From Coffea arabica (Eukaryota; Streptophyta; Magnoliopsida; Gentianales; Rubiaceae), in the NCBI RefSeq assembly GCF_036785885.1, contig NC_092320.1, positions 10,665,557 to 10,729,556 of the forward strand: a DNA stretch of 64,000 nucleotides, read 5' to 3'. Position numbers and translations under genes: made by a program. Shown here in pieces: positions 1-64,000 of the stretch; position 1 is the stretch's first letter, and the number at the start of each line of letters is the position of its first letter. The notes below the pieces were generated by a model. It ran no database searches and was not told the DNA's origin. It worked only from the letters and a program-made list of their open reading frames with translations.

Positions 1-220
1 CATATGCATGGTTTTAGCATGAATGGTGTGCAAGCACACAGGAAAAAAGTGACAAAGCACAAATGTATCCATCATGGTGAGGTTCAAGAACACTGCCATG
101 AGTTTCTAAACAGATTCGCAATTGTAGGCAACTCATGAACTTCTTCTTGATGGTGGCATTTCTTTTTTCTAGAAAAGGAATAAAAGAATACACAAATTTC
201 AGTCCCAAGTTGTACAGTAC

Positions 221-2069
221 CTTTAGGGCAAAAAATTGCCCTGTCCATTTATGTTGGACCAGGCGCACAATGCCACCATTCCCTTTCCCGATGACTTTAA
301 CAGCATCAAAATCTGCTAAGCTCAACTGGTTATCTGACGGCCGTATAAGAGATGGCTGGGGAAGAAGAACAAAGAACATAAAAAAAATATTTCAACAGAT
401 GCTGCAGTTGCAAGCAGTTAGGTTAAGAATTAAAAAACATATATATACTCTCAACAACACAAGCCAAGAAGCATATTAATTCAACAAGGCATACCTAAGA
501 TCTTATATGCATAGAAACCAGACATAATAAAAAGCAAAAAAGAAAAAATTCAGCTCAAACATCCACGCCATTTTTCTGTTTCTGCTGAAAAGGAAAGCTT
601 TAAGTTAATAACTATAAAGACGTAAAAGATTATTCTACCCATCATTATTTAGTTTCTAGTTGAGATCCCCAGCATGTTCATAAATGAGTAATGAGTTTTG
701 GATTTCAATAGGCTTTACCCAATTAAATTGGGCCATGGGCAGAGCAACGTAGAGCACATTGCAATTCATCTCAACTAAAGAAAAGCCCCACCTACTCCAA
801 GAATGAAGCTAACTGGAATGGAGCTGCAGGGATAATGCCTACTCTAAAGAGCAAAATTCTTATTTGCCTAAAAGGAAAGGATTGTACCTGGTCTAGGGTG
901 ACACTGCTGACAATGGTGGTTACAAAGCATAATGCATTACGAAAAAAGAGCAAATCTTTAAAAATATATGGAAATGATGTGCTGCTCCACATGTTATGAA
1001 CTGGTTTTGAGTTGGATCCGCATAAACTCCATTAAACTACTTGTATTAGCAAAACCTCTTTCCCACACAAATACGCAATTAGCATACGGATGTGTGAGGA
1101 ATATTTAAAAATGCAAGAGGTGAAGGTGTCTAGCTAATTTCTTTAGGATATACCACTGTGGGATGGTGGAAGTTATTTTGCAAAAACTGATTCGACTAGT
1201 TGATCAAATAGGAATCTTATACCCATTTTAGAATCTGGTACCTGAGTAAATGAAAAAGTTACTTTTACTAGTCACCTTCTAACCGAATCTTACTTGTTCT
1301 AAAAGGTGTTTGCACACCATGTATATACCATAAAGCACACTCCCTCAGGCCTCAACCTTCATTTAAAATAAATTTAAAAAAATAATGTTTGAACAAATTT
1401 TATATTTCTATGTGCATGTAAAGTTTTGAAATAGACATCCCTAAGAAATATAATTGGAAGGTATCTGCGCTCAACAAAGGGGGGATTAAGTAGCATGTAG
1501 ACGAAGAAGAAACGTAAACTGGACAAAGGAGAAAATGAGAAGAAATTTTTTCAGAACCGACTCCTGCATCCATGACTACCAATGTTTTCAAATTTACGAT
1601 AAAAATATCAATAATATTACCGTAACAAACGTACGAGCCGAACAAACAAACCAGCAAGGAAAATATGAGAGCAATTTTTCATTCACCCCAATTTAAAAAA
1701 AAAGAAAGAACGAAAGAAAGGAAAAGGTTAAAAGAGGAAATCAGAAAAAAAGCTTACAGCTTCAACTTGATTCTGAGAAACAACTCTAACCCCATCTCTG
1801 TTGACCAAGAGATCACCATCCTTGAAGGTCCCCGATTCAGTCCTGCCGAAAACAAACCAACCCTGACATCAGATCAGACAAAGAGCACTAAATTTAATCA
1901 CATAACCACCACCTGTTTCGGGTGAGTTCACTTTGTACGAATATAAAAAGAAGAGATGAGAGATTGAGGAGGAGGAGGAGAAGGACAAGTACAAGAATTT
2001 AGAAAGAGCAACTTCATCAGGAGGAGGGAGGGACAGCTTGAGATTAGGCGCTAAATTCCCCTTCTTCAT
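221..2069 (-). CDS. MKK2: MAP kinase kinase, MKK2-like (5' three exons, partial)
   Basis: A dual-specificity kinase that phosphorylates MAP kinases in plant stress and immune cascades. Three coding exons are visible: 1993-2069, 1842-1758 and 355-221, joined by GT-AG introns with consistent phase. Exon 1 starts MKKGNLAPNLKLSLP, the usual N-terminus of the MKK1/MKK2 group. Exon 2 gives ESGTFKDGDLLVNRDG, a block conserved in this group. Exon 3 carries DNQLSLADFDAVKVIGKG, then a glycine-rich ATP loop (GKGNGG) and HKWTGQFFALK, whose final lysine is the expected ATP-binding lysine. The catalytic loop, activation loop and C-terminus would lie left of base 1; bases 1-220 look intronic. The 1.4-kb intron 356-1757 shows no coding sequence. 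The leader just upstream of the ATG is GA-rich on the coding strand. Group membership is confident; choice of MKK2 over MKK1 rests on the N-terminus and on synteny. Confidence 0.9.
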
Positions 2070-2081
2070 TCCTTCTCTCTC

Positions 2082-2108
2082 AGAATCTCTCTCTCTCTCT
2101 CTCCCTCT
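2082..2108 (-). repeat. GA/TC microsatellite in the MKK2 leader
   Basis: A short run of TC dinucleotides on the plus strand, GA on the coding strand, lies about 15-40 bases upstream of the MKK2-like start codon. It is probably within the 5'UTR. GA-rich leaders are common in plant genes and can affect translation or bind GAGA-binding factors; no effect can be shown here. Confidence 0.6.
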
Positions 2109-2109
2109 A

Positions 2110-3253
2110 TTTTATTGTGGTTTTCTTTTTGCGTCCCGAGGCAACAGGATTACTAACCACTTCAGTACTAATGCTGCTAAAAAGTAAAATCCCCCTCCAC
2201 CAGTCTCCACCTCCAGACACAAAGTAGCACTGCTATCCTGGAAGTAATTAGTAACAGCTGATGCTACTGGCTTATATTAATATTGATTTGGGATTCGTTC
2301 AAACAAATTTATAGCAGTAAAAATACTACTAGTATTAGAATTCAACCAACAGACAAAAAAAAAAAAAAAAGGAAGGGGGTGGACCTGGGGGGATCAATCA
2401 TCAATGGGAGGAGTCTCAAGGAATTACTGCTTGTATTATATGGAAACCGGGGTTAAAACTTTTTTAAGTCAAAGTCTAGTCTGGTCTTCTTTGTCGTGCT
2501 TTATTATGCGATCCAGAGTCGTTCGCAGACTCGTCTATTTTTATCGGTTGTTGGTCAGCAGAACGCTTGAAAAACCCAAAATGACAACCAACCTATCTTC
2601 ATTGTGACACCTTTTCGTCCGCCTTCGTTTTCGACAATCAAGCGGCGCCCTCTTGCAGACTTTTCCAATTAATCAACCTCTAATTTTACTCGGAGTAGGC
2701 TCAACTTTTACTAATCTATTTTGCGTTTCTGACAATAAACTTTTACCTGTTGACTTTGACAAACGAACATAGAGATCCCGCACCTTCCGTTCGTACATCC
2801 TTTTTGTTTTTTTTTTTAATCTCTGACGCAGCAGGATAATTTCTCCAGACATAATAACAAACTAGGAGGCATGAACCGGGCGGTGAGGCCTGTGATAATT
2901 TGTCATGGATGCCCATAAAACATATGTAGTGTAGTGGGTATATAATTTTGAAAATAAAAAGGACATTGACTTTATTAGATGTAATGAGTGGGAATAACAA
3001 AAGTAACAGCTAGGACAGAAGGAATGTTTGTTTGTTGCTTAAAACTCCAAAGGCTAAAGAACTATACAAAGATCTTAGGTTTTAGATACGCAGAAATAAA
3101 ACAAAGTCTAGTGATTGTCTACAGTCTACATATCACTCACTATTCCAAATACTACTGCTGCCTAACAACTCAGCCCAAGAAGAAAGGCTCTGAGCTGGCA
3201 GCATAATAGAGCATCCCAAAGCAAATTTTTTGAAAAAGAACAGAACCACTAGA
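2110..3253. other. Intergenic, upstream of MKK2-like gene
   Basis: About 1.1 kb of AT-rich sequence with homopolymer runs and only short, non-conserved open frames. It should contain the MKK2-like promoter. I recognise no gene or repeat family in it. Confidence 0.5.
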
Positions 3254-3589
3254 TACTGTTCCCTCCGTCCCATTTTGATAATTCTATTTCTTTTTTCACA
3301 CAGTTTAAGAAAAAATAGTTAACTTTGTTAGAAAAGTAAATTTAAATTGCTATTTTCCTAAAATACCCTCACATTAAATATGGTACAACTTTACGAGAAC
3401 TTGAATTGATGGTAAAAAAAGAATCAACTCTTATTAAATGGGATAGATTTATAATAACAACTACTTACATTGAATAATGGTATTTTAGAAAAATTAAAAT
3501 ACAACTACATTTTTCAATTGAAAAATGAACTACAATTTGAAACAGATGAAAAAGGAATTCAGGACTATCAAAGTGGGACGGAGGAAGTA
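3254..3589. mobile_element. Stowaway-like MITE
   Basis: A 336-bp element with terminal inverted repeats. The left end reads TACTGTTCCCTCCGTCCCAT and the reverse complement of the right end reads TACTTCCTCCGTCCCACTTT. The CTCCGTCCCA core and the flanking TA are typical of Stowaway MITEs, which are mobilised by Tc1/mariner transposases. The interior is AT-rich and non-coding. It lies between the MKK2-like gene and the RPA-like fragment. Confidence 0.85.
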
Positions 3590-3946
3590 TTAGTATCAAC
3601 AGCATATAAGCCTCAAAACTAATACCGACGCCGCTACAAGCTCAAAGAAGTTCACGAGCTGACAAAATTTGCACAAGAAATAAGCATCCAAAAACAACCT
3701 CTCTAAACTGGCTAGCAAGCAACAACAGCGTATTTAGTGCACGTCACTTTGTTGATCACATCGGATGAACGCTTAAAATAGCATAGGAGCCTGGTTCGTT
3801 CAATTCGACAAGCCACACGATGGTACGACTTAAAGGCCTGCAAAAAGGTTGAATCGAAATAAAGTGGCAATTCAAGAATCCATGTAGACAATTCAGACCA
3901 TTAAAATTGCATAAAAGAAAGTTCATTAATGACAAATCCAAATGAC
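3590..3946. other. Intergenic stretch
   Basis: About 350 bp between the Stowaway-like element and the RPA-like exon fragment. I see no coding sequence, repeat or RNA gene here. Confidence 0.4.
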
Positions 3947-4147
3947 CTGGCCACACATAGCCTCATATCTATGCAAATCTCCAAGTTCAGGTATCTATGC
4001 ATGAGAATAGAGCAACACATAGCCTCATCGTCAGCAGCCTCAAACATGTCAAGCGCGCTAACACCAACTAGTTTCTCAGCTTCGACACCTAATGCAATAA
4101 CGTTTACACACCCAGTATCATCATGAAAAGTGAGCCAGATCCATGCT
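3947..4147 (-). pseudogene. Possible RPA70-like OB-fold exon fragment
   Basis: The minus strand reads open for 67 codons from a plausible acceptor (TTATAG at 4148-4153) to a plausible donor (AG|GT at 3947/3946). The peptide includes WLTFHDDTGCVNVIALGVEA and EKLVGVSALDMFEA. It resembles the C-terminal OB-fold of replication protein A large subunits, where a Trp-x-T-x-F segment is followed by AEKLLG(V/M)SA. No further exons of such a gene were found on either side, so I read it as a remnant. RPA-like genes occur in plant Helitrons as well as in host replication, so it may have arrived with a transposon. This is inference from a short match, not a firm call. Confidence 0.35.
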
Positions 4148-5937
4148 CTATAACAAAAATAACATTAACCACCAAAAAAAAAGGAAACCAAGGAATACAT
4201 AGGTTTTTTAAAAACTAATAACTAATAACAAATCCACAATGCACCTAGGGAAATCATACATTCCCTGACCTGAAGCAAGGTATAGAATTCCAAGGGTGGC
4301 AGAAAAATCATATAGCTCATAACAATGAGGACAGGCCATATGCCAAAAGTGAACAATGGCCAAGCAACTTCTACACGACCCTTAATCCATGCAGTTTCCC
4401 AATCATGATATCCAAACAAAAGCATTATCAAACAAGAACAAATATAAACAAAGGCAGTACCTGAAAAAATAAAGTATACCAAAGCATCAAGAAATAGCAA
4501 AGGCACTAACAAACGCATCATAGGACAGAACATGATAGATGGGAGTAATAGTCGAATCATGAACAGGGGGGTGCAAGACAGCAGGGTTTGCATATGCACA
4601 CCCCTCAAAAACCAAACGAACCAACTTACAGACATTATCATTACACCTAAATCAGAAAAGAAAGCGAGAATATATGCATCAAGACGAGACAACGGCGCAA
4701 TGGAGGAAAATTAACAAAAGAAACATCGCTAACCGACTATCAAGGAGGTTTGCTTCAACATCAGGAGAAACAAGCACAATAGATGAGAGATGGATCGACA
4801 GGGAGAGATCACGCGGGAGGCAATACCAACACCCGAAGGAGTAGCAGTAGCCATTCCTACCAAACAAAAAAACACAGGTTAAACTGCCAGGGGCCAACAA
4901 CCAAGGTGACCTTTGGAGAAAAAAAAAAGGTCATAAACAGACCGTTGCTAAGAAAGGCAGAAAAGACAGCCCAAACCAAAACTCTTTAGTACAATATAAA
5001 AGCTTAAAATTGCAAATCAACTAAACAAATCCTAAACTGAAAAACCTTAAATTAAGCAAATCAACAAAGAGCATGAAAAACATCCGAAGGTGATTCCAAA
5101 AGAAGGGAAAAAACACAAAACGAACCTTTGCTCCAAAGCCGAATGCACAAGGCTAGGATGAAAACCAGTAAAATAACCTAAATCATAAAAACGCCAAGAA
5201 CAACATCAACAAAGTACAGTATGTAAGAGAACATATAACAAAGAAAAAGCAAAGGAAAGGAAAAGTCACAGGAGAAAACCTACAGCATTAATTCACCATA
5301 GTTGAAGACATACTTAAGAACAACTAAGGTACCATATATTTCCTTTTTTCAATGAATAGGCAGCAACAAACATACGGAGTCATAAAAAATCAAGCACACC
5401 TCATACAAAAGAGAAATGAAAGAGAAAAGAATTCTTTCACATCTTGATAAATACTTCAAATGTATACTAATCCTATGAACAACATTTGCAAAGCAGGCAT
5501 CTTTAATGGGTTTTAAGTGGCTTTCAAATAGAGCCATGAAAAATCAGTGCTATAAAATTTAAGACCATAATTACTCAAAATTCAAAGGAGCAGCAATACC
5601 ACAAGTTTTGAAGCTTTAACAAAACCAATGACTTTTCATGGCCTTCATAGTCAGTCCCATGAACAGCAAATTCTACTTTTGCAAGACGATTCCAAGATTT
5701 GTAATAGCCATGAGAAAATCATATAACACAAAACAAAATCTAAACCTAACCAAAGATTCCAAGTTAGTCCCTTTACATTTCTTATCATTTTCTTTAAGCT
5801 TCACCAATCATTTTCCCATTTCACAAACAGAACACAAAAATAAAGATCAATCTGCAAATGCCTTACATAGTGCATTTCCTAAAATATTAAAAAAATTAAA
5901 AAGGACAATTTTTTTCAAGTGAATCACGGTGATATAC
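4148..5937. other. Intergenic, or intron of a broken eL32 gene
   Basis: 1.8 kb with no convincing coding sequence on either strand. I searched it by eye on the minus strand for the missing eL32 exons and found none. A 156-codon open frame at 4222-4692 is hydrophobic and matches nothing I recognise. Confidence 0.45.
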
Positions 5938-6027
5938 CTTGACGGAGATTTTTCGGTCGCTCTGGGGTTGCTTGAACTTCTTGACCCTTTTCTTCACTGT
6001 CTTCTTCGAAAGCAAAGGCACCGCCAT
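5938..6027 (-). pseudogene. RPL32: Ribosomal protein eL32, first coding exon only
   Basis: The exon encodes 30 residues, starting MAVPLLSKKTVKKRVKKF and ending SDRKISVK. This matches the N-terminus of plant eL32 (60S subunit protein L32, about 133 residues). It ends at a good donor (AAG|GTATAT). A leader exon and 5'UTR intron are also plausible: an acceptor TGTGCAG lies near 6067, and the upstream minus strand contains AACCCTAATCC, common in ribosomal protein gene promoters. The remaining roughly 103 residues should follow at lower coordinates, but I find none of the conserved segments (such as those around KKTRHYLP) between here and the MKK2-like 5' end. The locus therefore looks like a truncated 5' fragment; a very divergent or mis-assembled remainder is the alternative. 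Confidence 0.65.
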
Positions 6028-6059
6028 CGCTGCTGATTCTTCTTACGTTTTCCCTCCTT

Positions 6060-6250
6060 AACCTGCACATTTCACAAACAAATCACAATCAGCTATCCAT
6101 CTACAAGCGTCTGTAAAGAATAGCGCAGCATGGGGAAGAAGAAGAAGAAGAAGAAAGCTGCGGCAGCTGAAGGTTTGAGAGCTTACTGTGGATTAGGGTT
6201 CTGCGGAGCCGCCCAGATTTGGAATGGAAAAGGTTGTTTGAGACCACATT
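6060..6250 (-). promoter_or_regulatory. Probable leader and promoter of the eL32 fragment
   Basis: Reading the minus strand, this stretch has a telo-box-like AACCCTAATCC near 6189-6199, a pyrimidine-rich tract, and an intron acceptor just upstream of the eL32 start codon. Such arrangements are usual in plant ribosomal protein genes. The assignment is inferred from position and motif only. Confidence 0.4.
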
Positions 6251-7128
6251 TAAGAGAAAATGAGAAATTCGGTGGCCTTCACAACCCAACGAGAAAAGCA
6301 AAATCAAAGGAAAAAAGGATACGCTGCAAAAAAGCAGATGAAAAATGCACCAGTAAAAGAAATTCGGGGAGACCGGGCTTAAAACGCACAAAGAAGATGA
6401 AACCAAGCTCGCAAGCAAGCTGGCCAGAGAAGGCGGTGAGAGGAAGGAGCTCAAAAAGGGGAACAGGTTCAAGGGCACAACCAATTTCAGAAAATGGAAA
6501 TGAAAAAAGCAGATGAGAAAACCCTAGGAAAAAAGGGCACAACCAACCCGTCTTGGAATTCGGATGACATCGGAAGACACAGCCATGATAAATCACACCA
6601 ATTACCATTCTTGAGAAAGCTCTGCTGTTAGCTCTGGACAATGCAGCTGTGAGAGCTGGGAAAGGAAAGGAACTAGTACGGCCATCCATTCCAAAGCAGA
6701 AAACCCATGGGCGACCCAATTACCCGAACCATTCCAATGGAGCATTTGGAGAAGCGCAGACTTACACAGCTCACGTGCGCGGCACATGACGACGATGAAA
6801 CATCTTGGTGCATTGTATGTTATGTTGATGAGCATGTTCTTTCACATGCTCATAAATTCCACTTCTTCTGTTGCAACTATGAACTTTAGAAAAAGAACAA
6901 ATCTTAAACTCAGTCTATAGCATTATGCAGGAGAACGGAGCAATACAAGAGTCTGAGACCATCCATAAATACATATTGACAAGAAAGAGAGTGGGAAAAA
7001 AACAAAACAAAAAAAAAAGAGATCCAGTTCACATGTACAAGTGATTTGTATAACTGTATGTCATAATCCTATGATGTAGTTTCTAATTGCTGCCACACTA
7101 TATCAAGGAAATTTCTAGTGCAAAAATT
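6251..7128. other. Intergenic between CFIm25 and the eL32 fragment
   Basis: About 880 bp downstream of the CFIm25 stop codon. It should include the CFIm25 3'UTR at its right end. Open frames on both strands are not conserved and I recognise no element. Confidence 0.4.
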
Positions 7129-10058
7129 TCAGCTCTCTATGATGTTGAAGGAGAATTTGGATAGCAGCTGCGGTACTCCTGATATTATTGGTCCGTAAGT
7201 CTACATAAAAGAACCATCAGATGCATTAGTCCCAACTTATGACTCAGAAATTGTACAAATATGGCTGTGAAACAGGCTACAACATTATCAGGGCTTGATT
7301 TGGACGCGGAGTGGCTCACTGAGGAATCCACAACGGAAACTTGGAATTTCTCAAAATTTTCAAATTCGTGTGTTTTCAAAAGTACGTGGCAGAATTGTTC
7401 CTCGTAACTACCTGAACGTATCAATTCCATAAAATTCTACTATTACACTAATGTCTTCAATAAGGAACAATACCTTGTGGTTTTCATGAAGTTGACATAG
7501 AGGTACTGCAAGAAGCTTGAGATTCCTTGGTACAGTGAATTTCTGACTCTCAGGCAACTTCACAAGAAAGAGTTTTGTGCATTCCTATAGAGGCAGACGC
7601 TCAGAGTTTAGGTACTTGGAGCTCAAGAACTTGTACCAGGAAGGTAACAAATCCACAGTCCAATGAAAAATACATCAATTACCTTTGGCCTTTTTATATT
7701 AGGTGGCAGATAGGGATAAAGTAATGCATCAAAATCAGGCCTCCACCACATACCAAGGCATTCACCCACCTGAGCACTCAGCTAATTAGTGCACCGAACA
7801 AGTATATCTATCAAGTGAATGACAAGCATTCGCATACCTCCCAATCAGGCGCACTACAATCTCCAACAGCAGATAACTTGCTTGAGAGTTTGCGCTTTAA
7901 GCATTGTATATCTAGAGCATAACAAAATTATACATATAACCCTTGCAAATATGACGATTTTAGGTCAAGCTTTGATCTCCATATATGCATAACTAGAGTT
8001 AACAGAATATCCCAGAACAAAGCACATACCTGATTCACCTGTCCTCAAACGACCACCTGGAAGCTTATAGATCGAGTTCCGTGCTTGCAACAGCAATACG
8101 TGGGGGTGCTTGAACAATTCAACCTGTAACAGTTACTTTATCTATTCATCAATAAAAGAACTAATTACACAAGTAATCTAGGTCAGGGAAAGTAAATGGC
8201 CTCATACTCCATCTCTCGCATTCATAGAAACTACAAATTGCACTATACATATAGGAATCATACACTGATGGAGACATTAACTATGAACTCTATTATTCCA
8301 CAGGGGTGCAGACTATCATTTCCTAAACCAGCATTTTGACCTACGGTATTTGCAAAGAAAATTCCAAATCCTCCTAATTGTAGCTCAACCCCTTTTAGTC
8401 CTGAGAGATATTCAGATCGTAATAAACAGGTCCAACAACAATTTTAATTTCAAGTATATCTATAGAACATGCTAGGACATCAGGCTTGACAACAGCCAGT
8501 TTATTAACTGAAAAAAGGCTCAATCAAGCTGAGGACTGCTACCCCCAATTCATCAATGGGCCTCTAAAACTTGTTTCCTCACACAGGTGTATATAACAAG
8601 ATATCAACATAGGATGTTACCACATTTTTCCTCAAAATTAGAAGTAGAAGAAATTGTAGGAAAGCCATAATCTGTTGCTTCTAGTGAACCAAAGAAAAGT
8701 TGAAAGATCATTATAATGGCGCTAACCAACTAAGGACACTTAAAAACAGATTGAGCCTCAATCTTTCATTGATACTGGGAAGTGAAGATCAGAAACACAA
8801 ACTTTAGTGCGAAAGACTTGGTGCGGTTCTGATGTTCAGCTATGAATAAAGCCTAATACTTGTCTATTTGGATATGATTTTTTCTAACGAGTGCCTCCAT
8901 TTAGTTGTTGGTTCACATATATAAACCATTACAGTTAATCGATCTCACAGGGCCAAACACCATGACATCTTGTATAAAAAACAAAGAGATACTCCAATCA
9001 ATGCTTAAATTTCAGCATAGGTCAACTTTCCACCGGCCATTCAACAGTCAAGCTGATAAATAGGCCACTAGATGGGGTAGGTTTTCTCAGGATAGAACTT
9101 GTAACCTCACCAACATAAGCGAAAATGCTTGATAACAGACAGAACTAATTTTGCTGACAGTATCACCTTCTTCTCACTTTGTTCTATTTTCCTTTTTGTT
9201 TCTTAAATTCCTTTACCCGCCAACTCCATATCAAATCCTTCCTCAATGCCGCAGATTTTTAACATGATTTTGTCGGAATAAAGTCTGTTTTCAGAAAGAG
9301 TAATGTTAGTAATATTTGCAAAAATTTTACCAGGCATGACCCCTTATTACATTAAATTTTTTATTATTATTATTACATTAAAATTATTCCTTCATTCTTA
9401 TTCACAGAACATCCAAACATTAGCCAACGAAATCTCAGATAGTATCTCAAGCTAAATAAGAGTAAAATCTCAATCTTCCCGTCGCGCCCCCCCCCCCTCT
9501 CCCGGGGACAAAAAAAATATTCACCTCGATCACTTAACAAAAATCACGAAATACATCAGCTGTAAGTAGAAAATGAAAAAAAAAAATCATTGGGTAAGTT
9601 AAGAAAATGCAAAAACCACAAAATACATCAGCTGTATCGATCACTTAACAAGGTCTATCAAAAATTCACAAGCAATTGTAAAAGGAGAAGTTAAAAATGC
9701 AAGAGTTAAATGGAGTTCTGACCAGCATTACAGCTTGCACACAGGTCCTTAATCCATGAGCATCATAGCTGAATTTCAACAATGGATAGAAATTAAATTA
9801 GCACCACAGCTACAGACGATTAAAATTGTTGAAACTAAATTTGCTCTATCTATCATCGTACTTGAATTTCATTCGAAGGATACGATCGGACGTGGTCTCG
9901 TCCTTAAACGGAACAGCTTCTTTGGAGCCAAAATAGTAGCAGTTCAGCGGGTAAATGTCCAACGCGTTACCGTAATTCTGCACGCTACTACCGTTTTGTA
10001 CCTGTGGTAAATCAGTCTGATGATCCCTACTCATCTTTCTATAGCTTGTATTATTCAA
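7129..10058 (-). CDS. CFIS1: Cleavage factor I 25-kDa subunit (CFIm25/NUDT21 family)
   Basis: A nuclear pre-mRNA 3'-end processing factor; the family binds UGUA elements and affects poly(A) site choice. Seven exons join in phase: 10058-9862, 9768-9723, 8123-8030, 7911-7838, 7769-7683, 7584-7474 and 7200-7129, giving about 226 residues (Arabidopsis about 222). Diagnostic segments are IYPLNCYYFGSKEA (exon 1), AHGLRTCVQAVML (exon 2), VELFKHPHVLLLQARNSIYK with LPGGRLRTGES (exon 3), GECLGMWWRPDF (exon 5) and TYGPIISGVPQLLS (exon 7). The Nudix box (GGRLRTGES...LKRKLSSKL) lacks the usual catalytic REXXEE glutamates, as in other CFIm25 proteins, so it should bind RNA rather than hydrolyse nucleotides. 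An in-frame Met at residue 9 is an alternative start. No disruption seen. Confidence 0.95.
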
Positions 10059-11606
10059 TCTGCAAGCGGTTGGGAGGACAAATAAAAACGGAGAAGAAAA
10101 CGACCAGGTAAAGTACCACTACTTAGTCGCCCCAGCTGCGTCGGTGAAGGAGATTGGAGGATAGAATATTGTAGACTAATCTTGTCAAAGAGGAGTGGGA
10201 AAGGAACGTGGCCATTCCTGAGAGAACCGGAGGCTGAGAGCGGGAAAAAAAAAAATAATAGTCTATCGGCCCAGAAGTTTCCAGATAAGCGTACTATTTC
10301 ACTTCGAAAGTGGAGGGCTGGTGCAGATTTTTTTTGCTATAAAATAATTACTGTAATTTTTTTTTATGTAATATATATAAAATAAAAAAATTATTAAAAA
10401 TATATTTATGATGTAATTAAAAAAAGTTCTTTCGCAGATAAATCACTATCCAAGCATTCTTTACGTTTGTGACACACATATTGAAGGCTGAGATTGGGCA
10501 ATAAGGGTCCAAAGCTTATTTCTTTGTGTTTGGATTTATAATTGTTGTACAACGAAAGGCCCATGATTCATTAGGCAAGGTGGGGTGTCTAACGTCTTTT
10601 GTTCAATTATTGAATGTATGACACATATGTAAAATTTAAATTTTAAATTAATTATTATATATTTAATAATAATAATTTATATATTATTAATGTATATAAA
10701 ATTAATCCTTAAATCAATACATTCTAGTTTCCTTTTGTTGTATTCCCATGTTTTGTAGCTAAGATACCAGCACAAAAGTTGAATAGTACTTAAAAACCGT
10801 CATAAACCGTTCCAATTATATTATATGACTTGCTAAAAAACCACCGCCTGAACCATAATATAAAAAATTTTTAGTCGACTCCGTTCAAATTTTTTTATTT
10901 ATATATTATTATAACATTATATTTAAAAAACTTATTTTTGAAGGACAGAGAATGTTTGGGCATTGGGGTGTCATCCCACGGATTTGCGGATAAGCACCTG
11001 TTACGAGTTACCATACAGAGTTTTCGTATGTGGATCGGGCCCAATGCGTGTAATGTTTGTAGCTTTCTACCTGGAAGGGGGGGCCTCCGCGATCCCAATT
11101 CACATGAATTGTGTTTGTGAAGTAAGGGGTTTGGTCTGGCACAATAGGGTCCAAAACTGATTTTGCTTTTACTCTTTTACAGGTTATTGAGTGTTTAATT
11201 ACGTTCAATTAGACTAAAACTACAATCAAACACAAGTAGTACTCTGGGCTGAAGGCGTTTACGATCCTGTTAGTGTAGTATTCGAAATTGACTTGACTGG
11301 TTTCTTAAGATTTGATTAACTCGAATGGTCGAATAGTAGCCACCGAGTTTCTAAAGCCGGTGGTTGTATTATAACAGCTAATTAGGTGCTCTTACATTGG
11401 TGTCCCTTCGAAAAACTTTTTTCTTTTTTAAAGGAAAAAGGATTTCAAGTAACAAAGGAAACAGGGAGGTGATCTGGGATCATTTCAAGTCTATTGTGGC
11501 CCAGGAAGTCGAGAAAATCAATTTCATATTCTCTGATTGCCGAAGATACCTCCTTCTCACTGCATAGAATTGTCAAATTGTCATTGATGTTGATCGTACT
11601 TTTTTG
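10059..11606. other. Intergenic, upstream of CFIm25
   Basis: The right flank of the CFIm25 gene, including its promoter. It is AT-rich. Around 10320-10460 there is a degenerate copy of the GTTTGGAT-type miniature element seen elsewhere in the window (TACTGTA core, then a 'gatgtaattaaaaa' part and an end near CACTATCCAAGC). No gene is visible. Confidence 0.4.
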
Positions 11607-11967
11607 GGGCAAAAAACCTCAGCGACCACTAAACTGTTTGTCAGATCATATTTTGATCATCAAACTATTTTTCGTTAATAATTGGCCACTAAATAATTTA
11701 ATTAGTAAATCCGTGACCATTTAGTAAATAATTGCTCTTAATCTGTGAAATTAGCAGTACATGTGGTAAAGCGCGGAGGCAATTTTGTCCAACAACTACG
11801 TGATCATATTTCATAGATTAACTGCTAATTTCACAGGTTAAGAGCAATTTATCGACTAAATGGTTACAGGTTTACTAATGTTTTATGGCCAATTACTATC
11901 GAAAAATAGTTTGATGGCAAAAATATAATCCAACCAATAGTTTAGTAGTCGCTAAGGTTTTTAACCC
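11607..11967. mobile_element. MITE with roughly 30-bp inverted repeats, family 'GGGCAAAAAA'
   Basis: The left end reads GGGCAAAAAACCTCAGCGAC and the reverse complement of the right end reads GGGTTAAAAACCTTAGCGAC. The two halves are also imperfect inverted copies internally: AATCTGTGAAATTAGCAGT at left pairs with ACTGCTAATTTCACAGGTT at right, so the element could fold into a long hairpin. A related copy lies at 44200-44570. No coding sequence. Confidence 0.75.
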
Positions 11968-12033
11968 TATTTTTTGTCTTCTTCTTCTTAGCTGTGCTAT
12001 TCAACCCTAGCCTTAGATTTCTTATATTATTGT

Positions 12034-12575
12034 AAGGAAAAATCGTTTAAACCATTTTTTATAGCTTTGCTAAATGAATATTTTCAACTTTCACTTTTTA
12101 AATATTATTTTTACATCCTTTATAAATTTAAGTCAACAAAACTTGGTCTCAACATAAATTTTCAATCACTTTTAGTTTGAAATCACCACAAAACTCATAT
12201 GTGATCATTTTTAGGTACAAAAAAGTCAAATTTCATTTGTTTAAGAACAAAAATGGATATAATTTGGGTTAGGTCTTACTTTTTTAGAGAAAAAAATGAA
12301 TATATAGTTCGGATCAATTTTCATTTTTTTAGAGGCAAAAAATTAATATGAATCAGGTTATTTGTTTTAACTATAAATGATTTATAGTTTTTTGCCCCTA
12401 AAACTACGTGTGAATTATGCGACGGGTTCAAGGTAAAAAGTGATTAAAAACCTACATCATGACCAAATTTTCTTGATTTGAATTTATTAGATATATAAAA
12501 TTAATATTTTAAAAGTAAATGACAACAAAAATCATTTTGACGAAATGTAAAAGACATTTTAAAAGATTTTCCCTT
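12034..12575. mobile_element. Likely MITE, inverted-repeat ends AAGG(A/G)AAAATC
   Basis: The left end AAGGAAAAATCGTTTAAACC matches the reverse complement of the right end, AAGGGAAAATCTTTTAAAAT, imperfectly. The interior is AT-rich and non-coding. Boundaries are approximate and no target-site duplication was established. Confidence 0.5.
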
Positions 12576-13378
12576 TATCACAATGGATAAAAAGAGACCA
12601 GAAACTAGTTACTAGTACAAATAACATAAAGAAATGTAACCAACATTTATTGGAAAATTACAACCCCAAAGATTTGGGACCAAAATCGATTAGAGGTGAC
12701 CATTGAATAAAAGATAAAAACTCTTGTGTGCAAGTGTTCTTAAACCGGGTTTAGTTGAATCTCTCCACGACTCGACCTCTCTTTTAATCCAATTACCACT
12801 CGACTCTTGGTCCAGAAAACTTTAGGAATTTTTAAGTTATCTCTTAAATAAAATAGAGGGCATGCTGAGAGGCCCCCCAAATTGTTGGGTAATAACTGCA
12901 TTTTTTGAACAAATCGAGAACTACATTCAATATTTTTATAAAGTTCAGGGACGTTGAATGATATTACAATTAACCGATGGACTAGTCCTACCCCGAAATG
13001 GACTAGTCCAACAGTAAGACATTTGTCATTATCAAAAAAAAAAAAAAAAAACACATTTGTCTTCTTCTTTATATTAGACCAGCAGCATTTATGGCGTCCT
13101 TTTCAAATTTTCTTAATTCTGACCAATGAAAAACATCACAAGAAGTCTACTTCCACAATTCTGTTCAATACTTTTCTTTGTCAGGTGTAGGGTCTAATCA
13201 GCTGCGGGGAAGAAAATAATCTGAGTTCACATGTGCGAAAAGGAAAAGAATAAAAGATTGAGGAAGCTATATGCATGAAATGTTTAAGCTGCTAAGCAAA
13301 ATCAATCATAATTAGGAATTTGGATTGATTTAGTTGGAGAACCCATTTATCCAAATCCAGTTTCAATCATCAAAACTA
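12576..13378. other. Intergenic stretch
   Basis: About 800 bp of AT-rich sequence with a long A-run near 13036-13051. No gene or recognisable repeat. Confidence 0.4.
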
Positions 13379-13755
13379 GAGTTACAAAGGAATCGAATCG
13401 CTCGTAAGTTGATCGCGAGCAGCGCGAGTTCGAAGTCGAACTGACCAAGTCGAACTCGATTTCGAATTCGAATTTAAAAATACTAATCTCGTTAGCTAGT
13501 AAGGCGACTCAAACTCTATTATATATATATATATTTTTTTTATTTTAATAGTAAAATTATATATATATTTCTAATATTTTAATATTTGTTAAGAAAAAAA
13601 ATTATTATTATTTATTTTTAAAAATAAAATAAACTATTTTTTAAAACTCGATATTGACATTTTGAACTCGTTGAGTTCAAGTTTGGTAAAATTATATTAA
13701 AACTCAACTCTATTAGACTGAAACTCGGTTCGACTCGATTCGTTTACACTCCTAA
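13379..13755. mobile_element. MITE with AATCGA-rich inverted-repeat ends
   Basis: The left end reads GTTACAAAGGAATCGAATCG, and the reverse complement of the right end reads AGTGTAAACGAATCGAGTCG. Both ends are rich in TCGA/CTCGA tetramers around an AT-rich core with TA repeats. The same design occurs at 30071-30399. No coding capacity. Confidence 0.7.
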
Positions 13756-13844
13756 TCAAAACTATCCGCATGACATGTTTTTCCTACTAATTCATGCAGT
13801 ATGTCCTTTTTTTGTTCCATTGTAGATTTGTAAGTGTATGTAGG

Positions 13845-14012
13845 ATGTATTCGGATAGGAGATTAATTGAAAAAAAATGTGTTTGAAAAAATATTATAGT
13901 ATTTTTTATTATGTGATATATGTGAGATAAAAAAATAATTAAAATTTGTATTTATGATATAAGTTAAACAATATTTAAATTTTTTAAAAATCATGCTAAT
14001 TAGACAGATCCT
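13845..14012. mobile_element. GTTTGGAT-type miniature element
   Basis: About 170 bp carrying the motif series 'attcggatagg', 'tattatgtgatatatgtgagataaaaaa' and 'tatttatgatataag'. The same series appears at 29826-29996 and, inverted, at 44925-45118 and 49271-49448. It is a short non-coding family, probably a MITE of hAT-like type judged from its ends; that class is inferred. Confidence 0.6.
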
Positions 14013-15480
14013 ACATTTTGTGACGATGGGAGGAAAAAAAACAGAAGCATCTTCTGACGAATTTCCACAATTCGGCAATATAACAATTTATGGTGGCTGG
14101 TATTCATAATTGAAATTGTGTTTTTTAAACTAATTGAAAATGATTAGTAAACTTAAGAGAAATTTTATTTATCCTTTTTTTCCCTTGTAGCAATGTCATT
14201 ATTTTTTCTCTCATAAATCCAATTGCTCCCGGAGAAATTAGCTTAATTACACCACCTCAAAAATAGCTAAGAGGACAAGAAAATCATAAAGAGGGATTAA
14301 AAAGTTTCAGCCAAAAGGAAAAAGGGGAAAAACACATAAAAGCATTCAAAGGCTGCCGCAGAAAGACGGGAGGAAAAGAATCTTCTTAACTACACTATTT
14401 TATTTTATTTTATTTTTTTAAATTCTAAAAAATACACTAGTTTTACGGTTCAGGAAAAAGTACAAAATGAATTTTGCCAGCCGATAGGCCGTAAATAAGA
14501 ACCAAAACAAAGTCAAAAGTAAATGTGCAATTCGTGGAAATAACAGTAAAACTTTTGAGAATTTCCATTTCTGTTATTCAGCTTTAAAAAGTGAATTTTT
14601 GTATATCATTTTCCAGTTTTTTTTTTTTTTTTACTATATTCGCAAGTCCTAGGTTCGGCTTCCGCCGAATCAAATACGTCAGCTCGTGCTTATGCATATT
14701 CCTAAGGATACTACTCTGATTTCAGTGTTCGGATAAAGTTTGGTGATAGCACAACAATTATTGAGCAGGTAAATTAGTTTACAAGACACTTGCAAAGCAT
14801 ATGGTATCCTTCAATACTTAAATTACGTTATTGTATTTTTATATTTTACATTATCATATATCACTTACTCTTTCTATTTTTACGTCATTAAATTAAGGTA
14901 GCCTTATTTACACGACACTTATAAATTATATCATATTATTCAATAATTTTTTCTTTTTAAGACGGGTGAGAGAATTTGAATTCAAAAATCTCTTATTTAC
15001 AATCTCTACCACCAAATACAACTCTTCCCCGATATCACTCAATGGTTAAATTACATTATTGTATATGACGTGACCAGCTCTTTTATTTTCCATTATTAAA
15101 CTAGTAGTATAATGCAGTGACTTTTTGGATACATCCCATGCAAAATCTTAAATCAAATTTATTGTGGCATTTTCTTATTCCTCATATTTGAGTTCTTTTT
15201 TTTTCCCCCTCTTTCAGGTACGCTGGAGAAAAGATTATATATGAGATTTTTGACAATGCATAAGTTTCTCTCCCAAAGCAACTCTGACAAGAAGGCAATT
15301 TGCGTTGAAGAATTGACCGTAATTCAACTTCTTTCATGACCATTGGGGGCGGTCCGGTTGGCCAAGAGTTCGAATCTCGACACAAACAAGAGTTTGATAT
15401 ATTTGGCTGCCCATAAGATAAGATTGTTTTTTTTTTTTCCTTTTTAATTTTTATAAAGTGCAGCAAAATTAGAGCCCGAA
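14013..15480. other. Intergenic, upstream of the L18a-like gene
   Basis: About 1.5 kb, AT-rich. Near 15345-15440 there is a possible tRNA-derived SINE piece: a B-box-like AGTTCGAATCTCG at about 15366-15378, followed by a T-rich end. The rest shows no gene. Confidence 0.4.
15345..15440 (+). mobile_element. Possible SINE fragment
   Basis: It contains GGTCCGGTTGGCC, which could be an A-box remnant, then AGTTCGAATCTCG, close to the polymerase III B-box. A T-run follows within 60 bp. The match to a SINE is weak and the ends are undefined. Confidence 0.3.
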
Positions 15481-15699
15481 GCTCACAAGAATATTTTACT
15501 CAACAACGGATCATCGGAGAGGAGAGGAGAGGAGAGTAGGAGGCGGAGGAGGCCGTTACCAAACTCTTCTATTCGAAGTCTCTCATTCAAAGTCAGTCCA
15601 AAGTTTATGATTGAAGAAAGATAAAAAGCTTTCCGTCCCATCCACTTCTCCTATGCATAATAGTCAGCGTCAACAATTAATTTTAAACATAAAATAAAT

Positions 15700-15839
15700 C
15701 AAAAGAAATTGGACTCCTCTTTCGTCTCCTCTTCCAACTCCAAACGACCCCCGAGTCTCCTGTCCCTTCATCAATCATCACGAATTGGAGCTCAACCACT
15801 CCAAATAGCCGCTTCCCCAGCTCAAACTCCATAAAGGCA
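15700..15839 (+). promoter_or_regulatory. Probable 5'UTR exon of the L18a-like gene
   Basis: Pyrimidine-rich sequence that ends at a plausible donor (AAAGGCAG|GTTTTC). A matching acceptor, TATATCAG at 16687-16694, opens the exon containing the start codon. The 5' boundary is a guess. Confidence 0.4.
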
Positions 15840-15998
15840 GGTTTTCCCTTCTTTCTTTTTCTTTTAATCTTGGTTTTATATTTGTAGATAGAAAATGGTG
15901 GGGTTTTTTTTTTTTGCGGCGGTTAGAGGTGGTGGGGGTTGAGGAGGCGGGGGAGGGTGTTGGTGCTGTGTTCTTTACTTAATATGTTTCATAAAATT

Positions 15999-16225
15999 TG
16001 TTATGGAATTTCTGGGCCTTGTACGGACAGGTTAACCTTTTCGTAACAATGGTATCAGAGCCAGGCAACGAACCCAACATCCCAGGTTCGAATCTCGTAG
16101 AGGCTCTGCCTCCTTGAAGGGGGAGTCCCAAAATTACCAGGCCGTCGAGGGCGTCGGCCTCTAAGGAGGGGCGTTTGTTATGGAATTTCTGGGCCTTGTA
16201 CGGACAGGTTAACCTTTTCGTAACA
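15999..16225 (+). mobile_element. Miniature LTR retrotransposon (TRIM/SMART type)
   Basis: A complete 227-bp element. Two identical 50-bp terminal repeats, 15999-16048 and 16176-16225, begin TGTTATGG and end GTAACA (TG...CA). A 5-bp target-site duplication, AAATT, flanks it at 15994-15998 and 16226-16230. One base after the left LTR lies a primer-binding site TGGTATCAGAGCC, complementary to the 3' end of initiator tRNA-Met. A purine-rich tract (AAGGAGGGG) precedes the right LTR. There is no coding capacity, so it must have moved using another element's proteins. It sits in the inferred 5'UTR intron of the L18a-like gene. Identical LTRs suggest a recent insertion. Confidence 0.95.
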
Positions 16226-16748
16226 AAATTTGGTATTTTTCTTTGAGGACTTGTATCTTGAATTGCTTTGTATTGAAGTGAAGTGAGATGATTCTAGATT
16301 TTGATTGCGGTTTTCATTTTTTTTTTCTTAATGGGTTTCTTTGGGATTTAGAAGTTTGAGCAATAGGTCTGATAAAGTTGCGAATTTTTAAGCTTCACTT
16401 GGTAAAACCTGAAAAGATTGACAATGCAAGATGGAGCTTGATCGTATGATTTCATGCTCTCACTTTTTAGTGGATTGTTAAATCGATGCTTGAAAAATTA
16501 GATGTTGATGATGAATGAAAAGAAATAGGTGATGTTGTCATAATAATTGCTTATGCGCCTGCGGGGTATAACCTGGTTATTGTATATCAATGTTTGATTG
16601 TTCTGTTACTATGCTCTCTTGCACTACCCTTGACTAAAATTGGTTGTTGAGTGATGGAATAATAGTGAAGTTTATGTCTCTCTCATTATATCAGGTGTTG
16701 TAGAGGTGACAACTGACTATTAGGCGTTTTTTCTTTGGAAAACTACAC

Positions 16749-18579
16749 ATGGATCAAAGTGAGTGCCTTCAGTTGTTAATTTGTTCTACTTCATTTCAGA
16801 GTTACATATTTGATGCCAAGTGCTTGAGTATGAATGTGTTATCGGTATATGTTCCGATTTTGATAATCATGCCGTGATAATGGTATATCATACTGGGAAT
16901 CCAGAAACTGTTGACACTCCTATGAAAAGTCTTTGATCAAACAACGAGTCATCGGGCAAGGAGGAGAGGTAATGTTACGTTAGGTCGGGTGGCATCACTT
17001 CCTCTATTGCGGGCATTGTTCTTCATGGTGTTGTAATAGGGTTTAGGAAGTTGGCATTTGCTAATGCAGTTATGCTTTGGAATTTGACAAATTTATTGTA
17101 ACTCAAACTGGGAAATGTACTGTTAACTTTTGTGCGGGGGTTTTTTTGGGCCCCCGGGGGGCCCGGGGGGGGGAAGAGATTGGTTAACTTGAATGTTGTG
17201 GTCAATGAGACATGCCAATTCAAATTTAAGTTCCGTGAGTGTAAACCTCAACTTGGCAACAGTATGTTTATTAAATCATTGACAGAAGGAAATTTTCAAG
17301 CGTGATGGCCTTGTAACGACTAGATTGGGGCTTGTTGATGTTACAGATATTACTATCGAGGAGGGAGATGTAAAAAGTGGCCTTGAATTGGTGAAATCAG
17401 TTTCAGATAAGCATCTTGATCTTTTGAGACCATCAGCCCGGTATTATTCAATTTTTAAAGGTAGTTATTCTGTTTGTGTGTCATTGTCATGATGTTCTTG
17501 CATTTTGAAGTATCGTCCATATATTTGTTGTTTCTAGATGTTTGTGTCTTGCTCAATGTCTTTCTATTGTTTTACGATTTGGAGATGATATATCTCCTGA
17601 CATATCTATGTGCAATATGTACTAAGTTCAAAAGGTTCACTTCTTGTATTATCAACCTTTTGTCCTTATTCCATTTCAAATTTTATTGCATTATCAATCT
17701 CCTGACCATGTTCCTTCCTTCTTAGGCACTTCTGTTCTTTAATTTGAATAAAGCTTCAGCTGAATGCCATATTCCCCACTTGGGCCATGATAGGTCTAGT
17801 GGCTAAGGTTGAGGCCTTAGGACTTAGAGGTCCTGGGTTCTAATTCCCCCCTTCTTGCTCCCCACTTCTTAAATCTCTCCCTCTCCCTTGCTTAGAGGGA
17901 AAAAAAAAAAAAAACTCATGCAAGTCTTTAGCTTGATTACACACTTTTACAGTTGTAGACTGATAATTTCTTTGTAGTTTTTATGAAAAAGAAAATGAAT
18001 ATGGTAATTACGTGTCTTTTAATGATAGGGCAAGTGGCAGATGCTTCTGACCGTGAGAAGGGTAAATATACCCTGATCAGAGATGCAGATGACTTCCAAC
18101 CAAGCATATATGACAAGCCGTTACCCTGTTTTGGCTGTGGAGTTGGGTGGTTTTCGTACGTCTCTGATCCATATTTACATTTTTCATGATGCCTATCGTT
18201 GCTGCTAGGGGTTGTGCTGTTTCCTTGTGCATCTTTGTCTGATCACCACTTTATTTCTTCAGATTTCTATTAGGATTTGTTTGCCCAATAATGTGGTACT
18301 ATGCCACATTGCTGTATTTTGGTAATTACTACAAAAAGGATCCTAGAGAACGAGCTGGGCTTGCCGCATCTGCAATAGCTGTAAGTACTCCATGCTCTGC
18401 TTATGCACTTGCGCTTACATAGCCTACACAGGTCTTTACATGTGAATTAGCAACCAAAATGCAGGCAATGGCAGGTCTTATATATGCCGTCGAATTTATT
18501 TCTTTACTTATTTTTGGTGCAGGCAATGGCATTTTCTGTTTTCTTGATGATCATCTTAGTGGTGGTTCTACTTTTTTAG
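16749..18579 (+). CDS. Ribosomal-protein-L18a-like small membrane protein
   Basis: The family is named for weak similarity to ribosomal protein L18a but consists of small two-helix membrane proteins; its function is not well defined. Five exons join in phase: 16749-16758, 17347-17460, 18029-18155, 18263-18380 and 18523-18579, giving 141 residues. Exon 1 contributes only ATG plus seven bases. Recognisable segments are DKHLDLLRPSARYYSIFKG, DREKGKYTLIRD, YDKPLPCFGCGVGWFS, WYYATLLYFGNYYKKDPRE and RAGLAASAIAAM. Two hydrophobic helices cover roughly residues 80-100 and 120-140, the second reaching the C-terminus. Exons 2-5 are firm in phase and family fit; exon 1 was chosen because its donor and phase fit and no other ATG does, so it is less certain. 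The LTR mini-element sits in the upstream intron. Confidence 0.8.
17134..17173. repeat. G/C homopolymer palindromic run
   Basis: Within intron 1 of the L18a-like gene, runs of G, T, C and G follow one another, ending in nine consecutive G. It is starkly unlike the AT-rich surroundings. It could be a genuine G-rich hairpin or a sequencing or gap-filling artefact. Confidence 0.6.
17785..17914 (+). mobile_element. tRNA-derived SINE
   Basis: It contains an A-box-like TAGGTCTAGTGGCTAAGG at about 17791-17808, a B-box-like GGGTTCTAATTCC at 17834-17846, and a terminal A-run at 17900-17914. Spacing between the boxes fits a polymerase III internal promoter. It lies in intron 2 of the L18a-like gene in sense orientation. 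Target-site duplications were not resolved. Confidence 0.7.
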
Positions 18580-19380
18580 CTCCCGCCTTGACAGTTGCAC
18601 GTGCTTTGGAGGCATTGGCGGGCAAGGGCGTGTGATTTGGGGATTTGTATATTTTCCTTAACTCAGCTGCGATTTCTGATGTAGATATGATTTCTTAGAA
18701 TCAAATTACACATGACTCCATTTTTCCACCAATCACTATACAGGGGACAAAAAAAACACAGAAAACCGTAGAAAGAAAGAAGGGGAAATGTAACCCGCCA
18801 TCGAAGAAACGACTACAAAATGGGCTAAAGCTCTGTTATAGGAACCGTGATTGAGAGTGTATTCTAGGAACAATAATACTACTATGTTGTTGAATAAATC
18901 ATTTTTTTGGTGCAATGACGACCATGCTCTACTGTTGGCGATGTTAACGAAAAACGACTGATAAAGAGGGTCCAATAAAAACATCTAAAATTCAGGCTCT
19001 TCAAATTAATATTGGTGCTTTACCATTGAAAGCGCCAGGTACTTTTTTTTCCGCGTCTCTTTTGTACATACAAATGCAAATGTATGCGCAGGACAGAGGA
19101 ACCAGAATTCAACGATTAGCTTTATGCTTTACACCACCTAAAAGTCCCTGACGGTTTACCATCATAGGAGAAGGCTAAGTACAAAAATTAGATCCATAGG
19201 GCTCAAAAACTTTTCCGACCCGGTACTCGTGCAAAAATGCACCAGGGACAACAAAATATGAGACTTGTTCCAGTTCAGCCTCAAATAAAATGGGTGATCA
19301 ATAGTTTGCTCAAACCGAAGCAATACAGCAATCAGAACTCATATTTTCATGATGGGTTCGCTCTACACTCACACCTGTTC
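18580..19380. other. Convergent intergenic region
   Basis: This holds the 3'UTRs of the plus-strand L18a-like gene and the minus-strand LYAR-like gene, which converge with 800 bp between stop codons. No further gene is visible. Confidence 0.5.
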
Positions 19381-22080
19381 TTAACTTTTCACTGCTAATC
19401 GTACATACTTGCCATCAATATCAAATCTGGAACTAGAATTGATCTGCAGATAATAATGAAATCCCAATAAGATTATGCTTCATAACAAGAATAGGAACAA
19501 CCAAGTCCTTAAAAGCATCAATTTACCTTTTGCTGAAGAATTTCAGCAACTCTGCTTTCCTCAACTATTGAACCAGATTCCTTGAGAGACTTCAAAACAA
19601 GTTTTATCAGTTTCTTGAATTTCAGTGAGCCATCAGGATTCTGCCAGCATGCAGGAAAACAGTTTTACGTATGGAACAGAAATTTCATCATACACTCTAC
19701 TGGAATGAGAAACATTGGACGACGACGACAATAATAATAATAAACTAGTGGTGTGGAAGAGCTAGAGGAAAGCAATACGCACAGATTTCAGGGATGAAGT
19801 AATCAGCTTCTTCCACTTTATTTTCTTCTTGTCATCTTCGTTTTTAGGAGAGGGATTCACTGACTTGTTGTCTTCAGACACAACTTCTTCATCTTTCTTA
19901 TCCTTCTCTTTCAATTTTTTCATTTTGGTTTCTCTAACATGGATAATTTCGCCATTGCCCAATTCATCAGGCATATCAACCCCAGGTATTTGCCTGGCAT
20001 CGACATTTTCAGACACCTTGAGCTTTCTCTTCTTACTCAACTGCAAATTATCATTTTCTGCCACAGAGTTGTCCTTCTTCGCAGCAATAGTATTAGACGG
20101 CTTCTGTTCTTTTTCTTCCTCAGTGGCTTCGACAGCTTCATTCTTTGCATTGTTTTCAGCTGGAACATCACTCTCCAAAAGGTTTCCTTCACTCTGTTTT
20201 GGCTGCTTTGCTGCATGAAAAGCTTTTGCTTTTGCTATGTGCTTCTTTCCTTCTGCATGGAGAAGCAGGGTTTGCTGACTAGTAACATTGGTATTACACA
20301 GACTGCAAAATAACACATTAACATTATGAAAGCTCAGATCTAACTTAAAAAAATGGGCATAGAAACCAAAATATCTTGACCAAAGCCAAGGATCAAATAA
20401 GGCAAACTGATGCAACAAATCCATCTACACAGAATAATTTACAGCAGGCACAAAGTTTCATATCCCATCCACAACTGAAGAAGATAACTTATTGATTTCC
20501 CAATGAAAGGCTAAAATATAACAATCTTTGTAACTGTCTCAGCTTTACACATCATCACCAGATCTGAAGGATCCCATTTAGCGGGTCTAGGGTTGAGTAA
20601 AGCTCATATTTTTTTAGTTCAAATTTCATAGTATGAGCCAGAAACAAAATCTCTCAAAAAATAATCTAAACAAGAATTGGAAGCAAAAGATGATTTCTGT
20701 ACTCAAAGTACTTGCAAGCTAAAAGCAAAAGCATTAGGTGTTGCAGAGCATATTCCTACCTTACTGAGGATCTGGACTTCATATCATGCAGCTATACATT
20801 ATTGCAGCCAAGTGGTTTTATTTTCTTTCCTTGAACATCTCTTATGTCAAGAATTGACACAATTTTCAATATAGGTACACGGGAAGGGAAGTACCTGCAA
20901 GACCATGGGGCACGTTGAGATAATCCAACATGTATATCAACATCTGGTTTCTGTTTTGAAGCACCGTTAGGCTTATTATTTGAGCCATTAATAGCTTTCC
21001 CTTGTCCCTTTGGACCATATTTTTCCTGAAAATGAGAGTATCATATCACTTTCAATCAGTCAAGAATGATCAAAGCTTATAAACACCAAAATAACTACAT
21101 ACAAGTTAATAATTAGCAAACAAAGTAAAAGATGAAGGCTAAATTCATCATAAGAAAGTTTCAAAATGAGGACAGGCAGTCAGTACCTCAGAAAAATTCA
21201 TATCACAATTGGTTCATATTATTTGCCAGATTACAGACACACATACTCTAGCTCTTCCTGAAAATAGCACCCTTTTTGAATGATTCTCATATATCTTAAT
21301 TGTTCATATCTATGCCTCTTAACATTTCCACTAAAAACTTTAAATTACTATGAGCATTCCAACCGAAAGTCCAATTTCAAATGACTTATGATGTCCGTGT
21401 AATGCCATACTAATACTATACCCATAATATGGTAATTGTTTGATATGTTTATCAATTCTTTTGGTCCTGAACTACTAATAACCCTCAGTTTCAAGCCATT
21501 CAACCCAATGCATTGAGTTCCACAAAGATTGTCCAAAGAAAGTACACATTTTGGCCAAATCAGCTTAGCAACAAGTCAAAAATATTGCTTTTTCTACCAC
21601 ATCAATTACGGTTAAAAAAATCATATTGCCATTAAGGTAATATGGGAAAAAAAAAAAAGAAATATGAACAGATAATCAAGAGCTTGTATAAACTCAAATA
21701 ATAGACAAAATAACAGTTAAAAAAATCCAAAACAAGTAAACGGATAAAATAAAAAGGACAACAAAGAATGAGAAGGGCTCGAAACATACAGCTTCTGTGA
21801 CGCACTGGGTATGGCTTTCAACATTTTGTCGCCCAAATATTTCTCCACAGTCAATGCACGATAGCTGCACAAAATTCACCGAAAAGAAAAGGATGAACAT
21901 TCGAGTAGATTCAATTTTGAAGCAAGAATCAGCTGAATCCAATTCAAGAAATTAAATTTACAAAATTCACGAAAAAACAAGGGAAAGAGAGACCTTGGAT
22001 GCAGAGCAGGTCCTAAAGTGGTTAGGCAGCTTTGGTTTCTTCAAGTTGTCTCCACAGTCTTCACACTGAAACCACACCAT
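19381..22080 (-). CDS. LYAR-type C2HC zinc-finger protein (UBA1C-like)
   Basis: A nucleolar/nuclear nucleic-acid-binding protein; LYAR relatives act in ribosome biogenesis and transcription control. Six exons join in phase: 22080-21994, 21864-21790, 21025-20895, 20302-19783, 19640-19527 and 19443-19381, giving about 329 residues. The start [20 protein letters not shown] is typical. Two LYAR fingers follow: [20 protein letters not shown] and [20 protein letters not shown] third, matrin-like finger is [20 protein letters not shown] with [11 protein letters not shown]. The middle is acidic and lysine-rich (about residues 120-260), probably disordered with nuclear localisation signals. The C-terminal segment [17 protein letters not shown] resembles the conserved winged-helix-like tail of LYAR proteins. 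No disruption found. An Arabidopsis relative is annotated as UBP1-associated; the match is by family, not proven orthology. Confidence 0.92.
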
Positions 22081-23039
22081 TTCTCTCGTGTGTGGATGTT
22101 TACCGATGAAGAAATTTCTGGAGAATGAATCCCGCCTACAAAATTGTCGTTGGAGAATCCTTTGCGGTAAAATCCAGTCGAAGTATAAAGGGCTTCCATT
22201 TGTCAGGGTTTAAGGCTTTTTTAAGTGTTTAGGGTTTTCGGTTTTGGGCTAATGAAAGAATTCGTAGACCGCTTTTAAAATTGTAAAGCCCACATTGTGA
22301 GATAAGTACCGACGAATGTTTGCAGCAGGACTTTGTTTAGAACGCATTTTTATAAATATTATTTTATTTGCATCATAATTATAATTATCAATTAATTTTT
22401 ATATTATCAGTAATCTTTTTATTTCATATACATTATATCACAAAAAAATAACCTCAATAGAAAATTGAATAGTAATGGCAGCAATTGATTGAGTTTAGTA
22501 GTTCCTCATATAAAATTATTGACTCTGGAGATTTAATAATATGGAGAAGACAAAAGTTGTTTTAAGTACCGACAGAATTGGAAGCACCCCTCTTTCAAAG
22601 AGAGGATGATGGGTTATTAACATTTCATTCGATCTGAATGCTACACGAAGAGTGTAAGCCAAATGAGAAAACGGAAAGACCTAGGATGCAGAAGATCGTA
22701 ATATGAGTCATTCGTCATATTTGGATTCATATATCCACCCATGGGGCACTACACTATTTATTCCTAATAATATCTCAAATAATTTCTTTTCCAAAAGCTC
22801 TATTCGCTTAGGCTAGCTTCTAAGTTCAATTCTAGTTAAAATAACTTGAATTATTCAAGCACTAAATGCTAATTCAAATGTAAAATTTAAAATTTATTTC
22901 TTGAATGTGAGTTTAAACCGTCTATACTTAGTTGATTTTTATTTGATCAATTGATCCATTAATCACATATACGATGCCACCTATAAGCTTGGTTTGAAAT
23001 CTTATTTAGGAAGAAGAAGGGAAAAAAAAGCTTGGCCTC
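22081..23039. other. Intergenic, upstream of the LYAR-like gene
   Basis: The first 200 bp should contain the LYAR-like promoter. Around 22325-22480 the sequence resembles the GTTTGGAT-type miniature element ('tatttgcatcataattata', 'atacattatatcacaaaaa') but is degenerate. No gene seen. Confidence 0.4.
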
Positions 23040-23700
23040 TATTTGAATTCTTCATTTTTTTAAAAACAATTTTTTCATTTACAATGCTACAATAATGCAG
23101 AATAAAAACAACACATTCATACAATATATCAAAAATAATTTCAAATAGATAAAAAAAATTGAAAAATAAAATCTACACCATTTTCTTCGTCCATCTATTA
23201 CCACTATCGACCACCATCACAACCACAATTCTCTCCTTCCCATTTCTCCTTATTTTTCCATCTCTATCATCACTCTCCTTTTCTCCTCCATTTCTTTCCT
23301 CCTCCCTTCTCTTTTCTCTCCCCTTTCTCGTCACATCCACCCCTCTCCTCCCTTCCCTCCCCAATTTGGCTGCGACTAGAGGCATCAATTTGGCAAATTG
23401 AGGTCTAATCAAGGAGGGGGGAAGGGAAGGCGGGATGTGACGGGAAAGGGGAAAGGGAGGATGAAGGTAGAGGAAGAGGAAGAGAGAGAGAGAGAGAGAA
23501 AGGAGGGAGCGAGAGGGGTGGTGGGTGGCAGTGTTAATTTTTTAAAAATATAAAAAAAAAATTTAACCTTTAAAAATATTCTAAAATACATTCAAAAAAC
23601 ACCTTAAAAATACCATTAAAAATATCTCTAATAAAAGCTTTTTATATGTATTATTACAGTAAAATATTTCAAAAACATCCCAAAAAACTGATAATTTAGC
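23040..23700. mobile_element. Foldback element with pyrimidine/purine arms
   Basis: A pyrimidine-rich arm (about 23215-23370) is followed by a purine-rich arm (about 23409-23530). Parts are inverted copies: CCCCTTTCTCGTCACATCC at left pairs with GGGATGTGACGGGAAAGGGG at right. AT-rich flanks with 'atgctacaataatgc' and 'attacagtaaaatatttcaaaaac' resemble the ends of the TACTGTAGC-type miniature elements elsewhere in the window. The whole could form a very long hairpin. Boundaries are approximate. Confidence 0.55.
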
Positions 23701-26700
23701 GATTTTTTTTGTAGCTGTTGCTAAAATCACACACTCTCGAAGGACACTTGCGAGAACGGCAAGTCAGCAGTCGAAACTTAGCAAGCTGAAAAAGGACAAG
23801 ATGATCAATAAGATGCCTTTTGCATTATTAATAAACTGGAAAAGTGACAATTAGTGCTGATTGATGGCTACTAGTGGTAAACCAATCATAAATTTTCTGT
23901 TGATCTGACAATTTAATGTCAAGCACAGGATTTACCAGGTGTCACTACCCCTTGGTTTTCGGGAGGAAAAAGGAAACAAAAATGTCACTCCCAAGTTGGT
24001 TTCCTTATTTTCCGTTGGCGGCAATTGACTACTGGATAAATACAAAGGTCTACCGCTTTCAATTTGCTCCACGGCAAAATGAACAGTGACTTGTGATAAT
24101 TTTTGTTACCAAATTCATTGGCATTACAGGTTTGTCAATGCAAGATGTATATGGATCACCTACTCTTTCAGAGAATAATTGGATGGCTTTCTCGGTGCAA
24201 ATGGATCAGACTTCCGAGACAGGAGCCTAGCTTGCTGGATCGATCATTGAATTCTTGAATTTTGCAGTTGAGCTCAATGTTTGGCTATCATTCAAGAACA
24301 ACAAGAGAGGAATTCACACATTTGATATGTAGTAACTTGTTTGAATTGCTATTTTCTAAAAGTTTCATTAAAAAATGTATGGTAACAAATTGATGTTTAT
24401 GAAGTAAAAATACGTTTAAAAAATGTGCTCATAAAAAGTGCTGCTTAATAGCCTATTCTAGGTAGATTATCGTTCTTCTTCGTAATTATACCATATTTCC
24501 TCGTGATCTGTTCTTCCAACTATACTTTTACCTCACATCAGAAATTAGAGGTCATGCATGAAAAAGATTATACTAACAAGAACGTCGCCAGACAAATCAC
24601 TGATAGGTTTGGAAACTGAAAGGATGCCTACTTAATTATTCGAGCTGGATGTCGGCCCTTTTATAATTAAGTTATTCCTATACTAACATTTTCTTTAAAC
24701 TTACCCTGCTGACACATTCAAAGAACTTGCTTGCTCGGGGACCAGTTGGCTCAAAAATTCAAATGTTACAAGACGAACCAGGACCTGAGTTGTTAGCGTG
24801 TTACTGGCTCAATGCTTTGATTGTTTGTGGTGTAAAGCAAAGCAGCGCATGAGAGGCAAATCAGGACAATGATCAGAAAAGGAAACAAAAATTACTTGTA
24901 CCATTAGAGGACGGATCTCAAGTCTTCTCTATTATAATCCAATCATTGCTTGCAAGTAGCTACGTAGCAGTACAAGAAGATTTCCACGAACTCCAAAGAC
25001 TTCTGCATTCCTGCGAGAGAATTATTGACCGACTATTTTGCAACTGTCCAAATTCGCTTCTTAAGCGGACAAGGATAGCTAATTGGGCAGCAACATAAAA
25101 TCCCACCTGATTCACGGTATGAGTTCACTTACAGGCGTAGAAAAAAAGGCATTTTCAATCAACAATTAATAATTAAGTACAAGAAGGTGTGCTGAGAAGG
25201 ACAAGAAGGTGCTTCATACCCTGATCATCCGGCCCATAACTTGGCTGTATTATTCTCTTACTTCTCCTTTAAGTTAGTTAAAAAGGGTCAACGTCAAAGT
25301 TCTACAGCCTGATTTTCCATAAAACTGCAGTCTTGAGCATTTTTGTGCTGGTAGTCTGAGAAACTGAAGCTGAAAAAAGGGTTATTTTTATATAGAAAGA
25401 ATCGCTATCTATGATTGAATGAGCTGTTAAAGATTATTAATGTACTGTCTTGGCACTTGCCCGAAACCCAAAACTTTGCTATGGAAGGATATTATTATAC
25501 TCAAAAAGAATGGCCGTAATACGTACAGGTGATCTGCAACAAAATAATTTCTTCGATTGGGATATTTCTAAAGATCGGCTAGCTAGATGCTTTTGAGTTC
25601 GGATTGCCCAAGAACAATTCAGCAAAAACCCATCAAGAAAACATGGAAGACGCCAACATACACAAATACATTTGCTATATATATAGAGTTGGTTGGCAAC
25701 GGAAACGATAATAGTTGTTGTTTAATTTAAGGTAATCAGTTCTCGAGACACAGCAGCAGAGAGGCAGAGAGGAGAGTTTCTTTCCGCGGTTTCATTTCAT
25801 AACCGAGTAGTAGCTGATTTCTGGAGGTAATTAAGCACGTCATCGGACCATGAGTTTCTTGACGGCTATGGATCCACCATCGAGTTGCTATTTCAAGGCA
25901 TCTGACGTTTTGCGTTAAAATACAGCCACAAAAAACAAGTACGTATTGTCGGTCATCAAAACGGGAAGTAGGTATGCTGTTCCTATACACTATTCAATAA
26001 GAAAATTATTTTTTTTTTGATCAAGGAATCCCACTCCTATATTTTTTAAAATTATAAATATTTATTGTTAGCATGCACAATAGTACGGTTTGATACGAAA
26101 ATGCAAGAAGCTTGGAGCCCTTCAAGGGCTACTTCTATTTTTTTTTGTATTTATTAAATTGATCGTCGTTGAAAATCAGATTTCTCCTAATAACTCATGT
26201 ATTCTCGTCTGATCTTAGAAAAGCTGTTTAAATCAATGCACAAGTATTTGAATTAAAACTACAATAAAACTGATTTTGATTAATTAATGACAAGAAAAAC
26301 ATTCGTGATTAAGGAGCGTGATTGGATTGGAATGTGACGTTAGAGGGTAGAGGCAGAGGAGGAAGAACCGGCCTTCATGCTAGCTGTTGGCAAGCCTTCG
26401 TGGGCGGGGACAATGGTTGTCAATGTCCAACCTGTCTCCATTCCCATCGATCGTATTTATTCCCAAAATAAAACTAAAGACCCTACAACCGGTATTAGCT
26501 GTGATAAATACAACAATCAACACTAATCTCTCTTATACTTAATCTGTGCTTAGGTGGCGCGTGGAAAATTAATCACATTGTTAATTGAAGTTTATCTTGC
26601 ATATGAGTTTTCGTTTCTTAGTTTGTAGTTCACAATAATAAAATATTATTATTGTTCCCTCGTTTAAAAGTAGTATGTTGAATTGTAATCATCCAGCACT

Positions 26701-26929
26701 GAGAAGGACAGGATATGAGTAGGAGGAGGTCATAACTCACAAGTCATGGGAGCTTTCCTCTTTTATAAAAATGCGTTTGAATTAAATTACACGCATGTTG
26801 TAGGGGCTGGACACGAATGAATGAAGATGGTCGATGGATTTGAAGTCATGTCTTGTAATTAAGCTCAAATAATTTATGCTAGTATTAATTATTTTTCCTC
26901 TGGGGATTAACTCAATTCTAATTACAACT

Positions 26930-26930
<1 letters not shown>
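23701..26930. other. Gene-poor intergenic DNA
   Basis: 3.2 kb in which I see no coding sequence longer than chance, no RNA gene and no clear repeat family. Open frames such as 25736-25990 (minus) match nothing. Confidence 0.45.

Positions 26931-26932
<2 letters not shown>

Positions 26933-26963
<31 letters not shown>
26933..26963. repeat. AC microsatellite
   Basis: About 15 CA dinucleotides in a row. It accounts for the odd Cys/Val repeat in the minus-strand frame that crosses it. Confidence 0.95.
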
Positions 26964-26967
<4 letters not shown>

Positions 26968-27033
26968 CTGCATCTGCGCTACGCCAGCATTACCAAATTG
27001 ATCTCTCTTTTCTTTGCATATCAAACACGTAAA

Positions 27034-27035
<2 letters not shown>

Positions 27036-27065
<30 letters not shown>
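27036..27065. repeat. TA microsatellite
   Basis: About 14 TA dinucleotides in a row, 70 bp from the AC microsatellite. Confidence 0.95.
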
Positions 27066-27067
<2 letters not shown>

Positions 27068-27300
27068 ATTTCTTAAATTTTGAATCCAGAGTGAGATTTG
27101 TAATTTTTTTTTTTAAATCGAAACGAGGAAAAAGTCGAAAGAAAGGAAGAAGGGTCTCACTAACCAAAAAAGTATAATTTTTTTTTTCATCCCATTTAAA
27201 TCAAGTGCAGCGTAACTTTTGATTAAGTGCATGGTTGTTTCTTGCTGCATCATCATCCTCCAAGAGAACTAATAAATGCTCTAATGAGTAATGAATGGTC

Positions 27301-28980
27301 GCTCCGTTTGGATTAGCTATTTTTGGGTTTGTTTTTTAAAAACACCACTGTAGCATTTTGAATCTGAAAAACAAGTCCGTTTGGATTAGTTGTTTTTTGG
27401 GTTGTTTTTCAAAAACTATATAAAAAACTTTTATTGTAGATTTTTTTGGATTATTTTTAGAGATATTTTTGAAACATATTTTTGAGTATTTTTAGAATAT
27501 TATAATTTTTATATTTTTATATAAATATACATTTATGCATTTATAATCCATTTATATTTACAAATGTATAGATGTATATTATTATAAATGAGTAAATTAT
27601 AAATGAATATTATATAAATGTATAAATGTATAAATGTATAAATTATAAATTTTATATTTTTATATAAATATGCATTTATGCATTTATAATACATTTATAG
27701 ATATTTATAAATAAATATATTTATATATTCATATAAAAATATATAAATGTATTATATTATATATAATACATAACATAAATATATTTATAAATGTATAAGT
27801 GTATATTATTATAAATGTATAAATTATAAATGAATATTATAAATATATTATACATTATAAGTGTATATTATTATAAATGTATAAATTATAAATGAATATT
27901 ATAAATGTATAAATTAATATATTATAAATATATATTAATATTATGTAGAAATGTATTTATATAATTAATATAAATGTATATATGTATTGATATTATGTAT
28001 AAATGTAAAATTAATATTATGTATACTAATATAAATGTATAAATGTATTAATATATAATACATAATATAAATGTATATTTAAATGTATAAGTGTATATTA
28101 TAAAAATGTATAAATTAATAAATTATAAATATATATTAATATTATGTAGAAATGTATTAATATAATTAATATAAATGTATACATGTATTAATATTATGTA
28201 TAAATGTAAAATTAATATTATGTATATTAATATAAATGTATAAATGTATTATATTATATATTATACATAATATAAATGTATATTATAAATATACGTAAAT
28301 ATTTATATATTATGTATAAATGTACATTTATATAAAGGTATAATATATTATACATTATATTATATATAATTTATATAACATATAATATTTATGTAAATAT
28401 ATTATAAATATATAAAAATATATTATAAATAAAATCAAATATTTATAATATGTATGTATAAATATATAATATTAGAAATGTATAATATATATAATATACA
28501 TTATTATTAATATAATTTATGTATAATATACATAATTGAAATATACATATTAATATATATTATAAAACAAAATTGAATAAATATAATTATAAATTTATAT
28601 ATAAATAAATGTATTTATATAAATATATAATATTTATTTCAATTGATATAATATATATAATATTATACATAATTGAAATAAATATATTTATATTAATATA
28701 ATATATAATATATAATATACATAATTCAAATATACATATTAAAATACATAATTCAAATATACATATTAAAATACATATTTAAAATATACAAATTGAAATA
28801 TACTTATTAAAATATACAAATTAAATATACATAATTGAAATATATTTGGAATTGTTTTTGATATATTGTTTGGATATGTGTTTTTGAAGTTGTTTTTGAA
28901 ATACACATTACTGTAGCATTTGGAATGTGAAAAACAGTTTTTCAAAAACAGGTGCAAAAACACTCAATCCAAACGCAGCC
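27301..28980. mobile_element. 1.7-kb AT-rich element with short inverted-repeat ends
   Basis: The left end GCTCCGTTTGGATTAG matches the reverse complement of the right end, GGCTGCGTTTGGATTG. Inside both ends are TACTGTAGCATTT-like and TTTTTCAAAAAC motifs shared with shorter elements at 34314, 46690 and 47725. The left end is duplicated in tandem (27304 and 27378), suggesting nesting. Between about 27480 and 28850 the sequence is almost purely A and T. No transposase is encoded, so it is probably a MITE-like element whose core has expanded. Confidence 0.6.
27480..28850. repeat. AT-rich repeat of ATGTATAAAT-type units
   Basis: About 1.4 kb built from irregular repeats of motifs such as ATTATAAATGTATAAAT, AATATTATGTATAAATG and CATAATTGAAATATACAT. 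Longer blocks recur, for example the 'attaatattatgtagaaatgtatt' type at about 27930 and 28135. G and C are rare. It would be hard to assemble and length is probably variable. Confidence 0.85.
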
Positions 28981-29825
28981 GGTGGTTTTTGACACTGCAA
29001 TTCAAAAGGGCTTCCACCGATTGGAAAGTTTCTGCTTTAGGACACGTTTTTTTTCTTCCTGTGGGATCACTTTTTTCATTTCACATGTATCAAATCATTG
29101 CAGTAATTTTTCTAGACAGATGCAATCCAAACAAGAGCAAAAATTTGCGGCAGGTGAAGGAATGATCGAGGAAAAATTTTGCCATAATTCGGCACAGCAA
29201 GAGGTTTGAAGTTCCGACAAACAAAGGAAATGCAACATGTTCTTAGCAGCAGTGAAAGATGCAGATATGGACTGGGCGGGCGGTAGCAGTCTCAGGTACT
29301 TTTTCTTTGCTTTTGACTGAGTTGATTACTATTTTAAAGGTGTTTCTTGGTGTTTTGATGTAAAAGGGATTGGAGGTTTTAATGATTACAGCCACGCTCC
29401 AAATTTCCAATAATACAAGCCGTGACCTGTGTCCGCTAGCCGAGCCGCTTCCTCCCTCCTCCTAAAGTTAAACGTGTCTTTAACTTGATCCACCCCCCGT
29501 CCCATCAAAAGAACCCACCACAAATATCCCATTATTATTCTTATTCTTCTTTTCTTATCAACCAATGGGCGACTCATACTACTAGTATCTGTTTATGGCC
29601 GGGAAACTTCTACCATACGATTACTCCATTTGTCTAGAAATGAAAAGAAAATAAGTAAAAGTGCAACGACTTAACTTAATTAGAGCAAAATCAAGTATGG
29701 TCCTCATTAAGATCGGATTGGAGGTTCACAATTCATTGATTCATTAATTCGGTGGTAAAATTAGTAACATGTTAAATGCAAAATGTCCTTTTTTTTTTTT
29801 TAAGATACTGTATAGCTACTGCTGC
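28981..29825. other. Intergenic stretch
   Basis: About 850 bp with no supported gene or repeat. Confidence 0.4.
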
Positions 29826-29996
29826 TGGGTTTATTTGGATAGGAGTTTATTTGGACGATTTATTTGACTGTAGCATTTCTTGTGATGTTATGTGATGAAT
29901 GTGAGATAAAAAAAATAATTAAAAAGATAAAAAGACGATTGAGATTTGTGAAGCAAATTATTTTACGTGAAATCATCTCAATCCAAACAAATCCCT
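29826..29996. mobile_element. GTTTGGAT-type miniature element
   Basis: It runs from TTTATTTGGATAGGAGTTTA to a right end containing CAATCCAAACAAATCC, inverted relative to the left. It shares 'tgactgtagcatttcttgtgatgttatgtgatgaatgtgagataaaaaa'-type core motifs with the copies at 13845, 44925 and 49271. Non-coding. Confidence 0.75.
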
Positions 29997-30070
29997 GCAT
30001 CAATATTCTTGACATGCAGTTGTTGACAAAACAACAGCCTATTGCAAGACTTTATTTAAAATGCGAGACT

Positions 30071-30399
30071 AGGGCTACAAACGAGCCAAGTCGAGTCGAA
30101 CTTTGGGCTAATCGAGTCGAGTCTCGACTAAATTTTACCAAACTCGAGCTCGACGAGCCAGCAAATTTAAAGCTCGAATTATTTTATTTTTTAAGAAATA
30201 AATAAAATAATATTTTTTCTTAATAAATAATAAAATATTAAGGATATATATGTAATTTTACTATTAAAATAAGAAAATAAAAAATATATATACTTAAAAT
30301 AAAAAAATAAAAAAAATATATATATATATACTCGAGCTCGATATTGATCGAACTCGATTCGAGCGGCTCGCGAGCGGCTCGATTCGTTTGCAGCGCTGT
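30071..30399. mobile_element. MITE with CTCGA-rich inverted-repeat ends
   Basis: The left end reads AGGGCTACAAACGAGCCAAG and the reverse complement of the right end reads ACAGCGCTGCAAACGAATCG. The ends are dense in TCGAG/CTCGA tetramers around an AT-rich core, as in the copy at 13379-13755. Confidence 0.8.
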
Positions 30400-31096
30400 A
30401 CGGAACTGGGTGCCCAGCAGTAAGTAGCTCCTGTAATGAAGCATCAATGGACGAGACACACCAGAGCAAGATTGACTTCCAATTAAGCAAACTACCCTCC
30501 CTCCCTTGCTAGCTGCCATTTGCTCCCTTCCTACCGAAAACCATCATAAAAATATTCAACATTTGAAACTTGGGCTACCAGATTTCGTGCCATTTTGCAA
30601 TGCAATAGTAGTAGTAGTATTTCATGTGATGCGGTATAGACTTCTGTTGCATGACGCTTTTCAAACGGGATATTTGTTGTAAATTTTTAATCTCCATCCG
30701 GGCTTCAATCATGCATGATGGTTACCCCAAAACCTAATAGAAGCATGTCAGCGAAAGAACATATAGTATTAAAATGTTTGGAACTTTTTTAAGTCAAGAC
30801 CCACAACAGTCTTTTCTTACGTGGCTAAGCCAACAATCAGACAATACATTACTGAATAGCAAAGACATTGCCCTTCTAAACTAATAATGGGAAACCTTAG
30901 AAAATGGCCATTGTTGGTGATCTTCACTAAATTAAAAATCTAGTGCCCCTAAGCTAATGATTAATGCTAAAACATTTAAGTACCCTAATGATGTATACCG
31001 TACAGGAGTGTATCCCAGTTCCTGTTGCATTGGCATGGCATTTAATTATGGATCATTTACTATGATTCCAATCAACGCTCTTCTAGGCGAGTTGGT

Positions 31097-31231
31097 TATA
31101 AGGTAAAATGTAAGGTGTAGAAGTGCATTAAGGTGTAAAAATGCAGTAGAGCACTCCTTTGACCTATAAAGTAAAATGTAAGGTATAAAAATACAATAAG
31201 ACGTAGAAATGCAGTAGAGCACTCCTTTGAT
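31097..31231. repeat. 68-bp tandem duplication
   Basis: Two diverged copies, 31097-31164 and 31165-31231, both ending with GCAGTAGAGCACTCCTTTGA. Confidence 0.9.
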
Positions 31232-31378
31232 TTAGAGAGGGCAGAAGGGATATTCTCCCTCTAATCCTCTTGGCTCAGTTGGGCCGGAGGAGCAGGAGTT
31301 GTTGATTAACAAAAATAAAGAGAGAGAAAAGAAAAATCCGTATCTACTGTGTCGCGAACTCTCTATATAGGCCAAGCC

Positions 31379-31618
31379 TCTGATTCAGGCTGTTGAAAAA
31401 AGATAAATTGCCTCAGGGTTGAAAGGGTATTGGGTGGTAGTATCCCACTTAGCAGCAGGTCCCCCCTATAGGTACATTTGTCCCACATCGGGGTTGGGGT
31501 TGGGTTTGGGTTGGGATATAAGTCCCTGGGATTGCCTCAAGAGTTGCCGGCTTTTGAGGTTAATTCTGGGATTAGGTTTATAAAACAACAAAAGTCTGAT
31601 TCAGGCTGTTGAAAAAAG
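31379..31618. repeat. 192-bp insert flanked by 24-bp perfect direct repeats
   Basis: A 24-base string beginning TCTGATTCAGGCTGTTG occurs at 31379-31402 and again, perfectly, at 31595-31618. The 192 bp between contain TGTCCCACATCGG, a G-quadruplex-type run and a second TATA-like GGATATAAG. The first copy lies about 10 bp after a TATA-like CTCTATATAGG. It looks like an insertion with a long target-site duplication, or a local duplication; the element class is unknown. Confidence 0.7.
31490..31515 (+). promoter_or_regulatory. G-quadruplex-type motif upstream of the DUF761 gene
   Basis: Five G-runs of 3-4 bases separated by TT or TTT, ending about 175 bp before the start codon and directly followed by a TATA-like GGGATATAAG. 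The spacing meets the usual G-quadruplex rule. Regulation is inferred only. Confidence 0.55.
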
Positions 31619-31690
31619 AAGAGAGAACAATATAGCTTTGCTTTAAAAGAACCTCTCTTCCGCCTAAAAGCCAAACCAGATCATAATTCC

Positions 31691-33631
31691 ATGGAGCAAG
31701 ATGGAGACTCACCACCTTTCTGGTCCCAACCTTCAACCAACGCCATCTTCCAACACCAACGCCTTCGCCGCCGACCACCCTCTCCTATCTTTAACCCGGT
31801 TTCCCTTATCCTCCTCCTACCGATCATAGCATTGCTCGTTATATTTTTCTTACTTCCTCCATTTCTCACCCATACAACTCAAATCCTTCGTCCCACCTAT
31901 TCAGTTAAAAAAAGTTGGGATTCACTCAATATCCTTCTGGTAATCTTTGCAATTCTTTGTGGGGTTTTTGCGAAGAGAAACGACGACGTTTCGGCGGCGG
32001 AAAGTTCCCATGATGATGAACGGGTTGCTGCTGCTAGTGATACAACTGCTCAGCAAGCTGAGAGCAGCACCAATCAATGGTTTAACACTCCTCTGGTTGG
32101 ACTGGGAGGGACCGGGGTTAACCGGTTGAGAAGGAGCAGTAGTTCTTATCCGGATTTAAGGCAAGGACCGCTGTGGGAAACCGGAGAAACGCGCCACCGG
32201 TTTACGGATGACTTTGAGGTGTACAGGCATTCGCGGCGAACTGCTACCGAAGAACTTCACCACCGTCCACGGCGGAGCGGGGCGGAGAAGGAGGAGACTG
32301 ATGTTAAAGTGATCCCGGTGGATACTTTTGAAGTTCATTCAGCTAGGCCTCCCTCACCTGAACCGCCGCCGAAGCCAGCAACACCACCACCTCCTCCTCC
32401 GCCGCAACCGCCTCCACCGGCGAGATTGAAGCGGAGGCGATCACTTCACAGCGTTCCACCACGTAAAGAAAAGTTGGGAAAGCCACGTGTGGAGCCTAAG
32501 GTTACTGAGGCTGAGTTGGAAGAAAGCCCATTACGACCTCCGCCTCAGTCATTTGCTCCTCCTCCTCCGCCGCCGCCACCACCACCTCTGGAGTTTGAGC
32601 AAACTCCAGAGCAGAAGCTCCAGCGGAGAAAGAGCGGAACGGCCAAGGAAATAACAACAGCCCTCGCTTCTTTATACAATCAGACTAAAAGAAAGAAAAT
32701 TTTGAAAAAAAGAAACAATTCTGAGAGTTCCAGTGAGAGCTCTCCGCCTTCTGTACATTCATCCGTTCCACCACCAACGCCCCCGCCGCCACCTCCTCCT
32801 CCTCCACCACTTCCTTCTTCTCGGGTCTTTCAAAATCTTTTCAAGAAAAGTAGCAAAAATAAACGCATATATTCCCTTTCCGGCACTGCACCACCACCTC
32901 CGCCTCCGCCACCGCCTCCTCCAAATTCAATATTCAATAACTTGTTTAAAGGCGGGAGCAAGAGTAAGCGATTTAACTCGACGTCATCAGCTCCTCCTCC
33001 ACCACCCCCACCTCCGCCACCTCCGTCGTCTATCCTGAATACACTTTTCAAGCACGGAAGCAAAAGCAGGCGGTTCAAATCAGAGAGCTCATCTCCACCA
33101 CCACCACCCCCGCCGCCGCCACCTCCACCAATGCAACAAATGACATCAAACCGCAAGCCGAAATACACTCAACCTCAAACTCCAACAACAGTACCTGAAC
33201 CTTTCCGGCGACGACCATCGTCCACCGGGAAGCCTCCGTTGCCGGCGAAAACAAGTATTTACTACGAGGATTACATAAATAGCGGCGCACAATCGCCACA
33301 AATACCAACGCCGCCTCCGCCACCACCGCCGTTTCCAATGCCGGACTTCAAATTCGTGGCTCGCGGAGATTTTGTTAGAATAAGGAGCGCTCACAGTTCA
33401 AGGTGTAGCTCTCCGGAACTGGAAGACGTTGACGTAATGTCAGTCAAATCATCGGAAGCAATGGACGGTGCAGATTCAATTGGGCAGTCAGTGTTTTGTC
33501 CAAGCCCGGATGTGAACCTGAAAGCTGACAATTTTATTGCTAGGCTCAAAGACGAGTGGAGGCTGGAGAAAATGAATTCAATGAAAGGGGTGCATAAGAC
33601 GGACCATGGACCAAGCCCAGAATTTGTTTGA
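31691..33631 (+). CDS. Proline-rich DUF4408/DUF761 membrane protein
   Basis: A 646-residue intronless gene of a plant family whose biochemical role is unknown to me. Two hydrophobic segments, about residues 37-60 and 76-94, form the DUF4408-type membrane region. The long middle is low in complexity: arginine/serine-rich parts alternate with proline runs of 8-12 at about 231-243, 290-299, 360-373, 401-411, 435-445, 469-480 and 541-547. Between 377 and 468 three units of one pattern repeat: a short amphipathic stretch ([42 protein letters not shown]), a serine tail, then a proline run. The C-terminus has [20 protein letters not shown] (about 608-627), the conserved DUF761 signature. The proline runs could bind profilin or SH3/WW-like partners, but no FH2 domain is present, so it is not a formin. 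Confidence 0.88.
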
Positions 33632-34313
33632 GCCCAGTGATCAACAGGCATAAGCTACGCTGATTTTTCTTTTTCTTTTTCTTTTTTTTTTTGCCCTTTT
33701 TCAATTTTCCACTTATACAATTTTTGCCAATCACAAAGGAGACCAAATTACTTAGTTCCACTAGCTTATGGTTGAGAGTATGTAGATTGTGTGTCATTCA
33801 TGGGTGGCAAAAAAATTGTTGCTCTGGTTGTGTTTTTTGTTCTAAATTGGAGCAACTTCTTGCAGAGGATGCGAGTTATATCTTAAGCTGTTTGGTTTGA
33901 TTGAATTATTATTGAGACAAAAGGACTATGAATTTGGTACACAATAGTGTATAATGCTACATTTGACATGGCTCTGATTGTGTTCCTCCCCCCACAACAC
34001 ACAATCCCAACCCCACAAATTCACTTCAGAGCTTTCTCATCGTTGGGATTAGTTTAGGGCTGAGTTTTGCTGCATGGATGGAATACTGGATGTGTATATG
34101 CTTTTTTGCTGTACTTATAGTAGTGAATGGAAGCAATTTGGTGTTGGTCTTTCCTTTGGGAGGAATGGGCCTTTGTTACATGACTAGAGATTTGATTAAT
34201 TTAGGATCCTGTGAACATTTGCAGGGTAAAATGGTTTAGGTGATAGTGGGGTTATGGCTACCAGCACTTTAAAAGTTGAACAGGTGATAGGGAACATACG
34301 GCACAGAAATACC
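33632..34313. other. Intergenic, 3' of the DUF761 gene
   Basis: The DUF761 gene 3'UTR begins with a T-rich stretch (33664-33692). Nothing else is supported. Confidence 0.4.
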
Positions 34314-34556
34314 ATGGGAGTGTTTTTTAAAAATTAGTTTTTTAAATATAATAAAAATTTTTAAAAAGTACTCTAAAAGGTAATCTAAAAATTAGTTTAA
34401 ATTTTTAAAAATATCTCAAAATATATTTTAGAAACGCTTCTACTCTTAAATATTTCAAAATATTTTCTGAAAATATTCCAAACTATAATTTAAAAATTTT
34501 GCTACAATAAAATTTTTTAAAAACGCCCTAAAAAACAGCCAATCCGAACGGAGCCA
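34314..34556. mobile_element. MITE, 'TGTTTTTTAAAAACTAG' family, full copy
   Basis: About 240 bp, very AT-rich, ending GCCAATCCGAACGGAGCC. Internal blocks such as AAGTACTCTAAAA, ATATCTCAAAATATATTTTA and CTTCTACTCTTAAATAT are shared with the copy at 46690-46925. The right end relates it to the GTTTGGAT-type ends seen in the 27.3-kb element. Confidence 0.75.
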
Positions 34557-35784
34557 TGTATTAACTCTAAAAGCTAAGCTTCTGGCTGCTGAGCCAATCC
34601 TTCCTAGTAGTTGAAGACACAACTATTATTAAATGTTACTAATAAATACACTAATCTTTTTGCTTGTGGCTGTGACACTTCGGCTAGTGACCAAATTAAA
34701 ACAGAAAAAAGAAAAAGCATCAGAAGTATATAGACTTTTCCTATGATTGGGATGACCGGGTAGCTGATGGAAGACGGTGTGTCGATGGGTAAGAAATGAG
34801 ATGGAGAGTGGAACAGAACAGAATATGCTTAATCATCTACTTTTCGGCTTTGCATTTTTTAATAGCTGTTTAGTTCCTTGAGCTTGCGACTGAGAGCCTA
34901 AAAAAATCTTCCTTTTCCTTCTGTCCTTTTTGGTTTTTGTCATTAAATAAAACAGAAGAGAAAGAAATGCAGGCAGGTTGATATGCCGCCTACACAATGA
35001 AAAGGAGCACAGACTAAATCGCAAGATTGTAAGATTGTGCATTGAACGATCTTAGAATCAGCATTCAACCATATAATAAAAGCGGAAAAGCTAAGACTTT
35101 TGTGTGAGATTCATGATGAGACTTCTTTAGATTGTAATTTCCTGGCAAATGCCTCTTCGGACAAAAAGCAAAACAAGAAGGAGGCATACCTCTTCACGAA
35201 GGAACGTTCAAATGAACCAAAAACAGGCTATAATAAGTTATCAAAAGCAAAAAAATTTTCGAGTTTGGACTTGAAAGCATAAGCAAGCTTTTGAGTATGG
35301 ATCATCCCAATCGATCCCGCTACGACTATAAAGCTTTTTGGCCGTTGCTTTGCGGAAACACCACCATATGTTACCTTTAAACCATAACTAAATGCCCTTG
35401 GCTTGTTATCAATCAAGAGCTTGGATTCATCGTGATATTTGAATAAATTTGATTAAAATCTTCGTCATTTCTCATTTATATGCTTGCCAAGACTAAAGTT
35501 TTATAGCCCCTTTAATGAATCATTCCCCTAATTTTTGTCCACTCGCTAATTGCCCCATCATTCAACGACGGTAGCGATTGATCTACATTTTAAACGATTG
35601 AAATTTTTGCAATTCAAGGGTCAAAATTTCTTGTTCCATCCTCCAACAGTGAGTTGCAACCTAAGAAAACAATACCGAGAAAAAGGGCCCCTAGCATCTC
35701 CCGTTATATAAGAGGGAGACTAGAACATAACAATTGATCACTGAACTGATGTTTTCACCATCACGTTCGATCTACAGCCCTGTT
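34557..35784. other. Intergenic stretch
   Basis: 1.2 kb without a supported gene or repeat. Confidence 0.4.
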
Positions 35785-36480
35785 TTGCAAACTTGTTTTC
35801 TTGCCAAAATTTTCTCCTACAAGTTTCTCAACAATTTTAATTAAAATAATTTCCAAAAAAAATTTCCTCAAAATTTTAAAAATACACAGCTCAAAATATA
35901 CAAAAACACACAAAAAAATTTCCCTTCTTTCCTTTCTTATTCTTGCTCCCCTCACCTCTGCCTACCGCCATCTCCACTGCCAACTAACACCGTCGGACAC
36001 CTCTTCCGGTGCTAACCACCTCTTTTTTTTTTTTTCTCCTTTCTTTCTTTCTCTTCTCCCTCTCCTCCTTCCTACTTCCCTCTCCCCCGCCACCCTCCTT
36101 CTCCCTAGCACGATCCGATCAACCGAATCACTTGAAATATTATGTTAGAGGGTGGCGAGGGAGAGAGAAGGAAAGAGGAGAGGGGAATGGAGGGGAGGAA
36201 GGGAAGAGAAAAAGGAGGGAAGAGGAAGGAGGAGAGGGGGAGAGAGAAAAAAGCAAAAAAAAAAAAAATCTGTTGTTATCGGCGTTAGTTGCCAAGAGAC
36301 GTTTAAGAGTCAACTGGCAGTAGAGATGCAGCGATAGAGGAGAGGAAAAAAAAGAAAAGGAAAATGAAAAAGGAAAAAAAGTTTTACGTCTTGAAAATTT
36401 TTTCTATAAATTCTATAATAAGTTAAAGTAAAATTTTGGACAAACACTCAAAAAACTCGCTTGTTAAACGGAACTTACAA
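35785..36480. mobile_element. Foldback element with pyrimidine/purine arms (second copy type)
   Basis: The left arm is pyrimidine-rich (about 35935-36110) and the right arm purine-rich (about 36135-36365). GCCATCTCCACTGCCAACT at left is inverted relative to ACTGGCAGTAGAGATGCAGC at right. The outer ends (GTTTTGCAAACTTGTTTT and, reversed, CCGTTTAACAAGCGAGTTTT) also resemble each other. The design matches the element at 23040-23700. Open frames inside are low-complexity products of the purine runs. Confidence 0.55.
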
Positions 36481-37584
36481 TTTTTTTGAGACCGATTTTA
36501 ACTTTTATGCAAAATTATGATGCATACAGCAGTGATCACATCCTCATTGCTTTTCACTTGCACGTTGCACTGACTGAAGCATATTAATTAGATGGCCATG
36601 AGTAGTACTCATGATGTATGCTTCTTTCAACTTTCAAGTGTCAATTGTGCCTCAGCTTTGCAATTTCTGTGGCCTCATTCTTGATGAATTGGGTCAGAAA
36701 GTGGGGTTGGAAACTTGGAAAGTCATCAATTCACAGTCACTGGCTGAAGGAACAGAGAGCATACATTAGAATACTAGGATTACAAAACACTTCCGAGAGG
36801 CCTGGATTTGTTAATCTGTGCGTGTACACTGAGCAGGAAGGACCACAAATGAACAGAATCCACGACAGTTTTGAAGCAAATGTTGAACATTGCGCGTCTA
36901 CGTGGATAATCCCTTGCATTGCATGGGAACCCCCTTCTAACAACATTAATTCTCTAGCTGCATAGATGAGATCATTCGTAAATCACGAACTGACATAGCA
37001 TATTGCCATGTAGATTTGTTATTTCTACCTCGAAGATACACTTCTGTTTAATCTTTGGGTACCTTTTTTAGGCCTGCTTTTAGTTCGTAACCTTCTTGCA
37101 GCTTACCTGTAGAACACTATGAGATGTCTCCAATAATTAACTTGTTCTGTTTGAAGGATTTACCACGATTCACAATCTAGCTTAGTCAAGTTAAGCTCGA
37201 ATTAATTAATTAAGTGGAACAAAATACTATAATGTCAAGAATGGGAAATAAATTAATGCACACATGCAATTGAAAAAGTAATTGAAAAATGAGTTGATGA
37301 CGTGAACAAATAAATTTTTTATAAATAATTCACTATCCAAACAAATAGTGCCTTGAGTAGTTTTTTTTTTTTTTTTTTTGATAAAATAAGCGTAGCGCTG
37401 CATCTCGTCCGTCCATAACCTTTCTCTTCTTTCCTCCAAAAATCTCCCCAAAAACAAAAAAGGCAAAACCCCATCCTTCGTTTTCTTTCCAAAAGTGTCA
37501 GTCCCAAACTAGCCCTTAAGCCTAGGGTTTAAGCCCGCCACTCCGACCAAATTCCACCATAACGGCACCAGCAGCACCACCACT
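36481..37584. other. Intergenic, upstream of VIP3
   Basis: Contains a partial GTTTGGAT-type end near 37310-37350 (CACTATCCAAACAAATAG), a T-run, and then the probable VIP3 promoter and leader. A 115-codon open frame at 36618-36965 is not supported by any recognised homology. Confidence 0.4.
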
Positions 37585-40500
37585 ATGAAACTAACTTCAC
37601 CCGTGATAATCGAGAACGCCCACGACGACTCCATATGGACGGCCACGTGGACACCAGCCCCAGAAGATTCTGCCCCTATCCTACTTACTGGATCGCTCGA
37701 TGAAACCGTTCGGCTGTGGGACCCCAAAAAGGACAGTTGCATCCGGACTAACACCGGCCACTGCCTCGGCGTTGTCTCCGTCGCCGCCAATCCCTCCTGC
37801 AGAATGGCAGCCTCCGCCTCCATCGATAGCTTTATTAGGGTTTTTGATGTTGCTTCCAATAATACCATTGCCACCCTTGAAGCTCCCCCTTCTGAAGTCT
37901 GGCAGTTGCAATTTAACCCTGAGGTATAAAAAAAAAAAAAAAAAAGAACGGCCCTGTTCTTTCGGAGTAGATTTTTTTTGTTTTTACTTATTTTGGATAA
38001 TAATGCAAATAATCCAATTTATATTTTATGAAGTATTTTATTAGTTTACAGATTGGATAATGCTAAAGTTGGAGTAGGACCTAACTTTTCTTTTTTTTAT
38101 TATTATTATTATTTTGGAAAATGTGGTTTTTCGTTTACCATTTTTTTTTTATATATAATGAGCATTTTTAGCTTAGAAAGTCTGCCTATAATGTTTTTAG
38201 TTCTCATAAAGCTGTGTCAGCTGTCAGAGCTTTACTTGTAATTTTAGTTGATTGCAAGTGAAAAGGTGAATAGTACCAGAGTCGTATTCAGAACTTAAAA
38301 ATGGGGGATTCTAGGGCATGCATGACAACTATTGAAAAATTTCAAATAGTTCAGGCATATGAATTTGAATTTGAGGAAATTAACCATTATTAACATGTGA
38401 AACCGCAAATATAATGTATTACTTCACGTAGTGCAAGAATGTTGTGAGAGGTTCACCTTTTCTTCTTTTGAGGGAAATAAATGAATAGAGCAAAATCAGG
38501 TTTTATGCTGGTTTATAGCTTTAAATGTTTCCACAAGAATTGACTTAAAAAAGAGAAAAGCCTGTGTAAGAGATTTAGATGAAGTGGAAATTGAGGCAGG
38601 AAGTTACCTACATGGCTCAACAACAATAATGCAATGAGGACTCTAGATTTCAGGGTACCTGTAAATTGGCTTTCTTTTCTACAGAGATTTCTGTCTAAGC
38701 TAGTTCATGCTTCCCATAGCCACATTACAGTTTTGTTTGTTCCTATACACTCTTTGCAGTGTCAGCCTTCTCTTGCAGTAGTATTACTTTTGTTGATTTC
38801 GCTTATTGTCTTTAAACATGATTTCTGGCTAGACACAGCATATATGTGTTGAATCTGCCTTTGGTATTATATGTCAATGTGTTTCAAGCTAATTTGAATT
38901 TGTTGGGCTACTCCCGGAACGATTATAAAGGCTGAAGAGTCTAACAAAGCATGCTACAGAGCACTTCTTTTTCTCTGTCCCTTTGTGTGTGAAAGAGAAG
39001 GACAGATGAGTTTTAAAACAAAATGGAGCTTTTTATTAAGCAAGTGTAGCAATATCTAGATTTAACTGCTTGTTCCTGAATATTTGGCTATCATACTTTC
39101 TGTGAGCCTAACTTTTTGTTTCCCAAGTTTATTGTAAGTAGACAACAGATCTTAGAAACTAGTGTTTTTTGTCACATTGGGGCTACCAAAGGCAACGTAT
39201 ATTTGCATATAATGTAGCCCACAAAACTTTTAGTATATCATTTTTTTTTCAGTTCTCTTAAGAAGAAGAAAACTCATTGTAGTCTCATGTAATGGCATTT
39301 TAAAGAAAGAAGTTCATATGTTATGCTTGTTACCTGCTTATGCTAATTTATGCATGTGATATATGCATTCTTCGTATGTGTGGACTATAAGAAGTTGAGG
39401 TTTTGCTTTCTCCTTTGATGGCTAGTATTAGACATTGCAACATTAAGCAAACTTACTTTCTCGTCAGTTATGGTTTGCTTGTCGTCTTTTTGACCTTTGA
39501 GTAATGTCTTTATGTTGAACCCATAGTTACATTGCTTGCATTATCATCTTACCTGCTGCCATTTCCTTGGGTCTGACTAATAGTTGAGTAATTTGTTTTA
39601 TATTTGGCTATTTAAATACTCAAAAGGAAGTAAACTTGGCGCCAAGTTAGTGCATTATAGGACATTTGATAGCCCAATTGCTGTGGCTACACCTGGAGAA
39701 CCCTTTTAGCAGCTTTTTGATGAAATGAACTTCGTGACCTTTAGGAAAAGATTCTTCATGCCATGATTTGGCTATTGCAACCAATTGTCTTAATATGGCA
39801 AGATGTTGCCACTGGGTGGATGTTAATGTGGGGGGATATTAAGTGGATCATTTTCATTGATTGATTTCTTTCTTTTAGCTGCTATTTGTTACAAACTCAA
39901 GGTCATATTTCTTTAAATTCACGGCACATTCAAGACTCGTGAGTATTATTTGCTTTCTTCAAATGTTTGGGTTTTTCCTTTCCGTCCTTGGTCCTTTTTC
40001 TGTTTGCCCTTGTACCTTGCTAGCAATTCCATGAAGGTATCATCAGTTGCTGCCTTAAGATGTTTATCAGTTGTTGCTTTCTTAACAAGCACCAGGATCA
40101 CTTAGCTTTGCACCGTTTCTCCTTGCATCTTCAGGGCACAATCTTAGCTGCAGCTGGAGGTGGCAGTGCCTCAGTCAAGCTGTGGGATACAGTTAAATGG
40201 AAGGAGATAGCTACATTGTCAATCCCTCGTCCCGAAGGTTTGAAGCCCTCTGATAAAAGTGGCAACAAGAAGCCTGGAGCCTTGATGGAAGACACGTTGC
40301 TTGTGGTTCAATGGATGGAACCATCTCTGTTTTTGATGTAACACGAGCCAAATTTCTACATCACCTGGAAGGTCATTGCATGCCCGTTCGCTCCCTTGTA
40401 TATTCACGTGTTGATTCTAGGGTACTATTCTCTGCTTCAGATGATGGCCATGTGCACGTGTATGATACTGAGGGGAAAACCTTGATAAGTACCATGTCGG

Positions 40501-40730
40501 GTCATTCAAGCTGGGTGTTAAGTTTGGATGCTTCTCCGGATGGAGCAGCAATTGCAACAGGCTCAAGCGACAAGACGGTTAGGCTGTGGGATTTGAAGAT
40601 GAGAGCGGCTACACAGATACTTTCGAACCACAATGATCAGGTTTGGGCGGTTGCATTTGGACCACCAGGGTCCTCTCTGCTTGCAAGTGTATCTGATGAC
40701 AAAAGCATAGCATTTTATCAGTACTCTTGA
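37585..40730 (+). CDS. VIP3: WD40 protein VIP3/SKI8, frameshifted in exon 2
   Basis: A WD-repeat scaffold of the Paf1 transcription-elongation complex and of the Ski complex that feeds mRNA to the exosome. Exon 1 is 37585-37923 (113 codons, ending EVWQLQFNPE); exon 2 begins at 40135 (GTILAAAGGGSASVKLWDT). The intron of 2.2 kb is open to GT-AG splicing. Up to 40272 the frame encodes ...KPSDKSGNKK; homologs then continue with FVLSVAWSPDG-like sequence. Here the next homologous bases read AWSLDGRHVACGSMDGTISV in a different frame. About 16 bases encoding the FVLSV stretch appear to be missing, so the first frame runs to a stop at 40339-40341. The second frame continues cleanly to 40730 (GSSDKTVRLWDLKMRAATQI, SVSDDKSIAFYQYS). 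The two parts total about 311 residues against roughly 320 expected. Either a real mutation or an assembly error. Confidence 0.9.
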
Positions 40731-42144
40731 GAATTGATTTTGCTCAAAGCAAGGAGGATTGAAGCTTTATGTTAGTTGTTGAGTCCGCTTCACGTCGCTT
40801 GCTGTGATGATCAGATTGTATCATTAATCATATAGTTTGATATCCCAAAATTTTAGCTAACAAAATACAAATTCACTTGTGCAACCCGCGTAGCATCTCT
40901 TTCATTTATGCCCCGGCAACTAGGCGCCTTAATTCTGTCCTCGAATTTGGCCAAGGTTTTGCCATTGGGACGGGATAACAAGATAAACCCGTCATACAAA
41001 GAACGGCACCAGTCAAATTCTTGCATTTCTTCTAACGTAATTTGGGAACTTTGATATGTCATAAGCAATCGGGTTGGAGTAAATTTAGCGTCAGTTATGC
41101 TTACCTTCATTATTTGGACCGATTGAAACTCATGCAACCGAAAATTACTACTGTCTGCAAATTTCCAACTCAACGAGTTTCAGGCAGTGCCCCACTAACA
41201 AAGGAGAGCCACATCTATTTAATTTCACAAATCACACCCCACTTCTTAGTTCTTGTTTCCTACAGTTGTATAATCGCTCCACAACAGCTGTCCCTCCACA
41301 ATATCCCAAACACAGCGGAATGTCACATTGGATGCCTGTTCTTTACCTTAAAAGACAGGACTTCCGCAAAGCTTTAAGACCGAATATGCTATTGCCGGGT
41401 CCTTTCTCATTAAAGAATTCCACATTATGGTCCTTATCTACTAGTAGTCGCTACGAAGGACAGCATGCACGTGAAAAATATGTACCAAAAAAAAAAAGGA
41501 ATTCCACGCTAGGGTCCTTTTTTTTTTTTTTTCCGGACAGTTGTTAATAGTCTATTTTATATTTACTCCTACTTTAATCTATTTCTAAGGGAGGGCTCAA
41601 CTGGACCAATGAGTAGATCGACAAAAATTGAATCACTATCGGATCAGACGAATGCACAACATATCTATCTGAATTTTTTTAAAAGTCATTTACTGTAGTA
41701 TTCAGTGAGTGAGAGGCAAGATTTTAACCTGGTGGAGATCGATACTACTACAGATTTGAACGTGGTGGAGATCGATACTACTAGTAGTAACTACGAAGGA
41801 CAGCATGCACCGCAAATGCATTGTCCGTCAGCTTACTACGATCCTTGGGTGCAGCCTTTCACTAGCACATAGCACTAAACCATTTGACTACAGATCAAAG
41901 TGCAGATCTCTAAATAAGTCGCTACAAATCTCCAAACAAAAATTTTAGTTTACTGTCCGTAGACTGGATTAAGAACAAATTAAACTATCCACCCCGCCAT
42001 TATTCACCATCAACGCCACAATTTACCGTACTAAACTTCACATATTTAATATCTCACATATTAAAAGTCCATTAATAAGAGAAACTGTACCTCACTAGTT
42101 CAGAACTAGAAGGAAAAACATATGACACGCATATCCTACTCCTA
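40731..42144. other. Convergent intergenic region
   Basis: The 3' flanks of VIP3 and threonine synthase, 1.4 kb. A 20-bp string GGTGGAGATCGATACTACTA is repeated at about 41731 and 41766, and CGAAGGACAGCATGCAC occurs at about 41453 and 41794. No gene. Confidence 0.45.
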
Positions 42145-44199
<2,055 letters not shown>

Positions 44200-44570
44200 G
44201 GGTAAAAACAAATTTTAGCGATCAGTAAATTATTATCCGTATCAACTTTTGACTATCAAATTATTTTTTGTCATAAATTAGCTACCATATTAACTGTTCA
44301 GCACTCTCACTGTTATTTCGTCGAATTTTGCTCTTAATTTATAAAATAATCAGAATTGTGCTTTGACCAAAAAAAATACCAATGGTGGACAAACATACTC
44401 TTACATTTTGACATCTGTTCTGATTATTATGTAAATTAAGAACAATAATCGAAGAAATGACCACGGGTATATTAATTAATTAGTTTAGTAGTTAATTTGT
44501 GATGAAATATTGTTTGATGATCAAAAGTCGACATGAACAATAATTTAACAGGCGCTGAGATTTTTTGCCC
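44200..44570. mobile_element. MITE, family 'GGGCAAAAAA' (second copy)
   Basis: The left end reads GGGTAAAAACAAATTTTAGC and the reverse complement of the right end reads GGGCAAAAAATCTCAGCGCC. Length and end sequence match the element at 11607-11967, and both halves show internal mirror symmetry (TTAATTTATAAAATAATCAG against CTGATTATTATGTAAATTAA). Confidence 0.7.
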
Positions 44571-44924
44571 ATTTATATAAGACCATTCACTGACAAAATT
44601 CCATATATAGTAAACTATCAAATCATACTAATCACAATTAAATAACAATGAAATAAGTAGTTTTTAAACAAATAAACTAGTCCTATAACGACTTGGTTTA
44701 AACATCCTACAAACCGCGAATGCATTAATCGTACCATGCCCCATTTTGATGCTATATTCGTTTTATTCAAACTTGTGTAGCCCGTTGTACAATGGAGCTA
44801 GGTTCATCCATAGGATAACCGGGCTGTGTCGTATTACTATAAAGCTAGACTTGTTTATAAGGAGCTAGATTCAGTTGCAGAAACTTTTTTTATTATTATG
44901 ATTATTAAATTTGTTCGTAGGAAT

Positions 44925-45118
44925 TACTTACAGCAGAATTATTGTGCTTGTAAACCTAAAATTGGATACTAATTATTCTAAATAATATTTCGCTTGCATC
45001 ATAAATATATTTTCCAACTCACTTTTTTATATTTCCAACCAATTTTTTATCTCACATATATCACATCACAAAAAGTGCTACAGTAATTATTTCAAATAAC
45101 ACTATATCCAAACAAGGA
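44925..45118. mobile_element. GTTTGGAT-type miniature element (inverted copy)
   Basis: Contains TATTTCGCTTGCATCATAAA, 'cacatatatcacatcacaaaaa' and GCTACAGTAATTATTTC, ending TATCCAAACAAGG. These are the reverse complements of motifs in the copies at 13845 and 29826, and close to the copy at 49271. Confidence 0.75.
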
Positions 45119-45292
45119 AATAGAGAAAATTAAGAAACGTTATTCAACCATTCAATATTCTCACCAATTGGCATGCTGCACCGTAAAAGGAAATAGAGCA
45201 AGAACAATCGCTAAAATTTTGTACGAAATTGAGCGGCAGGACATTTTCGTGCTCCGTTACTTTTTTTTTTTTTTTTTTTGTCAGCAACGATA

Positions 45293-45620
45293 TACTCCCT
45301 CCCTTTTTTTATAACTGACGTTTAAGGTTTTACACACCAATTAAGAAAAGTTTTTCATTGTTTAAATCTATACACTACTTTCCTTTTGTACCCTCATTAA
45401 TTATCCAATTCACCCATGTTTTTTCTCACTAGAGTATTAAATGGTGCTGTTTTACTAGGCCAAAAGCAATGCAAACCAACTCTCACCAATTATGAAAAGA
45501 GAGATAAAAGGGTAAAATTGTGAAAAAATAATTAATGCTGCATGGAGATAATACAACGACAGATAAAAGTACTTAAGAGCAAATTTCTTAAACGTCAGTT
45601 ATAAAAAAAGGGAGGGAGTA
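45293..45620. mobile_element. Stowaway-like MITE with near-perfect 34-bp inverted repeats
   Basis: A 328-bp element. Left end TACTCCCTCCCTTTTTTTAT, continuing AACTGACGTTTAA, is repeated in inverted form at the right end with almost no mismatch. The CTCCCTCC start and flanking TA fit Stowaway. High TIR identity suggests relatively recent activity. Confidence 0.9.
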
Positions 45621-46689
45621 TTTGTATAACTTATTGTATCATAATCTAGGCAGAAGGGAGCCTAAGGAGGCTATTATAGGTGCTAATGAATATACAGACC
45701 CAACTCAATGAATAAAATATTATGAGATAATTTTTAAAAATTTTTTGTTGCTGATGAAATTTGAACTCTTACCAAAGATTCAAGGAAGGACTTAAGACTC
45801 TCTCTGATGGCTACCAGTGGTTTTCCTGCTCCATTACTTGGTTCGGCAAATTTTCTTTTCTCTTGCCTTTGTGGGGCAGAATGATGATGTCCAGTTTAGG
45901 GCAGCCAAGTCATGATTGCTGGGCATTTAATCCAAAGGTTACAAGTAAGAGGAGAAGGGGAAAAAAAAAAATTTTCCAAGCTTGTTAATCCTCCGTACGT
46001 GCAGTTGCCTTGGACATAATTAAGGCTGACTAGTCAGTTCAAATACTAGGCTTTGAGACCCCACATTATTGGAGTGAGATATGGTTGATATCAATCCACC
46101 TGTAGGGCAGAGCAACTGAGAATCTTTTCCTGATAGTACTAATAAGTTACTAACTTATTATTATGATAAAATTTTTTTCACGGTAAGTTGGCAGAATCTA
46201 CCAGCTATTGCAAGTTATTCTGCGAATAGGATTGATACGAAATATATAACATAAGCTTTGTCCAAAAAAAAAAAAAATTCCATACAGCTTGAGTAGTACT
46301 ACTCTACGAGAATGTCAAATCTGTCATATACATCCGCAATCTTTCTCATCGTACAATTTTGCTGATAATCTCTTATATTGGTTGGACCAATGACTTAGCA
46401 TCCAAGCTCCCAATTATACAATCTTCATTATTCGTTCTGTTATTTTCTCGGCGAGGTTACATACGGATCTGTGGCAGAAATATGCATTGGAAGGCTTTAA
46501 ACATTTTTTTTTTTTTGCTTTTCCATGTCTCCTCTCGTATGTTTGATGGCACAAAAGTTAGGTAGTTTAACATCACCCGAGCTTCGACCGAAGCGAAGAT
46601 CATTCTCGTGGTTTGTTTGGAATTCCTTTGGGTGATTTGTTTCTTTACTCTCAAGCTCGGCCAAATGCCAGCTTACACCGAAAACATAT
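45621..46689. other. Intergenic stretch
   Basis: 1.07 kb without a supported gene; A- and T-runs near 45961 and 46266. Confidence 0.4.
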
Positions 46690-46925
46690 TAACTTTGTTT
46701 GGATGGAAGTGTTTTTTAAAAACTAGTTTTTCAAATATAATAAAAATTTTAAAAAAGTACTCTAAAAAGTAATCTAAAAATTAATATAAATTTTTTTAAA
46801 ATTTTAAAAAATATCTCAAAATATATTTTAGAGACTCTTCTACTCTTAAATATCCCAAAATATTTTCTAAAAATATTATAAAATATAATCTAAAAACTCT
46901 GCTATAACAAAATTTTTCAAGATTC
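46690..46925. mobile_element. MITE, 'TGTTTTTTAAAAACTAG' family, right end lost
   Basis: Begins TTTGTTTGGATGGAAGTG and shares about 220 bp of order and sequence with 34314-34556. It stops after ACAAAATTTTTCAA without the final AATCCAAAC-type end, so it appears truncated. Confidence 0.75.
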
Positions 46926-47724
46926 ATTAGCCCTTTTCACAAGATTTCGATTCATCAATTATCCAATTTAGTCGAATAATCGGTGAAAAACTGAATGCAT
47001 TAAGACACTAAAGTGCACGAGTGACGAGATCGTATTTCAAATGAAAAGTTAAAATGCATTAGACAGTAATTTCAAAATAATTTTCTCGCACATATAACGA
47101 CCCCATTTAGAGAAGCTAATGGATCAAGTCAGCTTGATAAACTTTTGTCAAGCGCAGAATTTGCTAGGACTAATTTCTATGCTGTAAGCTATTCAGCTAA
47201 TGAAAATCATCCTCCACCACACAGGAAACGGCTTTCTTTCAAAACGGACTAACGTATAACAATGAGATGATTCAAAATCATTTTCTTGCACATGTAACAA
47301 CCCCATTTAGACAAACTAATGAATCGCGCCAAATTTAACTTGAAAAACTTTTGTCCGGTTACCAATTTGCTAATTTCTAAAAACAGTCTTGTTGTTTCTA
47401 TTTCTCCTTTAAACAGTAAACAATGAAAAGGAAAGAGTTCAAACAAGATAAAGAAAAGACTTCAACCTCCGGAATCTGTCGCCGACCAACCTAACTCACT
47501 CAGCAAACGAACATCAAAAGGCAAATTAAGCAACTCCACTTGTGAATTGTGAATCATGAAGGTGTGCGGCAGAGAAGAGAAGAAAATGTGGGCTTTGTGC
47601 GTTATTTTTAAAATGTCTTCTTGTCGCATTGAATCCTGCCTCTCTCAGAATTATCTCAAAATAAAAAATGGTTATGCGGTCACGGGACACATCACATTTA
47701 GGTGCTATAAAAACACCTCCTATT
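46926..47724. other. Intergenic stretch
   Basis: 0.8 kb. A diverged direct repeat is visible: 'taacgaccccatttagagaagctaatgga' near 47095 and a similar string near 47285. No gene. Confidence 0.4.
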
Positions 47725-47930
47725 TATTATTATTTTTCGGGGTGTTTTTGAAAAACATTACTATAGCACTGTATATGCAAAACTTTTACTATAAATATTT
47801 TTTGAAATATTTGACATATTATATGAACGAAATGTTTTGTGAATTATTTTTATTTGTGTATTACTATAACATTATAGTTGAAAAACTTCTTTTTTTTTTT
47901 AAAAAAAAAATGGCCAATCCAAACAAAAGT
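47725..47930. mobile_element. GTTTGGATTGG-type miniature element
   Basis: The left part has GGGTGTTTTTGAAAAACATT followed by ACTATAGCACTG; the right end reads GGCCAATCCAAACAAAAG. These ends match those of the 1.7-kb element at 27301. Confidence 0.6.
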
Positions 47931-49270
47931 AATTGAATTAATTAGTGAACTGTTTTTTTATTATTTTTATTTTTGGGGTAAGGTACACACTAAGGTAAAC
48001 AAGAATTTTAGCAAGTTACGAAACAACTTGTATGCTCAAACCTGATTGGTTCGCGACAAAGTCAATGGCTTCTTTCTTAAAATTTCTTATTTTTTAAGTC
48101 CTAGTCAATCCAATAAAAAGAAAAGCAGTCCTAATCAATTTTATGAGTGGCATTCCATGAAAATTTGTGGGGTAAGAAGGTATGTGTTTAGGAAGATTTG
48201 GGTGCGTCTTAGAATTTTGTTGGGCGACGAAGTCCTTCCCAACTCTCCCCAGAATAAAGGTAAATAATTTGTGCGCCATGACTGGATGAGACTTGTCGGA
48301 AGACATTCGCCTGTAATATACCTACCTGAAATTTCATCTTCTATACATCAAATCACCCAGCAGGTACTAATTTCTTCGCCTGTAATTTGTCTTTGTGATC
48401 TCCTGCAAATCAAATGATTAACTTCAAAAGCAAGCTTAGGCTTTGGAGTAGAGCATAGACCCATCATTTTCTATCATGAAACGGTTTTATTTCCCGCGAA
48501 AGCCTTGATCCAGTGGATAAAATTGAAACGTAAAAAGTTAGGGGTTCTGCTTTAAAATTTTCCTTTCTTAAATCTCACTCATTCTTTGCTAAAAAAAAAA
48601 ATAAATTAAAAGGGTTGTACTTGTTAATTAATAATTGTGGCCCAAATTTTTCAAAACAAAATCAAGTACGAGCATATGATATAAGAACATCATGAGATTC
48701 CTGTGGGGTGATTGATGTAGTAAGAATTAGCAACGACATGCATGATAGTGGTCTTGCATACACTTATTAATTAACATAGTAGAAAAAAAGATATTGCAAG
48801 TTAAACTACATCAATCTTTTTATTAATTTTTTGGACCTCTCTTCTTCTCTTTTTTAGCTTCAACAAGCATCACCGAGGCTGACATTTTGATTTGCAATTT
48901 TTTCTTCTTTCATTTGAATCTGTTAGCACCAGTAGTTTCTGAGTAAATACTGATCATTAGGAAAAAAAAAAAAAGCGGAATAAGGAATTAGAAAGAGATA
49001 GTAGATTAAATAAAATACTCTAGCGTAAATAAACAAAAAGCCAAAATTGTTTGGTTGTGGTTGAAAATTGTGTTTATGATGCAAGCAGTAAAAAAATTTG
49101 AAAATTTTTTTTGGGGCAAATCTTGATAACCAAACATAAGTGAAGGATGGAACTAACAAAATAGTCTCTAATCATATTTGTGGTATATGTTTGAACGGTT
49201 GGGTATGAAAGTATTTATATTATTATGAATTTTGTTTTGCATATTATATAACCAATTATCTACCTTCAAA
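47931..49270. other. Intergenic stretch
   Basis: 1.3 kb, AT-rich, no supported feature. Confidence 0.4.
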
Positions 49271-49448
49271 ATATTATAACCGTAGTGTGTTTGGATTGCC
49301 AAATTATCCTAAACAATATTTCGTTTGCATCATACATAAACACGTTTCCCAATTCACCTTTTTATATCTCTAACTACTTTTTATTTTATATACATCACAT
49401 CACAAAAAATGCTACAGTAATTATTCCAAATAATAGTACTCTATCCCA
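49271..49448. mobile_element. GTTTGGAT-type miniature element (inverted copy)
   Basis: Starts near GTGTGTTTGGATTGCC and contains ATATTTCGTTTGCATCATAC and TACATCACATCACAAAAAAT, closely parallel to 44925-45118. Confidence 0.8.
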
Positions 49449-50823
49449 AATTATTGTTTTGTTTTGTTTTGGTAAGTAGGAGCTATTAAGTTACACCTAC
49501 AAAGTACCGTGGCAAACTAGATTCCTCCCACTTAACGTCTAGCCAACAAAACCACTTGATGCTGCTTACTAGAAAATGACTGTTAGCAGTGAACTTAGCT
49601 CCCAAAATTACAAGGAATTTGTACATTTGTTACCCTCTCTTTAGGTACCTTGATTAAATCTCAAGACCTTGGGATGGCCATTTTACACTCTTCATCGATA
49701 TAGCAAGGCCATTATGTGAACCTTCGAATTGACAATGCAATAAAATCAATTTCTACCATTTTTGTTATAGGCTTTTCTTTTTTTTTCTTTTTTTTTTTTA
49801 AAAAAAAGAAGACAAGAACGAGTATATTGGAGGCTCTAACTTGATTGTTAATCAAAATCCAAAAAAAAAAAAAAAAAACCCACTTTACCTGCTAGTCAAT
49901 GTCTCCTCAGTATTAATTTCAATAAGGAAGGTTACCAGTTAAGCTAAACCTATGTAGCTTGATTTGTGCGTGTTATCCTTGTACAGAGGCTCTGTATTGT
50001 TTCAATTTCATCGAGTGTCCCTAAAAGGACGTTAGGATTATAAATCCGGTAAAATTTAAATATTAATATCTGACAGTAACGCTTGAATTCCCGCATTCTA
50101 GGGCTAAACCTGGTAAATAAACCTAAACACTAAACCCGGACATACAAATATACAATACAATGGGGGGGAAAAAAAAACCCAGCTTAATTAGCCGTAATAA
50201 ACTAATCCAGCCTAGCCTTAATGTCGGTTTTCGTGTTAAGCACCTCCAATTCCAACTCCAGCTCCCTCTCTTGCACGACATCATTCCTATTTGCCCTGAG
50301 TGGGGTCCCACACCCACCTCTCACCAGAGCCGGCCCCACCCAGCCACCACTGAATAACCCAAAACCAGCTTCAAATTTTAAGACGGAGAAAACATTCCTA
50401 CAAAACAAGCAAACAAAAGCAAAGTTTAGAGTGAGAAACTAAAACAAAAGGCAACAAAATTTACAACCATTTCCAGTTTCCACTTCACCTTTTCATTCAT
50501 TTCTTTTTTTTTTTTTCAAATATACTGAGAATTTCATGATATTCTTATTTTTTTTAAAATTTTTCACTTGTATTTATTTTAGAGAGGGAAAGCTAGAGAG
50601 CTTTTTGTAGGGAGTTGAATTGAATCATTATTATTGTTATAGGAGAAAAGAAACTTTGTTGTGTTTTTGTTGCATCGGCGTCGCCGAAAATTCCGAAGCT
50701 TTTGAGCCTGAGTTGGCTCCGATCTGAACTCACTGAGTCGGAGCTCCGTTTGGTCGGTCTCTTTCTGCTTGATGAGTTGGAGACGGCAAGGAGGAGGAGA
50801 TCGATAGTTACGGAAACTCTTCA
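49449..50823. other. Upstream region of the myosin gene
   Basis: Expected to hold the myosin promoter; roughly 50580-50823 is probably 5'UTR because it leads directly to the ATG. Homopolymer runs at 49860-49878 and 50508-50518. Confidence 0.45.
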
Positions 50824-53800
50824 ATGGTAAGTCCAGGCCGTGACCACGGTTCTTATTGCTGCTTTGAATTTATTTTGACTGATTAAGCTTTTCTTTTTTT
50901 TTTTTTTGGTTGCCTCGAGTCAAATCTGTTCAGCTTAGTTTCTACTAACAGTAGTATTCCCTTTTTTAATTTCCTTATTTGTTGGAAGTTTGTATTTTGT
51001 TTTTATTAAATTAGTCTATTTACCTTTGGTACGACAAAATTGTCCAAATGTTTATATTACGGGCACAATATGCATTATGCACATCTAATTGATCGGATAC
51101 TTGTAAATAATTCACGAATTATTGGAGGATTTTTTTTTTTAAATTTATCAACAGGTACTTAAATATAATCGGTAAATTTTTATCTTATTCTGAATTGGGA
51201 ATGAGTACTTTGTTTTTACCTTCCACGTAGGATTCAAATGCAATCGTTAGTTGGTTCAACTAGGATATTAAATGTCGGGAAATAAAATATCCAGAGTCTT
51301 TCGTAATTTGTAGTAGGAAAGGCATTGGCTATGCCTTAAGAAGTGTTAAAAAAATTAATTTTACGCTGTCAAAGCAAATATAAAGGGAGAAAGTAAATCA
51401 TGATCGTTAAGGCTCTCAGATTATTGTACTTTTTATCTGTTTAGAGTCTTGTAACTGAAAAATTGAGCCCCCAGTTGCAGTTACATTGAGAAAATAAATC
51501 GTCAAAGTTCTGTAAAATGAGTGGCCTAGTCCGAGTAAGTTTATTCTCAGCATGTTTCCTGCTTAGTTATGCAATTGTTAAAGCCCTCTTTTTGCTGCCC
51601 AACCTTCAAAAGCAACTGGTGGTTTAGAGTAGGTTATGTGGCAGAGAGTGTTTTATTGAGTCCTGTAATGATCTAATGCTACCAAATGTCACTTTCTCCT
51701 TAGTTTCCAGGAAAAGCAGATTTTAGGCCAATGTGAGTGGTTTTCATTGTTTATGTATTTGGGGTTTCTTTTAAAATACTATGTGTGAACATCTTCATGA
51801 ATTTGTTGAGGCTTCTTTTTGAGGACTAACGGACAAGGCACTTGAACTCCTCACTCCCCCAAAATAATATCTTTCCCTTTTGCATCTATCAATTTAGTGC
51901 ACTTTGCACCTAAACTTTTCTTTACAGATCCAATTTCTGCTTCATAGCATACAGTGAACTGTATAGCATACTAGAGCCAATTTTAGTGGCAAACACAACA
52001 ATGTAGCAAGAAAAATTTCTTGATTGTGGAAATTGATGCACTGTGTACCATGCCGAACTTAAAAGAGTTCATATTTGGTTTTCAAGTAACCCCCCTTTCG
52101 CATTTTCAAATGGCACATAAGATTTATGTACATTGCCACAATTACAAGGTACTGACTTTCTGCCAAAAAGTGCTTTAAGAGAAACTAACATGGAGGTACT
52201 GACTTTCTGCAAAAAAGTGCTTTAAGAGAAACTAACATGGAATAAATTGGTGAAGTAAGTCTAAGGAAAAGAAATGACTAGACATCTCTTACAATATACA
52301 ATTGATATGTGGGTTAGCATTTTGCGTGTCAAAAGTTATTCTTGTACTCTAAGTAGATTGGCATTGAATTAGCTGTTCACTTCGGTGTATCACATGCTTT
52401 GGGTTTGTATTCTGAATTTGGTGTTCAAACAGCACTTCTGTGAAGCTTTTGTTTGTAAATTCTCTATTTAAATTATTGTTATATTAATTGAGGTGTATGG
52501 CGTTCCAGTTGTTGGGCTTTTAGATTATCTTTCTTGCACATTCTGCTAGACTCTAGTTCCCAATGTTCCTTGGAGAACTAGGCAGGAGGTAGCCTTTTAG
52601 AGAAACAAACTAAATTAGCTTTAGGATCCAGTGTATCTAATTTCTTTGTATCTGTATGATTTGTTTATGCTCTGATTGGCTGCAGTAAGAATTCCTTCAT
52701 AGAAGATGAACAGTTTATCTATGTTGAAGTTCTCTACTTTCTGATGCTCTTTCTTTGTTTTTTACATTTCTGTGTGTTGGGTTATACAAGTTGATACTTG
52801 TCTTAATTATTATGAGTTTAAATAATGTTGTTGTGAATTTAAATCTATTAATTTAATGGTATTGGTTCTTTTGCAGGCATCGCCAGTTAATATTATTGTT
52901 GGCTCTCATGTATGGGTTGAGGATCCAGTCTTGGCGTGGATCGATGGGGAAGTAACTCAAATTAATGGTCAAGATGTTCATGTTCACACAACAAATGGGA
53001 AAAAAGTGAGTGCAGCTATATTCATAGCTAAACTTTTTCACTGTAGTCTCTTGTTATGGCGGTGGCTCAAATGGTGTGCCGAAATGAAAGTCTTAATATG
53101 TGATAACCTGCTGTTGGTAGACGTTAAGAATCTTGGTGTGTCCTGTTTGATGTTGGAGCAATATATTTTGTGTCTCTTGTATGATCATGCAGTCTTCCTA
53201 TATTTGCAGTTTTTTTTTTTAATCTGCTTCAGCTTAAGAATCTTCCATTGGTAGTTTAGCCTCCTGTAAGCTTAGCCTGCATATGCTGGTACTTTCCACT
53301 TATAGTTGATACCAAAGCAATCCTGTATATGGTACTAGTGTGGCTTGAGCTACGGCTGTGATGGCTGATTGTAATGCTCCAACAACTAGTTCAAAATGCA
53401 TAGGTGAAAGATATTTCAATAGCTTCTAAGAATTTAGACATCTTGCTCCTAGCTGCTTGGGCTTAAGTGTTTTGAGCCGGTAACTTAGGCTCTACGAAGT
53501 TGTTTGACAGGAATAGTTATAGGTGGCCCTGTAACATTGTGCTGCAACGGAATATAATAGTTATTGGTGGCCCTGTAACATTGTGCTGCAACGGACTATG
53601 GTGGTGATAAGGTTTTTTGATTGTGGCAGAGGGCCAATGGTAGTATGCCACCATGGTCTTTCACCTTGGGCAAGCGGGTAGTTGTTGATGAAAAAGCAAA
53701 CTTACAGGGTAGGCATTTTTTTTATGTTCAGCAAAGTAGACAGCAATTGAAAAGTGAATAAGTGACATTTACAGAACTTCTATTTTCATGTAACTTCTGG

Positions 53801-56800
53801 CATTTCTTAACGTAGATCAAATTCTTCACTAGCTGCCACTTCTATGTGCAATATCCTGATACTTCATTCCCCTGCAATTAGGAAATTTAGCTTTATTCTA
53901 CTTCACTTTGAGCCTTTATCAACTCAACATGAGCTTTAACTCACTTTGCTTTATATGCCTTTGAATGATAATTGGTAAGTGGATTAGATGCCTCAATACC
54001 TTGGTCGAAAATTGAAATGGGGTAAAGAAGCCATGCAAATTCAGCTGTTAACTGTTAGTTGAGTTTTAGCTTAGAACGTGGTTGGATGCTTCTGAGAAGC
54101 CACTCTTTTACATGGAATTTGAAGGTTCTTATGATTGAAAGTTGATTTTAGGTTGTTGCAAACATTTCAAAAGCATTTCCAGAGGATACCGAAGCTCCTC
54201 CTGGAGGTGTGGATGACATGACTAAGCTCTCTTACTTGCATGAACCAGGTGTTCTGCAAAACCTGGCTACCAGATATGAACTCAATGAAATATATGTAAG
54301 CTTCAGAATATCTTTTCAGGACCTTGCAAAATGCTTGTTGAAGAAAAGTATAATTGATGTAAGAACCAATCTTCTCATATTTTTTTTTTTTCTTCAATCT
54401 ATTGCACAGACATACACAGGAAATATATTGATAGCAGTGAATCCTTTTCAAAAAATACCTCACCTGTATGATAGTAACATGATGGAACAATATAAAGGAA
54501 CAGGATTTGGAGAGCTTAGTCCACATGTATTTGCAATTGCCGATGTTTCATACAGGTGAGTACTCAATAATCTTTGAGTGTTTTTATCTTTTGAATGGGA
54601 TTTTTCTTCCACTGTCTTTTCCCTTACTAGCCGCTTCTCAACATTTTATTGCCTTCAGGCAAATGATCAATGAGGGAAAGAGCAACTCAATTTTGGTCAG
54701 TGGTGAAAGCGGTGCTGGTAAAACTGAAACAACGAAGATGCTCATGAGATATCTTGCATACCTGGGCGGTCGTTCTGGAGTTGAAGGGCGGACGGTCGAA
54801 CAGCAAGTTCTAGAAGTAAGATGGACTGTTTTCTTCTCTTTTTCGTCTTCTCTTGCTCGTATAAAAGGATGCAAAAAGCTGTTTTCATTTCTAATTGTCA
54901 TTTGGATGGGCATTGTCCCTGACTTGTTTATGCTAACTTTACAGTCCAATCCTGTTCTTGAAGCATTTGGAAATGCTAAAACTGTGAGGAACAATAACTC
55001 AAGGTGAGAAAGTTTATTGGCTAGAGTTATTTACTTGGTTTACATATACTTTGATTCATTGTATCTTAGGGTGTCTTCTGTTCACACATCATCTTGAAAT
55101 GTGTGATAATACTTTTTCTGATCTTTTGCTTGTGATTTCTCAATGTAGTCGTTTTGGTAAATTTGTTGAGATACAATTTGATAAGAGCGGGAGGATATCT
55201 GGGGCAGCTATACGAACTTACCTGCTGGAAAGATCTCGTGTATGCCAGATCTCTACTCCTGAGAGAAATTACCACTGCTTTTATCTTCTTTGTGCAGCAC
55301 CACCGGAGGTAAGAGTTAATGGGTTGTCCTATTTCCATTGGACGGGTGACTTTTACTAAGATTTTACCTCTCTTGTACTAATTATACTGGCTAAATATAT
55401 GAAAATGATTATTCGACTTTAACTTGCAGGAGAAGGAGAGGTATAAGTTGGGAAATCCAAAAATATTTCATTATCTCAATCAGTCCAATTGTTATGAGCT
55501 TGATGGAGTTAATGATGGTGAAGAATATGTTGCAACAAGAAGGGCTATGGATATAGTTGGAATCAATGAGGAAGAACAGGTTGGCCTGCCAACGATTTCC
55601 TTGAGCTTTTTGTGCATATTCTTTAGATTTCTTACATTACACGACATCTTTCCAGGAGGCAATATTCAGGGTTGTGGCTGCAATTCTTCACCTGGGTAAT
55701 GTTGACTTTGCAAAGGGGCAGGAGATAGATTCTTCTGTGATCAAGGATGAGAAATCTAGGTTCCATCTTGATGTGACAGCTGAATTGCTCAAGTAGGCAT
55801 ATTCGCCTTTCATTCTTGAGTAAGATTTTTAAATTGCAATTAGGTATCTAAAAGGCAGAAACATGATGGAATAGGTGTGATGCTAAGAGCTTGGAAGACG
55901 CACTCATTAAGCGTGTGATGGTGACACCTGAGGAGGTTATCACAAGGACTCTTGATCCAGAAGCAGCTACTGGTAGCAGGGACGCTTTGGCTAAGACGAT
56001 ATATTCTCGTCTATTTGACTGGTAAGGAGTTCTAATTTTTCTAATTATTATCAAATATTTGAACATTTTTGGAGTTTGACCTTGTCTAATTTTAGTGACT
56101 GTTATCTATTTCCCCAGGATTGTGGAGAAAATAAATATATCAATTGGTCAGGATCCGAACTCAAAATCAATAATAGGAGTTCTTGATATATATGGGTTTG
56201 AAAGTTTTAAGCAGAATAGGTAACCCCTTACAAACATCTTTTGGGTACAGTGTTTTATCTGGAGTACAGTTTACAGCCTATTCTCATTGTTTTTTTTATT
56301 ATGCGTGTAATTAGCTTTGAACAGTTCTGCATTAATTTTACCAATGAAAAGCTGCAGCAACATTTCAACCAGGTTATTGCTCTGTTTATCATATATTGGT
56401 CATTGCTTTGACTAAAAATTTGGACATTCTTTTCATCAATTTGTTTGACATAACATTTGCAGCATGTATTTAAAATGGAACAAGAAGAGTATGAGAAGGA
56501 ACAAATTAATTGGAGCTACATAGAGTTTGTTGATAACCAAGATGTTTTGGATCTGATTGAAAAGGTATGCTACCTTATTGATTCTTGAGATTACAGATTT
56601 TTTGCTGATGTTTTCTTAATATGAGAAAGTCACTTGTTTGGCTATTGTATCATATGATTGTAGAGCTAATAATCAAATGGTTTCTTCTCCTTTTTGTTCA
56701 TCATGTAGTGCCTTAGCTTTTTTTTCCCGCCTTCTCTGCTAAGGGCCTTGGCTTCTTTACTTAACTTGCCCTAAAATGTTGCAGAAACCTGGAGGAATCA

Positions 56801-59800
56801 TTGCACTTCTGGATGAAGCATGGTCTGTAATTTTCCTTTCTTTTCTTTTTCTCCACCTCTATCAGAAATTGATTTTCATACTTAATGCCATTCAATCTTG
56901 GTTGCGGGTTGATATTTACGATAACTATTTGTTGTTTGCTGTGTCATTGTGGCACTTAGAAACTCATCAACAATATGGACAAGCTCAAATTTGTTTACCC
57001 ACTTACACGACTTTACTTCTGCTTTAGTGCACTTTTGATATGTTTTGCTTGATGCAGCATGTTCCCCAAATCGACCCATGAAACATTTGCTCAGAAGTTG
57101 TACCAAACATTTGCAAAGAATAAGCGCTTCATCAAACCTAAGCTTTCGCGCACCAATTTTACAATATCTCACTATGCAGGAGAGGTATCAATGTGCATCC
57201 TATAAGGTTCTGTATAGAGCAGTTCACTGCAATCTTATGCTTTACTTCCTGTATCATTTGCAGGTTACGTATATGGCAGATCTGTTTCTGGATAAAAACA
57301 AAGATTATGTGGTGGCAGAACATCAGGATCTTCTGACAGCTTCAAAGTGTCCCTTTGTAGCTGGTTTATTTCCTCCACTTCCTGAAGAATCATCAAAGTC
57401 ATCCAAATTTTCTTCTATCGGGTCCCGCTTTAAGGTACTTGCTGTCTTTGATTGCCTTATGGAGATGGCAAATTCATTCTTCAATTTACCTAGCATTACT
57501 GAACTGCTATACATGTGAAATACAGAGAATAGAACCCAGAGAGATGTAAAATTAAATAGTCTGACTGTTACCTTCATATAATCTAATTTAGCAGGTTTTA
57601 CTTCAGGAGTGGCCAGTATTTTATTGTAAGCTGATGGCAAAGTTGTTGTTTGCTTGCCTATTCTTTGGACACCATGGTCTAAATTTAGTAATTTGCACGG
57701 CCACAATCTGCATTAAAATGAAACATGTAGTAGACAAAAACCAAATAGAACTATGTTGCTGGACTATTGTGCCTATTCTGTGAAACATGAAATCTTGACT
57801 AAAGTTATGGTCGACTGAATTACTATAGAAATCTTGTGGATGTTAAAGTTTTAGACCACATGAGATGCCATTATGATAAAAGTCATATCTGTGAAAGAAT
57901 TCTCTGTATTGCTGTGTTAGCTCGCTTCTTTTTTCTGATTTGCAAGCGTTTCTGCCTATGTTCCTGAAGCTCTCTGTTTCAGTATGACACTGAAAGATGG
58001 GATGGCTGTACACTACTTTCAGTAAAACTGTGGATCTTGCTAAACTTTCAGACTTATGGTGGTAGTTTGATGTTGACTACCAATTATGTATGGTATTTTA
58101 TGTTCAATACTGCACTATAGTTACTAGAGTATAGAGATTCATAATGAGTACAGCTTTTCACTGGTGCAAAGATGGCTCAAATATAGGCCCCAAAAATTCC
58201 AGGGAGCTGTTTACCAAAAGGCGACTGTAGTTCTCACACTCTTGGGCCGGACTTAATTTCCATGTTACTGGAAGAGGGTTAATTATACTACTGGGTTTGG
58301 GTTTTCAGCATCATCAAATTTGATGTTTAAGTTCATCTTCCAATGAGACATTTAATGTTCAGGAACTTGAATTTCTGGAGTTACTTTGTTAAGACACATT
58401 AAAGAGTTTGGCACCTCGGAATCCTGTTAGTTGAAATGTCAAAAGTTATTTATGAAACCTTTTTACATTCGGGCAACATTTTTTAGTATGTAAACTTCTT
58501 GATAAAACTTTTGAACAAATGATTTTCTTTGCTATTATTTTTTTACTAAAAATTTTGTCCGCTTTGAAGCACTTAAATAGTGTCTTTCTTAATAATAATA
58601 ATAATAATTATTATTATTAGAAGAAGAAGGAATATTAGCACAGGATGCATATTTCTCAGGTATGCACTGGGACAATGTTTTCAAAGTCTCAAGTCTTGAG
58701 CTCACAAATTGTTTCCTTGTTATCCTTGAAGTTTTCATGGTTCTATCCTTTCAAAAATCCAAGAGTTTGCAAGAATGGCTGTTCCTCCTTTTCTTTCTCC
58801 AGTTCGAACAGCAGCATTTTGGTATATGTTGACGTCTCTTTTCTAATGTTTATCATCTATGTTGACACTTGCAGCTTCAACTCCAATCTTTAATGGAGAC
58901 CTTGAGTTCAACAGAACCTCACTACATTCGATGTGTGAAGCCCAATAATGAATTGAAGCCTGCTATTTTTGAGAATCTGAATGTCATCCAGCAGTTGCGG
59001 TGTGGTGTGAGTATATGTTAAATCTTTTGCCCAGTGATTGTTAATGAGGTCTAAGGTGCATTTCTTTACTTCTTGTATTTCATATTCTTAGTATGCCCTC
59101 TACCATTTATAGGGTGTTCTGGAAGCTATCAGAATCAGCTGTGCTGGATACCCCACTAGGCGAAGTTTTGATGAATTTCTTCTGCGATTTGGTGTTCTTG
59201 CTCCAGAAGTTCTGGATGGAAGGTAAACTATTGGTTCTCTTTTTCTTAACAGAATTGACCTGGCAGGAAGAATAGCAGTGAGGATTGCATGCATTTCTGC
59301 GATCCTTTCATCTTGCAGTTCAATTATTTTCTCTAAGCATCTCTAGTTCATCTACTTCCTCGTGTCCTAACAAAAGTACCTTTGGCAGCTATGATGACAA
59401 GGTTGCGTGCCAAATGATTCTGGACAAAATGGGATTAAAAGGCTATCAGGTAAATTTGAACCTCTTCCCCCCTACTGAAATAAAGCTTTGTAGGTATGCT
59501 ATTTGTTCAATTTTACAGGAGGACAAGCTATTTACAGTTTCAACATTAGAATAAAATGAGACTTTATTTGGTATTTCTGTTATGTTTCTTTTGTCCTCAT
59601 TATGTTCTCATTGTGATGCACCAGCAGCATCGTCAAATAATTCTTTATATTAATATATGAAATGTCATTGGCTTTGCAGATGGGCAAGACAAAAGTCTTC
59701 CTAAGAGCTGGTCAAATGGCCGAGCTAGATGCGAGAAGAGCAGAGGTCCTTGGAAATGCAGCCAGGATTATTCAAAGACAGATTCGAACTTACATTGCTA

Positions 59801-62800
59801 GGAAGGAGTTCATCACAACTCGCCAGGCAGCAATTCAAATGCAATCATGTTGGCGAGGTATTCCTTACTTGTGGTTGTTTATGCAGTGATTATCTGCTTA
59901 TTATCCTCTCTCTGTAAATTTGCTATTCAGCATGGACAAAGATAATAGAAGGCTCTCAGAGAAAATAAATAATGAATGCACTTTCTCTTGCTGTTTGTGC
60001 TATTGAATTCATTAGGTATATTAGCTCGCAAGCTATATGAACAATTACGCCGTCAAGCAGCTGCTCTGAAGATACAGAAGAACTTCCGCTGTTATGTTGC
60101 TTGGAAATCGTACTCAACATTGCAGCATTCTGCTATCACATTGCAGACAGGCATGAGAGCATTGAGTGCCAGGAATGAATTCAGATATCGGAAACAAACA
60201 AAGGCTGCTATTAAAATCCAGGTCCTGTTTGTGCCCATTATTCCATTTCACCAGAGATGCAATAGAAGCAGGGAATGAGAATAAATTTTTGAGTAATTGA
60301 AATAATAATTAATATAAGATATTTTTGTCATGCAGGCTCATGTGCGTTGCTACAGGGATTGGTCTTACTACAAAAGTCTGCAGAGGGCTGCTCTTGTTAC
60401 TCAATGTGGTTGGAGAGCACGAGTGGCAAGGAGGGAGCTTCGCAAGCTTAAAATGGTTTACTCTTGTCCTTGATGTGATTTTATTCGTTAGACATTAACA
60501 TGTTAACAGTTCATATTGGAGTGCCTTGATAACCAGTTACTTATTTTATGCATTAATTCAGGCCGCAAGGGAAACTGGTGCTCTCAAAGAAGCAAAGGAC
60601 AAGCTGGAAAAGAAAGTGGAAGAACTTACATGGCGGTTGCAATTTGAAAAACGATTACGGGTATGTACTTCTATATTCAATGTATTCCCGTTGGATGGGT
60701 ACCTTGTGACAATTGTTCTTGCATACAGACTGAACTGGAAGAAACGAAAGCCCAGGAAATTACAAAATTACAGGAGGCTTTGCAGGCAATGCAAGTTCAA
60801 GTAGATGAAGCAAATGCTAAAGTTATTAAAGAACGGGAAGCAGCAAGAAAAGCCATTGAAGAAGCTCCTCCTGTGATTAAGGAAACCCCTGTTATAGTTC
60901 AAGATACTGAAAAAGTTGAAGCATTAACAGCTGAGGTTGAACAATTAAAGGTAGTGAAGCTGTCTTATATTACTGTATTGTGTTGTGGATAATCAGTTGA
61001 TGCAGTCATGTAAACCAAGCATATCAAATGTGATGGATAAATGTGTTTTTATTCATGATCAGTGTTCCTTCTGTTATTGGAATTAAGCCAAATGCCTGTC
61101 CTTAATATGCATTATTTACACAATAAGCTCTTACAAATCAGTTTGTGGTTGGTTTGCAAATGTGAAGAATTCAGACATAATAAGTGCTGCGATACATATC
61201 TAAAGCCTGGTAAAACAGTGAAAAGCTGGCATAGTTCTCCTAGCAGAGGCTTTTGGACCATTAGTAGTGTATATCTCTTGCGTTCTTGAACAAGCATGGC
61301 TTAACCTGCATGTCCTGATTAAACTTGTCAATATAGATTTGAAGAAATGTAAATCTTTTGTATATCCACCTTCAGAGGATGGTCATACGTGTTCCTCACT
61401 TTGTTTTGGCTCACTCATGGGCTTCAAGCTTCCAGTCAGTATTAAATTTTGGATAACAATGATGACCATTTATGGCGATAATTAGATTAAGGCCAAGAGT
61501 ATTGACTTAGCCATTTTGCTTGTGCAGGCTTCATTGAATTCTGAAAGGCAAGCTGCAGAAGCAGCAAAGAAGGCTTCTATAGATGCTGAGGCCAGAAATT
61601 CAGAACAGGCTAAAAAACTTGAAGATGCAGAACGGAAAGTGGATCAGCTGCAGGAGTCTCTGCAGAGGTATGTTAACACGTTTTAAGTTTCAAGCGTGCT
61701 ATAGTTGTTCTTGAACCACTGAATTGATCAAGTAGGTAGTAGAACATTTCTATTACCTTGATAAAGCAAATGCTATATACCAATATAAGAGTGACAGGTG
61801 GTCATTCTGTTCAACCTTTTTTTATCCTTCTAGCTTTGTGCCTGTTTAAGATTTCAATCGAAAGTTTTGATGCTGCTGTTGATCCTCTTGTTGTTCATCA
61901 AATGCATGTGTTTGCGGATTCTCTATCTCCTTTTGTCGTAGTTTGTTTCTATTGTCCTCTCTTTTCATTCATTCCCATGCTTGGTAACACATAATGTGCA
62001 CTTGCAACCGTCTTTTTGAATCAGGCATGCTTAATCATGCACAAGCACATAGGCACTTGTATCCAGTTTTGCTTTTATTGCATATTATGGGGAAAAGTTG
62101 CAAATTTCCTCTTTATTTCTTGTTTCAGGCTTGAAGAGAAGCTCTCGAATACTGAATCAGAGAATCAAGTTCTTCGTCAACAAGCTTTGGCAATGTCTCC
62201 CACTGGAAAAACTATTTCTGCAAGACCAAAAACAACTATTATACAGGTAATATCACGCTTCTTGCTTATTTGAAGTTACATGCTATGTTGAGAAAAATAA
62301 AGATTGCTTGGTGTACATGCAGAGAACTCCGGAGAATGGAAATATTCCAAATGGTGAAACCAAGGTTGCACATGTAAGGAGCATCAGTACTTTTATTTGG
62401 GTAACAACCAATGGAAAGGGATGTTATTTCTTATTGTATGTTACATGTGTCAGGACATGACTCTTGCTATAGCCAGTCCAAAAGAGTCTGAATCTGAGGA
62501 AAAACCACAAAAGTTTCTTAATGAAAAGCAGCAGGTGGGTGCTTTTTGGATGCATAAAATATTATGCTTGTAATTCTTGGTTTTCCTATTTGATTTTTTT
62601 GGACTCTTTTCCTGCAATCCACTATCCTGCTGCAGGAGAACCAAGACTTGCTCATCAAGTGCATCTCTCAAGATTTGGGATTTTCTGGTGGCAAACCAAT
62701 TGCTGCTTGTTTGATTTACAAATGCCTTCTTCATTGGAGATCATTTGAAGTTGAGAGGACTACAGTGTTTGACAGAATCATCCAAACAATAGCTTCAGCA

Positions 62801-64000
62801 ATAGAGGTTTGTTGTTATAATGGGATTGCTAATTTTATTTTTCTTGTAGCCATAAATCATGATAATCTGCTCACTAGCATTTGCTGATGAATGTCATCAG
62901 AAATCGCTTACATGAGTTGTATTAATTTGAGCAACCTTTGTCCTCTAGGTCTCAGACAACAATGATACATTAACTTACTGGTTGTGTAATACTTCTACGC
63001 TGTTAATGCTGCTCCAACACACACTCAAAGCCACTGGGGCAGCTAGTTTGACTCCTCAAAGGCGGAGGTCATCATCAGCCTCACTTTTTGGGAGGATGTC
63101 TCAAGTATGGGCCTAAGATTTGATTTGCGTGGCCTTTTCTCTTGATCTTCTGTTTTGAATTCTGTAAATTCTTCTTTCTTCCTTAAATGCAGGGATTACG
63201 GGGATCTCCACAAAGTGCTGGGCTCTCATTTCTTAATGGCCGGGTGCTTGGTAGACTGGATGACTTGCGTCAAGTTGAGGCTAAATATCCTGCTTTGCTG
63301 TTCAAGCAGCAGCTTACTGCTTTCCTTGAGAAGATCTATGGGATGATTAGGGACAATTTAAAGAAAGAGATTTCTCCATTGCTTGGCTTGTGCATCCAGG
63401 TATTTCATGTCCTGTTGTTTTACAAATGTTTAGATTGCTGCAAGTTGCATCAGAAAACAATAAGCAGCTCTTACGAGTGTTTTTTTGTTAATGGATAAGC
63501 AAATGATTATTGACTTGTTTGTGATGATTTAGCAGGGTTAGTGTTCCTAGCATCTTTACTTGATTTGGCCAATAATAAAGCTCTAGTACTTATCTTGGAG
63601 GTTAACTACCATTGCTAACCTCCTAAAGAAGCTCATCTTCAGGTTTCAAATAAAAAATTGAAACCATTTTTAGTTTAGTACGCCAATGATTTCTGGAAGC
63701 CCTGCATCCATGGTACCCATAATATCTCCCATATTTTCTCTTTTTCCATTTCGTTAGTTTGTGTGACCTTATGCAATTCCAGCTCTTCTTCTTCTTCTTT
63801 TCTTCTCTCTCTGTTTTATATTCTTTTCTTTTCTGGAGTTATAATGGAATTGGTAACTTATGCAGCTTAGTTTTGTTTCCTATAAATTTAAAAGTATTCA
63901 CTTCATGGGTAATGAATTTTCTACTGCAGGCTCCTAGGACATCTCGTGCTAGTTTAGTAAAAGGACGCTCTCAAGCTAATGCTGTTGCTCAACAAGCTTT
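50824..64000 (+). CDS. Class XI myosin heavy chain, XI-K-like (C-terminus beyond window)
   Basis: An actin motor for organelle movement and cytoplasmic streaming. 32 coding exons join in phase: 50824-50826, 52877-53005, 54152-54295, 54410-54555, 54659-54815, 54945-55003, 55149-55308, 55430-55579, 55656-55792, 55875-56021, 56118-56219, 56315-56372, 56463-56564, 56785-56822, 57058-57184, 57264-57434, 58875-59006, 59113-59222, 59389-59449, 59680-59857, 60016-60221, 60336-60455, 60562-60660, 60729-60950, 61528-61667, 62129-62246, 62323-62373, 62454-62534, 62636-62806, 62949-63104, 63193-63399, 63930 onward. About 1317 residues of roughly 1500 are present. P-loop GESGAGKT is at 156-163; switch I NNNSSRFGKF and switch [10 protein letters not shown] follow. 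Then come IQ motifs (about 735-875), coiled coil (about 880-1070) and the globular tail (from about 1117). The start codon stands alone in exon 1. XI-K is the closest recalled relative. Confidence 0.96.
52148..52241. repeat. 47-bp tandem duplication in myosin intron 1
   Basis: Two copies, 52148-52194 and 52195-52241, each starting GGTACTGACTTTCTGC and differing at one base. Likely a recent slip or unequal repair event. Confidence 0.95.
53512..53595. repeat. 44-bp-spaced tandem duplication in myosin intron 2
   Basis: Two copies of a 40-bp string containing GGTGGCCCTGTAACATTGTG, starting at 53512 and 53556, with one mismatch. Confidence 0.9.

Follow-up and report, generated by a model that had tools for sequence, protein, structure and literature searches.

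A frameshift deletion in a plant VIP3 gene, probably a young heterozygous loss-of-function allele in its ancestral gene neighbourhood

The VIP3 gene of the window, the whole stretch of 64,000 nucleotides that was analysed and which is part of contig C11 of the assembly, is broken by the loss of 16 bases in its second exon. It is likely that this is a young loss-of-function allele of VIP3 which is carried in the heterozygous state and which sits in the ancestral neighbourhood of the gene. VIP3 is the plant homologue of SKI8/WDR61 and serves in both the Paf1 and the SKI complexes. VIP3 is a developmental regulator found at a single locus in the assembly; with a broken version on one haplotype and an intact one on its partner, it would be an instance of hidden recessive load, and an annotation that drew only on the broken haplotype would mistakenly report the gene as absent.

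Structure of the broken VIP3 copy

The preliminary description of this DNA held that the VIP3 frame is intact to KPSDKSGNKK (40272) and that the homologous sequence then resumes in another frame, and both statements stand, with the frame open from the ATG at 37585 and the homology after the junction picking up as AWSLDGRHVACG from base 40272 (Table 1). The gap can be placed either after 40271 or after 40272, as a G is common to both, and this one-base overlap at the ends of the deletion is compatible with ordinary end-joining. The spliced translation of the window copy is 181 amino acids long against 316 for the full-length protein, and is made up of 159 native and 22 foreign residues. The residues lost at the gap, as read from the copy on contig C12, are FVLSV, the first strand of one WD40 blade; the string FVLSV is absent from all six frames of the window.

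Table 1. Positions of the VIP3 features and of the neighbouring genes in the window
Feature	Position	Strand	Remarks
CFIm25-like exons, ~8046 and 9849-10034	8020..10034	-	matches to CFIm25 motifs in the six-frame translation; limits approximate
VIP3 gene	37585-40730	+	two exons; plant SKI8/WDR61 homologue
VIP3 exon 1	37585..37923	+	113 codons, intact; ATG at 37585; 4 mismatches and 0 gaps against C12
VIP3 intron	37924..40134	+	GT...AG, phase 0, 2,211 bases; GT and AG at the same places on C12
VIP3 exon 2, before the frameshift	40135..40271	+	to KPSDKSGNKK; last K codon ends at 40272
VIP3 16-base deletion junction	40271..40272	+	1-base ambiguity on G; from the alignment with C12:9534059-9534670
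VIP3 exon 2, shifted part	40272..40730	+	remaining blades; open frame of 152 amino acids; WD40 matches
Premature stop TAA	40339-40341	+	in the frame entered from VIP3 exon 1
VIP3 native stop	40728-40730	+	closes the shifted exon 2 frame
Threonine synthase (MTO2-like), intact	42145..43584	-	start codon picked by eye within the stop-to-stop frame 42145-43659

WD40 domains are detected in both pieces of VIP3, and once five X are placed at the gap the window copy has a full-length WD40 propeller likeness to SKI8/WDR61, with residues 10-314 matching the human protein in one stretch (6gmh_W, E 1.6e-60) in a list of matches where designed and bacterial WD40 propellers, with their many like repeats, rank above it. 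As one WD40/SKI8 stretch spans both pieces, this is one gene with a local lesion and not two genes. Judged from the sequence, the break in the frame is more than chance, because both flanks lie in one WD40/SKI8 protein with 8 mismatches against C12. An internal profile made from the six intact blades scores from 10.4 to 9.9 bits when 0 to 12 unknown residues are allowed at the gap, and so does not fix the number of lost residues, which is instead given by the copy on C12. No other stop or gap is found in the 310 codons of the window copy. A processed or decayed VIP3 pseudogene is ruled against by the kept GT/AG intron and the absence of further lesions. A search of bacterial and archaeal genome contigs and of viral contigs found no relatives.

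An intact copy on the paired contig

Searching the assembly (1.198 Gb in 131 contigs) with the DNA of exon 2 gave 2 matches, one of 611 bases on C11 in the window and one of 627 bases at C12:9534054-9534680. The second VIP3, which the preliminary description had suggested looking for in the rest of the genome, lies at C12:9531537-9534670 and has an intact frame of 316 amino acids, which the window copy lacks, with the 16 bases present and reading FVLSV, the type of stretch that had been predicted for the gap. The estimate of about 16 bases deleted inside a WD repeat turns out to be exact, as the coding sequences of the two copies differ by one gap of exactly 16 bases and no other, and the flanks described as otherwise clean carry 8 mismatches. 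Over approximately 1 kb around exon 2 the window and C12 differ by 14 mismatches in 1,001 aligned bases and the one 16-base gap, and the marker bases that tell the two VIP3 copies apart include 40137 and 40385.

Two of the 8 coding mismatches alter residues, P24L and S309C, and at both the C12 state looks derived, although the polarity is weak. Proline 24 is common to the WD40 protein aligned in one comparison, and at position 309 the protein aligned in another has threonine, which is nearer to serine than to cysteine, thus the cysteine on C12 is taken as derived. The sole intact VIP3 allele found, that of C12, bears both P24L and S309C.

A third copy of VIP3 was found neither by the DNA search with exon 2 nor by a search at the protein level that used the 3' portion of the gene, in which 150 of 281 candidates were scored, such that a divergent third copy could be missed. 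Within that scope the view that VIP3 is single-copy is borne out as one locus per haplotype. No literature was found on the single-copy status of VIP3, on duplication of SKI8/VIP3 or on VIP3 copies in polyploids. The break had been put down to an assembly error, a heterozygous null allele or a pseudogene with a functional copy elsewhere; the heterozygous null is favoured by the intact copy collinear on the paired contig and the lack of a further one among the candidates scored, and a dispersed pseudogene with a functional paralogue is unsupported because the two copies are at collinear positions.

Gene neighbourhood

The CFIm25-like exons of the window are presumably of the At4g29820 class, and the exon at the left edge of the window, found by its motifs, is probably that of an MKK-like kinase; MKK2 of Arabidopsis is At4g29810. 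The threonine synthase matches Arabidopsis 1e5x in phmmer over query residues 52-500 (449 aligned, E 2.9e-269), and no internal stop is found in it on C12 either. In Arabidopsis, At4g29820 typifies one CFIm25 class (PMC3538716), VIP3 is At4g29830 (PMC3325215) and the threonine synthase MTO2 is At4g29840 (PMC9796171). The order CFIm25, VIP3, threonine synthase in the window therefore agrees with At4g29820-At4g29830-At4g29840, adjacency being read from the locus numbers, and this conserved gene order places the VIP3 of the window in its ancestral position and not as a stray copy.

Comparison of the paired contigs

The window is collinear with C12 from 410 to 64000, the alignment consisting of 21 blocks that each exceed 500 bases; shorter matches were dropped, and some stretches, 27300-29533 and 30034-31616 among them, are covered by no block. 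Within these blocks 51,990 bases are aligned, of which 1,243 (2.4%) are mismatched, and 368 indels no longer than 30 bases are present, a count that leaves out the larger differences between C11 and C12, since these break the blocks. Of these indels 31 are of 10-30 bases, the VIP3 deletion included, thus the deletion is of ordinary size and only its place is unusual. The two contigs are 63.7 Mb (C11) and 63.2 Mb (C12) in length.

The coding stretches compared between the contigs were VIP3, the threonine synthase, a proline-rich single-exon gene, a zinc-finger gene, two CFIm25 pieces and one myosin stretch. The proline-rich gene (31688-33631) has gaps of 6 and 15 bases, neither of which disturbs its frame. 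Close to the zinc-finger gene a gap of one base falls upstream of the part taken as coding, for which the splice site is provisional, and small gaps at 54309-54391 are within the myosin stretch, of which the exon limits are provisional. On C12 the best frame of the myosin stretch is interrupted by one stop. CA and TA microsatellites at 26950-27070 differ in length between C11 and C12.

The protein-level search with the 3' portion of VIP3 yielded 23 matches from the 150 of 281 candidates scored, with an identity of 99-100% for the two VIP3 copies and 27-39% for the other WD40 matches. When they are paired by query range, score and contig, 20 of the 23 fall on neighbouring odd and even contigs (C1/C2, C5/C6, C7/C8, C11/C12, C13/C14, C19/C20), leaving two on C2 and one on C19 without a partner. 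One WD40 frame has two equally scoring matches on C2, at 54169283 (+) and 57123869 (-), and none among those listed for C1, which departs from the general pattern of one match for each haplotype; this pair in opposite orientation is possibly an inverted duplication or a phasing fault.

The DNA of the threonine synthase likewise falls into two pairs, C11/C12 and C7/C8, the latter at nearly the same position on both contigs (C7:1299904, C8:1302746). The C7 and C8 genes differ from each other at 5 of 1,277 bases, and of the five blocks aligned in their surroundings four reach an identity of only 92.4-97.2%. The C7/C8 pair, which is 80% identical in DNA to the first, is the older one. Across 60 kb of C7 that include this second threonine synthase no recognisable VIP3 was found (best tblastn E 0.80), nor CFIm25 with two short peptides as queries (best E 0.19), and the C7/C8 block is perhaps an old duplication that has kept one gene of the cluster.

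This pattern of paired contigs fits a phased diploid assembly. As most of the matches come in pairs on partner contigs, the preferred reading of C11 and C12 is that they are the two haplotypes of a heterozygous plant and not subgenomes; a hybrid, or very recent subgenomes, would also fit the high divergence.

Competing explanations

An error of consensus or of phasing, by which the 16 bases would have been dropped from the C11 consensus of a plant whose two alleles are both intact, is unlikely. It would account for such a lesion in a conserved gene whose C11 copy is otherwise clean, but 16 bases are not a homopolymer slip, the size is an ordinary one amongst the 10-30 base indels that separate the contigs, and the other two indels found in a coding frame that could be traced, those of 6 and 15 bases, are in frame as real polymorphism under selection would be. 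The C11 base call is thus probably correct. There is rather less to be said for C11 and C12 being homoeologues of a recent polyploid or hybrid, with the window holding a duplicate that is being lost whilst the other subgenome supplies the function, and this is judged improbable. The mismatches and the many indels are on the high side for alleles, and the flanks of the C7/C8 threonine synthase diverge to a similar purpose; both of these, together with the three unpaired protein matches, count against a heterozygous null as well. However, the threonine synthase and WD40 matches come mostly in twos where a fully phased heterozygous polyploid would give fours, and the divergence within a pair varies strongly along the sequence, as between the nearly identical C7 and C8 threonine synthase genes and their surroundings, which is haplotype-like.

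The lesion could in principle be tolerated if resplicing within the frame gave a shortened but working VIP3, and in silico the frame would be restored by 216 GT-AG pairs with a spacing of 20 bases or more, the shortest four of which remove 32-44 bases. Plant introns are usually about 60 bases or more, a size that those four options fall below. Each option also removes at least 32 more coding bases, and many such pairs are expected in any coding sequence. With an intact allele present the rescue is unnecessary, and it is scarcely credible that it operates here.

Effect and age of the deletion

Under the preferred reading, a heterozygous null allele, the deletion would cost one WD40 blade its first strand and shift the frame, and translation would end after the native and foreign residues described above, from which the seven-bladed propeller should not form and the truncated C11 product should be inactive. 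The premature stop is in the last exon, thus junction-dependent decay of the transcript would not apply, although in plants decay may also be set off by a long 3' untranslated stretch. With an intact C12 allele at the collinear position the plant is read as a heterozygote, and a normal appearance would be expected of it provided that, as in Arabidopsis, the null is recessive.

The deletion looks young because the rest of the broken copy has no decay. If C11 has had zero replacement changes at its roughly 700 replacement sites, which rests on the weak polarity that makes both residue differences derived on C12, the neutral change since the deletion is bounded at 3/700, approximately 0.4% (a rough 95% limit), and this is one third of the half of the 2.4% divergence that falls to C11. 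The chance of meeting no stop at 2% neutral change is 0.50-0.55, thus the absence of stops dates the lesion only loosely.

It is very unlikely that the null allele is a standing polymorphism kept in heterozygotes and not a rare accident. It might be kept by clonal propagation, by a dosage effect on flowering time or because C12 carries recessive alleles linked to it in repulsion, and were this true the loss of one dose of VIP3 would have a selectable effect.

Comparison with known VIP3 mutants

The surprise over the loss of VIP3 mostly dissolves, the likeliest reading being that of an ordinary recessive mutation present in one dose. A spontaneous frameshift deletion of 7 bp near the 3' end of the VIP3 coding sequence is known in Arabidopsis as vip3-zwg, and it behaves as a recessive null with the mRNA at similar levels, the heterozygous plants having no obvious phenotype according to its authors (PMC3325215). 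Arabidopsis vip3 mutants are described there as dwarf and early-flowering (PMC3325215), and if the reading proposed here is right selfed progeny of the plant should segregate dwarf, early-flowering individuals.

With the VIP3/SKI8/WDR61 family the window gene shares the two-exon structure and the WD40 protein, but its C11 allele is broken, the C12 allele being a normal member. Like vip3-zwg, it has a small coding deletion that shifts the VIP3 frame; unlike vip3-zwg, with its 7 bp near the 3' end in a homozygous mutant line, the deletion is one of 16 bases in the middle of the gene, apparently heterozygous and in another species.
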